Assembly: GCA_951812795.1 (NCBI GenBank)
Contig: OX638325.1
Coordinates: 2,194,277 to 2,258,276, forward strand
Reading direction: 5' to 3'
Origin: an uncultured Dehalococcoidia bacterium
GTDB lineage: Bacteria > Chloroflexota > Dehalococcoidia > Lucifugimonadales > Lucifugimonadaceae
DNA length: 64,000 nucleotides
Positions 1 through 64,000 of this stretch are shown here, piece by piece (the stretch's first letter is position 1; each line of letters opens with the position of its first letter). The translations under genes were made by a program, and so were the position numbers. The notes beneath the pieces were generated by a model. The model did not search any database. It was given only the letters and a program-made list of their open reading frames with translations, and was not told the origin of the DNA.

Positions 1-19
1 AAACGATGCGGTGCCCGCT

Positions 20-862
20 TTAAGTTCGCAGTTCCAAACGAACTACCAGAACCAGTGGGAACTCACGCCAGAACACACTCGAGAGTGGCGATTTCGCTTC
101 CGAGTAAGCTTCTGGCGGGAAGCGCGGTTCTTCGAACGCCGTCAACGCGAAACCACAATCCAGGAAAATGCCAAGGAGTTCACTTATCGGTCGATGGAAA
201 TAACGGTGAGGCTTTGGTTGCCCAGATATGCCGATTCCGAGGTACGGCCGTGTGCGCAAATAATCGGGTACCCACACCGCGAATCGTTCTTCAACACCGT
301 CAGCGGTGAATTCGCGTTCCAATGTGGTGCGAGTACCGTCCGAATTGAAAACGGGATGAAGGACGCTGAACACGAACCTGCCACCTGGCTTCAGGAGATG
401 TGCAAGTGAAATAGCCAACGGCGTAACAACCGCCATGTCCATCAATCCCATCGTGCAAACCGCCGCATCGAATTGCGCGCCCGATATTGCAGTCATCTTC
501 TCGATCTCTACCGCATTTGCAACGTGGAATTCGATACGGTCTTCGTATCCGACAGATCGTTGCTTGGCACGCTCGATAAACTTGCGCGAGTGGTCGAATG
601 CGACAATATGAGCACCGGTTTCCGCCATGCGCCTCGTGAATCGCCCAGCACCGCATGCGACGTCTAGCACCTGTTCGCCAGGGTTCAAATTTAGCAATCG
701 CTCTTGTGTCGGTTCGATCAGAAAGTCCTGCGCGGTATTTCCATCGCCGATTTGATCATCCCACCAACCTGCGATCTCATCCAAGATTTCGACGGCTTCG
801 TCGAGATGCTCAGGGAAATCGACTGTCCTAGTGTCGGATACGTCCGATACATCGCTATTCAT
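20..862 (-). CDS. Class I SAM-dependent methyltransferase
   Basis: Cytoplasmic methyltransferase, about 280 residues, with substrate unknown. The SAM-binding motif I is clear (VLDVACGAGRF, about residue 65), followed by an acidic-end motif around AFDHS and a conserved LLKPGGRFVFSVLHP segment typical of the Rossmann-fold methyltransferase core. The open frame reaches further upstream to 967, but that would overlap hemW by about 100 bases. The ATG at 862 lies 7 bases after the hemW stop, so it is the likelier start and suggests co-transcription with hemW. Family membership is firm; a role in quinone, tRNA or small-molecule methylation cannot be decided from sequence. Confidence 0.85.
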   Translation of the reverse strand: MNSDVSDVSDTRTVDFPEHLDEAVEILDEIAGWWDDQIGDGNTAQDFLIEPTQERLLNLNPGEQVLDVACGAGRFTRRMAETGAHIVAFDHSRKFIERAKQRSVGYEDRIEFHVANAVEIEKMTAISGAQFDAAVCTMGLMDMAVVTPLAISLAHLLKPGGRFVFSVLHPVFNSDGTRTTLEREFTADGVEERFAVWVPDYLRTRPYLGIGISGQPKPHRYFHRPISELLGIFLDCGFALTAFEEPRFPPEAYSEAKSPLSSVFWREFPLVLVVRLELRT

Positions 863-869
863 GGTTAGT

Positions 870-2126
870 TCAACCTTCGTCGCCGTCCAAGATGAACCGC
901 TCGAAGACACTGTTGCCCAACAATCGTCCCCGTCGAGTGAGTCTGATGCTGTCGACAGCAAGTTCAATCAAACCAGCTCTGGTTAGCTCATCAATTTCGG
1001 TCCCATATTTTGACCGCAACGACGTCCCAAATCGGCAACGAAACTCCGCATGCGAAACGCCTTCGGCTAAACGCATGCCCAGCATCATGGTTTCCGACAT
1101 CGCCATCGACTGCGATGTGACCTCGACAAAGTCGATAGCGACTTCACCCTCGACAAGGCCTAACGCTCCAGCATCGTCTTCACGAGATGCCTCACCCATC
1201 CTTGCAATGTAACGCCGTGGGGATTTCATGTTTGCGAACCGTTTACGGAACATCGAAGAATGGGCGCCGGGTCCAACGCCGAGGTAGGGTTTGTTGAGCC
1301 AATACGCCAAGTTGTGTTGCGATCTATGACCCGGTTTGGCCCAATTGGATATCTCGTAGTGTTCATATCCGGCATCACCCAGCAATTCCATCGCTAACTC
1401 GTACATGTCGGCAGCCAGATCATCGCTCGGCGTTTGCACGGTTCCGCGTTGAACATCACGATGCAATGGCGTGCCAATTTCAACTTGTAGACCGTACAGC
1501 GAAAGATGCTCGGTACCGAGATCAATTGCACGCTTCAAAGTGGTTTCCCACACGGCAATCGACTGGTTCGGAAGTCCGAACATCAAATCGATGCTGATGT
1601 TGTCGAAACCCGCATTGCGCGCTGTCTTGACCGCGTGGGCGGCTACATCCGAACTGTGCCTTCGCGACAATGCCACGAGTATCGGATCAACGAACGATTG
1701 GATTCCGATGCTGATGCGGTTGAAACCAGCATCGAGCCACACCTCAGATTTGTCGCGATCAACGTCGTCCGGATTCGCTTCCAAAGTGATCTCAGCATCG
1801 GACACGATTTGCATCGAACGGTCGATCCAGTCGAATAACCGCGTAATCCATTCGCTAGGCAAGTACGACGGTGTTCCGCCACCGAAGAATACGGTCGCCA
1901 CCTGAGGCCGCTTCAAACGCTCACCCCACAGCGCGATCTCGGTTGACAACGCATCGACGAACGAAGGCATCAAGTCTTCGATGCCCTCATATGTGTTGAA
2001 GTCGCAATAGTTGCACTTTGAAAGGCAAAACGGAATGTGAACGTAAAGCGCAATCGGCGCGTCCAAATCCACCGGATCCTCACTCGCGTCAACATTGGCA
2101 GAGTGACTCGTGGAAGATATCGACAT
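870..2126 (-). CDS. hemW: Radical SAM protein HemW (coproporphyrinogen III oxidase-like)
   Basis: HemW-type radical SAM protein, family role a haem chaperone related to oxygen-independent coproporphyrinogen oxidase. The N-terminal half shows ALYVHIPFCLSKCNYCDF, giving the CxxxCxxC cluster followed by the extra F-x-C context typical of HemN/HemW. FFGGGTPS, EANPDD and GIQSF match further conserved radical SAM strands. The C-terminal HemN domain is present. The length (about 418 residues) is normal. The open frame starts with a TTG at 2144, but an ATG at 2126 is preceded by GAGG and is preferred. It stops just before the methyltransferase start, indicating a joint transcript. HemW rather than true HemN is inferred from the short N-terminus before the cluster. 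Confidence 0.9.
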   Translation of the reverse strand: MSISSTSHSANVDASEDPVDLDAPIALYVHIPFCLSKCNYCDFNTYEGIEDLMPSFVDALSTEIALWGERLKRPQVATVFFGGGTPSYLPSEWITRLFDWIDRSMQIVSDAEITLEANPDDVDRDKSEVWLDAGFNRISIGIQSFVDPILVALSRRHSSDVAAHAVKTARNAGFDNISIDLMFGLPNQSIAVWETTLKRAIDLGTEHLSLYGLQVEIGTPLHRDVQRGTVQTPSDDLAADMYELAMELLGDAGYEHYEISNWAKPGHRSQHNLAYWLNKPYLGVGPGAHSSMFRKRFANMKSPRRYIARMGEASREDDAGALGLVEGEVAIDFVEVTSQSMAMSETMMLGMRLAEGVSHAEFRCRFGTSLRSKYGTEIDELTRAGLIELAVDSIRLTRRGRLLGNSVFERFILDGDEG

Positions 2127-2165
2127 GTCTACTACGCGCCTCAAAACGCGACGCTGGACTTCCGA

Positions 2166-2825
2166 TCAAGGAGGAGTCCAGAGCCCGCCTGATGATGGCT
2201 GACCGCCTGAGGAACCAGCGTCCGGCGCTTGACCGGCCTGCATTTCGGCGCGCTCCATCATCTCGCGACGCGCTTCTTCCATCTTCGTGCGTAACCAACG
2301 CTCGAGCTGGTCGAGTTCTGGCGGTGAAACGATGAATCGTTCAATTCGATCCGGTATCGGCAACTGAGACGATACGGCAAATACGACAGCCGCATCATCG
2401 TCCTCGATCGCATCGTTCAATCGTTTCTGGAGATGCTCATCCCGAGCACCGGCTGCCTCGACTTGACCAGACTGCACGACCTCCCGCACCTGTTGCGACA
2501 CCAAATTCTGAGAAGCGCATTGGCCCCAATCAATCAACTGCGCAAGCAGTTCGGCATCTTCAAACTCCTCGATAACGGCACCGGAGGCAGTTAACCCCCT
2601 TACCAACGTGCTTGCTTGCGGATTCATCTGCTGCAACTGAACCAAGGCGTCCTCGCCTCGGCCGGTAACCGTTTCGACGAATACACGTCTGATTGCGCCA
2701 GATGTCATCGCTTGGCGATCTAGCTGAGCTTTGACCGCTGACCAGTAGTTCGACAGCATCGCGTCGTAACCTTCTAGGCCCGGGAAGGGTTGCACAAGTC
2801 GGACGATAAAGAGGGATCGGGCCAT
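2166..2825 (-). CDS. Hypothetical protein, about 219 aa
   Basis: Not recognised. A soluble protein with no signal peptide, membrane segment or known catalytic motif. It looks helical, with many Glu, Gln, Arg and Ala. Residues 1-110 contain short beta-like stretches (RSLFIVRLVQPF; RRVFVETV; AVIEEFEDAELL). The middle has a VVFAVSSQLPIP strand, and the last 30 residues are Gly/Ser/Pro-rich and probably disordered. It sits between the YchF-type GTPase and hemW on the same strand with short gaps (20 and about 60 bases), so it is probably expressed with them. The ATG at 2825 is clear and no overlapping frame competes, which supports a real gene. Confidence 0.65.
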   Translation of the reverse strand: MARSLFIVRLVQPFPGLEGYDAMLSNYWSAVKAQLDRQAMTSGAIRRVFVETVTGRGEDALVQLQQMNPQASTLVRGLTASGAVIEEFEDAELLAQLIDWGQCASQNLVSQQVREVVQSGQVEAAGARDEHLQKRLNDAIEDDDAAVVFAVSSQLPIPDRIERFIVSPPELDQLERWLRTKMEEARREMMERAEMQAGQAPDAGSSGGQPSSGGLWTPP

Positions 2826-2883
2826 TGTGTATGCCTTTCGCTGTTATCTACTTGGTTTGCGGGAAGTCGGAATAAACACGAAA

Positions 2884-3987
2884 CTATACCGAGAACAAGA
2901 AATTCGCCAAGTCCCCGTCTTTGAACGTGTAGCTCTTGCCTTCTTGCCTCAACAATCCCTGGTTACGGGCTTCCAACATGCTACCGCAGCGCGAGAAGTC
3001 GTCGTATGCCACCACTTCAGCGCGAATGAACCCCCGTTCCATGTCGGAGTGCACCAAGCCAGCCGCTTGTGGAGCGGAGGCGCCGGCCGGAAAGTGCCAC
3101 GCGCGCACCTCACGATCCGAAGCGGTGTAGAAGGTCTGCGTTTTCAAGCATTTCAACGATGCATCCATCAACACTTCAGCGTCGTCGCGTATGATGCCGA
3201 GATCGGTGCGAAGTTCCGCGGCTTCATCGTCATCCATACCTCGTAACTCCTGCTCGATAGTGCCACATATCGGCACTAGTCGAGTTTCGCGATCGATAAC
3301 CGATTCTCCTAGGTTTTGGACCGCTTCAGATTTCAATTCGTCGGCATTCAAACCGATTTCATCTTCGCCGACATTCACGGCAACCACCAACGGTAACGCA
3401 CTGAGGACAAAGGTGTTGGAAATGACTCTGGCCTGCGCCTCGTCCAGTTGTAGCGACCTTATTGGGGTACCGTCTTCCAAGCTGCTCTGGACACGTTTCA
3501 GTGCTTCGATATTCGCCACCGCTTGAACTCGTTCGGCGGATTTCATCGCCTTGATGCCCGATTCAACACGTTCAACACGACGATCGATCAGTGTGATGTC
3601 CGCAAAAAGTATCTCGAATGTGAGCTTCCCTAGATCGCGTATCCAGTCTACCTTGCCGTCGGGATGTGGAATGGCGGGGTCTTCGAATTTCCTAACCACC
3701 GCCAGCAATGCTTTGGCTTTTTGCAGCGAGTTGACGGTTTCGCGAGGTAATATGGCCCCTGCCGCATAGTCGACCGGCATGTCCCAGAACGTCATCTCCG
3801 CGCGCACTTTGCGCCGAGCCGCAAATGCGGAATTGAGATAGTCGAGGCGAGCGTCAGGTTTAGCCCCGACGCCGATGTTGACAGGTTTAGCGGAGCCGTA
3901 CAGACCTTTGTCTACCGAACCACGAGTCAGCGCATTGAAGATCGTGGTTTTACCGGAAGCGGCGAGGCCGATGATGGCTGTGGACAT
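2884..3987 (-). CDS. ychF: YchF/OBG-type GTPase or ATPase (DUF933 family)
   Basis: Translation-associated P-loop NTPase of the YchF branch of OBG proteins. The P-loop reads GLAASGKTT near the N-terminus. The G4-like motif is NVGE, of the NxxE type characteristic of YchF, which prefers ATP over GTP in studied members. The C-terminal TGS-like domain is well conserved (FYTASDREVRAWHFPAG, PQAAGLVHSDMERGFIRAEV and a closing FKDGD). The length of about 367 residues matches the family. A TTG six codons upstream (4005) is possible, but the ATG at 3987 matches the usual N-terminus. The A in GLAASGKTT replaces the more usual P or N of GxPNxGKS; the lysine and threonine are intact. Confidence 0.88.
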   Translation of the reverse strand: MSTAIIGLAASGKTTIFNALTRGSVDKGLYGSAKPVNIGVGAKPDARLDYLNSAFAARRKVRAEMTFWDMPVDYAAGAILPRETVNSLQKAKALLAVVRKFEDPAIPHPDGKVDWIRDLGKLTFEILFADITLIDRRVERVESGIKAMKSAERVQAVANIEALKRVQSSLEDGTPIRSLQLDEAQARVISNTFVLSALPLVVAVNVGEDEIGLNADELKSEAVQNLGESVIDRETRLVPICGTIEQELRGMDDDEAAELRTDLGIIRDDAEVLMDASLKCLKTQTFYTASDREVRAWHFPAGASAPQAAGLVHSDMERGFIRAEVVAYDDFSRCGSMLEARNQGLLRQEGKSYTFKDGDLANFLFSV

Positions 3988-4120
3988 AAAGTGCTGACGG
4001 TTCAAATTCGCGTGGTGGGCAAGATTCGATTATAGAAATCCGGTCCAAAGAGGATTTCAACTAATCGCCAAGTCGGAATCGCGAATGTGAAGACCATAGA
4101 TTGGATTATTCTGGATTCCC

Positions 4121-5095
4121 ATGATCAGGTTGATACATGGTGACGACGAGTTCACCATTGCCAATTCGTTGGCGGCGCATCTAGACGCTTTGGGTCCCCC
4201 AGATTTGCGCGCTCCTAACGTGACCGTTTTCGAGAGCCCAAACGTCAACATGGCAGAAGCCTTCGCCGCGGCATTGATTTCCCCCTTTCTCACCGATCGT
4301 AGGGCAGTCGTCGTTAAGGGGATGTTGAAGCCTATGGACACCCGCGGTGAACGTGTCCGACCAGATTGGGAATCGTTCGCTGACAAGATTGCGGCTGAGG
4401 CCGGGCAGATCACCAATGATCTCATCTTTGTCGAAAACGTCCTCCTTCGCATGACGTCGCGACCGCTTAAGACCTTGGCGTCGTTCGCAAATGTCGAAAC
4501 GCATCGAGTGCCGGATCGGCGAGAACGCAGCGAATGGATTCGTCGGCGCTTCGAATTTCATGGTGTGCGCGCATCTGCGGCTGCGATAAGCAAATTCAAC
4601 GATCTCGGAGGTGACGACGTTCGCCGACTTGATAGCGAGATCCAGAAACTGATGATCTATGCCGACGGACGCGAACTCCAACCTGCCGACATCAATCTCA
4701 TGGTCGCGGACACGAGCCAAGATCGAATCTTCAACGTTATGGACGCGATCATCGAAAACCGCCACAATCACGCATTGAGTGGTGTCCAAAACCTGATTGC
4801 CAACGGAGAATCGATTGAAGGGATCTTCTCTCTGCTTACAAGGCAGGTCCGCATATTGATTGTCGCGGCACACCTTTTGGAGAGGGGTGCGAGTAGCGCT
4901 CAGGTCGGTCAACGGCTGCGTATCAACATGAACTGGCTAGTGGATAAGACATGCAGACAAGCCTCGCGGATCGGTTCGCGACGTCTGCAAGCGATGCACC
5001 TCCACATGCTGGATGTAGATACAAGCATCAAGACGGGCCGCGCCGATCGGCGTCTCGCAGTGGAAATGTTGGTTTCCGGAATGGTCGGGCGTTAA
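4121..5095 (+). CDS. holA: DNA polymerase III delta subunit
   Basis: Clamp-loader delta subunit, which opens the beta sliding clamp during replication. The N-terminus MIRLIHGDDEF is the HolA equivalent of a degenerate P-loop. The family pattern of AEAFAAALISPFLTDRRAVVVKGM (residues about 45-70), the central domain around ISKFNDLGGDDVRRLDSEIQKL, and the C-terminal collar domain (FSLLTRQVRILIVAAHLLERG) are all visible. At 324 residues it has normal length. It starts about 130 bases from the divergently transcribed ychF-type gene, so the region 3988-4120 must hold promoters for both directions. Assignment is confident. Confidence 0.9.
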   Translation: MIRLIHGDDEFTIANSLAAHLDALGPPDLRAPNVTVFESPNVNMAEAFAAALISPFLTDRRAVVVKGMLKPMDTRGERVRPDWESFADKIAAEAGQITNDLIFVENVLLRMTSRPLKTLASFANVETHRVPDRRERSEWIRRRFEFHGVRASAAAISKFNDLGGDDVRRLDSEIQKLMIYADGRELQPADINLMVADTSQDRIFNVMDAIIENRHNHALSGVQNLIANGESIEGIFSLLTRQVRILIVAAHLLERGASSAQVGQRLRINMNWLVDKTCRQASRIGSRRLQAMHLHMLDVDTSIKTGRADRRLAVEMLVSGMVGR

Positions 5096-5172
5096 AACGT
5101 GGATGGACTTTCATCGTCCAATCACCAAGCTGAAATCTATCGAACGTACAGATTCGTATCCTTGAACTAGGC

Positions 5173-6144
5173 ATGATCAGAAAAATCCAAACCGTTTCGA
5201 TATTGATCGCACTCTTGGCGGTATCATCGGTCGTTGCCGTTGGAATTTCGGCGTGTCAGCAAGCTGAACCGACGCCAACTCCGACCCCGTTGCCGCCGAC
5301 GCCGACCGAAGTCGTGATGTTGCAACCGTTCAATACGCCCACGATGGCACCTGAGCCAACCGCGACGTCGACCGTCACACCCACCGCGACTATCCCACCG
5401 ACTCCAGCGACGCGGGAAACCGTGAGCATGTACTCTGCCGCTCATCGCACCCTGGATCGAGGGGAGTTCAAGGACGCCGAACGACGATTTTCGACGATCG
5501 TGGAGATCGAGCCTGATTTCTCACGTGCGTGGGCAGGGCGCGGCCAAGCACGGATGATGCAAGGCGAATTCGAGGATGCGATGGTCGATTACGACCGCGC
5601 TATTTCGTTGCGCCCTAGGGTTGGTTCAATCTATGGCGAGCGAGCATTGGTGCGAGTTTCGATGGGGGATTTTGACGGCGCCAAACGAGACGCGCTGCGT
5701 GGACTGGAATTGGACGACGAGCTGGTGAACGCCCATCTCGTCATGGGGCGGGTACGAGCGACCGAAAACGACTACGATTCGGCATCCGAGCATTTCCGCA
5801 ACGCCATAAAGCTTGCGCCCGACGACGGTGGAGTCTATTGGTGGCGCGGCAGGTATCATCGTGACATTCTCCTCGACGGAGCCGCAGCGTATTCCGACTT
5901 TACCTACGCAATTGAACTTCAGCCTACACAGGCCACGTATTTCTTGGATCGAGGCATCTTGCTAGCGAGGGTAGGGAATTTCGCAGAATCAAAACACGAC
6001 TTGCTCGAGGCAATTTCCCTTTCGCAAGACCCAAAGTTGCCAAGAGTGATTGAAAGCGCCGACAGTTGGCTTGAGATCATAGAAGAGCGCGCACCCGGCG
6101 TCGAACCAGCCGCTCCACCCCCTGCGCCACCCCCTGTCGACTGA
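5173..6144 (+). CDS. TPR-repeat lipoprotein
   Basis: Predicted secreted lipoprotein. Residues 1-27 form a signal peptide ending in a lipobox (GISAC, Cys28). A Thr/Pro-rich linker with PTPTPTP runs follows, to about residue 80. From about residue 85 there are four to six tetratricopeptide repeats with typical WxGRGxxxxxxGxxxxAxxDYxxAIxLxP spacing, for example AWAGRGQARMMQGEFEDA. The tail is Pro-rich. TPR domains mediate protein-protein contacts, so a scaffold at the outer face of the membrane is inferred. The ATG follows holA by about 80 bases; there is no evidence of functional linkage. Confidence 0.85.
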   Translation: MIRKIQTVSILIALLAVSSVVAVGISACQQAEPTPTPTPLPPTPTEVVMLQPFNTPTMAPEPTATSTVTPTATIPPTPATRETVSMYSAAHRTLDRGEFKDAERRFSTIVEIEPDFSRAWAGRGQARMMQGEFEDAMVDYDRAISLRPRVGSIYGERALVRVSMGDFDGAKRDALRGLELDDELVNAHLVMGRVRATENDYDSASEHFRNAIKLAPDDGGVYWWRGRYHRDILLDGAAAYSDFTYAIELQPTQATYFLDRGILLARVGNFAESKHDLLEAISLSQDPKLPRVIESADSWLEIIEERAPGVEPAAPPPAPPPVD

Positions 6145-6207
6145 GTACTACCAGCTGAGGGGGCATTTGATGACGATCAGATATGGTGCGCTTCGAACAC
6201 TGAGCAC

Positions 6208-6975
6208 TCAGGCTAACCGGCACACGTAGATCATCTCTTCACTCTCGCTGTCCAACTGAGAACCATCGAAATCACCGAATGCTTCGATCAACCGCAATCC
6301 TGCTTTGTCGAGTAAGTACAAGACCTGTTCATGATGCAGGTACCTAAACTCCACACGCAATTCCTCGCGATCGACTAACTGCCCTCGCGAGTCGAGAGTT
6401 TCGATGATCTGGGTGCAGTGGTTAGTCGGGGTCGCGGTATCGAAATCGTTGATCCCGGTAAGTACGTGCCTGATACCCGGTTCATCACCTTCGATTACGC
6501 CAAGAAGAAATTTCTCATCGGGTTCTCCGTTGATCAAGTCATCGCTAGGGTAGAAAAGGTTGAAGATGCACATCGCGTCAGGTGCCATGTGCAGAGCGCA
6601 ACGTTTGAGTGCCTCGAGTTGCGATTCCGCGTCGGTTACGAGAGCGAGGGTGTGCGCCGGGATGGTAACGAGATCGAAATCCTTTTTCACCAGATCCAAC
6701 TTGCACATGTCTGCTTCAATAAGTTCAATTGAACCGACGATCGGCGCGTCGCCGAGTTTCTGACGAGCACGATCGAGCATCGGACGATTCAGATCAACGC
6801 CTACTACGTCATGACCCATGATCGCCGCCGGGATCGCGATGCGGCCGGTGCCGACTCCGAGTTCGAGGACCGATCCGGCCGATCGGTCGATGGCGTTCAG
6901 ATAAAACTCCAATTCGCCTTCTGGTGCCGCTTCGTAGAAGATGTCGTAACGCTCGGCCCATCGGACGTAGTCCAT
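6208..6975 (-). CDS. Class I SAM-dependent methyltransferase
   Basis: About 255 residues. SAM motif I reads SVLELGVGTGRIAIPAA near residue 35, followed by VVGVDLN with the acidic residue that contacts the ribose. A later motif includes DFDLVTIPAHTLALV and LHMAPDAMCIFNLFYP. It is similar in layout to the methyltransferase-25/41 families acting on small molecules; the substrate is unknown. A GTG at 6996 could extend it by seven codons, but the ATG at 6975 has GGAAG at suitable distance. It is convergent with the TPR lipoprotein gene and divergent from the aminotransferase gene. Confidence 0.85.
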   Translation of the reverse strand: MDYVRWAERYDIFYEAAPEGELEFYLNAIDRSAGSVLELGVGTGRIAIPAAIMGHDVVGVDLNRPMLDRARQKLGDAPIVGSIELIEADMCKLDLVKKDFDLVTIPAHTLALVTDAESQLEALKRCALHMAPDAMCIFNLFYPSDDLINGEPDEKFLLGVIEGDEPGIRHVLTGINDFDTATPTNHCTQIIETLDSRGQLVDREELRVEFRYLHHEQVLYLLDKAGLRLIEAFGDFDGSQLDSESEEMIYVCRLA

Positions 6976-7099
6976 AGCATCTTCCGTTGGAACCACGTTG
7001 TTTACACTATCCTTTAGCGTTGCGGCTCGAATGGCAGATGCCTAGTCGAGGCGCAATAGATCGGCATCGAATCTCTAGTTAAACACGGGTTGTGCGAGA

Positions 7100-8263
7100 T
7101 TGCCCAAGTCATTAGCATCACGACAAGACCGCCTAGGCACCGAGACCGCGTTCCTCACACTGGCGCGCGCTCGGGAGCTTGAAGCTCAAGGCCGGCACAT
7201 AGTTCACCTCGAAATCGGCGAACCCGATTTCGACACGCCGGAGCACATCAAGGACGCAGCCAAGAAGGCCCTTGACGACGGTTTCACTCACTACGGCCCG
7301 TCTCCGGGCGAGATGCCAGCGAGGGAGGCGATCGCCGCACACCAAACCGAACGTCAGGGATACGACATCGAACCGGATCGCATAATCGTCACCCCGGGGG
7401 GAAAACCGGTGATGTTCTTCTCGATACTCGCGCTCATCGAAGAGGGCGACGAGGTCATTTATCCAAACCCGGGCTTTCCGATCTACGAGTCGATGATCAA
7501 CTACGCGGGAGGCACCGCGGTGCCGATTCCGCTCGAGGAACGCTTCGATTTCTCGCTGGACGTCGACCGATTGGAGTCCTTGGTTACACACAACACCAAG
7601 CTGCTAATCGTCAACTCTCCTAACAATCCATGCGGAAGCGTGATAACCGACGGAGACTTGGAGCGCATCGCTAAAATCGCCGTCGAAAATGATCTCGTAG
7701 TGCTCTCAGACGAGATCTACAAGGATATGTATTACTCGGGTTCTCACACCTCGATCACCGAGTTCGACGGTTTGGTAGAGCGAACTATAATCCTTGATGG
7801 TTTCTCAAAGAGCTACGCGATGACAGGGTGGAGGCTCGGTTACGGAGTATTTCCGGACTTCATGATGGACGCCGTGACCAAGTTGATGACCAACAGCGTG
7901 TCGTGCACATCGGTCGCGGTTCAGATGGCCGGCATCGCAGCGCTTCAAGGCCCGCAGGATTCCGTCTCGGAGATGATGACCGAGTTCCGCATTCGGCGAG
8001 ACCTTGTGGTCGAAGGGTTGAACAACCTTCCCGGGGTAACGTGCCGCACTCCTGGCGGGGCGTTCTACGCCTTCCCGAATATCAGCGGTACGGGTCTCGA
8101 CAGTCGCACATTCGCCGATCGCGCGATGGATGAGGCTGGCGTGGCGTTGCTTTCAGGCACAGCGTTCGGCGAGTATGGCGATGGGTACGTCCGCATCTCG
8201 TTCGCCAACTCGCAAGACAACCTTCGCCTCGCGATCGACCGCCTGGGCGAAATGCTGTCATAG
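7100..8263 (+). CDS. Pyridoxal-phosphate aminotransferase, class I/II
   Basis: Fold-type I PLP enzyme of the aspartate aminotransferase family, subgroup I-gamma-like. Visible family residues are the N-terminal LEIGEPDFDTPEHI, HYGPSPGEMPAREAIA, the substrate/PLP contact NSPNNPCGSV, the LSDEIYKDMYY strand with the Asp that bonds the pyridine nitrogen, and the Schiff-base lysine in DGFSKSYAMTGWRLGY (about residue 235). Near the C-terminus YVRISFANS carries the carboxylate-binding arginine. The start is a TTG at 7100; no better ATG lies upstream in frame. The amino donor and product cannot be told from sequence; aspartate, alanine or aromatic substrates are all seen in this group. Confidence 0.9.
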   Translation: MPKSLASRQDRLGTETAFLTLARARELEAQGRHIVHLEIGEPDFDTPEHIKDAAKKALDDGFTHYGPSPGEMPAREAIAAHQTERQGYDIEPDRIIVTPGGKPVMFFSILALIEEGDEVIYPNPGFPIYESMINYAGGTAVPIPLEERFDFSLDVDRLESLVTHNTKLLIVNSPNNPCGSVITDGDLERIAKIAVENDLVVLSDEIYKDMYYSGSHTSITEFDGLVERTIILDGFSKSYAMTGWRLGYGVFPDFMMDAVTKLMTNSVSCTSVAVQMAGIAALQGPQDSVSEMMTEFRIRRDLVVEGLNNLPGVTCRTPGGAFYAFPNISGTGLDSRTFADRAMDEAGVALLSGTAFGEYGDGYVRISFANSQDNLRLAIDRLGEMLS

Positions 8264-8274
8264 TTAAGCATTCC

Positions 8275-9081
8275 TCACTCCGCGTTGGGGCCGTGCGATA
8301 GCGAGTCCATTACCGGTACACTGCACGCCTTCATCAAATCGCGCGTGTTCGCCTTAGCAATGGCACGCAACACATGTATGGTGTTACGTCGCACTTGCTT
8401 TTGAACGGCTGAGACAACAATTTGCGAGTTCTCGTCGATCAATCCCCAAAAAGGTGGAAGTTCGGAGCGAGCGATTAAGTTCTGGGGCGCCATTATGTAG
8501 TGGAAATCGGCGCAGGCGAGGAAGGCCGGATCGTGGAATTTGGTTGAAAACCTGGCGATGCTTCGTTGCTTTGCCGCCAGTCGTTTTTCGATCTCTTTGT
8601 CGTCCCGCAACGCGGCGGTATAGGTGGGATGTTCACGCCAGTCCGACCCGTCTTGAACAGATGCGACTGCATGATCTCGCGCATCGTTGAGCACCGTGGC
8701 CGTTAAATTCGCTGCGTCCTGTAGCGCCGAGAGTTGAACCAAAGCCAGTTTTCGGTCCTCGTTGGTCTTGTCATCCCGACGCAGATCGGCCCGCGAAGAC
8801 TTTACCTCAATGATGTAAACCACGTTGTTTTTGCCAATCCCGACGAGATCTACAATCCGGCCGCCTGGTCCTTCCAACTTGACTTCCATCCCAATGGCGC
8901 GACACCCGGCGACCGAGTGTAACCACTGCCACGCAGTCCACTTTAGTTCGTAAGTCAGATCGGTCTCGTTGCGAGATTTCAGAGCGCGTGACGGTACGAT
9001 CTCGCTGTCGATGACATCGGTTGATCGTAATTCTTCCTCTGATTTCGACATTTTCATCGCATTGGACAATTGTCCGAACAT
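8275..9081 (-). CDS. MmcB-like PD-(D/E)XK fold protein
   Basis: About 268 residues. The core from residue 45 shows a restriction-endonuclease-like arrangement: a strand with an Asp (GRIVDLVGI), then YIIEVKSSRADLRRD containing the E-x-K element, as in MmcB DNA-repair proteins. A later strand ADFHYIMAPQNLI also fits MmcB. Catalysis is inferred from the motif only. An insertion of about 80 residues rich in Ala, Asp and Arg lies between the core strands. The start could be the ATG at 9081 or the one at 9057; neither has a clear Shine-Dalgarno sequence. It is divergent from the FtsZ-like gene and convergent with the aminotransferase gene. Confidence 0.6.
   Translation of the reverse strand: MFGQLSNAMKMSKSEEELRSTDVIDSEIVPSRALKSRNETDLTYELKWTAWQWLHSVAGCRAIGMEVKLEGPGGRIVDLVGIGKNNVVYIIEVKSSRADLRRDDKTNEDRKLALVQLSALQDAANLTATVLNDARDHAVASVQDGSDWREHPTYTAALRDDKEIEKRLAAKQRSIARFSTKFHDPAFLACADFHYIMAPQNLIARSELPPFWGLIDENSQIVVSAVQKQVRRNTIHVLRAIAKANTRDLMKACSVPVMDSLSHGPNAE
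9064..9075. promoter_or_regulatory. Perfect 12-bp palindrome at the divergent start
   Basis: GGACAATTGTCC is a perfect palindrome located between, or just inside, the 5-prime ends of the MmcB-like gene and the FtsZ-like gene. If the MmcB-like gene starts at 9057 the site is intergenic and could be a dimeric regulator operator. This is inference from symmetry and position only. Confidence 0.3.
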
Positions 9082-9095
9082 ATTTGCTGTAACGC

Positions 9096-9126
9096 TTGCA
9101 TTTTACTAGAAAACACGTGCTATGAT
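9096..9126 (+). promoter_or_regulatory. Possible sigma70-type promoter of the FtsZ-like gene
   Basis: TTGCAT at 9096-9101 and TATGAT at 9121-9126 resemble -35 and -10 boxes. Their 19-base spacing is slightly long. The -10 box is about 60 bases before the preferred ATG at 9187. No other good candidate was seen upstream of this gene. Confidence 0.35.
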
Positions 9127-9186
9127 AGTAGTTGAACAGAAGTGCTATCCGATATCGAGCCCATCGTAGCGGAATTGGAGACTGAC

Positions 9187-10314
9187 ATGACGATCATACG
9201 AGATGGACGAAATACCAAAGAAGCCAAGGACTTCACGATTGTTGGAGTCGGCGGCGCCGGTGCTAAGTCTGCAACCGAACTCGCCAAGGTGCTGGGAAGC
9301 CCAGATGACGTGATATCTGTCGATCGACAGATGGACAACCTGCTTTCGATCAATGTTGGGCGTCGCGTCGCGATTGGCTATCCAGTGTTCGTCCCGAGTC
9401 AACAAGGCACCTCCGACGACGACCTCGCAGATGTGAGCGATCTGTTCCGTCTGAAGACCGTAATCGGTAAACCACCTATCGTCTTCGTTATGGCTGGTCT
9501 CGGCGGCAATACGACGTTGGAGCTTATGCCATCAGTGATCCGCACCGCCATGTCCACTAGTGCAACAGTGTTGGCAATCGTTACCCAACCATTCGCGTTC
9601 GAAGGTCGCACACGTTCAAACATTGCAGGAATTGCGTTGGACAGAATTCGCGCTACCGGCTGCCCGTTGGCCATCGTAGACGCAGACTCCGCGTTGTCGA
9701 ACGTGGCGATTGCCGGTGATCTCGCTTCAGAGCTATCGGCGGCCAAAGCCCGTGTCGTGATGAACGTTTTGTCGGCCTCCGGGGTGGCAACACTCGGCAC
9801 ACTCAACACCGCACCTGAATTGCTCGACGCCATCAACGGAACCGGGCCAACTTTCATCTCCTACGCTTCCTGCGAAGACGTCGTCGACTACCGGAAAGCG
9901 ACTCGTGAGGCAATCAAGAACCCAATAACCACCGGCCTTGATCTGGGTGAAGCTGATCGCGTAAGTGTCATTGTCGCGGGACCTCGGGACATGTCGATCA
10001 AAGCGTTGAATTCCGCCATCGCGATCATTGAGGCAGAGACTTCAGAGAACGCGGTTTTGTCGACATCCTTCGTGACAAATTCCGACGCAACCAAAGGGAA
10101 CCGAATGAGGATCAGCATCTTGGCTGGCAGCCGGATGGAACAATCAGTCGCCACCGTCGCCGCGAATCAGCATGGAGAAGCCTTAGAGCCGCTCCGTTCT
10201 ACGGATGACGTTGATTCAAGGTCAATCGGCGATGACGTTGACGACCTATTTGGAGCTCCCGATTGGTTGACCGAAAAATCACCTGCGCAGGAACGGGTCC
10301 CGGTACTGCTTTAA
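9187..10314 (+). CDS. Divergent FtsZ/tubulin-like protein lacking catalytic motifs
   Basis: A 375-residue protein that aligns along its length with FtsZ but has lost key residues. Seen: an N-terminal T1-like loop TIVGVGGAGAKS (residues 17-28), a strand VFVMAGLGGNTTLE (99-112) where FtsZ has AGMGGGTGTG, and the well-preserved TVLAIVTQPFAFEGR (127-141), matching FtsZ TVAVVTKPFxFEG. A C-terminal domain with DLGEADRVSVIVAG and a closing RISILAG strand is also present. The T7 synergy loop (NxDFxDV in FtsZ) is not recognisable; the equivalent region reads SGVATLGTL. GTP hydrolysis is therefore unlikely (inference). GGAG six bases before the ATG at 9187 decides the start; a GTG at 9142 is the alternative. 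It could be a cytoskeletal paralogue, a membrane-remodelling protein or a partner of true FtsZ. Confidence 0.7.
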   Translation: MTIIRDGRNTKEAKDFTIVGVGGAGAKSATELAKVLGSPDDVISVDRQMDNLLSINVGRRVAIGYPVFVPSQQGTSDDDLADVSDLFRLKTVIGKPPIVFVMAGLGGNTTLELMPSVIRTAMSTSATVLAIVTQPFAFEGRTRSNIAGIALDRIRATGCPLAIVDADSALSNVAIAGDLASELSAAKARVVMNVLSASGVATLGTLNTAPELLDAINGTGPTFISYASCEDVVDYRKATREAIKNPITTGLDLGEADRVSVIVAGPRDMSIKALNSAIAIIEAETSENAVLSTSFVTNSDATKGNRMRISILAGSRMEQSVATVAANQHGEALEPLRSTDDVDSRSIGDDVDDLFGAPDWLTEKSPAQERVPVLL

Positions 10315-10491
10315 TTCGATCCGTCTCGTCCATTTTGTGCGCTCACGTTCGGCAATTCTGTGAGCCACTATTGGAACGGCAGGGAAGGACGTCGTTGAAT
10401 AAGCGATTGCGTTGGCGTCTCGGGTTCGAAGCCTCCTTACCCGGGTGACGCCCCAATCGCAACGACATTCTCCTTCCCCGCCGATCATCCA
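10315..10491. other. Intergenic, convergent, imperfect hairpin
   Basis: No gene is supported here. An imperfect inverted repeat at about 10405-10465 (GGCGTC pairing with GACGCC, plus interrupted flanking pairs) lies between two convergent genes and may help end transcription. There is no clear T-run. Confidence 0.3.
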
Positions 10492-11406
10492 TTAGGGACC
10501 GACCTTTCCCGGGCCAGCCGGGTTGTCAACCGTCAAATGCTGCGCGATCGTGTCGTTGAATTTCAACTCGGAGTCGTCCTCTGGTTGGAAACCGAGCACT
10601 CGACGTGCATTCTCTAACGACCAGAACGAACGTGTGTTAGCACTCAGGCCGTACACGATGACCCAAGGCACTCCATGTTCGTTGGCGATGTCAGGTGTTT
10701 CAATCGCCTTGGCGAAGAGCTGTTGAAGGTCCCGCTCGCTGAAATGTGCACCGAGACCGCGTTTGTACGTTGACTGCGGAGTCCCGCCGTGCAACGGATC
10801 GCGATTACTCATCAGCGCGTCCGCGTCGGTTTCGCGTGGATTCCCGATTCGGACTTGCACGACCTCGAGTTTGCGTCCGAAGGCGCCGCAAGCGTACGGA
10901 TGCGCAAGCAACTCGTACGCGGCCTTAGCCCAACCGTAAAAATTGTCGGACAGCGGCATCTCATCTTCGAAAACCATCTCCTTCTTGCGATTGTGGATCA
11001 GCGCGTGTTCGTACCAGTCAGCAGCATGATTAGAGCTTGCGACCACGATCCGTCTCACATCCCCGTCATAGGCGCAGCGATAGACGTTGTTCGCCATCTG
11101 GACATTTTCCAGTTCGGTAGCGAACCGATCGATCTGGGGCACCGCGTCGCCGTACACACCTCCGGGACTTGAACGCTTGTAAGCGAGGTGGATAACGGCA
11201 TCTTGCCCATCAAAGTGGTGTTGATACTGGGATCGATCCGTGTCGATCAGGTCGACGATCTCAATCCCCTCCACTGAGTTGCCATTCGCGTCGGTGTCCA
11301 TCGCGTCGATCAGTGTCAGGTCGTACCGATCGCGGTAGGTCTTGAGCATCTGCGCCGCGATGTAACCGCTAGCGCCGGTTATCAGAACTTTCAACTTGTT
11401 TGGCAC
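10492..11406 (-). CDS. NAD-dependent epimerase/dehydratase (extended SDR)
   Basis: About 304 residues. The N-terminal Rossmann motif is KVLITGASGYIAAQML (GxxGxxG). The acidic residue after the second strand (TLIDAMD) suggests NAD rather than NADP. A conserved AVIHLAYKR strand and a FYGWAKAAYE segment supply the YxxxK catalytic pair. The layout resembles uronate dehydrogenase or sugar-nucleotide epimerase families. It lies 43 bases downstream of the RDD gene on the same strand, so the two are probably co-transcribed. The exact sugar substrate is unknown. Confidence 0.85.
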   Translation of the reverse strand: MPNKLKVLITGASGYIAAQMLKTYRDRYDLTLIDAMDTDANGNSVEGIEIVDLIDTDRSQYQHHFDGQDAVIHLAYKRSSPGGVYGDAVPQIDRFATELENVQMANNVYRCAYDGDVRRIVVASSNHAADWYEHALIHNRKKEMVFEDEMPLSDNFYGWAKAAYELLAHPYACGAFGRKLEVVQVRIGNPRETDADALMSNRDPLHGGTPQSTYKRGLGAHFSERDLQQLFAKAIETPDIANEHGVPWVIVYGLSANTRSFWSLENARRVLGFQPEDDSELKFNDTIAQHLTVDNPAGPGKVGP

Positions 11407-11449
11407 GTCTCAACCTCCTTGCCAAGATCGCGGCGGGCCATACAGACTA

Positions 11450-12379
11450 TCAATCGTCCTGTTGCAGACCGCGCGGCGTAATGTTCTCGTCTGAAGTCAA
11501 CGTTATCGCGTACGTCCCGACCATGAGATCGTGCAATGCGCGGTTGTCGTGCCGAAGGATGAACAAGTAGCCAACATAAAAGATCGCAGTCGATACGACG
11601 GTCGACAATGCTCGACCGAATGCCAACGGAATTCCAGGAATGTTGCCGTTCGCGTCCAACACATAGACGTTTAGGATGCGTTTGCCGACTGTTGTGCCCA
11701 AAAGACCCACCAATATGCCGTTGTAGACGGTCGTCACAAATAATGCGAGTGCCAGCCCCGAAAACACATCGGAAACGGACTGTGCTTCCGATTCTGCGGA
11801 ATTCGCGGCATTGATTTGTGGCGCGTCTTCTACCGAACCCAAAACTGGCGTGGCGGTCGGCAGTGCTACTTGTTGGCTCGCATTCTCAAGTTCAGCAGTT
11901 ATCGCTTCGTAGTCGATGTAAGGTCGGCTGAGAATCAACGGAAACAAGAGGCTCAGAATGACTATAGTGATCGCGTTGTCGATCAAATATGCGACAACTC
12001 TGCGTCCGAAGCCAGCCGGAGGACCAAAGCGGGTTACCGCATCTGGGTGACCCCGATCTGTTTCGGGTTCAGAATCCGTTTCAGCGTAATACGGTGGACG
12101 TTCATACTCCCATTGAGGCTCCGGTTCGCCTTCGTCAGGACTATGGGTCTGCCATTGCGGTTCGTCGCTGGTTGAGTCGTCAGATTGTGAATCTGACCAG
12201 ACCGGATCCGCCTCTGGTGCCGCCTCTGCCGAAAAATCGCCATTCCCGCCAGTTTCGTACTGCGGTCGAGGGCGACCAAGCATTATGTTGCGGAGGTCGT
12301 CAGGGTGTGGCTTGGGTGTCGGCGACTCATCCGCTGCATTCGGGTTCGACACGGACCGGTCGTCTTTCGATTCAGGCAT
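11450..12379 (-). CDS. RDD family membrane protein
   Basis: About 309 residues. The first 125 residues are strongly acidic and Pro/Ser/Glu-rich, probably disordered and cytoplasmic. The RDD signature begins near residue 125 (GFGRRVVAYLIDNAI, with the R-D pair in and before the first helix). Transmembrane helices follow: ITIVILSLLFPLI, an LALALFVTTVYNGILVGLLG pair, and VVSTAIFYVGYLFIL near the end. Conserved TTVGKRILNVYVLD also fits RDD. Family function is poorly defined (transport or ion exchange in some members). The loop between helices 1 and 2 is longer than usual. It is divergent from the thioredoxin/NHL gene. Confidence 0.82.
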   Translation of the reverse strand: MPESKDDRSVSNPNAADESPTPKPHPDDLRNIMLGRPRPQYETGGNGDFSAEAAPEADPVWSDSQSDDSTSDEPQWQTHSPDEGEPEPQWEYERPPYYAETDSEPETDRGHPDAVTRFGPPAGFGRRVVAYLIDNAITIVILSLLFPLILSRPYIDYEAITAELENASQQVALPTATPVLGSVEDAPQINAANSAESEAQSVSDVFSGLALALFVTTVYNGILVGLLGTTVGKRILNVYVLDANGNIPGIPLAFGRALSTVVSTAIFYVGYLFILRHDNRALHDLMVGTYAITLTSDENITPRGLQQDD

Positions 12380-12464
12380 ACATCCAATTATGCGAAACCT
12401 CGCAACGGGATGCGCGACAATTGCGCAATACCCTTCCTATTGATTCGGATCGAACGGAGAAACA

Positions 12465-14015
12465 ATGACAACATCTCAAAACACCGCAACTTCGTACGCT
12501 GGGAAGGTGCGGGCACCGGAGTTTCCTCACGGTCTTGAGTGGATCAACACTGCGGCGCCGGTATCGCTATCGGCATTGCGCGGCAAAATCGTTATCCTCG
12601 ATTTCTGGACCTATTGTTGAATTAACTGCATGCACATACTTCCGCAGTTGCGGAGGCTGGAGAAGAAATACGCCGATACGCTCTTCGTGATCGGAGTTCA
12701 CTCGGCGAAATTCGACACTGAACGCGCCACGGAAAACGTGCGTGCCGCGATCAACCGATACAACGTCAATCATCCCGTAATCAACGATGTCGAGTTGCAA
12801 GTGATGTCGGCTTTCGCTGCACGGGCGTGGCCAACTTTGATGTTCGTCGACCCCGAAGGCAAAGTCATTGGCCGACACGAAGGCGAGTTCCAATTTGAGG
12901 CCATGGATCGAGTCTTGACGGCGATGGTTGACGAGTTTGATCGTGCCGGGGTACTTGACCGTGACCCAGTGCCGTTTGAATACGGTTCGGAATCCCGAAG
13001 TCATGGCGCCTTGTCATTCCCTGGCAAGATATTGGCCGCTGACGACGACAAGCTGTTCATCGCCGATTCAAACCATCATCGAGTCGTTGTAGTTAATGGA
13101 GACGGCACTATCGATGAGACAATCGGCAACGGTGAGAGTCCGTTGGCGGTTGATTCATTTGATCCGCAACCGGGCGTACTCAATCCCGTTGGCAGCGAAT
13201 GGGACTACGACGCGTCGCTCTTCGACAATCCCCAGGGCATGGCGTTAGATGGCGACACGCTATATGTGGCGGACGCGGGTACGCACACGCTAATGCGAGT
13301 CGATTTGGAGGCGCGTAAAGTCGCGGTCATCGCCGGCACTGGCGAACAGTCGTTGATACGGCACACGGGGGGTGAGGCGACATCGTTCCCTCTTAATTCG
13401 CCTTATGACCTTGAATTCGCGAACGGCACACTCTACATCGCCATGGCCGGGGCACACCAACTTTGGCAAATGGATATCGAAGCCGGCATGATCGAACCAT
13501 TCGCCGGGACCGGTGCCGAGAATATCGTCGACGGACCCCGAATGGAATCCTTGCTCGCCCAACCTTACGGATTGGCCCTCAACGGGAACAATCTCTTTTT
13601 CGCCGATTCGGAAACCAGCGCCATCCGCGTCGCCAAGATCGGCGAAGGGGGACGAGTGGTCACTTTATCGGGCACTGGGTTGTTCGCGTTTGGCGATTCT
13701 GACGGCATCGGCAAAGAGGCCTTGTTGCAACATCCTCAAGATGTTGCAATGGCACCTGACGCGATTTACATCGCCGACACATACAACCACAAGATCAAAC
13801 GCATGGATCTGTCGACGCTACGCGTCACAACCGTCGCCGGCGATGGTACTCAAGGATCGACCGACGGCGATGCCATGAGCGCAAGCTTTGATGAACCGGC
13901 GGGAATCGCCTACCGAGATGGGATTGTATACGTGGCTGACACGAACAACCACCTGATCCGCAAATTCGACGTGGAACTTGGGACTGTCGCTACAGTCGAA
14001 TTGACCAGCGTTTGA
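12465..14015 (+). CDS. Thioredoxin-NHL repeat protein, probable selenoprotein (UGA = Sec52)
   Basis: The frame from the ATG at 12465 (GGAG five bases upstream) runs to 14015 with one in-frame TGA at 12618-12620. Translated through it, residues 46-56 read DFWTYC-U-INCM. Thioredoxin/NHL proteins related to NHLRC2 have WTYCCINCMH here, so the TGA falls exactly on a conserved redox cysteine. Sequence on both sides is undamaged family sequence: a thioredoxin-like domain (about 1-150), then an NHL beta-propeller (about 170-510) with repeated LYVADTxNHxIRK motifs. A hairpin meeting bacterial SECIS rules follows the TGA. The product would be 516 aa. A gene starting at ATG 12630 would lose the first strand and the active site. 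It lies 12 bases before the DUF255 gene, forming a redox operon. The alternative is a nonsense mutation or sequencing error. Confidence 0.8.
12618..12656 (+). promoter_or_regulatory. UGA codon plus SECIS-like hairpin
   Basis: After the TGA at 12618-12620, bases 12639-12645 (CTTCCGC) pair with 12650-12656 (GCGGAGG), giving a 7-bp stem with one G-U pair and the 4-base loop AGTT. The loop begins 26 bases after the TGA and has G as its second base. As I recall, published bacterial SECIS criteria ask for a loop about 16-37 bases from UGA with G among the first two loop bases; both are met. Function in SelB recruitment is inferred. Confidence 0.7.
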
Positions 14016-14027
14016 GAGAGGTTGATC

Positions 14028-16097
<2,070 letters not shown>

Positions 16098-16203
16098 TAG
16101 AATCTCAGGCACGACGAGATCTTTCGTAACAAGTACATCCGCGACGCGAGCGGACGATTCAGCCGCGACTTCCGCGGAATCGAACACAAACGACGAGTGC
16201 CTG

Positions 16204-16491
16204 ATGCCCATCTACGAATACAAGTGCGAAAACGGCCACGTCTTCGATGAGATGCAAAGCTTCTCGTCGGAACCGATCGCTACATGTGGCGATTGCGGAA
16301 CCGCAGCGTCCCGAATGCTATCGGTGCCAATGGTGCTGTACAAGGGATCGGGTTTCTACACCACCGACTATGGTCGAAACGGATCGGCTTCGAGATCTAA
16401 ATCAGATTCCAATGGCGAGTCTTCCTCGGCTGATTCGAAACCTAAAGAGAAGGCGAAGAGCAAGTCTTCGTCTTCCGCTTCTTCTGATTAA
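16204..16491 (+). CDS. FmdB-type zinc-ribbon protein
   Basis: A 95-residue protein. The FmdB/CxxC_CXXC_SSSS domain occupies residues 1-45: MPIYEYKCENGHVFDEM, then CGDCG, with further AASRML and a GSGFYTTDY motif. Zinc would be bound by the CGDC pair plus Cys/His of CENGH; the first knuckle is C-x3-H rather than CxxC. The tail is Ser/Lys/Asp-rich and low complexity, as is common in this family. The function is unknown; some relatives are linked to formamidase or amidase genes. Confidence 0.85.
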   Translation: MPIYEYKCENGHVFDEMQSFSSEPIATCGDCGTAASRMLSVPMVLYKGSGFYTTDYGRNGSASRSKSDSNGESSSADSKPKEKAKSKSSSSASSD

Positions 16492-16506
16492 CGCGGGTGG
16501 CGTCGA

Positions 16507-16980
16507 TTGCGTTTCGTAATTCAACGCACTACCGGAGCACGGGTCACGGTCGACGGAGAGACGACGGGCGAGATTGAAAAGGGCTTGGTAATACTCGTCG
16601 GTGTTACGCACGACGATGAGCAAGCCGATATTGATTTTCTGGTCAACAAGACGGTCAACCTGCGGATATTCAGCGCGATTGATGGGAAATCTGGATTTGA
16701 TCTTTCGTTATTGGACGTGGGCGGTTCGGCCTTGCTGATCAGTCAGTTCACGCTGTTCGCAGACACGCGCAAGGGACGACGACCAGGTTTTACTGCTTCG
16801 GCGTCGGGCGATGTAGCGAGTCCGATTTTTGATAGTGTCGTCAAGGCATTCGAGGACGCCGGGGTGGGTGTGCAGCTGGGGGTTTTCGGGGCGATGATGA
16901 ATGTCGAGTTGGTGAACGAAGGGCCGGCGACGTTTATATTGGATTCGACGGACCGGCACCGGTCGCGGCGGCAGGGATAG
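16507..16980 (+). CDS. dtd: D-aminoacyl-tRNA deacylase
   Basis: 157 residues. Dtd hydrolyses D-amino acids, and glycine from tRNA-Ala, from mischarged tRNAs in the cytoplasm. The start RFVIQRTTGARVTVDG, the active-site SQFTLFADTRKGRRPGF and the chirality-checking EGPATFILDS (canonical NxGPVT-like) are present. The start is a TTG at 16507, needed for the conserved N-terminus. It follows the FmdB gene by 15 bases. The C-terminal extension after LDS is short and Arg-rich. Confidence 0.92.
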   Translation: MRFVIQRTTGARVTVDGETTGEIEKGLVILVGVTHDDEQADIDFLVNKTVNLRIFSAIDGKSGFDLSLLDVGGSALLISQFTLFADTRKGRRPGFTASASGDVASPIFDSVVKAFEDAGVGVQLGVFGAMMNVELVNEGPATFILDSTDRHRSRRQG

Positions 16981-16986
16981 ACGCCG

Positions 16987-17844
16987 TCAAGCGACGCTGA
17001 AATCGAGGGAGATGTCGAGGGCGGTGACGGAGTGGGTGAGTTCTCCGACGGAGATGATGTCGACGCCGGTTTCGGCGATTTCTCGGACGTTGTTGAGAGT
17101 AACGTTGCCGGATGCTTCCAAAAGGGATTGGCCGACGCGATCGTTGACGGCGGCTCGCATGGCGTCGGGCGTCATATTGTCGAGCATGACGATGTCGGCA
17201 CCGGCGTTCATTGCATCGACGGCGTCGAGGACGGTTTCGACTTCGATCTCGATCTTCATCGAGAAGGGCGCGTTAGCTCGGACATGACGGATGACGTCGC
17301 CAATCGACAAACCTTGTGATGCCATCGCGGCGATGTGGTTGTCTTTGATGAGGATGCAGTCGGCGAGTGACATGCGGTGGTTGCCGCCTCTGCCGGTTAG
17401 GACGCTGTATTTGTCGAGGAGGCGGAGGCCGGGAACGGTTTTGCGGGTGTCGACGATTGTGGCGTTGGTGCCTTGGATAGCGGCGACGTATTTTGCGGTT
17501 AGGGTTGCGATGCCGCTCATGCGTTGGAGGAGGTTGAGGGCGGTTCGCTCGGCGCTCAGGATTGCGGCTGCTTTTCCGGTTACGGTGGCGATCGCCAATC
17601 CGGGTTCGACTGGCGCGCCATCTTGTATATGGGGATCGAAATTGGCGTTCGGATTGAGCGTCTGGAATGTTTCCGCTGCGACTTGGATTCCGGCGATGAT
17701 TCCGGGTTGTTTAGCTACGATACGCGCGGTGGCTTGGACGTTGGATTCGCCGACAGTTGCGTTGGTGGTGGCGTCGTTAAAGGCGGAATCTTCTTCGAGC
17801 GCGGCTAGGACCACGCGTCGGATGTGGCTGGTCGAGAGGGACAT
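16987..17844 (-). CDS. nadC: Nicotinate-nucleotide pyrophosphorylase (carboxylating)
   Basis: 285 residues. The enzyme converts quinolinate and PRPP to nicotinate mononucleotide in NAD synthesis. Family motifs: EDSAFNDATTNATV, the ILSAERTALNLLQRMSGIAT helix, DTRKTVPGLRLLDKYSVLTGRGGNHRMSL with basic substrate-binding residues, IKDNHIA, EIEVETVLDA, VMLDNM and the closing ASGNVTLNN with DIISVGELTHS. All are intact. It is convergent with dtd and 12 bases downstream of the yebC-type gene, suggesting one transcript. Confidence 0.95.
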   Translation of the reverse strand: MSLSTSHIRRVVLAALEEDSAFNDATTNATVGESNVQATARIVAKQPGIIAGIQVAAETFQTLNPNANFDPHIQDGAPVEPGLAIATVTGKAAAILSAERTALNLLQRMSGIATLTAKYVAAIQGTNATIVDTRKTVPGLRLLDKYSVLTGRGGNHRMSLADCILIKDNHIAAMASQGLSIGDVIRHVRANAPFSMKIEIEVETVLDAVDAMNAGADIVMLDNMTPDAMRAAVNDRVGQSLLEASGNVTLNNVREIAETGVDIISVGELTHSVTALDISLDFSVA

Positions 17845-17856
17845 CCGCCCTTGGCC

Positions 17857-18621
17857 TCAGTTTTGTTGAGCGAGGAACTCTTGGAGTACTTCCTCGGAGA
17901 AGTCGGCGTTGGTGAAGACCTTTGATACGTCGTCGAGTTCTTCGAGTTCGTCGAGCAGACGAAGGGTTTGGACGGCCTGCGATTTTTCGAGACTGACAGT
18001 GTTGTTGGGGATCATCGCCAATTCGGCGGATTCGACGCGCACGTTTTCGAAGGCTTCAAGCTCGGTCTTGGCTTTGGCAAATTCGTTGAACGGGAAGGTG
18101 ATGCTGACAAGCTCGTCTTCGATGTCGACATCTTCGGCGCCGATGTCCATGACCTCTAGGGCGATCTCTTCAGGATCTGCGCCTTCGACTTCGAGGGTGA
18201 CGAGGCCTTTTTGTTCGAAGTTCCAAGAGACGGAACCGTTGGCAGCCAGGTTGCCGCCGCCGCGAGTGATCTTGGAGCGGATGCCGGAAGCGGCACGGTT
18301 GCGGTTGTCCGTGAGGGTTTGGATGATGAATCCAGCACCACCGGGACCGTATGCTTCGTATACGAGTTCTTCAAGGGCGTTGCCGTCGGCACCTTTGCCA
18401 GAACCTTTAGCGATGGCGCGCTCGATGTTGTCCTTAGGCATGTTCTGAGCCTTGGCGTTGTCGACGGCCAACCTCAGACGGAAGTTCATTTCAGGGTCGG
18501 GTGATCCTTCCCTGGCTGCGACGGTGATTTCGCGCGTGAGTTTAGTGAAGAGCTGACCGCGTTTGGCGTCGGCCGCGCCCTTCTTGTGCTTAATCGTGCT
18601 CCACTTTGAATGGCCTGACAT
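17857..18621 (-). CDS. yebC: YebC/PmpR family transcriptional or translational regulator
   Basis: 254 residues with the hallmark start MSGHSKWSTIKHKKG, then AADAKRGQLFTKLTREI, NMPKDNIERAI and YEAYGPGGAGFIIQTLTDN. Members bind DNA as regulators; recent work also links the family to translation at difficult codons. The C-terminal domain is acidic. The encoding DNA is normal for the window. It is followed by nadC and preceded by the KH-protein gene. Confidence 0.95.
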   Translation of the reverse strand: MSGHSKWSTIKHKKGAADAKRGQLFTKLTREITVAAREGSPDPEMNFRLRLAVDNAKAQNMPKDNIERAIAKGSGKGADGNALEELVYEAYGPGGAGFIIQTLTDNRNRAASGIRSKITRGGGNLAANGSVSWNFEQKGLVTLEVEGADPEEIALEVMDIGAEDVDIEDELVSITFPFNEFAKAKTELEAFENVRVESAELAMIPNNTVSLEKSQAVQTLRLLDELEELDDVSKVFTNADFSEEVLQEFLAQQN

Positions 18622-18667
18622 TTACGTCCTCCTCTCCTCATGAAGCGGTACCGGATGTTGGCGAATG

Positions 18668-19078
18668 TTATTCGACGTCGATTCCGGCGCGCATGTTTGA
18701 TTTGGTTGCGGCGACCCGAAGGAGCGATTGCATCGCGTGGACAACCCTGCCGCGGCGTCCGATCACTTTGCCTTTGTCGGCGTCGGCCACCTTGAGGTTG
18801 ATGTTCAGGCGCCCGTCGCTCCACTGCGAACTAACTTCGACGGCATCGGGTTCATCAACAAGTACGCGCGCGATGTAACCGATCATATCGCGCATTTCGG
18901 TTTCGCCTTCGATTTCACCGATGTCTTCGTACGATTCGGATTCGTCCTCGGCTTCGAATTCGTCGTCAGCAGGCGCTTCGGCTTGAATTTCGTCGGTTAC
19001 GATCTCATCGACGGGTTCATCTTGGACGATTTCGTCAACGACTTCGTCGTTTTCGGGCTGGCGTTGGTCTTCACGCAT
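18668..19078 (-). CDS. KH-domain RNA-binding protein (KhpA-like) with acidic N-terminal extension
   Basis: 136 residues. The C-terminal 75 residues are a KH domain of the KhpA type: MIGYIARVLVDEPDAVEV, then VIGRRGRVVHAMQSLLRVAA containing the GxxG loop. The first 60 residues are almost entirely acidic and repetitive (DEIV and DEP units), unlike ordinary KhpA, and are probably disordered. The ATG at 19078 overlaps the rpsP stop, consistent with translational coupling, and S16 followed by a KH protein is a common bacterial order. Confidence 0.85.
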   Translation of the reverse strand: MREDQRQPENDEVVDEIVQDEPVDEIVTDEIQAEAPADDEFEAEDESESYEDIGEIEGETEMRDMIGYIARVLVDEPDAVEVSSQWSDGRLNINLKVADADKGKVIGRRGRVVHAMQSLLRVAATKSNMRAGIDVE

Positions 19079-19331
19079 TAATTTTGACCTTTTCGAGGAT
19101 GCCTTTGGATTTGAGCATTCTTTCAACCGACTCGGATGGCTGAGCGCCCTTGCGGAGCCAATCGAGGGTTTTCTCTTCGTCGAAGTCGATCTGTGGTGGG
19201 TCGGGGAACGGGTCGTAGAAGCCGACTTGCTCAATGTATCTGCCGGCTGCGGCGTTGCGCTGGTCGGCGATCACGATGCGGTAGTACGGACGACCGCGTG
19301 AGCCGATTCTCTTGAGTCTGATTCGGACCAT
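19071..19331 (-). CDS. rpsP: 30S ribosomal protein S16
   Basis: 86 residues, normal length. Conserved VRIRLKRIGSRGRPYYRIVIADQRNAAAGRYIEQVGFYDP is visible in overlapping parts, with the later KTLDWLRKGAQPSESVERML. It is a small-subunit ribosomal protein. It heads the minus-strand group S16, KH protein, YebC, NadC. The promoter must lie between 19332 and about 19480. Confidence 0.95.
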   Translation of the reverse strand: MVRIRLKRIGSRGRPYYRIVIADQRNAAAGRYIEQVGFYDPFPDPPQIDFDEEKTLDWLRKGAQPSESVERMLKSKGILEKVKINA

Positions 19332-20715
19332 GTATCTCCAAGCGGGTTCTTTGGGCGATTCTTGTATCGCGAAGGTAGTGTTTGAGCGCCTTTTCGATTT
19401 GACGGAGGCGCTAAGTTTCGATTTTATCGCACGACGGGTGCGCGCGTATCAACACCCTCCGATCAACGAGGTCTTTGCAAAACTCAGTCATTCCGGCGAA
19501 AGCCGGAATCCAGGGTGGCCGGGGCAAGGGGTTCTAGCCCGTTGTGTATTTCAAGCGTCGGTGTGGGGACGCCCGCGGGGTGGTTATGGTGTGCGCCCGG
19601 CGAAGGCGGGGCGCACGGGTTCTGTGTTTCGAATCATCGCCGCGTCTTTTGGGGAGCGTGCGAATGGGGGTGTACGGTAGTCAAAATTCCAGGGCCTCCG
19701 ACGTCGCCAGACCGTCGGCCTTCCGGTCGGCGACTTGGAGTCGCGCCGCCCGGCGTTGCTTGATTCGTTCCTTCTCGCTAGTCCTGTAGGTCACTCCAGC
19801 TCGCTCCGCTGGAATCGCTGTGCCGGCGTCAGAGAACGGCGTTCGCTCGAACCTTGAACGGGCGTCCCGACGGAGCGGGCGACCACAAGGGTCGCCCCTA
19901 CGCGCCGATGACGTCCGTCTGGCTTGCTGGGCGGAGCCAGCCATGCTCCGCATCCGAGCCCTTGGGCTACAACGGTCTCTATACCGAATTGTGTGGTCCG
20001 CGTTTCGCCCGAACTCCTTAAGCTTGTGATGGGTGCTGCGACAGGCCTCCGTCGGCGTTCGCCATTGAAAATTGCCATTGGCGTCGGCTTGATAGGCCTG
20101 GGTGCCTCCCACCCGCGGGTTGGTGTTTGTATTTGGTCGATGAGCAGCATCAATAAGGAAAAGGTGCACGCTTCCCGTATCGACGCGGCGATGTTCTGGG
20201 CGCCTTGGCGGTCGACCCGATGGGTCTTGGCTTTCGGCGCTTAGTTACTGTTGTACTACAACATTCGTGCTGGAGTCAAGTGTTTTGGCATATTTGAACT
20301 AGGATGCGAAGGATTGGGAAGGATGGGAAGGATGTGGTGGGGCTGTTTGGGGTGGTGCGGTGATGTGAGGGGTTGGTGGTTTGGGTGGTAGGGCGACCAC
20401 AAGGGATCGCCCCTACGGGTTGGACTGCGGGTGAGGGGGACACCTGTTGTGGAAGAGGGTTCTGCTGCGATGATGGGAGTGGTGTCTGAACCGCGGGTTA
20501 CGCGGATTATGTTGTTAGTTGTTTGGGGTGTTGCGTTGATGGTGGGGTGGTTGCTAGCGGTAGAGGGGGTCTATGTTGTGCCGCGCACGACTGCCGACAT
20601 TCGCCGCGCGCGACCGCCGTCATTCCGGCGAAAGCCGGAATCCAGAGGGGCCGGGCAACAGGGAGGCGCACGTGATCTGACCGTGAACCCGTCGTAAGTG
20701 AGGTCATGCACAGCA

Positions 20716-20798
20716 CCCCTTCGCAGGGCGAAGGGGAGGTGATGATTTGCTAGCCTTTGGTTTTAGTGATACTTAACGGCATTCGATGGAGTGCATGT
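20716..20798 (+). repeat. Direct repeat, copy 1
   Basis: Matches 20951-21033 over 83 bases with one difference that I see (G versus A near base 12). It includes a small GC palindrome and ends in GTGCATGT. Copy 1 leads into a non-coding palindrome rather than a gene. Confidence 0.85.
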
Positions 20799-20950
20799 CC
20801 CGTGCCCGCCCGCCGTCATTCCCGCCGACGCGGGAATCTAGAGGCGTTTGAACTAGGATGTGAAGGATTGTGAAGGAAGCGGTGTTGTGGGAGAGGAGTG
20901 TTGCGGTGAATTTCGGGCATCCCCTGCGTGCTCGCTTCGCTTGCACGCGT

Positions 20951-21033
20951 CCCCTTCGCAGAGCGAAGGGGAGGTGATGATTTGCTAGCCTTTGGTTTTA
21001 GTGATACTTAACGGCATTCGATGGAGTGCATGT
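20951..21033 (+). repeat. Direct repeat, copy 2, at the moaD-moaE fusion leader
   Basis: Second copy of the 83-base repeat. It ends 8 bases before the preferred GTG start of the MoaD-MoaE fusion, so it makes up the leader and probably the promoter of that gene. TAGCCTTTGG and GATACTTAACGG lie within it. Confidence 0.85.
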
Positions 21034-21040
21034 TTTGCTT

Positions 21041-21715
21041 GTGACAGTTCTGTTTTTTGCTGGGGCGCGGGAACGCGTTGGGACAGGGCGCGTCGTTGTT
21101 GAGGTTGGGAGTGGGGTCAGCTTGGGTGATGCGGTAGACGGGGCTTTGGGTTTGGTTGGCGGGGGTGTTGGGTTGCCCTCTAATGTGATGTTGGCTCGGA
21201 ATGGGGTTTATGTGGATCGGTCGGTCGAGGTTTTTGACGGCGATGAGGTCGCGGTTATTCCGCCGGTTAGTGGTGGTGCGGTCGACGATGACGGGTCGGC
21301 TCGGGTTTGGGTTACCGGTGATGCGATTGATGGGGATGAGGTGGTGAGGCTGGTGGGGTCGGATCGGGATGGTGCGGTGGTGCTGTTTCATGGCATCACG
21401 CGGGATCATAATGAGGGACGGAAGGTGTTGTGGCTGGAATATGAGGCGTATTCTCCGATGGCCGAGGACATGATGACGCAGATCATCGGCGAGATGCGGG
21501 ACCAGTGGGAGATCGGTGAGGTAGCTGTCTGTCATCGGACAGGGCGTGTTGATATTGGTGAGACGAGCATGGTGTTGGCGGTGAGTGCGGCGCATCGGCG
21601 TCCGGCTTTTGAGTCGGCGTTGTATTTCATCGATCGGTTGAAAGAGGTAGTGCCGATCTGGAAGAAGGAGTACTTTGAGGGCGGCGAGGTCTGGATTGGG
21701 GAGACGCCGGGGTAA
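21041..21715 (+). CDS. moaX: Molybdopterin synthase MoaD-MoaE fusion (MoaX-like)
   Basis: About 224 residues. Residues 1-83 are MoaD-like with a ubiquitin fold (TVLFFAGARERVG; FDGDEVAVIPPVSGG). Residues from about 90 are MoaE (VVLFHGITRDHNEGRKVLWLEYEAY; VCHRTGRVDIGETSMVLAVSAAHRRPAF; PIWKKEYFEGG with the lysine-rich active site). Molybdopterin synthase puts the dithiolene sulfurs on precursor Z using a MoaD C-terminal Gly-Gly thiocarboxylate. Here the Gly-Gly is internal, so cleavage after SGG is presumably needed, as for mycobacterial MoaX. The GTG at 21041 gives the usual MoaD start; GTG 21026 is possible. It could supply cofactor for the nitrate reductase 9 kb away. Confidence 0.88.
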   Translation: MTVLFFAGARERVGTGRVVVEVGSGVSLGDAVDGALGLVGGGVGLPSNVMLARNGVYVDRSVEVFDGDEVAVIPPVSGGAVDDDGSARVWVTGDAIDGDEVVRLVGSDRDGAVVLFHGITRDHNEGRKVLWLEYEAYSPMAEDMMTQIIGEMRDQWEIGEVAVCHRTGRVDIGETSMVLAVSAAHRRPAFESALYFIDRLKEVVPIWKKEYFEGGEVWIGETPG

Positions 21716-21879
21716 GGGAGGCAAGCGCGGACTGCACCCACCTTTACAGCGGTCTTGTGCATCGGGAATTAAAGATAACGACGAGTTTTCGATTTCCCAC
21801 CTGCGGTTCAAACGCAACGATAACATACAGATGTACGATATGTTACTATGTGGCGAAGACTGGTTGAAGGAGACTGTCA

Positions 21880-22014
21880 ATGGCGCAACATCTCTCAAAG
21901 AAGCCTAAATCTGTGTTCAAACGGATACCGGATACCGCCGAGAACATCGCCAAGGCGGTCATGGCTACGCCGCCGAAGAAGGACTGGAAGTATTTGAAGC
22001 GGGAGGGCAAGTGA
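21880..22014 (+). CDS. Small basic protein, 44 aa, unknown
   Basis: Not recognised. It starts at an ATG with AAGGAG seven bases upstream, a strong ribosome site. The product begins MAQHLSKKPKSVFKR, is Lys/Arg-rich with no membrane segment, and ends WKYLKREGK. Its stop lies one base before the ATG of the next small gene, so the two should be translated together. A DNA-binding or antitoxin-like role is possible but unsupported. Confidence 0.55.
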   Translation: MAQHLSKKPKSVFKRIPDTAENIAKAVMATPPKKDWKYLKREGK

Positions 22015-22015
22015 G

Positions 22016-22276
22016 ATGACGACACTCGAGGAACGCGTGGAGCGGTTGGAGGCGAGCGACAACGTCAACGGCGAAATGTTGACCGATCTGCAAGAAGGGC
22101 AGCGCCAACTTGACCTGAAAATCGACGAGATCGGCGCGGACGTCAAGGATCTCAAATCCGATGTCAAGCGGATCGATGAGAAACTTGACATGCTGGAGGA
22201 TAAGCTGGCGGCAAGTTTCAAGACTCTTGCCGAGGGGATCGACGATATCAACCGGCGATTAGATCGCGATCCCTGA
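22016..22276 (+). CDS. Small coiled-coil protein, 86 aa
   Basis: Not recognised by function. Heptad-like spacing of Leu, Ile and Val runs through almost the whole chain (LEERVERLEAS; LDLKIDEIGADVKDL; IDEKLDMLEDKL), with Asp, Glu and Lys at the other positions. This predicts a long parallel coiled coil resembling tail-fibre or structural stalk segments. No signal peptide or membrane segment. It follows the 44-aa gene by one base and precedes the 81-aa gene by 30 bases. Confidence 0.6.
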   Translation: MTTLEERVERLEASDNVNGEMLTDLQEGQRQLDLKIDEIGADVKDLKSDVKRIDEKLDMLEDKLAASFKTLAEGIDDINRRLDRDP

Positions 22277-22306
22277 ACTCATCAAGTTGACTTAAGGGAG
22301 GGCTGT

Positions 22307-22552
22307 ATGATCGAAACGCGCAACCGCTTGACTATCTCGAAGGACCGGATCGGCAAGAACGTCAAAGTGCGCTTCCCGTTCGACGATGTGATGGTCGAGA
22401 TCCCGCACGACAGATTGGTGGATATCGTCAGCGTGTCGGCGAACTATCTCAACATCTATTCGTGGCAGGTAAACGGAGCTTACTCGATTGGGCACCCCAA
22501 CGCGACCGTCAGGCGCAGGCTCAAGGAATGGATCATTGAACATCCCGCCTAG
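22307..22552 (+). CDS. Small soluble protein, 81 aa, unknown
   Basis: Not recognised. The ATG has GGGAGGG a few bases upstream. The chain alternates strands and charged residues (VKVRFPFDDVMVEIPHDRLVDIVSV) and ends in a basic helix, RRRLKEWIIEHPA. There is no signal peptide. Its last codons overlap the start of a possible 36-residue membrane peptide. It belongs to the same small-gene cluster. Confidence 0.55.
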   Translation: MIETRNRLTISKDRIGKNVKVRFPFDDVMVEIPHDRLVDIVSVSANYLNIYSWQVNGAYSIGHPNATVRRRLKEWIIEHPA

Positions 22553-22646
22553 CTACATTGCAACCTTTGTCGGTGGTGTAATTGTCGGAATCGTCCTGTC
22601 AATCGTCTTCGTTTCAGCCATCAACTGGATCAGAGACTTCTTCTAA
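22536..22646 (+). CDS. Possible 36-aa single-span membrane peptide
   Basis: From the TTG at 22536 an open frame gives a peptide with one clear hydrophobic span (YIATFVGGVIVGIVLSIVFV) followed by INWIRDFF and a TAA at 22646. It overlaps the end of the 81-aa gene by 17 bases in another frame, consistent with translational coupling. The TTG start is uncertain, but the composition is unlike random sequence. Confidence 0.4.
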   Translation: MNIPPSYIATFVGGVIVGIVLSIVFVSAINWIRDFF

Positions 22647-22676
22647 CCTAGAACGGTTACCACTGTAAGTAGTTCC

Positions 22677-22748
22677 CCTTTAATTCCCCCTTGAGCATCA
22701 AGGGGGAGGGTTGTGCACAGAACCCGTTCGTAGGGCGAAGGGGAGGGT
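22677..22748 (+). repeat. Dispersed repeat with CCCCCTTG/CAAGGGGG hairpins
   Basis: Contains CCCCCTTGAGCATCAAGGGGG and a following TGTGCACAG then CGAAGGGGAGG, as near 62340-62455 and 20704-20740. A long version of the ABC ATPase frame would begin inside this repeat at 22691, which argues for the later start. Confidence 0.7.
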
Positions 22749-22879
22749 TGAGTTGGTGTATCAGGTTGTGGGGTTATATTCTGGAGGTTGTTCTGGATAT
22801 TCCAAATTGCGTTGGGCAGGTTTTTTCGTCTGGCGTGTCAATCCATCCGGGCGTTTTTTGCGCCGGGAGAATCGAGCTG

Positions 22880-23836
22880 ATGACCCTTACTGAAACAGCT
22901 GTAGATAATGTTGTGCAGGTGACCGATCTGGTCAAGATGTACGACGAATTGCGCGCGGTCGACGGGATCAGTTTTTCGGTGAAGCGTGGGGAGACGTTTG
23001 GGTTGTTGGGTCCGAACGGTGCTGGTAAGACGACTACGATGCGGATGATGGCGGGATTGTCGCCGGCTACTTCGGGATCGATATTGGTTGCTGGGTTGGA
23101 TGTTGGTAGGTCGGGTCGCGATGTGCGAAATGAGATCGGGGTGGTGACGCAGCATGATGGGTTGGACAATTCGTTAGTGGTGCATCGTAACTTGGAGCTG
23201 CACGGGTATTTGGCCGGGTTGTCGTATCGGGATGCGATCCAGCGGACGAAGGAGGTTTTGGGGTTTTTCAACCTTGAGGGTCGGGCTAACGCGAGCATCC
23301 ATGCATTGTCGGGCGGGATGAAGCGTCGATTGGCGATTGCGCGGGCGATGATGTCGAGTCCGCAATTGCTGGTGATGGATGAGCCGACTACGGGTCTGGA
23401 TCCGCAGAGTCGGAACCGGGTCTGGGAGCAGCTTGGAGCATTGAAGGAGGCGGGAGTGACGATCATTATGTCGACGCACTACATGATCGAGGCGGAGACG
23501 CTGTGCGACCGTTTGGCGATCATGGACCACGGGAACATCTTAGACATTGGGGAGCCTGGTGAGGTGGTGCAGCATCATGTGGGCGCGGAGGTCGCGGTCC
23601 TCAACTTGAGCGAGAACGTGACGCGGGAAGAACGGGCGGATTTGAGACGTCGGTTGGATGAGGAGAAGCGGAACTACAGCGAGGTCGGTCCTAGGGTCTT
23701 GGTGACGGCGCCACGCGATACCAAGCCGGATGTTTCGTCGCTTGTTGGGTTGGCGAAGATGCGTGTGACTTATCGTCCGGCGCACTTGGAAGACGTATTC
23801 TTGGTGCTTACGGGCAAGGAATTGAGGGACGAATGA
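22880..23836 (+). CDS. ABC transporter ATP-binding protein (ABC-2 / NodI-DrrA type)
   Basis: About 318 residues. Walker A is GPNGAGKTT, the signature is LSGGMKRRLAIARA, and Walker B with switch is LLVMDEPTTGLDP, followed by the H-loop MSTHYM. A C-terminal domain of about 90 residues resembles DrrA/NodI-type ATPases. It powers the permease encoded by the overlapping next gene. The frame continues upstream to 22691, but that part is repeat DNA, and the ATG at 22880 gives a standard N-terminus. The exported compound is unknown; drugs, lipids or polysaccharides are all possible for the family. Confidence 0.9.
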   Translation: MTLTETAVDNVVQVTDLVKMYDELRAVDGISFSVKRGETFGLLGPNGAGKTTTMRMMAGLSPATSGSILVAGLDVGRSGRDVRNEIGVVTQHDGLDNSLVVHRNLELHGYLAGLSYRDAIQRTKEVLGFFNLEGRANASIHALSGGMKRRLAIARAMMSSPQLLVMDEPTTGLDPQSRNRVWEQLGALKEAGVTIIMSTHYMIEAETLCDRLAIMDHGNILDIGEPGEVVQHHVGAEVAVLNLSENVTREERADLRRRLDEEKRNYSEVGPRVLVTAPRDTKPDVSSLVGLAKMRVTYRPAHLEDVFLVLTGKELRDE

Positions 23837-24654
23837 GCACGGAGGTCGCATTCTTTACGCAGACGCGGGCGGAGCTCAAGACGGTTGCAGGGATTCGTTT
23901 TCGGAGTATCTCGGCTCTGTGGTTGCGGCACTGGTTCGCGTTTATCCGGTTCTGGAAATACGCGGTGGCGTTCATGTTCATCGAGCCGGTGGTGATGATG
24001 ATCGGCGTTGGCGTCGGTATCGGGCGATTGGTGCCGACAGTACCGGGCACGGATATACCGTATCCGGAGTTCGTGGCGCCGGGGATCATCGTTGGGAGTG
24101 CGATGTTCGTGCCGATGGTTGAGTGCTCGATGGGCGCGTACAACCGGATGGAGGCGCAGCTATACGACACTCAGCTGACGACGCCGTTGTCGGTGTTCGA
24201 GGTGTTGATCGCGGATATTTCGTTCGGTGTAACCCGGGCGTTGATCAGCATGGTGTCGATCACCACGATTGCTCTGGTATTCGGGTGGATCAACGAGTGG
24301 ACGGTGGTATTCGTGATAATTCCGGTGTTGCTGGTGTCGGTACTGTTTGGCGGCGTCGGTTTCTTGTTCTCGTCAACGGCACCGCACGTAGCCTTCGTCA
24401 CGCTGGTCTTCACGGTCGTGGGTACGCCGATGTTCATGTTCAGCGGTATCTTTTACCCGTTCGAGGTGTTGCCATCATGGGCGCATGCGATCTCGAACTT
24501 CATCCCTTTGGCGCCGGCGGTGAATATGAGCCGGGCATTCTCGACGAACAACATAACGGGCGAACTGGTGTGGGATTTTTTGTTCCTGGTGGGAATGATC
24601 GCGGTGGTTCTGCCATTGGCGTACGTGTTGTTGCGTCGAAAACTGATCTCTTGA
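23833..24654 (+). CDS. ABC-2 type transporter permease
   Basis: 273 residues, an integral membrane protein with six predicted spans (first around FWKYAVAFMFIEPVVMMIGVGV, last ending VLLRRKLIS). Conserved ABC-2 features are FVAPGIIVGSAMF, ARAMMS-like loops replaced by LISMVSIT, and the FSGIFYPFEVLPSWAHAISNFIPLAPAVN segment typical of NodJ/DrrB permeases. Its ATG overlaps the ATPase stop (ATGA), showing translational coupling. The two would form one exporter. Followed by a palindromic repeat at 24688-24723. Confidence 0.88.
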   Translation: MSTEVAFFTQTRAELKTVAGIRFRSISALWLRHWFAFIRFWKYAVAFMFIEPVVMMIGVGVGIGRLVPTVPGTDIPYPEFVAPGIIVGSAMFVPMVECSMGAYNRMEAQLYDTQLTTPLSVFEVLIADISFGVTRALISMVSITTIALVFGWINEWTVVFVIIPVLLVSVLFGGVGFLFSSTAPHVAFVTLVFTVVGTPMFMFSGIFYPFEVLPSWAHAISNFIPLAPAVNMSRAFSTNNITGELVWDFLFLVGMIAVVLPLAYVLLRRKLIS

Positions 24655-24687
24655 GAGTGGGTGTCGAAACCGGGATTGCACCCCGTC

Positions 24688-24723
24688 CCCTCTCTGGATT
24701 CCGGCTTTCGCCGGAATGACGGT
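24688..24723. repeat. Dispersed palindrome, reverse orientation
   Basis: CTGGATTCCGGCTTTCGCCG followed by GAATGAC: the dispersed ATTCCGGCG/CGCCGGAAT palindrome read on the other strand. It may act as a terminator for the ABC-2 genes. Confidence 0.75.
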
Positions 24724-24795
24724 AGTTGTGCACTGAACTCATCCACCGGAATGACGGTCGGTTTGCGTGCGGTTAGAATGAGGTTATCTAGTAGC

Positions 24796-24888
24796 GGAGG
24801 GTTCGCATAGAGGCCTAGTGCGCCCGCCTGCTAAGCGGGTTGGGGGTGTTGAGCCCCCTCGCGGGTTCGAATCCCGCACCCTCCGCCA
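24796..24888 (+). tRNA. tRNA-Ser (GCT)
   Basis: A cloverleaf with acceptor GGAGGGT pairing ACCCTCC, a long variable arm (GGGGGTGTTGAGCCCCC region), T-loop GTTCGAATC and an encoded CCA at 24886-24888. The anticodon loop CTGCTAA gives GCT, reading AGC and AGU serine codons. The long variable arm fits class II tRNA-Ser. Confidence 0.95.
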
Positions 24889-25029
24889 TATCGCGGCAGG
24901 CGCAATCTGAACGGACTGTGACTGCGTTGACATCCGAGCCAGATCGGTCATCCGGGATTCATCTATGGTTCGAATCTGTTTTGGTGGGGCGTTATGCAAC
25001 TTTGACGGGGTTGTCGATTGCAGACCTGA

Positions 25030-26496
25030 TCACGAGGGGTGCGATCTCGGCGGAGCGGTTGGCGGCATCGCGCCCACGCGTTGCAGGGCCATTGTGGGTT
25101 GACGTTGTGCGATCCGGATGCTTGGTAGCTTGCGGAACGGGTTGAAGGCCGTTGCAGGGGCGGGTCTAGAGGCGAGGGCGACCTGGAGGAGTTGTCGTTC
25201 TTCGGCTTCGCGTTCGGGCGAGAAGCGGACGAGGATTACGAGTGCGGCGGCGAAGAGGACGGCGACTCCGATGATCATGAGGGCGTCGGCTGTGGCGAGG
25301 GATTCCATACGGAAGAGGAATCCGAAGGCTACGGCTCCGGCGTTTCCTCCTGCTCCGACGATGCCGGCGACTGAACCTAGGGCGCGCCGGTTGATGAAGG
25401 GGACGACCGAGAATGTTGCGCCTTCGGACATCTGGACGAAGAGGCTGAAGACGACCATGGCTCCGATGGCGAGGAAGAGAGTTGCCATCTGGGAGAAAAT
25501 GACAAGGGCGATGCCTTCTAGGAGGAGGACGATTCCGAGGAACACGACGCGTCCTCGGAGTCCAAATTTGATGCCGAATTTATCGCCGAAAGCGCCTCCG
25601 AGGGTGCGCGCAAATATGTTCATTGCACCAAAGAGACCGGCGATGAAACCTGCCATTCCGATGCTAAGTTCGAAGCGGTCGTGGTAGTAGAGAGCGGCGA
25701 TGTTGTTGATGGTGAGTTCGACGCCGAAGCACGCTCCGTAGATGACGAATAGAGCCCACACTCGTGAATCTTTTATGGCTTCTTTGAAGGTTCCGTTGAC
25801 GGCGGATGATGGTGGCATCTCGCCTTTTTCTCGGAGATCTTTGTAGTTACCGGCGGGAGAGTCTTGGGTGAAGAAGTAGTAGGCGACGCCGACGATGACG
25901 AGGGCGATGCCGGGTACGACCATCGCGACTCTCCATCCCCAAATCTCGCCGACGCCAAACATGAGAACCAGCGACAGGACGATGGGCATGGCCATCTGAG
26001 TGACACCGCCACCGAGGTTGCCCCATCCGGCGGTCGTGGCGTTTGCGGTGCCGACAACGTTCGGTGCGAACATGACGGAGGTGTGGTACTGGGTGATGAC
26101 GAAGGATGCGCCGATGACGCCAATGGCCAGGCGGAAGAGGAGGAACGTTTCGTAGTTTTGGGCGAGTCCGATGCACATTACCGGGATTGCGCCGAGGATA
26201 AGAAGACCGGTGTAGGTGATGCGGGGACCGATTCGGTCGCATAGCCATCCGATGGCGAGGCGTGCGACGATGGTGATCGCTACGGACGCGATGATGGTGT
26301 TACCGATCTGCGTCTGGGTGAGGTTCAGGTCCTCCCTGACGATCGCCATGAGGGGTGCGATGCCGAACCATCCGAAGAAGGCGAGGAAGAATGCGATCCA
26401 AGTGAGATGGAAGGTCCGCATCTGGGGCGCATTCAGCGAGAAGAGCGAGATACTTGCGGCTTTTTCGTTTGGTCCGAGGTTCGACGGGGTCGTCAT
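25030..26496 (-). CDS. Nitrate/nitrite MFS transporter (NNP family)
   Basis: About 488 residues with 12 predicted membrane spans. The N-terminal region reads FHLTWIAFFLAFFGWFGIAPLM. The family nitrate signature is seen as AGWGNLGGGVTQMAMP in span 5, and the second as GIVGAGGNAGAVAFGFLF in span 11. The usual MFS loop 2-3 motif (GWLCDRIGPR) is present. It imports nitrate or nitrite, or exchanges them. As the last gene of the minus-strand group with nitrate and nitrite reductases and HemD, uptake for assimilation is inferred. The C-terminal 40 residues are unusually Pro/Arg-rich. Confidence 0.9.
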   Translation of the reverse strand: MTTPSNLGPNEKAASISLFSLNAPQMRTFHLTWIAFFLAFFGWFGIAPLMAIVREDLNLTQTQIGNTIIASVAITIVARLAIGWLCDRIGPRITYTGLLILGAIPVMCIGLAQNYETFLLFRLAIGVIGASFVITQYHTSVMFAPNVVGTANATTAGWGNLGGGVTQMAMPIVLSLVLMFGVGEIWGWRVAMVVPGIALVIVGVAYYFFTQDSPAGNYKDLREKGEMPPSSAVNGTFKEAIKDSRVWALFVIYGACFGVELTINNIAALYYHDRFELSIGMAGFIAGLFGAMNIFARTLGGAFGDKFGIKFGLRGRVVFLGIVLLLEGIALVIFSQMATLFLAIGAMVVFSLFVQMSEGATFSVVPFINRRALGSVAGIVGAGGNAGAVAFGFLFRMESLATADALMIIGVAVLFAAALVILVRFSPEREAEERQLLQVALASRPAPATAFNPFRKLPSIRIAQRQPTMALQRVGAMPPTAPPRSHPS

Positions 26497-26616
26497 CTAC
26501 ATTTCCTTTCTGGTTTACGTCTGGTTTTTGGCACGAATCGGCAATAGTTGGGTTGAGTGGATAGCCTCAGCCTGAACGGGGAATGGGTCGGTGCGGTACG
26601 CGTGAATGCCGGCTGT

Positions 26617-27450
26617 TCAGGCGGGGGCCAGTGCGAATCGCTTAGAGATTTCTCGGACCATATGGCCCATCTTTGGGTGCTCCGGGACGATGTCGGGAGT
26701 GACGCCCATTCGTCGGAGCGCGGTAGCGCAGGTGGGGCCGATAGCGGCAACGGTCGTGTTTTGGATCGCGTTGGTCAGATCGTGTTTGACGCCGAGTTGA
26801 TCGGCGATCGCCATGAGGTGTCGGACTTGGATCTGGCTGGTGAACGCGATGACGTCGACTTTTCCGTTTAAGACCTCGTCGATTAAATGCGAGATGGGAT
26901 CGAGGTTTTCGGGCAGTTCCCATCTGTAGACGAACAGCTCGAAAACTGTGTTGCTGAGCGTCGCGAGGAGTCCTGTGAGTTTTTCATTACGCTCGCCGTA
27001 ATGAATGACCGCGACGTTGGAATCGGCGAGCTCGATGTCGCATAGGGAGTCGATGAGTTCGTATGTTGTGTAGGGAGACGCGATTTGTCGGTAATTGGTT
27101 ACACCCCGCTTGCGGAGAGCACCTACGGGTTTCGGTCCTCGGGCAACGCATGTGGACTGGTTAAGGCCGTCGCGGAGTTCATCTTCTCTTCCGAGTAGGA
27201 CGGCCTTTTTGAAGAGAGCATCAACGCCTACGCCTGTTTGCAAGACGCAGACGTGGATGTTCTTGGCAGTCAATGCGTCGATCAAAGGGGCGATTTCAAG
27301 CGAACAGTCGGTGGGTTGTTCGCTGAGTACGGGTGCCGAGATCACATGAGCTCCTCGGATCTTGAGTTGCTTCGAAAGATGATGAACGTCGCGGCTCTGG
27401 AGAATTCCGACGCGCAGTCCGAGTAACGATGTTTTTGGAAAATCGTTCAT
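26617..27450 (-). CDS. hemD: Uroporphyrinogen-III synthase
   Basis: 277 residues, two-lobed HemD fold. Visible are GLRVGILQSRDVHHL at the N-terminus, VCVLQTGVGVDAL, KPVGALRKRGV and the C-terminal lobe VIAFTSQIQVRHLM with TTVAAIGPTCATALRRMGV. It closes hydroxymethylbilane to uroporphyrinogen III, the precursor of siroheme. The ATG overlaps the nirD stop (ATGA). The placement between nirD and the transporter implies it feeds siroheme to NirB. Sequence conservation of HemD is always low, so the assignment rests on both pattern and context. Confidence 0.85.
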   Translation of the reverse strand: MNDFPKTSLLGLRVGILQSRDVHHLSKQLKIRGAHVISAPVLSEQPTDCSLEIAPLIDALTAKNIHVCVLQTGVGVDALFKKAVLLGREDELRDGLNQSTCVARGPKPVGALRKRGVTNYRQIASPYTTYELIDSLCDIELADSNVAVIHYGERNEKLTGLLATLSNTVFELFVYRWELPENLDPISHLIDEVLNGKVDVIAFTSQIQVRHLMAIADQLGVKHDLTNAIQNTTVAAIGPTCATALRRMGVTPDIVPEHPKMGHMVREISKRFALAPA

Positions 27451-27803
27451 GTGACGTCTCTCCTCGTGGTCTCGATGGTGACCTCGATGTTGTTTGCGCC
27501 GTTCACTTCGACGGCGTACGTCTTAAGAGATTTGCAGTCGTTTCCGATTGGATTGCCTGTCGTGAGTTCGAATTTGAAGGAGTGCAAGGGACACTGGAGT
27601 TGCCCGTCGCCAGTGATGCCATCGGCCAGTGGACCGCCCTTGTGAGGGCACAGGGATTGAGTGGCGAAGAGGTTGTCGTCTCGATCACGGAAGATCGCCA
27701 CCGGGATACGGCCGACCATGAATACGCGGCCTTCACCGACCGGGATCTGATCGACGGGTCCGAGGTCGAGGGTCGACGCGGTTTTCGCTGGTGAAGAGGT
27801 CAA
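27447..27803 (-). CDS. nirD: Nitrite reductase small subunit (Rieske)
   Basis: About 118 residues. Rieske [2Fe-2S] ligands are CPHKGGPL and CPLHSFKF (CxH...CxxH). Before them comes VFMVGRIPVAIFRDRDDNLFA, and GNPIGNDCKSLKTYAVEV follows, as in NirD. It partners NirB in reducing nitrite to ammonium. A longer open frame to 27881 runs inside nirB; instead a TTG at 27803 overlaps the nirB stop as TTGA, which is a typical coupled start. It also overlaps hemD. Confidence 0.9.
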   Translation of the reverse strand: MTSSPAKTASTLDLGPVDQIPVGEGRVFMVGRIPVAIFRDRDDNLFATQSLCPHKGGPLADGITGDGQLQCPLHSFKFELTTGNPIGNDCKSLKTYAVEVNGANNIEVTIETTRRDVT

Positions 27804-30271
27804 CTTTTCTTGACCGTCGCAGAGGTTTCGGGTTTGGTCAGGAACTGGCTTTCGTGGATCGGGTTGAGGCCTTCGAGCCACGGGTCGACGTAGGATGCGA
27901 CGGTTGACTGCATGGCTTCGTCTAGGCGTGCGGGTTCGGCAGTGGAATCGTCCATCAGGAGTTTTCTGATGGGTTCGATGCCGATGCGTTCGACGAAGCC
28001 GTAGGTGCGTTCGAGGTATTTGGCGTTCTCTCGGTAGTACTGGAGGAAACGACCCATTACTTTAATGGCTTCTGAAGGGGAATCGACGACGGCTAGGACA
28101 TCGCCTTTACGCACGCTGGCACCGGCGGCTCCTCCCACGTAGATTTCCCACTTACCGCCTTCGATGGCGACCACTCCCACGTCTTTAACTGTTGCCTCGG
28201 CGCAGTTTCGGGGACACCCGGAAACTGCCATCTTGACTTTGTGCGGCATCTCAACGCCTTGGAAGCGCTTTTCGATGTCGATGCCCAGTTGCGTGCTGTC
28301 GCCGAGTCCGAATCGGCAGAAGTCGGTGCCAACGCAGGTTTTGCAAGTCCTGAATGCCTTGGTGTATGCGTGGCCTGAGGGCATTCCCAACTCTTTCCAC
28401 ACGTGGGGAAGGTTCTCTTTGGGGATGCCGAGAAGGTCTATACGTTGTCCGCCCGTAATCTTGACCATGCCGGCGTTGTATTTTTCGGCGACATCGGCGA
28501 TGCGTCGGAGCTCTGCGGGGGTTGTAATGCCGCCGTAAATGCGGGGAACGACGCTGAAGGTGCCGTCTTTTTGGATGTTGGCGTGGACGCGATCGTTGAT
28601 GAATCTGGCGTCGCGCTCATCGTCATATTCGTCATCCCAGATGGTTTTCAGGAGCGAAGCCAGACCGATCTTGCTCACCGGGTCTTCGCGACCTCCGGCC
28701 AAGGTGTTGAAGACGGCGGAGACGCTTTTGAGGCCTTGGGATTTAATTGCTTCGATTAGTTCGGTCTTGCCCATCGGGATGCTTGGGACGTAGTAGTGAG
28801 CCGAGGGATCTTCGGCGATGAGTCCGTCGGCGGCGAACTCCAGTACGGCTTCCACTTGGGACTTGCATGAACCACAACCTGAACCCGCTCTGGTGGTGTC
28901 GGAGACGGATTTGTAACTCCGGTTGCCGGCGTTTACTGCCTCGACGATCGCCCCCTTGGTGACACCGTTGCAGTTGCATATCTGAGTTTCGTCGGGGAGC
29001 GTTGCGATGTCATCGGCGAGTGATTCCGTCATGATCGGGAAGAGGAGTTCTGCCCGATCCTTTGGAAGTTGCTCGTCGCGGTCGAACGCCTGGAGGAGCC
29101 GTGGCGCGGTGGTTCCGTCGCCTAGGAGGATTGCTCCGGCGATATGTCCATCTCGGACGATTAGTTTCTTGTAGACGCCCCTGCTAGGTTCTACGTACGT
29201 GACGACCTCGTCACGCTCATCGTCGGCGTGGACGTTTCCGGCCACCGCGAGTTCGACGCCCATCACTTTGAGCTTCGTGGAGGTTCGGGACCCCTCGTAA
29301 CGGACGTGGGGGTCGGTCATGGTGAGGCGTCCAGCGAGGATTGTCGCCTGTTCCCATGCCGGGGCGACGAGTCCGTAGGTGACGCTGCGGTGTTCGATGC
29401 ATTCGCCGATGGCATAGATGTTGGGGTCGTTCCGACAAGAGAGGTCGTCGTTGACGAGGATGCCTCGTCGGGTGTTTAGTCCGGAGAGTTTCGCCATGTC
29501 GACGTTCGGCCGGATGCCGGCAGAGACGACCACCATTTCGCAATCGAGTTTCGTGCCATCGTTGAATTCGACACCGTTGACATGGTTATCCCCGGTGACG
29601 CCCGTTGTGACTCGTTGGGTGAGTTTTTCGAGGTGGAAGGTTACGCCCATTTCCTCGAGGGTCTCCTTTAGGAGACCGCCCGATTCGGCGTCGAGTTGGT
29701 TTTCCATGAGGTGTTTGGCGAGGTGAACGACGTGGACCTCCAAACCCCTGTTCATCAGCCCGCGTGCGGCTTCGAGACCGAGCAGTCCGCCGCCGATGAC
29801 GACGGCCCGTCGGACGTTCGCCGCGTGGTTGATCATCTGCGTGCAGTCGTCAAGAGTGCGAAATGCAAAGACGCCGGGAGCGAGCGCTCCGTCATCGGTG
29901 TACAGGCCATTGATTGGCGGCATGAAGGGAAGGCTGCCGGTTGCCAGGACGAGTTTGTCGTACGGCACGAGGTGTCCGCCTGAGGCGTAGACTGACTTGG
30001 ATTGCCGATCGATGCCGATGGCTTTGACGCCTGCGAAGAGCGTGACGCCGTTTCGTTCGTACCAATCGAGAGGATTGATGTAGATGTCTTTCGAGTCGTG
30101 CGTACCCGACAAGACGCCGGAAAGGAGGATCCGGTTGTAATTGCCGTGCGGTTCGTCGCCGAACATCGATATGGCGAACTTCTCGGGTCCGCTCTTCGCT
30201 AGGATTTCTTCGACGAAGCGCGCACCGGCCATCCCGTTGCCCACGACCACTAATCTTTGCGTCTCTGGCAT
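27800..30271 (-). CDS. nirB: Assimilatory nitrite reductase [NAD(P)H] large subunit
   Basis: 823 residues, full length. In order: an FAD/NAD(P) disulfide-reductase-like domain (residues 1-300; LVVVGNGMAGARFVEE and VVIGGGLLGLEAARGL), a BFD-like [2Fe-2S] domain around CNCNGVTKGAIVEAV and CGSCKSQVEA (about 425-475), then the sulfite/nitrite reductase domain with siroheme/[4Fe-4S] ligands CKTCVGTDFC and CPRNCAEA. It catalyses six-electron reduction of nitrite to ammonium in the cytoplasm. It lies 13 bases after the nitrate reductase gene and is coupled to nirD. Confidence 0.96.
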   Translation of the reverse strand: MPETQRLVVVGNGMAGARFVEEILAKSGPEKFAISMFGDEPHGNYNRILLSGVLSGTHDSKDIYINPLDWYERNGVTLFAGVKAIGIDRQSKSVYASGGHLVPYDKLVLATGSLPFMPPINGLYTDDGALAPGVFAFRTLDDCTQMINHAANVRRAVVIGGGLLGLEAARGLMNRGLEVHVVHLAKHLMENQLDAESGGLLKETLEEMGVTFHLEKLTQRVTTGVTGDNHVNGVEFNDGTKLDCEMVVVSAGIRPNVDMAKLSGLNTRRGILVNDDLSCRNDPNIYAIGECIEHRSVTYGLVAPAWEQATILAGRLTMTDPHVRYEGSRTSTKLKVMGVELAVAGNVHADDERDEVVTYVEPSRGVYKKLIVRDGHIAGAILLGDGTTAPRLLQAFDRDEQLPKDRAELLFPIMTESLADDIATLPDETQICNCNGVTKGAIVEAVNAGNRSYKSVSDTTRAGSGCGSCKSQVEAVLEFAADGLIAEDPSAHYYVPSIPMGKTELIEAIKSQGLKSVSAVFNTLAGGREDPVSKIGLASLLKTIWDDEYDDERDARFINDRVHANIQKDGTFSVVPRIYGGITTPAELRRIADVAEKYNAGMVKITGGQRIDLLGIPKENLPHVWKELGMPSGHAYTKAFRTCKTCVGTDFCRFGLGDSTQLGIDIEKRFQGVEMPHKVKMAVSGCPRNCAEATVKDVGVVAIEGGKWEIYVGGAAGASVRKGDVLAVVDSPSEAIKVMGRFLQYYRENAKYLERTYGFVERIGIEPIRKLLMDDSTAEPARLDEAMQSTVASYVDPWLEGLNPIHESQFLTKPETSATVKKS

Positions 30272-30284
30272 TTGGTAGCCTCCG

Positions 30285-32387
30285 TCAGGTGATTGATTTC
30301 TCGAGCCTGACCGCGCAGACCTTGAATTCGGGCATCCTGCTGGTCGGGTCGAGAACGGGGTTAGTCAGTAGGTTTGCAGACCGTGATCCGGCCCAGTGGA
30401 ACGGGACGAACACGGTGTCGTGTCGGATTGTGGGAGTGATCTTGAGAGAGAAGTTGGCGGTGCCGCGGCGCGTCTTGAGGACGATGTCTTCGCCGTCTCT
30501 GACACCAGCCATGCTGGCGGCGGATGGGTGCACCTCTGCCACTGGTTTCGGCGCGATACGCCCTAGGGATGGGATGCGGCGAGTTTGGGTGCCCGATTGG
30601 TATTGCGCCATGACGCGCCCCGTCGTGAGGAACAGCGGGTATTCGGGGTCAGGCACTTCGCCAGAGGAGTTCTGAGTGACTGCGTGGAACTGGGCTCGTC
30701 CGGTCGGGGTCGGGAACCGGTCAACGAACATGCGCGGTGTCCCCGAGTGGTCCTCTGTTGGGCAGGGCCAGAAAACGCCTTCCATTTCGTCGATCTTCTC
30801 GTAGGTGATGCCGGCGTAATCGGCAGGGCCACCGGCGCTCGCATGCCTGAGTTCGGCGAAGACGTCCTCGGCCGAATCGAAAACGAAATGGTCGCCTGCG
30901 CCGAGACGACTGGCGAGATCCTGGAAAATTAGCAACTCGTCCCTGACCTCTGGAGGGGGGGCGACGGCCCGCCTTCTCCTGATGACCCGGCCCTCGAGAT
31001 TGGTCATGGTGCCCTCTTCCTCGGCCCACTGCGCAGTCGGCAGGACCACGTCGGCGAGATCGGCGGTTTCGGAGAGGAAAAAGTCTCCGACGACCAAGAA
31101 GTCCAACGACCTCAGCTTGGCCTCAATGTTCGAGGCGTGAGGTGCGGAGACGACGACGTTCGATCCGAAGACCAGCAGTGCTTTGACGCCTTCTTCGGTT
31201 CCGAGGCCGTCCAGAAGTTCATATGCAGACGGCCCGGACATTGGCAGCGAAGATTCCGGAACGCCCCACACGTTGGCGGTGTGGTGTCGGGCTGCCGGGT
31301 CATCTATCTTGCGGTAACCCGGAAGTTGGTCGGCTTTCTGCCCGTGTTCGCGACCACCTTGTCCGTTGCCCTGACCGGTCAAACAGCCGTAACCACTGTT
31401 AGGTTTTCCGACCAGTCCGAGTGCCAAAGCAAGATTGATGAAGGCTAAGACGTTGTTCACGCCCTGAGCTTGTTGTTCTGGGCCGCGTGCGGTCAGAATC
31501 ATCACTTCGCCTCTTGACTCGCCCAAAATGCGCGCGGTCCGGAGGATCTGAGATTCCGGGACACCGGTGATGCGCTCGACTCTCCCCGGCCAGAAGGCCG
31601 CGGCGCTGTTGGTTGCGAGCGTGAAATCTTTGGTGCGTTCGCGGATGTATTGACGGTCGGTGAGGCCCTCTACCACCAGGGTGTGCAGAATGCCATTTGC
31701 GAGCGCTGCGTCGGTTCCCGGCGTCAATTGCAGGTGCAGGTCTGCTCGCTGTGCAGTAGCTGTCGTGCGAGGATCGACGACGATCAACTTCCCGCCGGCG
31801 GATTGTTGTTGATCGAAGTACTGCATGATCGGTGGCATCGTCTCGGCGGCGTTGCTACCGATCAGGAGGATTGTTTTCGCATTGGCGATGTCTTCTACAG
31901 GAAACGGCAACCCGCGGTCGATGCCAAAAGCCTTGATGTTGGCGGCGGCAGCCGACGACATGCAAAAGCGACCGTTGTAGTCGATATTGGGGGTCTTTAG
32001 GGCGACGCGGGCGAATTTGCCCATCAGGTACGCCTTTTCGTTAGTGAGGGAACCGCCACCGAACACACCAACCGATTCGAACCCATGTTTGTGCTGGGTT
32101 TCGGTTATCGCTTCGACGATACGATCGACAGCCGCCTCCCAACTCGCCGTGCGCAGGCGTCCGTCCGAGGAGCGGATCAGCGGATGAAGGAGGCGCTCGG
32201 AGTGGGTCAGCGTCTCGGTGGCTGTCCAACCTTTGATGCAGAGAGCGCCGTTGTTGACGGGGAACTCGTCGTTGCCAGAGACCGTCAAATGCCCGTCGCC
32301 GTCACCCAAAAGCATTCCGCATTGGAATGCACAGTAAGGACAGTGTGTCGCGGTTGTTTTGGTGGTCACCAGCGGTGAGCGATCCAT
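30285..32387 (-). CDS. nasC: Assimilatory nitrate reductase catalytic subunit, molybdopterin type
   Basis: 700 residues. N-terminal [4Fe-4S] ligands CPYCAFQC and a later GALCIKGW, then the molybdopterin oxidoreductase core. The Mo ligand is a cysteine (GRFCMSSAAAANIKAFG), not selenocysteine. The C-terminal molydopterin dinucleotide-binding domain is visible (LFLTTGRVMAQYQSGTQTRR; FVPFHWAGS). There is no Tat signal, so it is cytoplasmic and assimilatory, of the NarB/NasC group. AAGGAG lies just before the ATG. First gene of a five-gene run nasC-nirB-nirD-hemD-transporter. A formate dehydrogenase is the main alternative, but the Cys ligand and context favour nitrate reductase. Confidence 0.92.
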   Translation of the reverse strand: MDRSPLVTTKTTATHCPYCAFQCGMLLGDGDGHLTVSGNDEFPVNNGALCIKGWTATETLTHSERLLHPLIRSSDGRLRTASWEAAVDRIVEAITETQHKHGFESVGVFGGGSLTNEKAYLMGKFARVALKTPNIDYNGRFCMSSAAAANIKAFGIDRGLPFPVEDIANAKTILLIGSNAAETMPPIMQYFDQQQSAGGKLIVVDPRTTATAQRADLHLQLTPGTDAALANGILHTLVVEGLTDRQYIRERTKDFTLATNSAAAFWPGRVERITGVPESQILRTARILGESRGEVMILTARGPEQQAQGVNNVLAFINLALALGLVGKPNSGYGCLTGQGNGQGGREHGQKADQLPGYRKIDDPAARHHTANVWGVPESSLPMSGPSAYELLDGLGTEEGVKALLVFGSNVVVSAPHASNIEAKLRSLDFLVVGDFFLSETADLADVVLPTAQWAEEEGTMTNLEGRVIRRRRAVAPPPEVRDELLIFQDLASRLGAGDHFVFDSAEDVFAELRHASAGGPADYAGITYEKIDEMEGVFWPCPTEDHSGTPRMFVDRFPTPTGRAQFHAVTQNSSGEVPDPEYPLFLTTGRVMAQYQSGTQTRRIPSLGRIAPKPVAEVHPSAASMAGVRDGEDIVLKTRRGTANFSLKITPTIRHDTVFVPFHWAGSRSANLLTNPVLDPTSRMPEFKVCAVRLEKSIT

Positions 32388-33026
32388 CAGACTCCTTTTT
32401 CCATAGACCTAAAAGTACGGAGAAATGGTTACGCTTTCGTTTCGTAGATGTGACGGTTTTGTTAACAGGAGGTTGCGAGATTATTACGCGGGGTGAATCC
32501 CAAGTTCAAATACAGTTTTCGTGTCGGAAAACCTTCAATTGGAAACGTCCGAATTGCGTTCTGTTGCGTCGGTATGCCGTGAGAGTCGACTGAAGTTAGG
32601 CCGGTGAGATGTCGTTAAATATTGCTCAGGTCGGTTCTGGTGGCGTGCGTAACGCGACCGGGTTATTCGAGCTACGTCGACATTTTCAACGACGCGCGGA
32701 CGGTGGCGGCGTGTGATCCGCAGCTGCGGTCGGGCGCAGCTGTTGCGGGTTGATTTCAGAGCCAACGCCTGAGGAGCCAGGCGTGTTTGGGTGTCTGCCG
32801 AAACGGCATCCTCTGGCGTGTCGTCGGACGCGGTCGACATCGCGACCAGCACGCCAGCGCGTCACCTATTGGCGATCGCAGCGATGGAGGCCGGGTTGCT
32901 TGTGGTGGTGGAGAATCCGATGGGTTTGACGTTGGCCGCGTGCAGCTTCTCCATCGGCGTGACGTTTTCTCTTTGGATCGGCGATGAAATCGCGAGTCCA
33001 ACCCCGAACGTGCCGTCCGAAGGGGG
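32388..33026. other. Intergenic, no supported gene
   Basis: About 640 bases between nasC and the NHL gene. Short frames on both strands lack ribosome sites and recognisable sequence. The nitrate operon promoter must lie in the left part; GTTAAC and TTGCGAGATTATT elements near 32460-32490 are AT-rich but no firm promoter or operator was identified. Confidence 0.5.
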
Positions 33027-33995
33027 TCAGACCAACACCGGTGCCTCGACGCGACTGTAGATTTGAACCCGGTGACGACAACTGTCGGCTATGCAGACCA
33101 GTCCATCGGAGCTAGTGTCGATACCGGCGGGTCGCCAGAACAGCTTCTCCTGCTCGGTCATGCCGGAATCGGCGCGCCAACCAGCTTGCTCGGGATTCAC
33201 GTCCAGAAATTCCTGGCACCACTTGGACAATGTGGCGTGACCCACCAGGGTCTCGCGATGCCCGCCGTCCATATCGAAAACCTGAACGCGATCATTGCGC
33301 CAGTCGGAAACGTACACGTTGCCGTCGTCGCTGACGTGAACGCTGGAGGGTCGGTCGAACTCACCGTCACGAGTACCGCTTGATCCGAAGGCGAAGATAA
33401 ACTCGCCGTCCGGCGTGAAACGCTGCACGCGGTCGTTGCGCCAATCGACAATCCAGATGCAGTCTTCGTCGTCGATCGAAATGCCCCACGGATAGTTGAA
33501 TTCACCCGGTCCGGAACCGAAAGTGCCGAAGGAGGAGATGTATCGCCCATCCTCCGTGTATTTCTGGACTCGGGCGTTGAGGTGATCCACAACGTGCAGG
33601 TCGCCTTGGGAATCGAAGGCCAATCCCGACGGACGATTCCACTGGCCATCCGAAGAGCCAACCTCGCCCCACCAGTGCGAAAACGTTCCGTCCTTTTCGA
33701 ATACCGATAGTTTTTGTGTGAACTCGTCGGTTAGATAGACGCGTTCGTCCTGACCAATGGCGATTGCGGTCGGTTGTGTCGACTGCCCTGGTTCAGTTCC
33801 CCAGTTGGCGAATTCGAACATGAACTCGGAGTCGAGGGTTACCGCGCTCACCCTTACGTTTCTGTTGGCGGCGTTTGACCGGCTCAAGACGTACAGGTAA
33901 CCGTCCGCTGATATTCGGACGTCAACGGGGTTCATGAAGCCCCGGCCTTCGAACGAGGCGATCCCGAGAGTGTGGCTATAGGAGTAGTTGCTCAT
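33027..33995 (-). CDS. NHL-repeat beta-propeller protein
   Basis: About 322 residues, six NHL blades with the pattern RPSGLAFDSQGDLHVVDHLNARVQKY and relatives (GEFNYPWGISIDDEDCIWIVDWRNDRVQRF in overlapping parts). There is no signal peptide if the ATG at 33995 is used; a longer frame to 34070 adds 25 basic residues. NHL propellers bind protein, RNA or act as peptidyl-alpha-hydroxyglycine lyase-like scaffolds; no catalytic set can be assigned. It lies downstream of DUF1501 and DUF1800 genes on the same strand. Confidence 0.82.
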   Translation of the reverse strand: MSNYSYSHTLGIASFEGRGFMNPVDVRISADGYLYVLSRSNAANRNVRVSAVTLDSEFMFEFANWGTEPGQSTQPTAIAIGQDERVYLTDEFTQKLSVFEKDGTFSHWWGEVGSSDGQWNRPSGLAFDSQGDLHVVDHLNARVQKYTEDGRYISSFGTFGSGPGEFNYPWGISIDDEDCIWIVDWRNDRVQRFTPDGEFIFAFGSSGTRDGEFDRPSSVHVSDDGNVYVSDWRNDRVQVFDMDGGHRETLVGHATLSKWCQEFLDVNPEQAGWRADSGMTEQEKLFWRPAGIDTSSDGLVCIADSCRHRVQIYSRVEAPVLV

Positions 33996-34068
33996 CTTGT
34001 TTCTTGCGGGCTTTGTTGCGGTGGTTTTGGCTCGTTCGCGTTGTACGCGCTCCCTTTGTCCTTCGGAC

Positions 34069-34093
34069 ATTTCCCCCGCGAGCCGGGGGAAAT
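34069..34093 (-). terminator. 10-bp perfect hairpin after the DUF1501 gene
   Basis: ATTTCCCCCG at 34069-34078 pairs perfectly with CGGGGGAAAT at 34084-34093, leaving a 5-base loop. It is 20 bases past the DUF1501 stop. There is no T-run, so a processing or partial termination element is as likely as a full terminator. Confidence 0.5.
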
Positions 34094-34113
34094 CTGATAG
34101 AGAAGACGCGCTC

Positions 34114-35298
34114 TTAATTCGCTACTAGCTCGGGCATTCGGTTGAACTTCTTGTTCAGCACCCATTCGGAGTCGACATGCATGAATTCATCCAGGATGGT
34201 TGTGTAGACTTCGCGGTAGTCCGTGTTGTAGTGAACGTCGCCTTCCAGTTGATCGGCAGGCTTCAGGCTCGGATAGTCACCGTAGAGTCCACCCTGGACC
34301 GGGTTGCCCATCAAGAACGCGACACCGCCGGAGCCATGATCGGTACCGGCGCCGTTGTCCTCGATTCGCCTTCCAAACTCGGAGAACATCCAGATCAGGG
34401 TGTCATCCGCTTGGCCAAGCTCGTTCAGATCCGCCCAGAAGCACTCCACCGCTTCCGACACCTCGTCCCACAACTTGGCATGGTTGACCAATTCGTTGGT
34501 GTGCGTGTCGAAACTGCCGTGTTGCGTGTAGAAGATGCGCGTCCCAAGGTCTGCTGACATCACCTGAGCGACGCCCTTGAGGCTCTGCGCGATCGGGTTC
34601 TCGGCGTTGTACTCGACAGTGGACGAATACTTTTCAGGAGCCGACCGGAGGGTGTCAGCGCCGTCGAGCATGCCGCGCCCGGTCTGGAGCAACCGCAACG
34701 ATGGAAGGCCATCGTCCGACATTGGTTGGTAGATGCGACTGACCGTGTCAAGCAGAGCGTCGCGGTTCGAAGCTCCTGCTAGACCCGTGTACAAGCCGTA
34801 AGACTCGAGTGCTCCAACCGATGCGACGGAAACGTCCGGATATGCGAGCGCTCTCGGCAAACCTCGGCCAAAGTTGACGGTTGTCACGGCGTTTTTGCCC
34901 TCGGGATCGATGGCTTTCGTAGTCTTGCCGAGCCAACCCTCGGAGGATGCTACTGCGGGTTCCGCGGTGTGCCAAATGTCCATCGAGCGAAAGTGAGACC
35001 GATTCGGCTCGGGGTATCCGATACCCATCAGAACCGCCAACTTACCCGCATCATAAAGGTCTTTGAACGGGCCCATGTGGGAGTTGAATGCGATCCGGTC
35101 GTCCACCGGAATCACGTTCTCGCCGCTCAAACCCATGCTCGGACGATAGTCGTAGTAGAGACCGTCCTGGTAAGGCACTACCGTGTTCAAGTAGTCGTTG
35201 CCGCCAGAGAGCTGGATTACAACGAGATTCTTGGCTTTGCCATTCTTTTTGTGACCATTCCTTGGGTGGCCATTCCCGTTGTGGCCGTTATTTGGCAT
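34114..35298 (-). CDS. DUF1501 family protein
   Basis: 395 residues. It starts with an Asn/Gly/His-rich stretch, then KNLVVIQLSGGNDYLNTVVPYQD, the DUF1501 hallmark, and later FYTQHGSFDTHTNE, IWMFSEFGRR and GTDHGSGGVAFLMGNPVQGG, matching an alkaline-phosphatase-like/sulfatase fold. The open frame extends to 35502, overlapping the DUF1800 gene, but the ATG at 35298 has AGGAG twelve bases upstream and is preferred. No Tat or Sec signal is seen, although most relatives are exported. Function unknown; DUF1501 and DUF1800 genes usually occur as a pair. Confidence 0.9.
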   Translation of the reverse strand: MPNNGHNGNGHPRNGHKKNGKAKNLVVIQLSGGNDYLNTVVPYQDGLYYDYRPSMGLSGENVIPVDDRIAFNSHMGPFKDLYDAGKLAVLMGIGYPEPNRSHFRSMDIWHTAEPAVASSEGWLGKTTKAIDPEGKNAVTTVNFGRGLPRALAYPDVSVASVGALESYGLYTGLAGASNRDALLDTVSRIYQPMSDDGLPSLRLLQTGRGMLDGADTLRSAPEKYSSTVEYNAENPIAQSLKGVAQVMSADLGTRIFYTQHGSFDTHTNELVNHAKLWDEVSEAVECFWADLNELGQADDTLIWMFSEFGRRIEDNGAGTDHGSGGVAFLMGNPVQGGLYGDYPSLKPADQLEGDVHYNTDYREVYTTILDEFMHVDSEWVLNKKFNRMPELVAN

Positions 35299-35336
35299 TG
35301 GAATATCTCCTGCGTATTTGTGCGCTGTTGTTCGTA

Positions 35337-36728
35337 TCAGCAGTATTGGTAGTCGGGAGTCGAGGCGATCAACTGGAAAATCTCGATGGCCCGATCTGTT
35401 TCTTCGTCTTCGTTCGATGGCGGCAATTGACCTGATGCATGTTCCGCAATAATCCCGAACGTTCGGTCGGAGAGGTCTATGCAACCCATCGCGTCGAGGC
35501 ACGCAGCCACGTACTCCGCGGAACTCAGATCGCTACCCGCCTCCCGCACGATTTCCACCATTCGCTGAATGCCGGGCGCATCCCTGCGTTCCAGTTCGGT
35601 TGAGGCGAAGTTGATTCGCTCCACCAGCGCGCCGCTGTCGACCCACTCTTCGCCCTCATGCCAACCCTCGACGCTAGGTGGGTTGAGCAGGAATTGTCCC
35701 ATAAACATCGTATGGGAGGCCAATTGCGACGAAGCCAAGTCTGGGAGATCGAAACGATCGGTCAGGCGCGCGACACCGAACACCAACTCGGTCGGGCTCT
35801 TAACCTTGCGGTGGCGGACGGCTTCAGACTTGAAGTGATCAGACTTGAAGATCGCCCTCAGAACGGCGCGTATCTCGCCATCATGCGCCTCAAAAACATC
35901 GGCCAGACGCTGGACCTCAATCTCATCCGCGTCGTCGGCCACGAAGAACTGGTACAACCTCCGGGAGATGAACTCCGCGGCGGTCCGTTGGCGCACGATG
36001 ATATCGACGATGTCCTCGCCGTTCCAGTTGCCAACCTCGCCTAGGAATTCCTTTTCACCGTCATCGTGATCACTCGGATCGAACTGGAACTCCATCGGGA
36101 ACGGCCCAAGGAAGAATGGCGGCATGGTCGGACGCGATGCCCACCCGGTGAAAGCTCGAGCCGCGGCCTTAACATCATCCTCGGTATACGCACCCTCACC
36201 GGTCTCGTTGATTCCCATCGAAAACAGTTCGAGCAGCTCGCGACCATAGTTTTCGTTTGGCGCGTCCTTGTGACTGTTCTGGTTGTCCAGCCAGTACATC
36301 ATTCCCGGATTGCGGGATATTTGCACCAGAATATCTCGGAACTTGCCGAGCCCGTAGCGGCGGAAGAGATCTATCTCCGTGAGCATCTCCATTCCATGAT
36401 CGAGCTTGATGCCGCCGACCGCCAGCAAACCATGCCAGAACAAGGCGATCTTTTCTTCGAGATGTTTTGTGGTGGTGGCCATGCGCCACGCCCACTGTGG
36501 ATCGGCGTGACCTACTGATCTCGCCTCAACAGAAGCGATGAAGTAGCGATCAAGCAAGTCCTGGTCTTCAGGATCTGAGTATTCCGGATGGAGAAGCTCT
36601 TCGACGGTTTCGTCGTAGCCTTTGGCGACGTACTCTTCTATCTGATCTCGTGTCGCTCCAAAGCCTGCCCGGCGTAGAAGGTGCGCCATCAGGGCGGTGT
36701 CGGTTTCTTTCATAACAGCGGTAGTCAT
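35337..36728 (-). CDS. DUF1800 family protein
   Basis: 463 residues. Family motifs: HLLRRAGFGATRDQIEEYV near the N-terminus, KIALFWHGLLAVGG, LYRRYGLGKFRDILVQISRNPGMMYWLDN-like text seen in parts, NYGRELLELFSMGI, YTEDDVKAAARAFTGWA, and PPSVEGWHEGEEW near the C-terminus. The ATG at 36728 follows GAGG; the open frame reaches 36797 without a better start. The DUF1501 gene follows after 38 bases. A joint role in the cell envelope or carbohydrate binding has been proposed for the pair but is not shown here. Confidence 0.9.
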   Translation of the reverse strand: MTTAVMKETDTALMAHLLRRAGFGATRDQIEEYVAKGYDETVEELLHPEYSDPEDQDLLDRYFIASVEARSVGHADPQWAWRMATTTKHLEEKIALFWHGLLAVGGIKLDHGMEMLTEIDLFRRYGLGKFRDILVQISRNPGMMYWLDNQNSHKDAPNENYGRELLELFSMGINETGEGAYTEDDVKAAARAFTGWASRPTMPPFFLGPFPMEFQFDPSDHDDGEKEFLGEVGNWNGEDIVDIIVRQRTAAEFISRRLYQFFVADDADEIEVQRLADVFEAHDGEIRAVLRAIFKSDHFKSEAVRHRKVKSPTELVFGVARLTDRFDLPDLASSQLASHTMFMGQFLLNPPSVEGWHEGEEWVDSGALVERINFASTELERRDAPGIQRMVEIVREAGSDLSSAEYVAACLDAMGCIDLSDRTFGIIAEHASGQLPPSNEDEETDRAIEIFQLIASTPDYQYC

Positions 36729-36976
36729 TGAACGCCTCGCAAGTACGTGTCGCCCGGCAGTAACGGAAAGCGACTGCTTCGCCTTTAAATTTAGCATGAT
36801 TGCCGAACCAATGCGTGCACGGATGGAAGCGCCGCGGGCACCATCCCACGTCGTGTCGAATCGCTGTCATCATCCTTGAGCAGTCGCCGGAGCGACCATC
36901 TTGGAGGCCGTGGCATGGACCGCATCCCACTCGCACACAAACCGAAGATGTAGCCCGTAGCCTGAAGGAGGTAAGT

Positions 36977-37867
36977 ATGCAAACAGTAGGGTTCATCGGA
37001 CTGGGCAATCTGGGCACCCCGATGGCGCAGAATATCCAGAGGGCAGGGTTCCCGATGGTTGTGTACGACGCTCGGGAGAATGCGACGCGCGCCCTTCTGG
37101 AGGGTGGCGCTCGTTTGGCGATGTCACCGGGCGAGGTTGCCAACATCAGCGATGTGATCTTGAGCTCCGTTCCGGGACCCATTGAGGTGGAGGAGATCAC
37201 CCTCGGTCGCGACGGAATTCTCAACGGGCTGAAACCGGGCGACGTATACGTCGACCTCTCAACCAGTCGACCATCACTGATCCGCAGGATAGGCAAAGTG
37301 TTTGAGGAAAGGGGAGCCCACGTATTGGACGCCCCAGTGCTTGCAAGTCCTGCCGATGCGGCGGATAGACAGGTCATCGTGATGCCCAGCGGTGATAAGG
37401 AGGTCTACGAGCAGCTCCTCCCCGTGTTCGACGCATTCGCCGATAAAGTCGTCTACCAGGGCGATCTAGGTAACGGAAGCGTCTGCAAGTTGGTCAACAA
37501 CATGATCACACTGGCTGTAAGGCAGGTCGTGGCGGAGGGACTCACGCTGGGTATGAAGGCCGGGCTTGACCTTGATGCCTTAATTGAGGCGGGAAGCAGG
37601 GGGATACTCGGCAGTCAAAGGGAGGGATTGGAAAGGACCGTGTTCGCCGGCAAGTTCGAGCCACCATCATTTCGGCAGGCGCTGGCACGAAAAGACATAG
37701 CACTCGCAAACGAGCTGGCGCGGGAATTGAGCGTTCCGATGGCGGTGGCCAATCATGTCGAACAGGTCTCCATCGAGTGCGGCAACCGCGGCTGGGGAGA
37801 CATGGACACGCATGTGATTTATCGACTGCAAGAAGAAGCGGCAGGCGTGGAGATCAGGTTGCGCTAA
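36977..37867 (+). CDS. NAD(P)-dependent 3-hydroxyisobutyrate-type dehydrogenase
   Basis: 296 residues of the beta-hydroxyacid dehydrogenase family. Rossmann motif VGFIGLGNLGTPMAQNI at the N-terminus, substrate loop DLSTSRPSLIRRI (family DxSTxxP), DAPVLASPADA in place of the usual DAPVSGG, and the catalytic lysine in GNGSVCKLVNNM. The ATG at 36977 has a very strong AGGAGGT. Substrate may be 3-hydroxyisobutyrate, tartronate semialdehyde or similar. The unusual ASPADA loop suggests a different substrate. It is followed by a perfect palindrome that may terminate it. Confidence 0.88.
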   Translation: MQTVGFIGLGNLGTPMAQNIQRAGFPMVVYDARENATRALLEGGARLAMSPGEVANISDVILSSVPGPIEVEEITLGRDGILNGLKPGDVYVDLSTSRPSLIRRIGKVFEERGAHVLDAPVLASPADAADRQVIVMPSGDKEVYEQLLPVFDAFADKVVYQGDLGNGSVCKLVNNMITLAVRQVVAEGLTLGMKAGLDLDALIEAGSRGILGSQREGLERTVFAGKFEPPSFRQALARKDIALANELARELSVPMAVANHVEQVSIECGNRGWGDMDTHVIYRLQEEAAGVEIRLR

Positions 37868-37877
37868 GTCCGTCAAT

Positions 37878-37913
37878 CCCCTCTGGATACCCGCGCACGC
37901 GGGTATCCAGAGG
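37878..37913. repeat. Perfect 17-bp palindrome (terminator-like)
   Basis: Left arm 37878-37894 and right arm 37897-37913 are exact reverse complements (CCCTCTGGATACCCGCG and its complement) around CA. A related, less perfect copy is at 39051-39086. It lies 11 bases after the dehydrogenase stop, so it could work as a terminator; family relation to the other CTGGAT...ATCCAG repeats is clear. Confidence 0.8.
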
Positions 37914-38250
37914 GGGTAGGGTATGCGTCCGCCAACGGAAGACGCTTAGCACGTTCGCCGTTACATTCCTTCCGCCTTAGTACCAAAGGCCCCGCACGAG
38001 ACGCCGCTGCCAGCAAGACGGAGGCTTGGTAACTTCATCATTTGGTTACAACCAATAAGACGGCCGATGTCACCGTTGGAGTGAACCCAGTCTCAACGGC
38101 GCTCTTGGTCCGAATTGGTTGCGACTCGAATATCGTAGTCACACGCTGGTTTTAGAATCCCCGCAGCGCGATCCCAACGTCCGAAACACCGTGAGTCGCC
38201 GTCGCCCAGAGCATCCCAGGCTAGTCCCCATTCCGCCCAGCGAACATGCC

Positions 38251-39048
38251 ATGCTTTCGATAGCCGCCGTAATAGCAACGTATAACCGCCCCGAACTGCT
38301 GGCCAACCGAGCCTTGCCGTCCGTCGCCCGGCAGACTCGTCCTCCAGACCATTTGATTGTGGTGGACGACTCGGACGGAGACTTCAGGCGCGCCAACGCT
38401 CATGTCGTTACCGGGTTCAACGCGGGAAATGTGGAGCCTCGTTACTTTGTGAACTGCCGCACGCGCGGCGCGTCAGGCGCGTGGAACACCGCATTGGCTC
38501 ATTTGCAGGCTATCGACCCGACGACCTTCGTCGCCATCCTGGACGATGATGACGCCTGGGATCCGTCGTATCTGGAGCGTTGCGAGAGGGCCGCGTCGGA
38601 TCGGGACTTGGACATGGTCGCCACTGGTTTGATCTATCGCGCAACAGGAGACTCAAACGGGGAATTGCTGGACTCTCCCCCACGGCTGGATTCCGACGAG
38701 ATGCTTGTGCGAAACACGCATATCCAGGGTTCCAATCTGTTCGTCAGGTTGCGGATGCTGCTGGAGGTGGGCGGGTTCGACGAGGCCTTGGCAAGCACCA
38801 TCGATCGGGACGTCTGCATCCGACTGGCCGACTTGGGTACGGTCAGGTACGGCGCCGTTGCCGAGCATCTTGTGCATCACTACGCGGACAACGACCGGCC
38901 CCGTCTCTCCACACCAGGAGGGGACAAGAAGAAATCGGGGCTCAGACATTTTTTCAGAAAGTATCGAAGCCGGATGTCTGCCTCTCAGAAGGATGCGTTC
39001 ATCGAACGTAGCCTGCGTCTGTTCGACTACGACCCGACCGACGACTAA
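38251..39048 (+). CDS. Glycosyltransferase family 2 (GT-A fold)
   Basis: About 265 residues from the ATG at 38251. It begins directly with the GT-A nucleotide-binding strand SIAAVIATYNRPELL, then HLIVVDDSDGD, RGASGAWNTALAHL and the metal-binding FVAILDDDDAWDP (DxD). The DRDVCIRLADLG segment fits the acceptor/base region. A TTG at 38119 would add 44 Arg-rich residues with no family similarity. The sugar donor and acceptor are unknown. It stands alone between two palindromic repeats, with no polysaccharide cluster nearby. Confidence 0.82.
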   Translation: MLSIAAVIATYNRPELLANRALPSVARQTRPPDHLIVVDDSDGDFRRANAHVVTGFNAGNVEPRYFVNCRTRGASGAWNTALAHLQAIDPTTFVAILDDDDAWDPSYLERCERAASDRDLDMVATGLIYRATGDSNGELLDSPPRLDSDEMLVRNTHIQGSNLFVRLRMLLEVGGFDEALASTIDRDVCIRLADLGTVRYGAVAEHLVHHYADNDRPRLSTPGGDKKKSGLRHFFRKYRSRMSASQKDAFIERSLRLFDYDPTDD

Positions 39049-39050
39049 CG

Positions 39051-39086
39051 ACCCCTCTGGATACCCGCGTGCGCGGGTATGACGGG
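39051..39086. repeat. Dispersed palindrome, imperfect copy
   Basis: CCCTCTGGATACCCGCG then GCGCGGGTATGACGGG: left arm matches the repeat at 37878, right arm drifts into the TGACGG form found at 24720. It lies 2 bases after the glycosyltransferase stop. Confidence 0.75.
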
Positions 39087-39146
39087 GGTTGCGCGGGCAT
39101 GACGCGATTGAGGAGCAGACGAATCAAAGTAGAAATTCGAGAGAGG

Positions 39147-39221
39147 TGGCTCCCGAGACAGGATTCGAACCTGTGGCCCGCTGATTAACAGTCAGCTGCT
39201 CTACCGCTGAGCTACTCGGGA
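39147..39221 (-). tRNA. tRNA-Asn (GTT)
   Basis: Minus-strand cloverleaf with acceptor TCCCGAG/CTCGGGA, D-arm GCTCAGCGGTAGAGC, anticodon stem GCTGA/TCAGC with loop CTGTTAA (anticodon GTT) and T-arm CAGGTTCGAATCCTG. The CCA is encoded. Confidence 0.95.
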
Positions 39222-39345
39222 ACGTGAGGACGTTGGGCATGATACCCAAAATCTGATTCTAACGCACGCCAATCTGTCGTTCAATGCTTCGTCGCGTCCG
39301 CGATTAAGGTTACGAGACGGCGAATCGATCAATGGGGAGGACCAT

Positions 39346-40395
39346 GTGAGCATGTCGACGTTCAAGTTGTGGGCAGGCGGTGATGCCCATGTGGGTACTG
39401 ATTTGGAGCGGGGCGGTCGTCGGAGTTTGGCAGAGGCGATTCTGCAGTCGGAGCGAGGTGGCAATGAAGGTGGCCCGCCGTTCGATTGGGACATCATGCT
39501 TGATGTGGGCGACCTCTCCGGTTCGCAGACTCCACCAGATGACGAGGAGGGTAGGGAGGTAGTCAATCAGTACGCGGCATCAACGAAACATGGTCGGGAG
39601 GATTTCTACAACCTAGTTGGCAATCACGACGCCAGCGGCGCGGATGAGGATACGCAGTGGTGGTTCAGGAAATGGGTGGACCCCGCCGGCGAGAACTCGG
39701 AATATTCTGGAGTTCACGCAGATCGACGACCGTATCCGGTCGAAGGAACGTGGGAGCGATATTCGTTCGAGGTCGGCAACATCCTCTTTTTGGTGATGGG
39801 TGACCGAAATGACGGTGGCCCGCCGGTGGGAAGAGGCGTGCGGGGTGGGTATCCGGCAGGCGCGGTTACTCGCGAGACCTTCGAGTGGTGGAGAGAGAAT
39901 GTCGAAGCAAATCCCGACAAGATTATTGTTTCGGCACATCACCACATGTTGAAGGAGACGACGGTGGCATCGGGACCTTGGGAGGGCGTGGACGGTGGAT
40001 ATCACGGTCGGTTTGAGGACGGGGCACCGATCGGAGCGTCCTATCTCTACTTCGTCGATGACGTCCCAGACGCGCAGGTTTTCGAGAAGTATCTAGCTGA
40101 GAATCCAGGTGCGATAGATATATGGATCGGCGGACATACCCATACAAACCCGGACGATACCTACGGCGGACGTTCACACATTGAGAGCAAATGGGGCGTG
40201 TCGTTTGTAAACGTTGCGGCGTTATCTAGATACCACGGCCACAAGAACATAGCGATGAGCAGGTTGTTCAGTTTTGAGGATGAATCGGCGGAGGTAAACG
40301 TTAAGTGTTACCTCCACATGAGTGATTTTGCCCCGCAAGGATGGTACGAGAATGCAGAGAGGACTTTGCCATTGCGAACGGCATTCGCGCAATGA
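39346..40395 (+). CDS. Calcineurin-like metallophosphoesterase
   Basis: 349 residues. Metal ligand blocks in order: GGDAH near the N-terminus, DVGDLSG, NLVGNHDASG, IIVSAHHHML and WIGGHTH, the full D-x-H / GD / GNHD / H / GHxH set of the superfamily. Two metal ions and phosphoester hydrolysis are expected. No signal peptide is seen. The GTG at 39346 follows GGAGG by five bases; the ATG at 39352 is an alternative. The substrate is unknown. Confidence 0.88.
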   Translation: MSMSTFKLWAGGDAHVGTDLERGGRRSLAEAILQSERGGNEGGPPFDWDIMLDVGDLSGSQTPPDDEEGREVVNQYAASTKHGREDFYNLVGNHDASGADEDTQWWFRKWVDPAGENSEYSGVHADRRPYPVEGTWERYSFEVGNILFLVMGDRNDGGPPVGRGVRGGYPAGAVTRETFEWWRENVEANPDKIIVSAHHHMLKETTVASGPWEGVDGGYHGRFEDGAPIGASYLYFVDDVPDAQVFEKYLAENPGAIDIWIGGHTHTNPDDTYGGRSHIESKWGVSFVNVAALSRYHGHKNIAMSRLFSFEDESAEVNVKCYLHMSDFAPQGWYENAERTLPLRTAFAQ

Positions 40396-40403
40396 AACTC
40401 CGT

Positions 40404-40820
40404 TCAGATTACCGTTTGCCGAAGTTCGAAGCCGTTTCCCTCGCTGTCCTTACAACTCGCGAGGCGCACCGGGATGTTGCCGCTAGGCTCGCGCAACTCA
40501 ACCAACCGACCGCCAAATCGAATGATGGCCGGCAAGGCATCCTCGATGCTGTCGACTTCGATGTTCAATCCGGCCTGCGGAACGAGCCGCTCCCCGATCT
40601 CAGCCTCTGATGAGATGTGTAGCGCAAGTTCCATTCCGCCGATATCCAGAGTGGACCAACCTGGCGAATCTACCAATATCGGCGCATCAAAGACATTGGA
40701 ATAGAATGTTCTCGCACGCGTCATGTCAGTCACATAGTGAATGACCATCGGATTTTTGGCTTTCGTGAAATTTCCCCGGTTAGATGATGCAACACCGGAT
40801 AGAAAAGGAACCATTGCCAT
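40404..40820 (-). CDS. VOC (glyoxalase/dioxygenase) family protein
   Basis: 138 residues, one VOC module: VIHYVTDMTRARTFYSNVFDAPI, then STLDIGGMELALHI, and LASCKDSEGNGFELRQ at the end, matching the paired beta-alpha-beta repeats. Residues H, E and E at the metal positions are plausible but cannot be fixed. The first 24 residues are not part of the fold, so the start may be a later ATG. It is 3 bases from the PIN-domain gene, same strand. Confidence 0.8.
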   Translation of the reverse strand: MAMVPFLSGVASSNRGNFTKAKNPMVIHYVTDMTRARTFYSNVFDAPILVDSPGWSTLDIGGMELALHISSEAEIGERLVPQAGLNIEVDSIEDALPAIIRFGGRLVELREPSGNIPVRLASCKDSEGNGFELRQTVI

Positions 40821-40823
40821 CGC

Positions 40824-41246
40824 CTACTCGCTTACGATTTCGATCAGATGGTCATAACGCCGAAAGTCCGCAACATTAAACGTCATGAGGCTGCGTTCGC
40901 CGTGAGCGAGCATTGTCGCGACGATGTTGGCGTCGTGAATTTTATTTCCGCCCACAATGACCTCGTTACACAGGATGAGGAGATTGGTCGTGACTTGTGG
41001 CCCGTCCTCTAAGACCTCGAATTGTCTGGCGATCCGCGTTACGTCGCGCGCGGCGTCTTCAGTCGACATCGCGGCACCCCACGTCTGAGGTCGAGTTACG
41101 GTGGCCAAGAATTCACGGAGTATCTGACGGCTGATCCTTGCGGGTTCAGCGTTTCGAACGGCGCGTTCCAATAGAGATGATGCAACGTAGTGTTGATTCG
41201 CTCGGCGATTGCGAGCGTAGATGAAAACGTTTGTGTCGATGAACAC
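40824..41246 (-). CDS. PIN-domain ribonuclease, VapC-like
   Basis: 140 residues. MFIDTNVFIYA carries the first acidic residue, QILREFLATV the conserved Glu, IHDANIVA the third Asp and TFNVADFRRY the last acidic site, giving a complete PIN active site that cleaves RNA. The start is a GTG. The upstream gene on the same strand (DUF7662-like, 7-base gap) is in the position of an antitoxin, but it does not look like VapB. A toxin-antitoxin module is inferred. Confidence 0.85.
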   Translation of the reverse strand: MFIDTNVFIYARNRRANQHYVASSLLERAVRNAEPARISRQILREFLATVTRPQTWGAAMSTEDAARDVTRIARQFEVLEDGPQVTTNLLILCNEVIVGGNKIHDANIVATMLAHGERSLMTFNVADFRRYDHLIEIVSE

Positions 41247-41253
41247 GGAGTGG

Positions 41254-41673
41254 TTAAGCCCGGTCCCCGTAGATGAATTCGCGGTCGATTATGAGACCTT
41301 TGGGCCAAGGACCGAAGTCGTGCGGAGGCCAGAACTCATCTAAGTTGAACTCTCGTCTATCGGTTGTCTCGCCTTCAGGGATCCCACTGCGCTTGAAAAT
41401 AAGGGTCTCCAGTTCAATGTGAACATCGGAGGTGTTCCAGCCTGCGGCTCCCCAAGCGAGCGCTTGGCTACGGCCATTGTTAAGTTGTTGGTTCCCCCAC
41501 CAAGGCCGATGGATTCGGGCTGACGGAGGTAGATCGAAACCCAGAATCGATTCGATCTCGGCGAAGGTGGTTTCCCACTCATCGGTTTGCATCTGACACA
41601 GATGATCGTAGAGCGCCGCATATTTGCTACGCTTGGCCAGTTCTTCGTGTTTTTTTGCTTTGACGTTGACCAT
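41254..41673 (-). CDS. DUF7662-like protein, candidate antitoxin partner
   Basis: 139 residues. The pattern YAALYDHLCQMQ, then TTFAEIESILGFDLPPSARIHRPWW and QALAWGAAGWNTSDVH matches a small domain I recognise as DUF7662 (xxTFxEIExILGxxLPxSAxxxxxWW). After it is an unmatched tail of about 45 residues rich in Asp, Trp and Pro. The gene comes just before the PIN toxin-like gene. No DNA-binding motif is evident. It is possibly a regulator or a defence-associated domain; the recognition is from memory. Confidence 0.6.
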   Translation of the reverse strand: MVNVKAKKHEELAKRSKYAALYDHLCQMQTDEWETTFAEIESILGFDLPPSARIHRPWWGNQQLNNGRSQALAWGAAGWNTSDVHIELETLIFKRSGIPEGETTDRREFNLDEFWPPHDFGPWPKGLIIDREFIYGDRA

Positions 41674-41713
41674 GTCGGATCTTTTCGCGGTTGTTTGGTT
41701 CCGTCACGACTAA

Positions 41714-41729
41714 TTAGTTAGTTAGTTAG
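41714..41729. repeat. (TTAG)x4 microsatellite
   Basis: Four tandem TTAG units upstream of the DUF7662-like/PIN operon, in its probable promoter. Slippage there could shift expression, but this is only an inference from the repeat. Confidence 0.7.
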
Positions 41730-41745
41730 TGACCACAATGCTATC

Positions 41746-42528
41746 CTACAGTGCCGTTAACTCACGACCGATGACCACCAGGCTCGAGATTACGATGACC
41801 CCCACCACTGTCGGGCGGAAAATCCGTTCGTTCATCCGTCCCGTAAGCTTGACCGCGATCCAGTAGCCGAGAGCGACCGCGGGTGCGGCGGCGGCGATCA
41901 GGATGAGCCGTTCAACGGTGAAGAGCCCTTGAATGGCGTATCCGATCGCGGCGGCGACGTACATGATGGTGAAGAAGAAGGCCATCGAGGCGCGCACGTT
42001 TTGACGATCCATGCGCCGTCCGAGGAAGAAGAGGACGAGGATGGGGCCGCCGATCGCAAGGCCGGTGGTGAATGCGGACGAAACGAAGCCGAGGATCGGA
42101 CCCGAGATGCGCGGGTAAGGGACCCTCCATTCGGCGTTGAAGACCACCATTGCGGTAAGCACTAGGACGAGGACACCGATGGAGATTCGCAGCACCGCAG
42201 AATCGAGGGTGCTCAAAGCGAACACTCCGATCGGCGTCCCAAGCACTGCGGCGATGCCCATTGGCGCAAGCTCGCGGTTTCGCAGGTGTTCGCGCGTTTC
42301 CACGAGGACGAGCGAGAAGGCGATGATGGCGACGGCGTTAATGACGATGACCACCGTTTGCGGTTCGAGAATCAGAAGCAACAAAGGCGATGTCGTCAGC
42401 CCAAACCCGAAACCTATCGCTCCGATGACGAACGCGGCACCCATGAGTACAAGCGAGGTGACGACGACGTGGAAAATATCAGGCATGGATGATGGGGCGA
42501 GCCGCGTCCGAAACAGAGTTTCGGTCAA
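41746..42528 (-). CDS. TauE/SafE family permease
   Basis: About 260 residues with eight or so hydrophobic spans (VTSLVLMGAAFVIGAIGFGFGL; LGTPIGVFALSTLD; GGPILVLFFLGRRM; ASMAFFFTIMYVAAA). The G-x-GxG-rich first span and GTPIG and GGP loops match TauE/SafE anion exporters (sulfite, sulfoacetate, related organic anions). The start may be the ATG at 42486 rather than 42528. Direction and substrate are not determined. It is divergent from the CocE-type gene. Confidence 0.88.
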   Translation of the reverse strand: MTETLFRTRLAPSSMPDIFHVVVTSLVLMGAAFVIGAIGFGFGLTTSPLLLLILEPQTVVIVINAVAIIAFSLVLVETREHLRNRELAPMGIAAVLGTPIGVFALSTLDSAVLRISIGVLVLVLTAMVVFNAEWRVPYPRISGPILGFVSSAFTTGLAIGGPILVLFFLGRRMDRQNVRASMAFFFTIMYVAAAIGYAIQGLFTVERLILIAAAAPAVALGYWIAVKLTGRMNERIFRPTVVGVIVISSLVVIGRELTAL

Positions 42529-42610
42529 AGCATCGAGACGTGATATAGGTTACTCAACGACGGGCCGACAGAGTAGCGGCCACCATTGATCAATTCGGAA
42601 GGCGCGCATA

Positions 42611-44449
42611 GTGAACGCTCCATACCAAGGTTCTCCGATCGCATATGACGTCACAATTCAAAAGAATGTGATGGTGGGGATGCGCGACGGCGTGAAACTC
42701 GCCGCCGACATCTACTTTCCATCTGCGAACGGACACCCGGCGAAGGGCGCCTTCCCGGTCATTCTCGAGCGCACACCTTATGACAAGACGGCGCCGAGGA
42801 ACGTGACCAACGGCAAGTACTACGCTCGGCGGGGTTACGTGACGGTATACCAAGACGTGCGGGGCAGGTTCGAGTCGGAAGGCGAGTGGTACGCATTCGC
42901 GAAAGAGGCGCCCGACGGTTTCGACACTGTGCAATGGCTTGGGTCGCAGTCGTGGTGCGACGGTCAGGTCGGGACGATGGGTGGTTCGTACGCGGGTAGC
43001 GACCAGTCGGCATTGGCTACGATGAATCCCTCTCACCTGTCAACGATGATCGTAGCGGTGGGTGCGTCCAATTACTACCATGGTTCGATGCGGCAGAACG
43101 GCGCGTTGGAACAGCGTTTCATGGTCTATGCGTTCAGGATGGCGATGACGAGCAAGGAGGCGATCGCGGACGCGGGGCTGCAAGGAGAGATCAAAAAGGC
43201 GTTTTTGGATGACATGCCGGACATGGTGCGTAACTTCCCGCTCAAAGAGGGCGCGACCGTACTCCGTCGATTGCCATCGTACGAAAGGTGGGCAATCGAT
43301 ATCGCGACGCACGGCGATTACGACGATTACTGGAAACAGCGAGGCTACGCGATCGACGAGTACTACGACGAACATGCCGACGTGCCGACCCTGTACCTCG
43401 GCGGCTGGTACGACTCCTACGCCCGCAACACACCGCAAAGCTACACAAAACTAAGCGCCATCAAAGAGTCGCAGCAAGTCCTGTTAATGGGTCCATGGAT
43501 TCACGGCGCGTTCGAGGTCACCAATTCCGGCGACGTCGATTTCGGTACGGAAGCGCACATCAACCAAAACGACCTCCGCTTGGCATGGTTCGACCACTAT
43601 ATGAAGGGCTTGAACACAGAGTTCGCCGAGTGGTCACCGGTTCGCATCTTCACCATGGGCACCGGCAGCCAACGGATGAACAAACACGACCACGATCGGC
43701 GTCTCGATCACGGCGGCTACTGGCGGTCGGAACCGGATTGGCCGTTGCCAGATACTGCTGAAACGCCGTTCTATCTGCACGCCGGCGGCGGGCTGTCTCA
43801 AGACGAACCTTCAACGGATGAGTCGCCATCGACTGGCTACACATTCGACCCCAAGAATCCCGTGCCGACAATGGGTGGCGGCATTTCAGCAGCCGAAACA
43901 ATCATCCGTGCTGGTGCATTCGATCAACGCGGCCGACCCGACTTCTACGGTTGTGAAGACGTCTTGCCGCTAAATTCGCGCCAAGACATCGTTACTTTCC
44001 AAACACCGGAACTTGAAGTGGATACCGAGGTCACCGGAGAGATCGTGATGCATCTGTGGGCATCATCATCTGCCGTCGACACGGACTTCACCGCCAAGCT
44101 CATCGACATGCACCCGCCGTCTGCCGATTACCCGGACGGTTTTGCGATGAACATAACCGACTCGATAATCCGGGCACGCTACCGTAACAGTTGGACGGAG
44201 CCGGAGATGATGGAACCGGGAACGCCATACGAATTCACCTTCCATCTCTACCCAACTTCAAACGTGTTCAGGAAGGGGCACCGCATCCGGCTGGATATCA
44301 GCAGCAGCAACTGGCCTCGTTTCGACGTGAACCCGAACACCGGCGGCCCACTTGGCCTCGAACACCAATTCGAGATCGCACAGCAGACGATCTGGCATTC
44401 GGCGGAGCACGCGTCCCACATCGTGCTTCCGTTGCAAAAGGAGAAATAG
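42611..44449 (+). CDS. CocE/NonD-type acyl hydrolase (X-Pro dipeptidase fold)
   Basis: 612 residues. The N-terminal alpha/beta-hydrolase domain contains MRDGVKLAADIYFP, FPVILERTPYDKT, YQDVRGRFESEG and the nucleophile elbow GGSYAG (Ser about 120). VLLMGPWIHGAFE and the C-terminal jelly-roll domain (ELEVDTEVTGEIVMHLWASSSAVDTDF; GHRIRLDISSSNWPRFDVN) are typical of CocE and glutaryl-7-ACA acylase relatives. It hydrolyses esters or amides. First gene of a run of four plus-strand genes, with only three bases to the next. The start is a GTG. Confidence 0.92.
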   Translation: MNAPYQGSPIAYDVTIQKNVMVGMRDGVKLAADIYFPSANGHPAKGAFPVILERTPYDKTAPRNVTNGKYYARRGYVTVYQDVRGRFESEGEWYAFAKEAPDGFDTVQWLGSQSWCDGQVGTMGGSYAGSDQSALATMNPSHLSTMIVAVGASNYYHGSMRQNGALEQRFMVYAFRMAMTSKEAIADAGLQGEIKKAFLDDMPDMVRNFPLKEGATVLRRLPSYERWAIDIATHGDYDDYWKQRGYAIDEYYDEHADVPTLYLGGWYDSYARNTPQSYTKLSAIKESQQVLLMGPWIHGAFEVTNSGDVDFGTEAHINQNDLRLAWFDHYMKGLNTEFAEWSPVRIFTMGTGSQRMNKHDHDRRLDHGGYWRSEPDWPLPDTAETPFYLHAGGGLSQDEPSTDESPSTGYTFDPKNPVPTMGGGISAAETIIRAGAFDQRGRPDFYGCEDVLPLNSRQDIVTFQTPELEVDTEVTGEIVMHLWASSSAVDTDFTAKLIDMHPPSADYPDGFAMNITDSIIRARYRNSWTEPEMMEPGTPYEFTFHLYPTSNVFRKGHRIRLDISSSNWPRFDVNPNTGGPLGLEHQFEIAQQTIWHSAEHASHIVLPLQKEK

Positions 44450-44452
44450 GAA

Positions 44453-45292
44453 TTGATTGCAGACCTGACCGGAAAGACGGCGTTGGTGACCGGCGGTGGC
44501 CAGGGCATCGGGCTTGGCATTGCGTTGAAGCTAGCCGAACAAGGTGCCGACGTAGCCATCGCCGACATCAATAACGAAGGAGCGAACGCGGCAGTCGCGG
44601 AGATAAAGGCCCTGGACCGTGTGAGTTTTGCGGTGAACATCGACGTGACGGACAATGAATCCGTTGCAGACGCAATCGGGCACGTAATCGCCAAGTTCGG
44701 TCACTTGGACATTCTCATCAACAACGCCGGAATCGGACGCGTAGAAGGTAAGGCTGGCGGCGGTTTGAATGAAGACTGGGAAGAGAACTGGAACACGGTC
44801 ATGGACATAAACGTTCAGGGCGTGATGCGCTGCACCAAGGCGGTTGTTGGCCATTTCATGGAGCGGAAATACGGCAAGATCATCAACACCGCGTCAGGTG
44901 CGGGGCGAGGTCCGATTTGGTGGGGTCCGCCATCGGGTGCTCCGGGTTACGCCAACGCTTACGGCCCATCGAAAGCAGCCGTGATTAACTACACGCAATA
45001 CTGCGCATCGACGCTCGGTCCCCACAACATTAACGTAAACGCCATCTGTCCCGGCCGCGTATGGACCGCATTCCACGACGTCGCCATCTCAGAACGCATG
45101 AGGAGCGATCCGTCGTTGGCTGGCTCCGACCCGCACAACGTGTTCAACGAAGATGTCGCAAACCTCATCCCGCTCGCTAGGTCACAGACCCCCGAGGAGA
45201 TCGGCATTCTCGTGGCGTTTCTCGTTTCCGACGACGCCAGCTCCATAACCGGACAGTCGATACACATCGACGGTGGCCAGAGGATGGCGTGA
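44453..45292 (+). CDS. Short-chain dehydrogenase/reductase
   Basis: 279 residues, classical SDR. GKTALVTGGGQGIGLG (TGxxxGIG), DILINNAGIG (NNAG), INTASGAG with the catalytic Ser, and YGPSKAAV (YxxxK) are all present; the C-terminus is ITGQSIHIDGGQRMA. The Asp after the second strand (AIADIN) suggests NAD. A longer loop before the Tyr (GPIWWGPPSGAPGYAN) is unusual. The TTG at 44453 sits three bases after the CocE stop with AGGA upstream. Probably acts on an alcohol or hydroxyacid released by its neighbours. Confidence 0.92.
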   Translation: MIADLTGKTALVTGGGQGIGLGIALKLAEQGADVAIADINNEGANAAVAEIKALDRVSFAVNIDVTDNESVADAIGHVIAKFGHLDILINNAGIGRVEGKAGGGLNEDWEENWNTVMDINVQGVMRCTKAVVGHFMERKYGKIINTASGAGRGPIWWGPPSGAPGYANAYGPSKAAVINYTQYCASTLGPHNINVNAICPGRVWTAFHDVAISERMRSDPSLAGSDPHNVFNEDVANLIPLARSQTPEEIGILVAFLVSDDASSITGQSIHIDGGQRMA

Positions 45293-45344
45293 ACGTGAGA
45301 AGACTAGCCGCCATAAATCAAGGATCGAACCAGAGGAAAACAGA

Positions 45345-46457
45345 ATGAAAATCACGGACGTGATCCTCACGATGTTCAAATGGGAAGGGTTGCCACCCGC
45401 GCTGCCCAAAAAGCATTCGGTGCAACCCGGCAGTTCCAGCCAAATCGGGTTGCTCACTATTAGCACTGACGCGGGTGTGGACGGACACGCGTTTCTCGGA
45501 ACTTCCAACCGCAGTGCCGAGTTGGACGCGCTATCTCTCATGACATATCTGAAACCCGTCGTTATGGGGCAAGACCCACTAGCCCGGGAGAAGCTGCACG
45601 AGACGATGATCTTCCTCCAAAACAACACTACGATGCGAGCCATCGGCGCAGTGGACGTCGCGCTCTGGGACATCGGCGGCAAGGTCGCCGGACTACCGAT
45701 CCATCAAATGCTCGGATCGTACCGTGAAAGCATTCCAGCGTACGTCAGTTCACCGCGTTTGGCGACTGCCGAAGACTACGCAGCAGAGGCCTCCGAAATG
45801 AAGGCCGCAGGTTGGGCCGCGTACAAGATCCACCCACCAGCCGAAGACATCCACGAGGATATCGAGGTCTGTAAAGCCGTTCGGACGGCGGTCGGCGACG
45901 ATTACCAACTCATGCTCGATTCAATCTGGGCATACGACTATCCTGGTGCGCTCCGCGTGGGCCAATCGATTCAGGAACTCGGCTACCACTGGTACGAGGA
46001 CCCTTTGGCAGGCGACGACATCTTCAACTATGTGAAGTTGCGCCAACAACTCCACATCCCTCTAATGGCGACCGAACACTCACCCGGCGGTTTCACCGCC
46101 TACGCCCCTTGGCTAGTACATCAAGCCACCGACTATCTCCGAGGCGACGTCGCCGTCAAAGGCGGAATAACCGCAGTGATGAAAACCGCCCACCTCGCAG
46201 AGGCGTTCCACATGAACTACGAGATCCACCACGGCGGGAACTCGTTGATGAATGTGGCAAACCTACATTGCGCCATGGCGATCAAGAACACCGAGATGTT
46301 CGAGGTTCTCCTGCCCACAGAAGCGCAGAAGTACGGGTTGGTTGAGGACATTGAACACGACGAAAACGGCTTGGTTCACGCGATCAACGAACCTGGCTTA
46401 GGCGCGCAGATCGATTTCGATCTGATCGAATACAACAAAGTCGCCGTCATGTCCTGA
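45345..46457 (+). CDS. Mandelate racemase/muconate lactonizing family enzyme (enolase superfamily)
   Basis: About 370 residues. The N-terminal capping domain is followed by a barrel carrying AYKIHPP (the base-bearing K-x-H in place of KxK), MLDSIWAY, YEDPLAGDD, ATEHSPGG and IHHGGNSLMN, giving three carboxylate metal ligands and a His near the seventh strand. Such enzymes remove a proton alpha to a carboxylate, doing racemisation, dehydration or cycloisomerisation. The acid-sugar dehydratase or MR subgroup is the best guess. The frame starts upstream inside the SDR; the ATG at 45345 has GAGG. Confidence 0.9.
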   Translation: MKITDVILTMFKWEGLPPALPKKHSVQPGSSSQIGLLTISTDAGVDGHAFLGTSNRSAELDALSLMTYLKPVVMGQDPLAREKLHETMIFLQNNTTMRAIGAVDVALWDIGGKVAGLPIHQMLGSYRESIPAYVSSPRLATAEDYAAEASEMKAAGWAAYKIHPPAEDIHEDIEVCKAVRTAVGDDYQLMLDSIWAYDYPGALRVGQSIQELGYHWYEDPLAGDDIFNYVKLRQQLHIPLMATEHSPGGFTAYAPWLVHQATDYLRGDVAVKGGITAVMKTAHLAEAFHMNYEIHHGGNSLMNVANLHCAMAIKNTEMFEVLLPTEAQKYGLVEDIEHDENGLVHAINEPGLGAQIDFDLIEYNKVAVMS

Positions 46458-46495
46458 CTTTAGTTCTAGCGTTGCTAGGCCGGAGCAAATTTCAG

Positions 46496-47971
46496 GTGGC
46501 AAACTCAGTCGACACAGACGTGCTCGTTGTGGGTGCAGGCAACGCCGCAATGTCCGCCGCGGTGGCCGCCCGGGAACAAGGCGCTAATGTTGTTGTGCTG
46601 GAAAAGGCGCCCAAGTCTCAGCGGGGCGGCAACAGCGCGCTCACCGTTCACATGCGGTTCCCGCACCGGGGAATGGAAGACCTCTTGCCCCTGCTCTCGG
46701 ATATCGACGACGAAGAGAAGCGTTCGTTGACCGAAAGGGTTAGCGCCTACTCGGAATCCGATTACTACGACGACATCATGGGGGTAACTGACGGTCAGAG
46801 CGACCCCACTCTTGCGCAAATTTTGGTCACCGAAGCCTACAAAACGGTCCTCTGGATGCGGTCATACGGACACGCGTGGATCCCGTCTCACGAAAGTCCC
46901 ACATCGGCAAACGTAGTCTCATTCGACGGCGGCGGTTTTGCCATGCAAGAGCGCTGGTTCCGCGCCGCAAAACGCTTAGGCATTCCGGTGCATTACGAAT
47001 CGACGGCCCTGGAGCTAATGCAGGACCGCGTGGGCAGAGTGACGGGAGTATTAGCTCGGACGGGCAACCGGGATGTCCAATTCAAAGCGCGGACCGTTAT
47101 CCTAGCGTGCGGAAGCTTCGAGTCGAGTCCTGAGATGCGCGCCCAGCATCTTGGCGCCGGTTGGGACAAGGTAAAACTCCGGGGCGTACCCTTCAATACC
47201 GGAGACGGACTCAACATGGCTTTGGAGTTGGGTGCTCAGTCGTATGGAAGTTGGTCCACCTGCCACGCATCGCCTCAGGACTCGAACCGACCCGATTACG
47301 ATGTCCCCGGTCCAGGCGTAAGCGGTGTCTACTGGAGTCGCTACTCCTATCCCTTTGGGATTACCGTCAATGTCGACGGGCGTCGGTTCGTCGATGAGGG
47401 CGAGACGTGGCGCGGGCTCACCTACGCAAAAACCGGACGTGCCATTCTGTCCCAGCCCGGAGGAATCGCCTTCCAAATCTTCGACGCTGAACAGAGACGC
47501 AAAGGGTTGATCAGGGGATACGAAGGCGCAACTGTTTACAAGTCCAACACCTTGGAGGCACTCGCGAAAGACCTCGGGATTTGCGATGTGAGCACATTCC
47601 TTGAAACGGTCCGTCAATTCAATGACTCCATTCAGAAAAACAAATTCCATCCATTCCGCCTAGATGGGAAGTCAACTTCAGGGATAACCCCACCCAAGAG
47701 CAATTGGGCACTCCCCATCGCCACCCCGCCATTCGAAGCGTATCCAACAATCTGCGGCATGACGTTCACGTACGGAGGCCTGAAAATCACCCCATCCGCT
47801 GAAGTCATGCACAAAAACGATCGGGTCATTCCCGGCCTATACGCCTCAGGCGAGATGGTAGGCGGCTTGTGGCACAACAACTACCCATCGGGCGGCGGCA
47901 TGATGGCCGGAGCTGTATTTGGTCGCATCGCGGGAGCCAAAGCTGCGCAACAGGTGCTATCGGGTGGATGA
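46496..47971 (+). CDS. FAD-dependent dehydrogenase, TcuA/fumarate-reductase-like
   Basis: About 491 residues. The FAD motif is VDTDVLVVGAGNAAMSAAVAA, with VVVLEKAPKSQRGGNS (the TcuA-type glycine loop) following. The FAD_binding_2 domain is intact: VILACGSFESSPEMRAQHL, GDGLNMALELGAQS, FGITVNVDGRRFVDEGETW and GLYASGEMVGGLWHNNYPSGGGMMAGAVFGRIAGAKAA seen in parts. It resembles tricarballylate dehydrogenase. Start: GTG 46496 with GGAG upstream, or TTG 46472. Last of the four-gene catabolic cluster. A decayed copy of its C-terminal coding sequence lies at 49773. Confidence 0.9.
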   Translation: MANSVDTDVLVVGAGNAAMSAAVAAREQGANVVVLEKAPKSQRGGNSALTVHMRFPHRGMEDLLPLLSDIDDEEKRSLTERVSAYSESDYYDDIMGVTDGQSDPTLAQILVTEAYKTVLWMRSYGHAWIPSHESPTSANVVSFDGGGFAMQERWFRAAKRLGIPVHYESTALELMQDRVGRVTGVLARTGNRDVQFKARTVILACGSFESSPEMRAQHLGAGWDKVKLRGVPFNTGDGLNMALELGAQSYGSWSTCHASPQDSNRPDYDVPGPGVSGVYWSRYSYPFGITVNVDGRRFVDEGETWRGLTYAKTGRAILSQPGGIAFQIFDAEQRRKGLIRGYEGATVYKSNTLEALAKDLGICDVSTFLETVRQFNDSIQKNKFHPFRLDGKSTSGITPPKSNWALPIATPPFEAYPTICGMTFTYGGLKITPSAEVMHKNDRVIPGLYASGEMVGGLWHNNYPSGGGMMAGAVFGRIAGAKAAQQVLSGG

Positions 47972-48141
47972 ACGCAGATTGTGTTTGCCTAACTCGGGAC
48001 ATGTTCCGCTTTACATGACGATTCCTTCGGATGCACAATGTGGCCCTTTTTGGGGATGGAACATTTTCATCGGGCGGAGCGTCTAAGTTGTTATGAACTT
48101 CGACACGGAAAAAGCGAACGCTACGGCATGAGGGATATTCG

Positions 48142-49554
48142 ATGAGCGTTACCAGTAACAGGAATGGAACGCAATGCCGGAACGGAGTTGCGTCGACAAG
48201 CATGCTCAGTGGAATTTTCGTTCTGTTGATGTTGGCCGCGGCGAGTTGCGGCGGCGCTGAACCGGACGATGCGGCAAACATAGTAGCTCCCGTTGCGACT
48301 CAAACATCCGAATCTGCGCCTACGAATATCGTTCCGACGGAACGGACCGAGGCAACCGAAATCGGTACGGTAGCTCCAATCGCGACTCCGGCACTCGACC
48401 CGACCGCCACGATTGTCGCCCCAACGAAACGCTCCAATTGGTCCGTCCATGGCACATGGATCCTTGAATCGCTGGACGGCCGCCCGATTATCGATGAAAC
48501 GTTCGTGAGGATCGAGGTAGGTGAGGACCAATTCAGCGGTTACGACGGTTGCAACTGGATTACCGGATTTTCGGAGGACGGTGTACGGTCACCTGCGACT
48601 TTTGAGAACGGTGTGCTATCGTTCCCGCATCAGTTTGCGGTAACGGCGCGGCTTTGCAATGAACCTTTAGGCGTAATGGAACAGTCGGACGCTTTTTTCT
48701 CGGCGCTTGGGCAAGGTGAAACATACCGAGTGGCGGGCGAACGGTTAGAGATTATCGACGACGTTGGCGATGTACGGTTGGTCTTTGTCAAACAGGTGCC
48801 GTTGGAGGGAAAGGTCGTCGATCTTAGCGAGACAGCGTGGCGGCTTGTGGAGGACGACGTACATGCGCCAGGAGGCAGTAAAGCGGCGACGATGGCCTTT
48901 CTGGATGACCGGTTGGTTATCGGTAACACCGCTTGCCGACCTTATCTCGCGACCTACAGCAGCACCGATGGGGCATTGCAATTCCCTTCGAAATCGATGC
49001 TTGAGCGGTCGATTTGGCAGTCATGTTTGGATAAGGACCGAAGGCTTGAAGGTGAATTCACGAATTTCATGGGTTCCACTGAATACGCGGTACAGGAAGC
49101 ACCGGGGTTGATGCGCCTGCATATGAGGAATTCCGAGGGCATTACACTGACGTTCGAACCGTTGCCTCCAATCGTCGATGACGTTGCAGACGTTGATTGG
49201 GTCTTGCTCGCGATAACCGAGCTTCGACTACTTGAGGTCGGGATGTGGCACAACAGGATTCAGAAAGCGGTTACAGGAGCCGATTTGACCATCTCGTTCC
49301 ATGCCGACGGCATCTCGGGATCGACAGGGTGCAACTCATATGGAGCTGAAGCGAGGATCAGCGAAGGTTCCGTCAAGCTAGATTCCGAAACGTTTTTCTA
49401 TACGGAGATGGGATGCCAAGACTTGGAGGGTGTGTTGGAACAGGAGGAACGGTATCTTGACGTGTTGCCGAGCGTGACGAGATACGGCGTGTATGGCGAC
49501 CATCTGGTCTTGCAAACGAACGACGATGTATTTCTGCTGTTTCGAATGGAGTGA
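48142..49554 (+). CDS. META/HslJ-domain lipoprotein
   Basis: 470 residues. A signal peptide ends at LMLAAASC (lipobox, Cys about 36). A Thr/Ala/Pro linker is followed by three META-like domains, each with a GTWILESLDG / AWRLVEDD / DWVLLAITE start and a GYDGCNW, GNTACRPY or GSTGCNSY strand. META/HslJ domains are small beta proteins of uncertain function, linked to heat-shock, motility and secreted factors. The two Cys per domain could form disulfides (inference). It stands alone and is secreted. Confidence 0.85.
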   Translation: MSVTSNRNGTQCRNGVASTSMLSGIFVLLMLAAASCGGAEPDDAANIVAPVATQTSESAPTNIVPTERTEATEIGTVAPIATPALDPTATIVAPTKRSNWSVHGTWILESLDGRPIIDETFVRIEVGEDQFSGYDGCNWITGFSEDGVRSPATFENGVLSFPHQFAVTARLCNEPLGVMEQSDAFFSALGQGETYRVAGERLEIIDDVGDVRLVFVKQVPLEGKVVDLSETAWRLVEDDVHAPGGSKAATMAFLDDRLVIGNTACRPYLATYSSTDGALQFPSKSMLERSIWQSCLDKDRRLEGEFTNFMGSTEYAVQEAPGLMRLHMRNSEGITLTFEPLPPIVDDVADVDWVLLAITELRLLEVGMWHNRIQKAVTGADLTISFHADGISGSTGCNSYGAEARISEGSVKLDSETFFYTEMGCQDLEGVLEQEERYLDVLPSVTRYGVYGDHLVLQTNDDVFLLFRME

Positions 49555-49772
49555 GTTTCCAGGTAATGAGTCTGGCCTTCCCGACATCGTTTGAGCGTTC
49601 GAAATTCTGTTTCGCCTAGGTAATGGTCGCGCTATAGGTTTTTTGAGCAACTACCGTCATTCCGTCGAAAGCCGGCGCTTCAGCGGACGGAACGACCATC
49701 CAGTGGGGACGGCAACAGTGTGCAAAGCGAAACACCAAATCTAAACCCCCTTTAATTCCTATTCGACATCAA
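49555..49772. repeat. Gene-free stretch with degenerate repeats
   Basis: About 220 bases without a gene. At 49656-49705 is a decayed ATTCCGTCGAAAGCCGG palindrome relative; at 49745-49772 a decayed CCCCCTTTAATTCC repeat. It leads into the flavoprotein remnant. Confidence 0.6.
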
Positions 49773-49901
49773 GTGGGCGGATTGTGGCACGACAACTAAC
49801 CTTCCGGCGGAGGCATGGTGGCCACAGCCGAGTTCGGTCGCATGGCCGGGACTAAAGCCGCGCAACTGGCGCTCATGCACCGAGCATCGGTAGGTGTTTG
49901 A
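49773..49901 (+). pseudogene. Remnant of the C-terminal coding region of a TcuA-like flavoprotein
   Basis: The DNA from 49773 aligns codon by codon with the end of the flavoprotein gene (about 47865-47971). The frame reads VGGLWHDN-stop-PSGGGMV, then ATAEFGRMAGTKAAQLAL, against VGGLWHNNYPSGGGMM and AGAVFGRIAGAKAAQQVL in the intact gene. A TAA replaces the Tyr codon and no upstream part remains. The substitutions are spread over all codon positions, so this is an old fragment rather than a recent copy. It overlaps the end of the DUF1801 gene on the other strand. Confidence 0.8.
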
Positions 49902-50298
49902 CTCTGTGATAGGTCAGCGCGATTGAGATGCAGTGCTTTAGTGCATCAACCGGTAATGCGTCAGATTCGCTGAACACGATTGCCCTGTTGTCCTCGAAAT
50001 TCAACTGTTCGCCGTATAGCTCTTTAAACGTTTCTACGAGTGGCGTAGTGCAGATGAAGTAGATCGCGTATTTGTCAGGAGTCCTTTTCTTCCAGTCGAT
50101 CCTGATGGTGCTCCCTCCCTTCGTCAGATAGGCGGGCTCGCCCCACTTCAGGGTCTCTTCCAGCGTGTCGACGCCTTCCGTCTCACTTGCCGCTCCGATG
50201 ACTAGTTGCCGCAGGCGCATCATTTTGCTGTGAATGTGCGGTGGATAACTGTTGAATACTTGCGAAACTTCAGGGTTTTCGATTTCGGAGCAAGTCAC
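49873..50298 (-). CDS. DUF1801 (YdhG-like) domain protein
   Basis: 141 residues. The family pattern is FNSYPPHIHSKMMRLRQLVIGAA, TLEETLKWGEPAYLTKGGSTIRIDWKKR and YAIYFICTTPLVETFKELYG. DUF1801/YdhG proteins are small soluble proteins with an alpha/beta fold of unknown biochemical role. The ATG follows a clear intergenic gap of 15 bases after the amidohydrolase gene on the same strand. Confidence 0.82.
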   Translation of the reverse strand: MTCSEIENPEVSQVFNSYPPHIHSKMMRLRQLVIGAASETEGVDTLEETLKWGEPAYLTKGGSTIRIDWKKRTPDKYAIYFICTTPLVETFKELYGEQLNFEDNRAIVFSESDALPVDALKHCISIALTYHRVKHLPMLGA

Positions 50299-50313
50299 TT
50301 TGGATTTCCCGTA

Positions 50314-51174
50314 TTAATGCACATTCCGCGCGTTCGCTAATAGAGTTTCCAGCGTCCCGCCTTGGATCGCTTCTTTGTCCCCATCTGAAATAAACGTCAG
50401 ATGCGAGCGGAATGCCTCCAGCGACTGCAGGTGGGTCATCGCCTTTTTGACGACGGGGAAGTCAGAACCCCAGCACAATCGCGTGCCAAATGCCTCGTAG
50501 CAAGCCTCGTAAACCCAATGAGTTTCGGTATACGGGAAGTCCCAGACACGTTCAGGTCGGCAGAGATAATGGAAGCCCGATAGTTTCAGGTGCATATTGG
50601 GCAGCTTCGCGGATTCCGTAACGTTGTCGACCATCGATTGCGCATCATCACCGTAGGAACGAAGCGCCGACATGTGGTGACAAAGGATGGGCACTTCCGG
50701 GAACGACTCGGCTACCTTGCGAATCTCGTTCTGGTGATGCGGACCCATTGCGATGGAAGCGATCAAACCAATGTCGCGGGCCACTGAAAAGAAGTCCTTT
50801 CCCTCTTGCGAGTTGAACCAGCGACCGTCATCCTCGCCGGCTACGTAGTGCGTGAAGGCCTTCATTGGCCACTTCTTAGCGGCCATTTCCAAGCGATTTG
50901 CTGCACCCGGTGTGTGATACGTGTCCGACCAGAACGAATCGACGTCGGCAAACTGATTCAGTCGGTCCGGATATTTCTTCACCGCTGCCGCCACGTAGTC
51001 GTTGTTGTCCCGGTTGCGGTGGATCTGCGCGCAAACGATCGTCGCGCTGTCCACGCCATTTACGTCCATCTGGTTCAGAAGCGTTTCGACGGAGCCGTGG
51101 TGATCCGGATCGGGTACTTCCGGAAGGTAAGGCCAATGGTTCCAAGCGTGACAGTGTGAGTCGATTATCGGCAT
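50314..51174 (-). CDS. Amidohydrolase family protein (TIM-barrel, amidohydrolase-2)
   Basis: 286 residues. DSHCHAWNHW at the N-terminus gives the HxH-type metal motif, ILCHHMSA the central His, NMHLKLSGF a conserved strand, and LCWGSDFPV the C-terminal Asp at the active site. This set matches amidohydrolase-2 / 2-pyrone-4,6-dicarboxylate lactonase and ACMS decarboxylase relatives. The exact reaction (lactone or carboxyl hydrolysis, or decarboxylation) is uncertain. Confidence 0.85.
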   Translation of the reverse strand: MPIIDSHCHAWNHWPYLPEVPDPDHHGSVETLLNQMDVNGVDSATIVCAQIHRNRDNNDYVAAAVKKYPDRLNQFADVDSFWSDTYHTPGAANRLEMAAKKWPMKAFTHYVAGEDDGRWFNSQEGKDFFSVARDIGLIASIAMGPHHQNEIRKVAESFPEVPILCHHMSALRSYGDDAQSMVDNVTESAKLPNMHLKLSGFHYLCRPERVWDFPYTETHWVYEACYEAFGTRLCWGSDFPVVKKAMTHLQSLEAFRSHLTFISDGDKEAIQGGTLETLLANARNVH

Positions 51175-51561
51175 TCAGTGTCGTTCCTATTCTGTGTGCA
51201 AGTTCGGCGCGCATCAACCGCAGGGATGTCTTTACAACCATCGTCATTCCGGTCTGCCACCGTCAATCCGGCCTGCCACCGTCATTCCGGCGAACGCCGG
51301 AATCCAGAGGAGCGGTGCATGGGTGGTTCACGCCGAAACTCACTACCGTGCGATCGCGCCGATTGGTTATGCAAGGGACCCGAAGGCCAATGCTTGACGT
51401 CGCAAACTGAATTCTACTCACGGTTTCTCGCCCATGTCCTTCGGCGCCTAGAAGTGTTTCAGAGATTAACTTCGGTGAAACAGTTGCTTAACATTCGCGA
51501 AACATTATTTGCGTAGTTTGGACATCATTGCGTAATCACCCGATTGGGAGGAAGACAAAAT
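51175..51561. repeat. Intergenic with clustered ATTCCGG repeats, amtB promoter side
   Basis: No gene in 387 bases. Three partial GTCATTCCGG-type units occur in a row between 51241 and 51290, and one complete palindrome spans 51281-51310 (CCGGCGAACGCCGG core). The amtB promoter must lie at 51430-51540, which is AT-richer; no firm boxes are assigned. Confidence 0.65.
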
Positions 51562-52797
51562 ATGGATACTGGCCACATAGCCTGGATGTTGACATCAACA
51601 GCGTTGGTGCTGTTCATGACGCCGGGCCTTGCGTTCTTCTACGGAGGACTCGTGAGGGGCAGAAACGTGGTTAGCACGTTGATGTACTCCTTTATCGCCA
51701 TGGGCGTGGCGAGCATCGTCTGGGTTTTGTGGGGCTTCAGCCTCGCATTCAACGATGCGAGTAATTTCGGTTGGAGCGGAGGGCTCGACTACATCGGACT
51801 CGCCAAAATAGGCACTGGCAACGGGGAATTGGGCTGGGACATCCCGGACCTTCTCGTCGCCGCGTTCCAGATGACGTTTGCGATCATTACACCCGCGCTG
51901 ATTACTGGCGCGTTTGTCGAACGGTTCAAATTCACGACGTACCTGATCTTCCTGGTACTCTGGGTTACCTTCGTTTACGCACCGATTTGCTACTGGGTAT
52001 GGGGTGGCGGATGGATCGGCAGCCTCGATGGTGGCACCCTTGATTTTGCTGGCGGCACCGTTGTTCACATCAATGCCGGTATCGCAGCAGTAGCGGCCGC
52101 GTACCTCGTCGGCAAACGCCGAAACGCGGGTATTGAACCGCACAACGTGCCGTTTGTGGTGCTCGGTGCGGCGATACTTTGGATCGGATGGTTCGGGTTC
52201 AACGCAGGTTCAGCAGGCGCGGCGAACGGTACCGCCGTCTTCGCGTTCGTCAACACCAACACGGCGGCAGCCATTGCCGCGGTAACGTGGGCGCTTCTCT
52301 CGTACATTCACACTGGCCGAATTAGCGGAGTTGGAGTTGCCACTGGTGCAGTTGCCGGTTTGGTTGCTGTCACGCCAGCAGCCGGCTGGGTTGGCGTCGC
52401 TGGAGCACTCGCCATCGGTTTGGGTGCAGGCATCATATGCCACTACGCCGTTCACTTCGAGATTCTGAGGAAGATCGGTTTGGACGACTCACTCGAGGTG
52501 TTTGCGGTCCACGGCCTCGGTGGAATCTGGGGCGCGCTCGCAACAGGTATCTTTGCCTGGGGTGCGTTGACTGACAGCGATGGCGGTTTGGTGAACGGCA
52601 ACGCCGGACACTTCGTCGCTAACTTGATCGCAGTGGTTGCAACATTGGCTTACTCCGGCATCGTCTCCTTCATCATCTTGTTCGTCTTGGATAAGATCCC
52701 GGGCCTTGGCCTGCGGATATCCGAATCGGACGAGGACATGGGTATAGACATCTCGTCTCACGGCGAGCGCGGTTATGTAGCCGACGGTGCTGACTAA
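51562..52797 (+). CDS. amtB: Ammonium transporter
   Basis: About 411 residues, 11 predicted spans. Signature segments: TPGLAFFYGGLVRGRN, DFAGGTVVHINAGIAAVAAAYLVGKR (with the first pore His), WFGFNAGSA, and VFAVHGLGGIWGALATG with the second pore His. It conducts ammonium into the cell. The ATG at 51562 with GGAGG upstream is preferred over TTG 51544. The PII gene follows 79 bases later, the common amtB-glnK arrangement in which PII blocks the channel when nitrogen is plentiful. Confidence 0.95.
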   Translation: MDTGHIAWMLTSTALVLFMTPGLAFFYGGLVRGRNVVSTLMYSFIAMGVASIVWVLWGFSLAFNDASNFGWSGGLDYIGLAKIGTGNGELGWDIPDLLVAAFQMTFAIITPALITGAFVERFKFTTYLIFLVLWVTFVYAPICYWVWGGGWIGSLDGGTLDFAGGTVVHINAGIAAVAAAYLVGKRRNAGIEPHNVPFVVLGAAILWIGWFGFNAGSAGAANGTAVFAFVNTNTAAAIAAVTWALLSYIHTGRISGVGVATGAVAGLVAVTPAAGWVGVAGALAIGLGAGIICHYAVHFEILRKIGLDDSLEVFAVHGLGGIWGALATGIFAWGALTDSDGGLVNGNAGHFVANLIAVVATLAYSGIVSFIILFVLDKIPGLGLRISESDEDMGIDISSHGERGYVADGAD

Positions 52798-52876
52798 TCG
52801 GATAACGAACTAACGGTTGGCGAGGGAGTAGCATGTTGTCTACACCCTCGCCCCAGAACCACGAAAGGAACTAACA

Positions 52877-53233
52877 ATGCTAAAGATCGAAGCAGTGGTT
52901 CGCCCGGAACGGACGTCCACGGTGCTCGAGGCTCTGACCGCCGCAGGTGTGAAGGGTTACTCATACTGGAACATCACCGGCAAAGGCCAGCAGGAAGGCG
53001 TCGAAGTCTTCACTGGACGAGGTGGCCACCTCTCACACCGAGTGGCTTTGCCCAAAACGATGATCATGACGGTGATCCCTGACGGGATGAAAGACGCCGT
53101 GATCAGCAGCATCGTCGAATCGGCCAGAACCGGCGAAGAAGGAGCGATCGGCGACGGCAAGATCTTCGTCTCGCAAATCGAAGGCGCCACGCGGGTCAGC
53201 ACCGGGGAGATGGGCGAATCCACAGTCATGTGA
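52877..53233 (+). CDS. PII nitrogen-regulatory protein, GlnK-like
   Basis: 118 residues, the usual PII length plus a short tail. MLKIEAVVRPERTSTVLEAL, the T-loop region TGKGQQEGVEVFTGRGGHLSHR, and the ATP-binding B-loop GAIGDGKIFV are visible. The Tyr51 that receives UMP in classical GlnB/GlnK is not present at the expected position (FTGRGGH in place of YRGAEY), so uridylylation is unlikely and regulation may rest on ATP/ADP/2-oxoglutarate binding alone (inference). It pairs with amtB. AAAGGAACTAAC lies before the ATG. Confidence 0.9.
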   Translation: MLKIEAVVRPERTSTVLEALTAAGVKGYSYWNITGKGQQEGVEVFTGRGGHLSHRVALPKTMIMTVIPDGMKDAVISSIVESARTGEEGAIGDGKIFVSQIEGATRVSTGEMGESTVM

Positions 53234-53452
53234 GATCGGTCACGATCCCAAAACTCTGCTGAAAACATAGCAGGCCAACACAGTCGGTATCGCGAATGCC
53301 AACGGGATTGCTCGAAAGCATCCCTCGGCGTCAGCGGTGCCGACTGTTTGATTCTCCTGCGTCGCACGCAATGGTCATCTCATTCAGTCCGCCTCCCCGT
53401 GATCCTTAAGAAAACCGGTGAGCACCCTCCATGTAAAATCAAATGTAGGCAG

Positions 53453-53530
53453 AGGAGCGTAGCTCAGTTGGCTAGAGCGTTGGTCTCCAAAACCAAAGGT
53501 CGCGGGTTCGAATCCTGCCGCTCCTGCCAA
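53453..53530 (+). tRNA. tRNA-Trp (CCA)
   Basis: Acceptor AGGAGCG/CGCTCCT, D-arm AGCTCAGTTGGCTAGAGCG, anticodon stem TTGGT/ACCAA with loop CTCCAAA (anticodon CCA), T-arm with GGTTCGAATCC, encoded CCA. First of three close tRNA genes on the plus strand. Confidence 0.95.
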
Positions 53531-53573
53531 GTCCTTTCTTCCGAAAGGGCGAATTGCCAGCTATCTGGACATG

Positions 53574-53659
53574 CCGGGATGCTGAAATTGGTAGACAGGC
53601 TACGTTGAGGGCGTAGTGCTCGAAAGGGCGTGTGGGTTCGAGTCCCACTCTCGGCACCA
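53574..53659 (+). tRNA. tRNA-Leu (GAG)
   Basis: Acceptor GCCGGGA/TCTCGGC with one G-T pair, D-arm with TGGTAGACA, anticodon stem CTACG/CGTAG with loop TTGAGGG (anticodon GAG), long variable arm, T-loop GTTCGAGTC, encoded CCA. Reads CUC and CUU. Confidence 0.95.
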
Positions 53660-53716
53660 AGCTCGGTCGACCAACAACGACGAGCACCTCCGGTGGTAAT
53701 AGAATCTCGATATCAG

Positions 53717-53793
53717 GGCGACGTAGCCAAGCGGTCTAAGGCGGGGGTTTGCAAAACCTCTATTCGGCGGTTCGAATCCGCCCGTCGCCTCCA
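53717..53793 (+). tRNA. tRNA-Cys (GCA)
   Basis: Acceptor GGCGACG/CGTCGCC, D-arm TAGCCAAGCGGTCTAAGGC, anticodon loop TTGCAAA (anticodon GCA), T-arm CGGTTCGAATCCG, discriminator T and encoded CCA. Confidence 0.95.
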
Positions 53794-53811
53794 ATCCCCT
53801 CGGTATCGCGT

Positions 53812-54735
53812 TCAGATCTCAAACCGTACGTCGGTCAACCTCTCGGACTGTTCCCATAAACGACGAGCAACTTCTACGTCGTGCGACTCGGGCGATGACG
53901 TCACGATCACCGGATGGCCTCTTCGCTCGTTGGGCCGGTCAGGACCGTAGTATTCACCGCTGGCCGCATTCGGGTCTGTAGCAGCCCGCAGGATTGGTAA
54001 CGCACCCATCCGAGCACTTTGGAAGAAGAGTCCAGCGATCTGCATCGACACCGTACCGATCCAACCCAGACCTTGAGCGATGTTGGTCTTTGAGACGCCG
54101 GGATGGGCGGCGAGCGAGCTGACGTGCCTGATGCCAGCGCGTTCGAAACGACGTTGAAGTTCGTAAGTGAACAGCAGATTGGCAAGTTTCGAGCGACCGT
54201 ATGCGCGCCAACGGTTGTAACTCTCTCGAGTGAGCTGAATCGCCTGTAGGTCGATGCTTTCGCCGCGGTGTGCCAGGCTGCTGACGTTGACGATCCGCGA
54301 GGCCGTACTCTTGATCAGCAGCGACATCAACCTGCCGGTTAGCGCGAAGTGGCCGAGATGATTGGTTCCAAATTGCGACTCGAATCCACTGGCTGTGGTG
54401 CGGTACGGTGTCGCCATCACCCCCGCATTGTTGATGAGCAGATCGAGCTCGTCATGAGTCGCGCAGACCTGCTGCACGAACCTGTCGACAGATTCCAAAT
54501 CGCCCAAATCAAGTTGAGCTAGTTCAACAGTCGCGCTCGGAGAGTCTCTCATGATGCGGCGCAGAGCCGATTCGCCTCGAGACGCTGATCGACAGGCAAG
54601 GATTACCGCAGCGCCACGACGCGCCAACTCGATGGCCGTTTCGTAACCGACACCGCTGTTGGCGCCCGTTACCACTGCAGTCATTCCGGCGAGATCAGGT
54701 ATGTCGTCGGCCGTCCAAGGTTGTAATCCGTTCAT
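53812..54735 (-). CDS. Short-chain dehydrogenase/reductase, retinol-dehydrogenase-like
   Basis: 307 residues. MTAVVTGANSGVGYETAIELARRG (TGxxxGxG), ILACRSASRG with the Arg that marks NADP use, LLINNAGVM, VNVSSLAHRG with the catalytic Ser, and YGRSKLANLLFTYEL (YxxxK). This long-chain retinol-dehydrogenase-like SDR group reduces or oxidises diverse lipophilic alcohols and ketones. It ends 19 bases from the tRNA-Cys gene, which is on the other strand. Substrate unknown. Confidence 0.9.
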   Translation of the reverse strand: MNGLQPWTADDIPDLAGMTAVVTGANSGVGYETAIELARRGAAVILACRSASRGESALRRIMRDSPSATVELAQLDLGDLESVDRFVQQVCATHDELDLLINNAGVMATPYRTTASGFESQFGTNHLGHFALTGRLMSLLIKSTASRIVNVSSLAHRGESIDLQAIQLTRESYNRWRAYGRSKLANLLFTYELQRRFERAGIRHVSSLAAHPGVSKTNIAQGLGWIGTVSMQIAGLFFQSARMGALPILRAATDPNAASGEYYGPDRPNERRGHPVIVTSSPESHDVEVARRLWEQSERLTDVRFEI

Positions 54736-54910
54736 GGTGTTCTGCCCGTGATCCTGTCGGCGCCAGTTTCGCGAGCAATCCTAAATTGCGTCGTCCCAGT
54801 TGACCATCAAGTGTGTGCGTAAAACGACTCGAAAGGTGCTATATTGTTCATCATTCGCAATTGGAAAACATTGCGAATGACGAATCATAGTCAAAACTTG
54901 AGGTGTTGAA

Positions 54911-57046
54911 ATGCGAAGCGCGATACGTGATTCCTTGTTGACGCGCAGATTGTGGATTTCGCTCGGCTTAACAGTCTTGGCGGGTGCAATGGGCATCCTC
55001 CTTGCTTGTGGCGGGACGGAAACCGTTGTCCAGACCGTTGTTGTCGAGAAATCTGTGCAGGAAACGGTCATCCAGACTGTCGTGGTCGAAAAAGAAGTGA
55101 TCGTTGAAGGTCAGACGGTAGTCCAAACCGTCGTAGTAGAGAGGGAGGTGGAGCTTCCCGGCCAGACGATAGTCCAAACCGTTGTCGTTGAGAAGGAAGT
55201 CCAAGTAGCGGGTCAGACGGTAGTCCAAACCGTTGTAGTCGAGAAAGAAGTGCAGGTCGCGGGCGAGACAGTCGTCCAGACGGTGGTAGTCGAAAAAGAG
55301 GTCGAGGTCGAAGTTGAGAAAGAGGTCGAGGTTATCAAGGAGGTTGAGAAGGAAGTGCAAGTGGTTGTGACAGCCACGCCGGAACCGGCGATGATGATGG
55401 AGGAACCGACCTTCAAAGGCAACTTGCGCCTCGGAGAAATCCTTGTTGATCCACCGGTATTCCTACCGAGTAAGCAAGGCACGGGCAACATGCAGCTACT
55501 CATCTTCTGGGGTTTCTTCGAGCCGCTCATGTGGGCCCAACACTCCGCGCCGCCGAGGCTAAACCTCGATGCCCCAACATATACGGAAGGTATCGCAGAG
55601 TCTTGGGAAGTCGCTGACGATACAAGCGCCGTGACTTTCAAGATTCGCGACGGCGTCCAGTTCCACACCGACTGGAACGGGAACGACTGGGGTGAAGTCT
55701 CTGCGCACGATGTTCAGTGGAGTTTCGACTCTGCACTCGGCGAAGGCAGCATCAACCAACGAGCGCAGGGCGTACAGCGGTTCGTCACTGGTTTTGAGGC
55801 GATCGACGATGACACTGTGCGGATGAACATCAGGGACAACAGTCTCGATCCGCGGTGGTACCACATCATCTCGAATACCACGCTTGGAGCGCCGGTCATC
55901 GTACCGAAACGCCTATATGACGAGATGGGCGAGGAAGCCGCTAACCTCACGCCGGTCGGGACCGGATCTTTCCGCATCACCGAGTGGGTTACGGATAGTA
56001 ACGTTCGAGCAGAACCGGTTCAGGGCCACTATCGTCAGCAACCCAGCGTAGCCTCGTACGAAGTCATTCTGATGCCGGAGCCGCTGGCGCGAATCGCAGC
56101 TCTGCAGACAGGTCTGATCCACGTCGCACGTGTGCCACTGAAACTCATCAAGAACACCGTCAATAACATCGACGGTGCGCGTCCGCAGGTTGTCGGCCCG
56201 CCGATTAACCAAGTCGTGATGATGGCTGGTAACTACTGGGCACAGACCGATCAGAACGGTGAAAACATCTATCGCACTCGAGAAGGTTTCTTGCCTGACG
56301 AAGACCATCCATGGATCGGTGACCCTGACGACCCAGCATCGATGGAACGCGCGAACAAAGTTCGAAGAGCTCTGAGGCTAGGCATCGACCGTCAGACGAT
56401 CGTCGACGAGATTCAGTCCGGCGTCGGTAGCCCGTTGACGAATGCCATCAACGCGTTCCCGGGCGATCCGCACTGGATCGACGAATTTGACGTCCCATAC
56501 GACCCTGATCAAGCAAAGGCGCTATTGGCGGAAGCCGGGTACCCGGACTGCTTCGAGTTCAAGTACCACGTTGCTCCTGGCAAGGAGTGGGACGCCGAAG
56601 TCGGCGGGGCAGTTGCTCAATTCTGGCGTGAACTTGGTTGCGAGGTCACGGTTGACGCGACGGATTACGGCGCGGCTCGACCACGACTGGTCAACCGACA
56701 GAAACAGATTCCTTGGATGATCCAGGCCGGTACCAACGCTCCACCTGACGCGTTCTTTGGTTCGGTCTATCGACCATCTGGCGGATTCAACTACGGCATC
56801 GAGTTGCCGGATGACATCACTGCGATATCGGTACGCAACCTCGACTTGGCATCAACCACGTTCGAGGAACGCGTCGCCAACACCGTCGAATGGTGGTCAT
56901 ACGTCAACGAGTGGAACCTGGTGGCATCGGTTAGCACCCTACCGACATCGGTGGTATTGCGACCCGAGATCACATCCTACGATCCGTACATGAACACCGG
57001 CCCCGAGTTCGTGGCACCCGAATCGGTCGTCATGAGCGGCGAATGA
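54911..57046 (+). CDS. ABC transporter solute-binding lipoprotein, SBP_bac_5, with repeat spacer
   Basis: 711 residues. A signal peptide ends in a lipobox (ILLAC, Cys33). Residues about 37-150 are a run of near-identical 17-residue units of the type VVQTVVVEKEVQVAGQT, predicted beta-rich, likely a surface spacer lifting the binding domain. From about 160 on is the oligopeptide/dipeptide-binding domain (ESWEVADDTSAVTFKIRDGVQFH; GTGSFRITEWV; RRALRLGIDRQTIV). The repeat gives a 51-base DNA periodicity. It captures peptides or other oligomers for the DppB/DppC-like permeases that follow. No ATPase gene is present in this cluster. Confidence 0.92.
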   Translation: MRSAIRDSLLTRRLWISLGLTVLAGAMGILLACGGTETVVQTVVVEKSVQETVIQTVVVEKEVIVEGQTVVQTVVVEREVELPGQTIVQTVVVEKEVQVAGQTVVQTVVVEKEVQVAGETVVQTVVVEKEVEVEVEKEVEVIKEVEKEVQVVVTATPEPAMMMEEPTFKGNLRLGEILVDPPVFLPSKQGTGNMQLLIFWGFFEPLMWAQHSAPPRLNLDAPTYTEGIAESWEVADDTSAVTFKIRDGVQFHTDWNGNDWGEVSAHDVQWSFDSALGEGSINQRAQGVQRFVTGFEAIDDDTVRMNIRDNSLDPRWYHIISNTTLGAPVIVPKRLYDEMGEEAANLTPVGTGSFRITEWVTDSNVRAEPVQGHYRQQPSVASYEVILMPEPLARIAALQTGLIHVARVPLKLIKNTVNNIDGARPQVVGPPINQVVMMAGNYWAQTDQNGENIYRTREGFLPDEDHPWIGDPDDPASMERANKVRRALRLGIDRQTIVDEIQSGVGSPLTNAINAFPGDPHWIDEFDVPYDPDQAKALLAEAGYPDCFEFKYHVAPGKEWDAEVGGAVAQFWRELGCEVTVDATDYGAARPRLVNRQKQIPWMIQAGTNAPPDAFFGSVYRPSGGFNYGIELPDDITAISVRNLDLASTTFEERVANTVEWWSYVNEWNLVASVSTLPTSVVLRPEITSYDPYMNTGPEFVAPESVVMSGE

Positions 57047-57176
57047 CGTAACAGATACGTCATCGGACGCGTCACGTGGATAACACGTGGAGACGGCGTC
57101 GCCTAGATAGAATCTGGGCACGCCGTCTTCTGTTGTCATCATTACCCCACTGCGCCAGAACTGTTGAGTTCGTGAA

Positions 57177-58094
57177 TTGAAAAAGCTGCTTATCCGCAGA
57201 CTGTTGGCGGCCATCGTCGTGCTGCTTCTCGCCAGCATCTTGGTGTTCGCGCTTTCGCGGATGAGCGGCGATCCGCGCCACCTCTTTTTGAGCGAATACA
57301 CCACCGACGAGCAATGGGAGCAGTGGGGACGCGATTTCGGATTGGACAAGCCCTACCACGAGCAATACTTCCGGTGGCTCTCTGGTGCCGTCCTTTTGGA
57401 CTTTGACATCTCCGTCAAGGAACAGATACCGGCGACAACGGTCGTGCTCCGCAAGATTCCGAACACGCTGCAACTAGCCGCCGGTGCTTATGTGTTCGCT
57501 CTGCTGGTCGGAATCCCGTTGGGTATCTTCTCGTCGATACTCAGAGGAACATTCTTGGATCTATTCGCCCGAGGATTCGCATTGCTTGGACAGGCGATGC
57601 CGGGATTCTGGCTTGGAATAATGCTTATTCTTATTTTTGCCGTGTGGCTTGGATGGGTACCTGCTGGCGGAAAAGATGATCTACGAAGCCTGATCCTTCC
57701 ATCAATAACGCTCGGATGGTTCGCGGCTGCTGCGTTGTTGAGGTTGACCCGGTCAGCTATGCTCGAGATCCTCGATAGCGAGTTCGTAAAACTGGCCCGC
57801 GCAAAAGGCGCATCGCAATGGACGGTGATCATCAAACATGCATTTAGGAACGCCATCATAGTGCCGCTGACGTTCGCCGGTATATTTCTTTCCGCGTTGC
57901 TTACCGGCGCAGTCGTGACGGAAACAGTGTTCGGATGGCCTGGGCTTGGCAGATTGGCTTTGCAGTCAGTTTTCGGAACCGACTTTCCAGTGATCAGCGC
58001 GATCGTCATGTTTGCCACGGCCGGATATCTGGCCATGAACTTGTTCGTCGACATCCTCTACGGCGTACTCGATCCGCGCATCAGGCAGAGTTGA
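57177..58094 (+). CDS. ABC transporter permease, DppB/OppB-like
   Basis: 305 residues, six spans. The N-terminal KKLLIRRLLAAIVVLLLASILVFALSRMSGDP is the usual first span of DppB, and the EAA loop appears as DSEFVKLARAKGASQWTVI...LPLTFAG (EAxxGAxxxxxxxxHxxPN region). It forms the channel with the next gene product. The start is a TTG at 57177. About 130 bases separate it from the solute-binding gene; the gap has no terminator-like hairpin, so they are probably one transcript. Confidence 0.9.
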   Translation: MKKLLIRRLLAAIVVLLLASILVFALSRMSGDPRHLFLSEYTTDEQWEQWGRDFGLDKPYHEQYFRWLSGAVLLDFDISVKEQIPATTVVLRKIPNTLQLAAGAYVFALLVGIPLGIFSSILRGTFLDLFARGFALLGQAMPGFWLGIMLILIFAVWLGWVPAGGKDDLRSLILPSITLGWFAAAALLRLTRSAMLEILDSEFVKLARAKGASQWTVIIKHAFRNAIIVPLTFAGIFLSALLTGAVVTETVFGWPGLGRLALQSVFGTDFPVISAIVMFATAGYLAMNLFVDILYGVLDPRIRQS

Positions 58095-58095
58095 A

Positions 58096-59034
58096 ATGGC
58101 TTCCAACGCGCAAACAAGTTCTGATACCGTCAACGCACCACTCGTCGTTGGTGAAGACCGGAACGTTTTGCGAGTCCTTTGGCACGTCTTGCGCCGTTAC
58201 CCCGTATTGCCGTCGTTCATCGTCGCCGTATTGGTAATCGCCGCAGTCTTCGCACCCTGGCTTGCCCAACACGATCCGCTTGTCGGCAAACTGAAGGATC
58301 AAGACCGCCCGCCGATCTGGCAAGAATCGTCGCCGATCAGCGGGAAGGAGCCGTTGTGGGATTATCCACTAGGCACCGATCCCCTAGGTAGAGACATGCT
58401 GAGCCGGATCATCTGGGGCGCGCGTTACTCTATGATGATCGCTTCTGTAGTTCTGATCTCCGGCGCCGTAGGTGGCACAATACTCGGTTTGATTGCAGGT
58501 TACTTCGGAGGGATTTACGACGAGATATTGATGCGGATGGTGGACCTGACGCTAGGAGTTCCATTCATCCTCGTGGCCCTGGCCACCGTGGTGGTTTTCG
58601 GTTCAAGTATGGTGTTGATTATCTCGTTGCTGATCTTGTTCAGTTGGAGCGGTTTCGCACGCCAAATCAGGGCCGAAACGTTGCGGCTCAAAGCGTCGGA
58701 CTATGTCGCGTTGGCGGTGGTTGCGGGAGCAACGTCGCGACGCATTATTTCGAAGCACGTGTTACCGGGAGTTGTAAACACCGTGCTCGTCATCGCGAGC
58801 CTCAACATCGGGCAGCTGATTCTCACGGAGGCCACGCTGAGCTTCCTCGGAGTGGGAATACCCAAACCGCGTCCAGCTTGGGGCTCAATGGTCGCCGAAG
58901 GCCGCGACTACATCGACACTTCTTACTGGATGGCCCTGTTCCCTGGACTCGCCATCTTTGCCGTCGTCTTCGCCATGAACTTCCTCGGCGATTGGATCCG
59001 TGACCGGCTAGACCCGAGGTTGCGGCAGCTTTAG
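58096..59034 (+). CDS. ABC transporter permease, DppC/OppC-like
   Basis: 312 residues. It has the OppC N-terminal domain preceding the first span (PVLPSFIVAVLVIAAVFAPWLAQHDPL), LGTDPLGRDMLSRIIWGARYSMM typical of DppC, and the EAA loop ADYVALAVVAGATSRRIISKHVLPGV. It starts one base after the DppB-like stop. ATPases for this transporter must be encoded elsewhere. It is convergent with and slightly overlaps the MTA phosphorylase gene. Confidence 0.92.
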   Translation: MASNAQTSSDTVNAPLVVGEDRNVLRVLWHVLRRYPVLPSFIVAVLVIAAVFAPWLAQHDPLVGKLKDQDRPPIWQESSPISGKEPLWDYPLGTDPLGRDMLSRIIWGARYSMMIASVVLISGAVGGTILGLIAGYFGGIYDEILMRMVDLTLGVPFILVALATVVVFGSSMVLIISLLILFSWSGFARQIRAETLRLKASDYVALAVVAGATSRRIISKHVLPGVVNTVLVIASLNIGQLILTEATLSFLGVGIPKPRPAWGSMVAEGRDYIDTSYWMALFPGLAIFAVVFAMNFLGDWIRDRLDPRLRQL

Positions 59035-59930
59035 CCAGCCCAACCCTCGTTCCCCAACACCCGCCCCGCTACCGCGTCGAGTTTACGCATCAGGGCTGGA
59101 TCGCGATCTTGTGGTGCGGTCGCAATGGCGTGTTCCAGCGCGGTGTGAACTCCCGATGGGAATGGGGCATCGAGCGCGCCGATGACTGGCACCGCGGCTT
59201 TGACCAATGCTCTGGCACCATCGGTGTTACTGCGCAAGACCTCTAGCACCAGCGACGCGGAGACATCCTCGTGTTCTTCGTGCCAACAGTCGTAGTCGGT
59301 AACCATCGCTACCGTCGTGTACGCCATCTCTGCCTCACGGGCCAGTTTGGCCTCCGGCATATTCGTCATCCCGATAATGTCAGCACCCCACGAACGATAC
59401 AGATTCGATTCGGCCCGCGTCGAAAACTGCGGACCGTTCATCGCAAGATACGTCCCTCCACGCACCAAATCGATATCCAAACTACCCGCCGCCTCTTCAA
59501 CCGCGTCGTTCATCGTGCTGCACACCGGGTCCGCCATGCTCACATGAGCCACGAATCCCGCGCCGAAGAACGAGCTTTCCCGACCGCTCGTCCGGTCGAT
59601 GTACTGATCGACCAGCACAAACTTGCCGGGCGCCAGATTCGCATTCAACGAACCGACTGCGCTGAAGGCCAAGATACGGTCTACCCCAGCACGTTTGAGC
59701 GCGTCGATATTCGCCCGATAGTTCACGTCCGAAGGCGACACGCGGTGACCCCGACCATGCCGAGGCAGAAAAGCGACCCGAAATCCCCCCAAATCTCCCA
59801 TCAACAATTCGTCCGATGGAGTTCCGAACGGTGACTGCACCGCAACCCATTGAGCATCTTCGGATCCCTCCAACTGGTACAGACCTGTTCCACCGATGAT
59901 GCCGACGGTAACCCGAGCGTCGCTTGCCAA
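59031..59930 (-). CDS. mtnP: S-methyl-5-thioadenosine phosphorylase
   Basis: 299 residues. Family motifs: VGIIGGTGLYQLEG, FLPRHGRGHRVSPSDVNYRANI, AFSAVGSLNANLAPGKFVLVDQYIDRT, YLAMNGPQFSTRAES and GMTNMPEAKLAREAE with the base-contact Asp in VTDYDCWHE. It phosphorolyses MTA, a by-product of polyamine and quorum-signal synthesis, in methionine salvage. The substrate-pocket NMPEAKLARE argues for MTAP rather than guanosine or adenosine phosphorylase. TTG start with GGAGGG upstream. No other salvage genes are nearby. Confidence 0.93.
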   Translation of the reverse strand: MASDARVTVGIIGGTGLYQLEGSEDAQWVAVQSPFGTPSDELLMGDLGGFRVAFLPRHGRGHRVSPSDVNYRANIDALKRAGVDRILAFSAVGSLNANLAPGKFVLVDQYIDRTSGRESSFFGAGFVAHVSMADPVCSTMNDAVEEAAGSLDIDLVRGGTYLAMNGPQFSTRAESNLYRSWGADIIGMTNMPEAKLAREAEMAYTTVAMVTDYDCWHEEHEDVSASLVLEVLRSNTDGARALVKAAVPVIGALDAPFPSGVHTALEHAIATAPQDRDPALMRKLDAVAGRVLGNEGWAG

Positions 59931-60048
59931 TATATCCCTCCTGTAATCTGTCTAGGTCACAACACGCGCGGTGATCCCTTGCGATCTGACTCTGGCAAGG
60001 TTCACATTTAGAATCTTAAGCGTGGCAGATGTGGGATGTGTGGAATCT

Positions 60049-60136
60049 GCCGAGATGGCGGAACGGTAGACGCAGCGGGCTTAAACCCCGCGGCCCGTAA
60101 AACGGCGTGTGGGTTCGAATCCCACTCTCGGCACCA
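60049..60136 (+). tRNA. tRNA-Leu (TAA)
   Basis: Acceptor GCCGAGA/TCTCGGC, D-arm with GAACGGTAGACGC, anticodon stem GCGGG/CCCGC with loop CTTAAAC (anticodon TAA), long variable arm, T-loop GTTCGAATC, encoded CCA. Reads UUA and UUG. Confidence 0.95.
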
Positions 60137-60213
60137 TCTTCAGCGAATCGATTCGACTACGGTGTTAAACTCGCCTGCAAATCCTCACGTTCACGTCAAA
60201 CTGGAAAGCTCAG

Positions 60214-61002
60214 ATGTCCGAAGTCAACCAACGCCACGTCTCTTACGACGAAATCGTCAAAGACCTTCGACATAAAGCGACCCTCGCCGCGTCAGGTGAC
60301 CAATCCGAGACCACCCTTTCCAGTCACATCGGAGCCGAATTCAAATCGAATCGGGTGTTGATCCAAGACAGCAGAAACCGAGCTTCCGTCATTACGTCTC
60401 CCGGCGGGTCGCCCGGAGACCCGCACATCCATCCGGACTTCAATGAGTGGTTCATGGGATTCGGCGGTGTGATGGGGTTCCTAGTAGGAGAATACACACC
60501 GTTTCGCGGTACCTTCGGAGACATAACGGTGGCACCATGCGGCTACCGACACACCCCCCTCCCGTGGTACGGCGACATGTGCCTGAGGTTGGTATGCACC
60601 AAACCCGGTTCTAACCACGACATCAAGGGCATCGAACCCTCACGAAACGTGCGCCTCGACCCAGACTGGGAACCGCCCAACCGAATACTCACCCCACTGC
60701 CATACATGATCGAACGCCACGGTTTGGATGCGAATTGGCAGGAGTCTGTGTTACTCGACCAGCGCAACCGCGTTGAGATGTTCAACGTGTTGCCAGGCGC
60801 TTCCGCGGAATCGGTCAACGGTGACAACGAATCGTGGTGGGTCGTGTTGAAGGGCAATATACGTTTCGAGATCGCCGGTGATGTCGTCGATGCGAGCAAA
60901 GGCAGCGTTCTCTATTCTGGCGACGGCGAATTCAGCGCCATCACCGCCACTGGCCCAGGGTCAGGCGTCTTCATAGAAGTTGCAGACCCAGCTACTTGCT
61001 GA
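60214..61002 (+). CDS. Bicupin-like protein, copy 1, function unknown
   Basis: 262 residues. Two cupin-like halves: the N-terminal half has DSRNRASVITSPGG, GDPHIHPDFNEWFMGFGG (with the usual metal-binding HxH and Glu) and APCGYRH; the C-terminal half repeats the plan (DQRNRVEMFNVLPG, NESWWVVLKG, VLYSGDGEFS) but lacks the His pair. It has a paralogue at 61421. An Fe or Mn site in the first half is inferred. This family is not one I can name; it could be an oxygenase, isomerase or decarboxylase. No membrane or signal segments. Confidence 0.7.
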   Translation: MSEVNQRHVSYDEIVKDLRHKATLAASGDQSETTLSSHIGAEFKSNRVLIQDSRNRASVITSPGGSPGDPHIHPDFNEWFMGFGGVMGFLVGEYTPFRGTFGDITVAPCGYRHTPLPWYGDMCLRLVCTKPGSNHDIKGIEPSRNVRLDPDWEPPNRILTPLPYMIERHGLDANWQESVLLDQRNRVEMFNVLPGASAESVNGDNESWWVVLKGNIRFEIAGDVVDASKGSVLYSGDGEFSAITATGPGSGVFIEVADPATC

Positions 61003-61420
61003 AAACGCTGTCTACCTTAGCGCAATCCCTTCACTCCGCGAAACTCATGATCCCCTCGCGCAACCCTTTCGCTCCGGCGCAACCCATTCACCCATCGCGC
61101 ACCCATGTCATTCCGAGCGCAGCGAGGAATCTCCCCCCTTCGGTTGCTGTGCCTAACCACCGTCATTCCGGCGAAAGCCGGAACCCAGAGGGGCCGGGCA
61201 ACGGGGAGACGCACGTGATCTGACCGTGAATCCGTCGTAAGTGAGGTTTTGCACAGCACCCCTCGGGGATCACGGGGGAGGTTTATGCAACGAACCCCGT
61301 CACAAACCACAATCCGGCCAATGAACGCTCCGTGATCGCGCATTTCCACTGTTAAACTGCTACGAGTGCGATTTCAACGCCGCGAAACAACCCAAACCAA
61401 CCCCGAAATCGGATACTTAA
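61003..61420. repeat. Intergenic repeat block between the bicupin genes
   Basis: No gene. The core 61161-61262 matches 20618-20720 at about 100 bases (palindrome plus ACGTGATCTGACCGTGAA and a CACAGCACCCC tail). GTCATTCCGAGCGCAGCGAG at about 61108, another common bacterial dispersed motif, precedes it. Confidence 0.75.
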
Positions 61421-62200
61421 ATGTCTGCACTAAACGCTCGCCATGTGACGTACGAAGAGATCGTCGATTCGCTTCGGCCTGACGCCCCCGATATTGAGGG
61501 ACCGGTGCTGGACGAGATAGCTAGGTCTGGCGGCGGATACGCGACGGTTACCAAGTCGCGCGTCATGGTCATGGACTCGCGCAATCGGATGGCGGTGATT
61601 TCATCGCCGGGAGGTTCACCGGGAGACCCCCACCTCCACGACGACTTCAACGAATGGTGGGTCGCCTTTGGCGGCGAGATGCGCTACCGAGTCGGCGAGT
61701 ACGAACCCTTCAAAGCACACTTTGGCGACATCATCGTCGCGCCGAGCGGATACCGCCACGACCCGAGGGCTTGGAAGGGCGAGATGTGCATGAGAATGGT
61801 CACCGGCAAACCGGGATCAAATCACGATCTGAAAGGATTGGTGCCATCACGCACGATCCCGCTGGAAGACCACTGGGAACCGCCGAACCGGATATTCACA
61901 CCTCTCGACTACATGATTGACCGGCATGGATTGGAAGAAGATTGGCGAGAGACGGTCATCCACGACCAGCGGAACCGAGTTGAGATGTGGCACGTGATGC
62001 CGGGCGGCCCGATGGCAACTATGTCCGGCGAATCGGAAGCTTGGTGGGTTGTGCTACGTGGCACTGTAAGTTTTCATCTAGGCGGGGACGTAGTGGATGC
62101 CGGTCAGGGGGATGTCGTCTACTCGGGAGATGGTGAGATGAGCAGCATCTCGGTTGATGGAGACGGATCGGCGATATTCATCGAAGTGATGGAGCCTTGA
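61421..62200 (+). CDS. Bicupin-like protein, copy 2, function unknown
   Basis: 259 residues, clearly homologous to copy 1 across the whole length: DSRNRMAVISSPGG, GDPHLHDDFNEWWVAFGG, APSGYRHDP, KPGSNHDLKGL, WEPPNRIFTPLDYMI, DQRNRVEMWHVMPGG and GDVVYSGDGEMSS. The metal-binding His pair is kept in the first half, with none in the second. The two genes have diverged strongly (my estimate is about half identical), so they probably serve different substrates. A repeat block separates them, and a partial one follows. Confidence 0.7.
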   Translation: MSALNARHVTYEEIVDSLRPDAPDIEGPVLDEIARSGGGYATVTKSRVMVMDSRNRMAVISSPGGSPGDPHLHDDFNEWWVAFGGEMRYRVGEYEPFKAHFGDIIVAPSGYRHDPRAWKGEMCMRMVTGKPGSNHDLKGLVPSRTIPLEDHWEPPNRIFTPLDYMIDRHGLEEDWRETVIHDQRNRVEMWHVMPGGPMATMSGESEAWWVVLRGTVSFHLGGDVVDAGQGDVVYSGDGEMSSISVDGDGSAIFIEVMEP

Positions 62201-62478
62201 TAAGTCTTTGCAAAGCTGCCATCTTTCCTCCTCTTCAGGTTCCGTGCACAACCACCGTCATTCCGGCGAAAGCCGGAATCCAGAGGGGCCGGGCAACGGC
62301 GCCCAAAGCGAAGCGTCAAGTTCAAACATCCTTTCGTTCCCTCCGGAGCATCAAGGGGGAGGGTTGTGCACAGCACCCCTTCGCGTAGCGAGCACGCAGG
62401 GGGAACCCGGGTCTAAACCCCTTTCAATTCCCCCTTGGACATCAAGGGGAGGGTTTTGAAAAGAATCTGTAACGGAGT
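62201..62478. repeat. Intergenic repeat block upstream of the MBL gene
   Basis: No gene in 278 bases. It contains an ATTCCGGCG/CGCCGGAAT palindrome (62255-62290), a CCCCTTGATG-type GGGG block near 62345-62365, CACAGCACCCCTTCGCG at 62375-62392 and a further CCCCTTGGACATCAAGGGG unit at about 62432-62450. The same elements are scattered in other gaps of this window. Confidence 0.75.
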
Positions 62479-63333
62479 ATGAAAAACATGGGTTCAACAC
62501 AGATCAAAATCGGCGATTACGAAATCTCAGTCGTCGACGACCACATCGGCCTACGCCGCAATCCCGCCGATGTCTTCGTCGACGTCACCAGCGCAGAATG
62601 GGACCCGCATCGCGACTACGCCCTCACCCCAGACGGAATTTGGGAAGCACAGTGGCGAGGACACCTGATAAGACGCTCCGACGGTCAAGGCGAAAACATC
62701 CTCGTCGACACCGGCATGGGTCCCGGCCCGTACGAACACGGACCACCCCAAGGTGACCTCCTCACCAATCTCGAAAAACTCGGCCTCGACGCATCCGACA
62801 TCAACAACGTCGTCACTACCCATTGCCACGGCGACCACATCGGTTGGAACATGCAGGGCGCCGGTGCGTCAGCGTCCACCACATTCCCCAACGCCACCTA
62901 CCACATCGCCAAAAACGACTGGACCTACTACAGCGACCCCGACAATGAAAACGACGTGTTCGACGTCCAAGTCGCCCCATTAGAGTCAACCGGTCAACTA
63001 AAACTAACCCTCGGCGAACTCGAAATAATGGACGGTGTGTCCCTACTCCCGACCAACGGCCACACCCCCGGACACCAATGCGTCCTCGTCCAATCCCGCG
63101 GAGAAACCGCCGTCCTAACCGGAGACCTCTTCCACAACATCGCTCAGATCAGAGAACAACACTGGTGCCCTGTATTCGATTGGCGCACCGACCTATCGAC
63201 CGCGTCCCGTCGATGGCTACTATGGCGCGCAATATCAGAGAACTGGACCGTAGTCTCGGGGCATTTGCCGACAGGAATAAGCATCGGCAAGGTGATTGAG
63301 GAGCAAGGCAAACCGACATGGGTGGCGGTGTGA
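62479..63333 (+). CDS. MBL-fold metallo-hydrolase
   Basis: 284 residues. The metal-binding motif is VVTTHCHGDHIGW (H-x-H-x-D-H), and downstream ligands come in NGHTPGHQCVL, VLTGDLFHN and the last His in VVSGHLP. This layout fits lactonase-type or quorum-quenching-like MBL hydrolases, but many other subfamilies share it. An ATG three codons later could also be used; GGAG sits between them. No signal peptide. Reaction unknown. Confidence 0.87.
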   Translation: MKNMGSTQIKIGDYEISVVDDHIGLRRNPADVFVDVTSAEWDPHRDYALTPDGIWEAQWRGHLIRRSDGQGENILVDTGMGPGPYEHGPPQGDLLTNLEKLGLDASDINNVVTTHCHGDHIGWNMQGAGASASTTFPNATYHIAKNDWTYYSDPDNENDVFDVQVAPLESTGQLKLTLGELEIMDGVSLLPTNGHTPGHQCVLVQSRGETAVLTGDLFHNIAQIREQHWCPVFDWRTDLSTASRRWLLWRAISENWTVVSGHLPTGISIGKVIEEQGKPTWVAV

Positions 63334-63352
63334 GGCTGGAACAGTCGAAACG

Positions 63353-64000
63353 TTAAACCCCCAAATGCGCCCGATATTCCTCCAACACTGAATCCCGTAA
63401 CTCCACACTCGAAGCCTCAGCATAAATCCGAACCAACGGCTCCGTCCCGGACATCCTCACAACCGCCCAGCTGCCATCGCTCAGGTCAAGACGCACACCA
63501 TCCCGTCGATCCTCCTTAACCACCTCAATGCCTCCCAAATTCACCGGAGCGTCCCCATTAACAGCCGCCGCAATGCCAATCCGTTGATCAGGCGTGAATT
63601 CAATGTCGATCCTACGGAAAGTGTGCGGGCCAGTGATTTCGTGAATCTCGGATAACAATTCACTCGGCGACTTCCCGGAAATCGCCATACTCTCCAAAAA
63701 GAACAGCGCGCTCAACGGCCCGTCGCGTTCAGGGATGTGTCCAGCGAACGCATATCCGCCACTCTCTTCGCCACCGAGAACGCAGGCGTTATCGATCATC
63801 GCCGGACCGACAAACTTGAAGCCCACCGGCGTCCGTTGCAGATCTACATCGTGATGCTCCGTCAGACGGTCCATCATGCTGCTCATCGTGATCGTGCACG
63901 CCGCACCGCCCGGCAACCCGCGCCGACTCTTGAGATGGTGGAACAACATCGAAAACACTTCGAGTGTCGTAACGTAGACGCCGTTTTCATCGACCACGCC
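63353..64000 (-). CDS. Phosphoglucomutase/phosphomannomutase, C-terminal part (cut by window edge)
   Basis: The frame is open at the right edge, so the protein N-terminus lies outside. Visible: VVDENGVYVTTLEVFSMLF, the GGEESGGYAFAGHIPERDG sugar-binding loop, and the C-terminal phosphate-binding domain VVRMSGTEPLVRIYAEA. It belongs to the alpha-D-phosphohexomutase superfamily, and the GGEESGG and SGTEPLVR motifs are diagnostic. It is not possible to say from this part whether glucose, mannose or glucosamine phosphates are preferred. It is convergent with the MBL gene. Confidence 0.9.
   Translation of the reverse strand, partial: GVVDENGVYVTTLEVFSMLFHHLKSRRGLPGGAACTITMSSMMDRLTEHHDVDLQRTPVGFKFVGPAMIDNACVLGGEESGGYAFAGHIPERDGPLSALFFLESMAISGKSPSELLSEIHEITGPHTFRRIDIEFTPDQRIGIAAAVNGDAPVNLGGIEVVKEDRRDGVRLDLSDGSWAVVRMSGTEPLVRIYAEASSVELRDSVLEEYRAHLGV

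Follow-up and report, generated by a model that had tools for sequence, protein, structure and literature searches.

A catalytically degenerate FtsZ paralogue with LexA-type promoter boxes in three genera of a SAR202 family

What use could a bacterium that already encodes two canonical FtsZ proteins have for a third one whose active site is gone? The question is raised by a gene in a stretch of 64,000 nucleotides (the window; contig OX638325.1 of assembly GCA_951812795.1, an uncultured Dehalococcoidia bacterium), which lies 30–40 kb downstream of the two canonical copies; the original prediction had suggested looking for a canonical ftsZ elsewhere in the genome. The gene, ftsZ3, and its elements are as follows, in window coordinates.

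9187 to 10314, forward strand: FtsZ3, a catalytically degenerate FtsZ paralogue of 375 aa (sequence, profile, alignment, predicted fold)
9177 to 9180, forward strand: ribosome-binding site GGAG, kept in the genus alignment
9096 to 9101, forward strand: −35-like TTGCAT, invariant in 7 congeners
9121 to 9126, forward strand: −10-like TATGAT, seen in the sequence and genus-invariant only in its first bases TA
9496 to 9525, forward strand: degenerate T4 segment GLGGNTTLEL (canonical GMGGGTGTGG), from alignment and sequence
9802 to 9831, forward strand: LNTAPELLDA in place of the catalytic T7 loop (canonical INLDFADLRT), from alignment and sequence
10243 to 10311, forward strand: conserved C-terminal tail DLFGAPDWL...RVPVLL, from the genus alignment

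A third FtsZ lineage

The reading frame is unbroken over its 375 codons, an in-frame GTG start being present also at 9142, and TTGCAT and TATGAT are separated by a spacer of 19 nt. An intact FtsZ-like gene with a ribosome site and promoter-like boxes, as had been claimed, is indeed what the locus contains. The homology of FtsZ3 to FtsZ is far above chance, with E = 8e-13 and 48.3 bits (below the cut-off of 295) for the TIGR00065 ftsZ profile and E = 3e-13 for PDB FtsZ sequences. In Pfam, only FtsZ/tubulin-superfamily models were matched and in NCBIfam only ftsZ, with no match to the SulA family; PADLOC and PHROG searches for phage or anti-phage defence functions gave no match for the FtsZ3 of the window, and FtsZ-like matches on viral contigs were weak, at 23–35% identity.

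Structure prediction with AF2 on an alignment of 86 sequences gave a model with pLDDT 79 and pTM 0.75, its core mostly above 90; this alignment was used instead of one of 7 sequences, which alone gave a poor model (pLDDT 48). The top Foldseek matches of the model were all FtsZ (best E 2.6e-22, TMt at most 0.83), and the two-domain FtsZ fold, including a full C-terminal domain, is predicted for FtsZ3, not the other Rossmann fold that had been named as a possible refutation. The original prediction recognized an FtsZ-like C-terminal strand; the likeness stood, while its restriction to a single strand did not.

Comparison of the 7 FtsZ3 proteins of the window's genus (g1) with 60 canonical FtsZs revealed how far the active site has changed. 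T1 (GVGGAG) and T5 (PFAFEGRTR) are kept, and the T1 glycines, Thr108 of T4, and Glu139 and Arg143 of T5 are retained in all seven, which lack the equivalents of D46, G107, G109, T110, G111, N166 and D187; the N25 equivalent is present in just one. The canonical base residues N25, N166 and D187 correspond to K, A and K in the FtsZ3 of the window. The T7 signature N-x-D-x-x-D has become LNTAPELLD, one residue shorter and with the first aspartate replaced by T or S, so that NLDFAD reads LNxAPE throughout the genus. The reported absence of GGGTGTG and of the T7 aspartates is thereby confirmed and, since the losses in T4, T7 and the base residues are common to 7/7 genomes of g1, sequencing error is excluded.

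In place of the lost residues, the genus conserves motifs of its own, namely LNxAPELLD, GLGGxTTxE, MTIIRxGRN, DLFRLKT and DLFGAPxWL...RxPxLL, and dN/dS for unsaturated pairs within g1 is 0.09–0.15, indicating purifying selection. Because of this combination, FtsZ3 is, as judged from sequence comparison, a remodelled protein under constraint and not one in decay. A decaying pseudogene would account for the missing active-site residues but is hardly credible with a reading frame intact in 7/7 genomes, dN/dS of about 0.1 and new invariant motifs (MTIIRxGRN, LNxAPELLD and the tail motif), and is refuted by the selection data.

SAR202 is a marine group that branches deeply within Chloroflexota. In the SAR202 family of the window (76 genomes), FtsZ3 occurs in 7/7 genomes of g1, 18/19 of g8 and 5/7 of g7, the last five including a pair of partial or very degenerate copies; a class-wide sample of 393 genomes yielded no clear FtsZ3 outside these three genera. 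Clear members score at least 281 bits with the A3 profile, the exceptions being G038 (214–216) and G036 (165–167), and the best canonical FtsZ reaches 208. In the tree, 27 FtsZ3 form one side of a branch with support 98/99, for which the program warned of long branches. As identity across genera is only about 20%, orthology rests on the tree, on gene order, on the MmcB-like neighbour described below and on the C-terminal tail. The order methyltransferase, aminotransferase, MmcB-like, FtsZ3, epimerase is common to g1 and g8, and the sister-genus tail [SL]IFDTP...RTRGPVLLPTG corresponds to DLFGAPDWL...RVPVLL of the window. FtsZ3 is thus supported, by sequence comparison, as a third FtsZ lineage, known so far only from three genera of one SAR202 family. 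Homologues outside this genome, in congeners and sister genera, and monophyly within Chloroflexota were the outcomes sought by the original prediction, and its view of a GTPase-dead paralogue kept under selection agrees with the two canonical FtsZs, the presence in 7/7 congeners, dN/dS near 0.1 and the monophyly.

The degree of degeneration differs among the genera. T4 is near-canonical in g7 (GGTGSG, GGTGAG); it reads GRGTGSG in most of g8 and GRGMGSV in one degraded subclade, and is degraded also in G035 (GRSGGNAG) and in g1 (GGNTTLE). The N166 and D187 equivalents are retained in g8, from which T7 is missing; in g7 the decay of T7 is stepwise, with DADPGD still present in G038. The tree implies that the nucleotide site was lost independently at least twice, or three times counting G035.

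As to the canonical genes, recA, both canonical ftsZ and ftsZ3 all lie inside about 45 kb of the window's genome (G000:C1:2159587-2204587). The two canonical FtsZs of the genus are represented by L001:1417-2556 and L002:1303-2547; the former type ends in REYQRFTEYRR without an IPPFLR peptide, which the latter retains.

Regulatory context

The regulatory context, which the original prediction overlooked, is the most specific clue to the function of FtsZ3. It consists of a divergent gene and two promoter boxes.

8275 to 9081, reverse strand: MmcB-like (PF06319) putative DNA-repair nuclease, divergent and conserved partner of ftsZ3
9107 to 9122, forward strand: LexA-type box 1, TAGAAAACACGTGCTA, between and overlapping the −35 and −10 elements, with 1 mismatch to TAGMACN4GTKCTA
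9132 to 9147, forward strand: LexA-type box 2, TTGAACAGAAGTGCTA, 25 bp downstream of box 1, with 1 mismatch and a PWM score of 15.2

The two genes are separated by 105 bp, and their divergent pairing is the usual arrangement, conserved in g1, g8 and g7. The neighbour resembles (PF06319) the nuclease MmcB, which in Caulobacter is under SOS control (PMC9578287). About half of g8 has lost the MmcB-like gene or keeps only a remnant of it; since FtsZ3 and the box are still there, the box serves FtsZ3 in its own right. Next to FtsZ3 in g8 (L096:2960-4174 and other loci) lies a protein that carries an OmpR-type DNA-binding domain at its C-terminus, and such a protein also adjoins the SOS-boxed mmcB in g6 (L168:230-1789).

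The motif TAGMAC-N4-GTKCTA is common to the ftsZ3 intergenic regions of all three genera, and 28/28 FtsZ3 promoters examined contain at least one copy. The same motif, unchanged or slightly varied, precedes recA in g8, g7 and g6, lexA in g8, g7, g6 and g2, and also an imuB-like gene; among further recA promoters of g8 it is exact in 8/9 and has one mismatch in 1/9. Its presence at recA, lexA and the imuB-like gene of sister genera identifies it as a LexA-type SOS box, although the genomes that share it are kin and not independent. A PWM trained on the recA, lexA and imuB-like sites, with the FtsZ3 sites left out, gave 7.4–23.1 on 27/27 FtsZ3 upstream regions; the 28th promoter, that of G035, has two boxes. 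No LexA-type box was found in 25 canonical ftsZ upstream regions (PWM at most 4.5), where the control regions of 350 bp, against 250 bp for FtsZ3, favour the control by their extra length. Some FtsZ3 start codons are approximate, which shifts box distances by tens of bases.

In the window itself, box 1 (TAGAAAACACGTGCTA) scores 15.2 with a shuffle p of 0.003, and the site is aligned in 7/7 congeners. In the whole genome no more than five sites match with one mismatch or none, and two of them lie in the gap between ftsZ3 and the MmcB-like gene. The boxes are weak in the congeners G005 and G006 (PWM 7.4 and 8.6), the window's genus has a LexA with a strongly divergent DNA-binding domain (32 vs ~60 bits; L131, G000:C1:1532413), and the lexA and recA boxes of this genus have drifted, as in TTACACAAATGTGCGA and TGTTACTCTTGTGCTA. 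Owing to this drift, we infer LexA control in the window's genus only by descent and from partial boxes, and make the weaker claim here. The divergent domain together with the drifted boxes suggests co-evolution of LexA and its operator. A dedicated non-LexA operator, considered in view of the mismatch between this box and the window's own recA and lexA promoters, was rejected, as the sister genera show a LexA-type box.

Paired LexA-type boxes 19 bp apart were also observed beside cinA in L158, L163, L166 and L167, and L172 has a single matching box. At most of these loci the boxes precede an ORF of ~250–266 aa followed by a protein of 132–147 aa, that of L158 with an HTH match; the 254–266-aa ORFs tested gave no Pfam match. 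The cinA-linked locus looks, by its sequence, like another uncharacterised SOS operon.

Proposed role and its alternatives

On balance we regard FtsZ3 as a component of the SOS response, most likely a division inhibitor that acts as decoy or cap during repair. The polymer regulator or FtsZ filament cap suggested in the original prediction would fit this role. In the proposed mechanism, LexA would repress the promoter region common to FtsZ3 and the divergent nuclease, and its inactivation by DNA damage would lead to the production of both. FtsZ3 retains the FtsZ fold and the scaffold of the nucleotide face (T1, T5 and the remodelled T4 and H3), with canonical guanine binding presumably impossible and the catalytic T7 loop missing, so that docking on filament ends is expected. 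Its conserved top face would then bind FtsZ filaments at their ends and stop further growth and hydrolysis, and the Z-ring would be stalled until repair is complete, FtsZ3 and the MmcB-like protein forming a repair-and-pause module. The gene, its fold, its lost residues, the selection on it, its family and its boxes are results of the analysis; that LexA binds the boxes, that damage induces the gene, that FtsZ3 binds FtsZ and that division is arrested is inferred. Precedents exist for two of the steps: SulA, which is SOS-induced, blocks division by preventing FtsZ polymerization (PMC13396833), and MciZ caps FtsZ filaments at their ends (PMC8456036).

The pattern of conservation may fit this mechanism. 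The nucleotide face is better conserved than the T7/H10 face in g1 (0.76 vs 0.67) and g8 (0.65 vs 0.48), compared with 0.62 vs 0.55 in canonical FtsZ, as would suit a non-extendable subunit docked on an FtsZ end. The asymmetry is modest, which counts against the inhibitor reading; it is clearest in g8, H8 is well conserved in g1, and the elements were assigned to faces by the analyst. Repair genes without any division role are also found under SOS boxes. More specifically, a duplicate of the cell's own FtsZ might have become a LexA-controlled, GTPase-dead filament-capping decoy, with at least two to three losses of the nucleotide site, and would represent a new class of SOS checkpoint; this fuller scenario is advanced tentatively, as one that could well prove wrong.

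Among the alternatives, FtsZ3 might be made upon damage to work with the MmcB-like nuclease or with DNA repair, the FtsZ fold serving as scaffold and FtsZ not being directly affected. The divergent pairing in three genera and the SOS boxes shared with the MmcB-like gene are what such a partner would show, yet FtsZ3 and its box outlast the loss or decay of MmcB in about half of g8 and FtsZ-specific elements of the nucleotide face are still conserved, which makes this reading unlikely. Less likely again is a damage-specific subunit that co-assembles into FtsZ filaments and stabilizes or repositions the Z-ring as a positive modulator. The nearly intact T4 of g8 (GRGTGSG) with its N166 and D187 equivalents suggests that GTP may still bind there, a hydrolysis-dead subunit could stabilize polymers, and the conserved tail could recruit partners; the nucleotide site, however, is destroyed in g1 and part of g8, where stable incorporation should weaken, and the SOS division factors known so far are inhibitors. 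That FtsZ3 has nothing to do with division and is a cytoskeletal or membrane-remodelling protein in its own right is very improbable: roles of this kind were proposed for other FtsZ-like families (PMC2875224), but no vWA or membrane-protein genes neighbour ftsZ3, no transmembrane or coiled-coil extension was seen in FtsZ3 by eye, and LexA-type control would be unexpected. The original suggestion of an unstudied cytoskeletal or membrane system found no support.

SOS division inhibitors have so far been discovered case by case, and the coupling of DNA damage to division appears undescribed in Chloroflexota. The graded series, from near-canonical T4 and T7 in g7 through a GTP-site-like but T7-less state in g8 to the fully dead form in g1, offers a natural experiment for telling the parts of FtsZ required for inhibition from those required for polymerization. 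We know of no SOS division inhibitor that is an FtsZ paralogue, and in the limited set of open papers searched no earlier description of an SOS-controlled one was found.

Comparison with known systems

FtsZl1 and FtsZl2 are, like FtsZ3, FtsZ-like proteins that occur alongside conventional FtsZ. They are far more diverged, whereas FtsZ3 retains the FtsZ C-terminal domain, and FtsZl1 is further set apart by coiled-coil C-termini and by vWA operons (PMC2875224). The marks of these families, loss of the C-terminal domain and, for FtsZl1, a vWA operon, were not found for FtsZ3, whose domain is predicted and whose neighbours are MmcB-like and metabolic genes. The FtsZ of Nitrosopumilus maritimus has likewise lost the GTP-binding motif and the T7 loop and is non-polymerising (PMC3684127); it is archaeal, division there being attributed to Cdv and not to FtsZ, and no damage control is known for it.

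In terms of the proposed role, SidA, YneA, SosA, ChiZ and DidA are DNA-damage-induced division inhibitors as well, but they are small membrane proteins that act on late divisome steps (PMC13396833). MciZ of Bacillus caps the ends of FtsZ filaments (PMC8456036), the mode predicted for FtsZ3, but is a sporulation-controlled peptide of 40 aa that binds H10/S9 of FtsZ. SulA, the SOS division inhibitor of Enterobacteria, provides the SOS-controlled block of FtsZ that is predicted for FtsZ3; it has a different fold, while FtsZ3 is itself an FtsZ homologue. With canonical FtsZ (TIGR00065), FtsZ3 shares the fold, T1, the T5 loop, both domains and common ancestry, and differs in that the canonical proteins have GGGTGTG, the T7 aspartates and the guanine residues, and promoters without LexA-type boxes.
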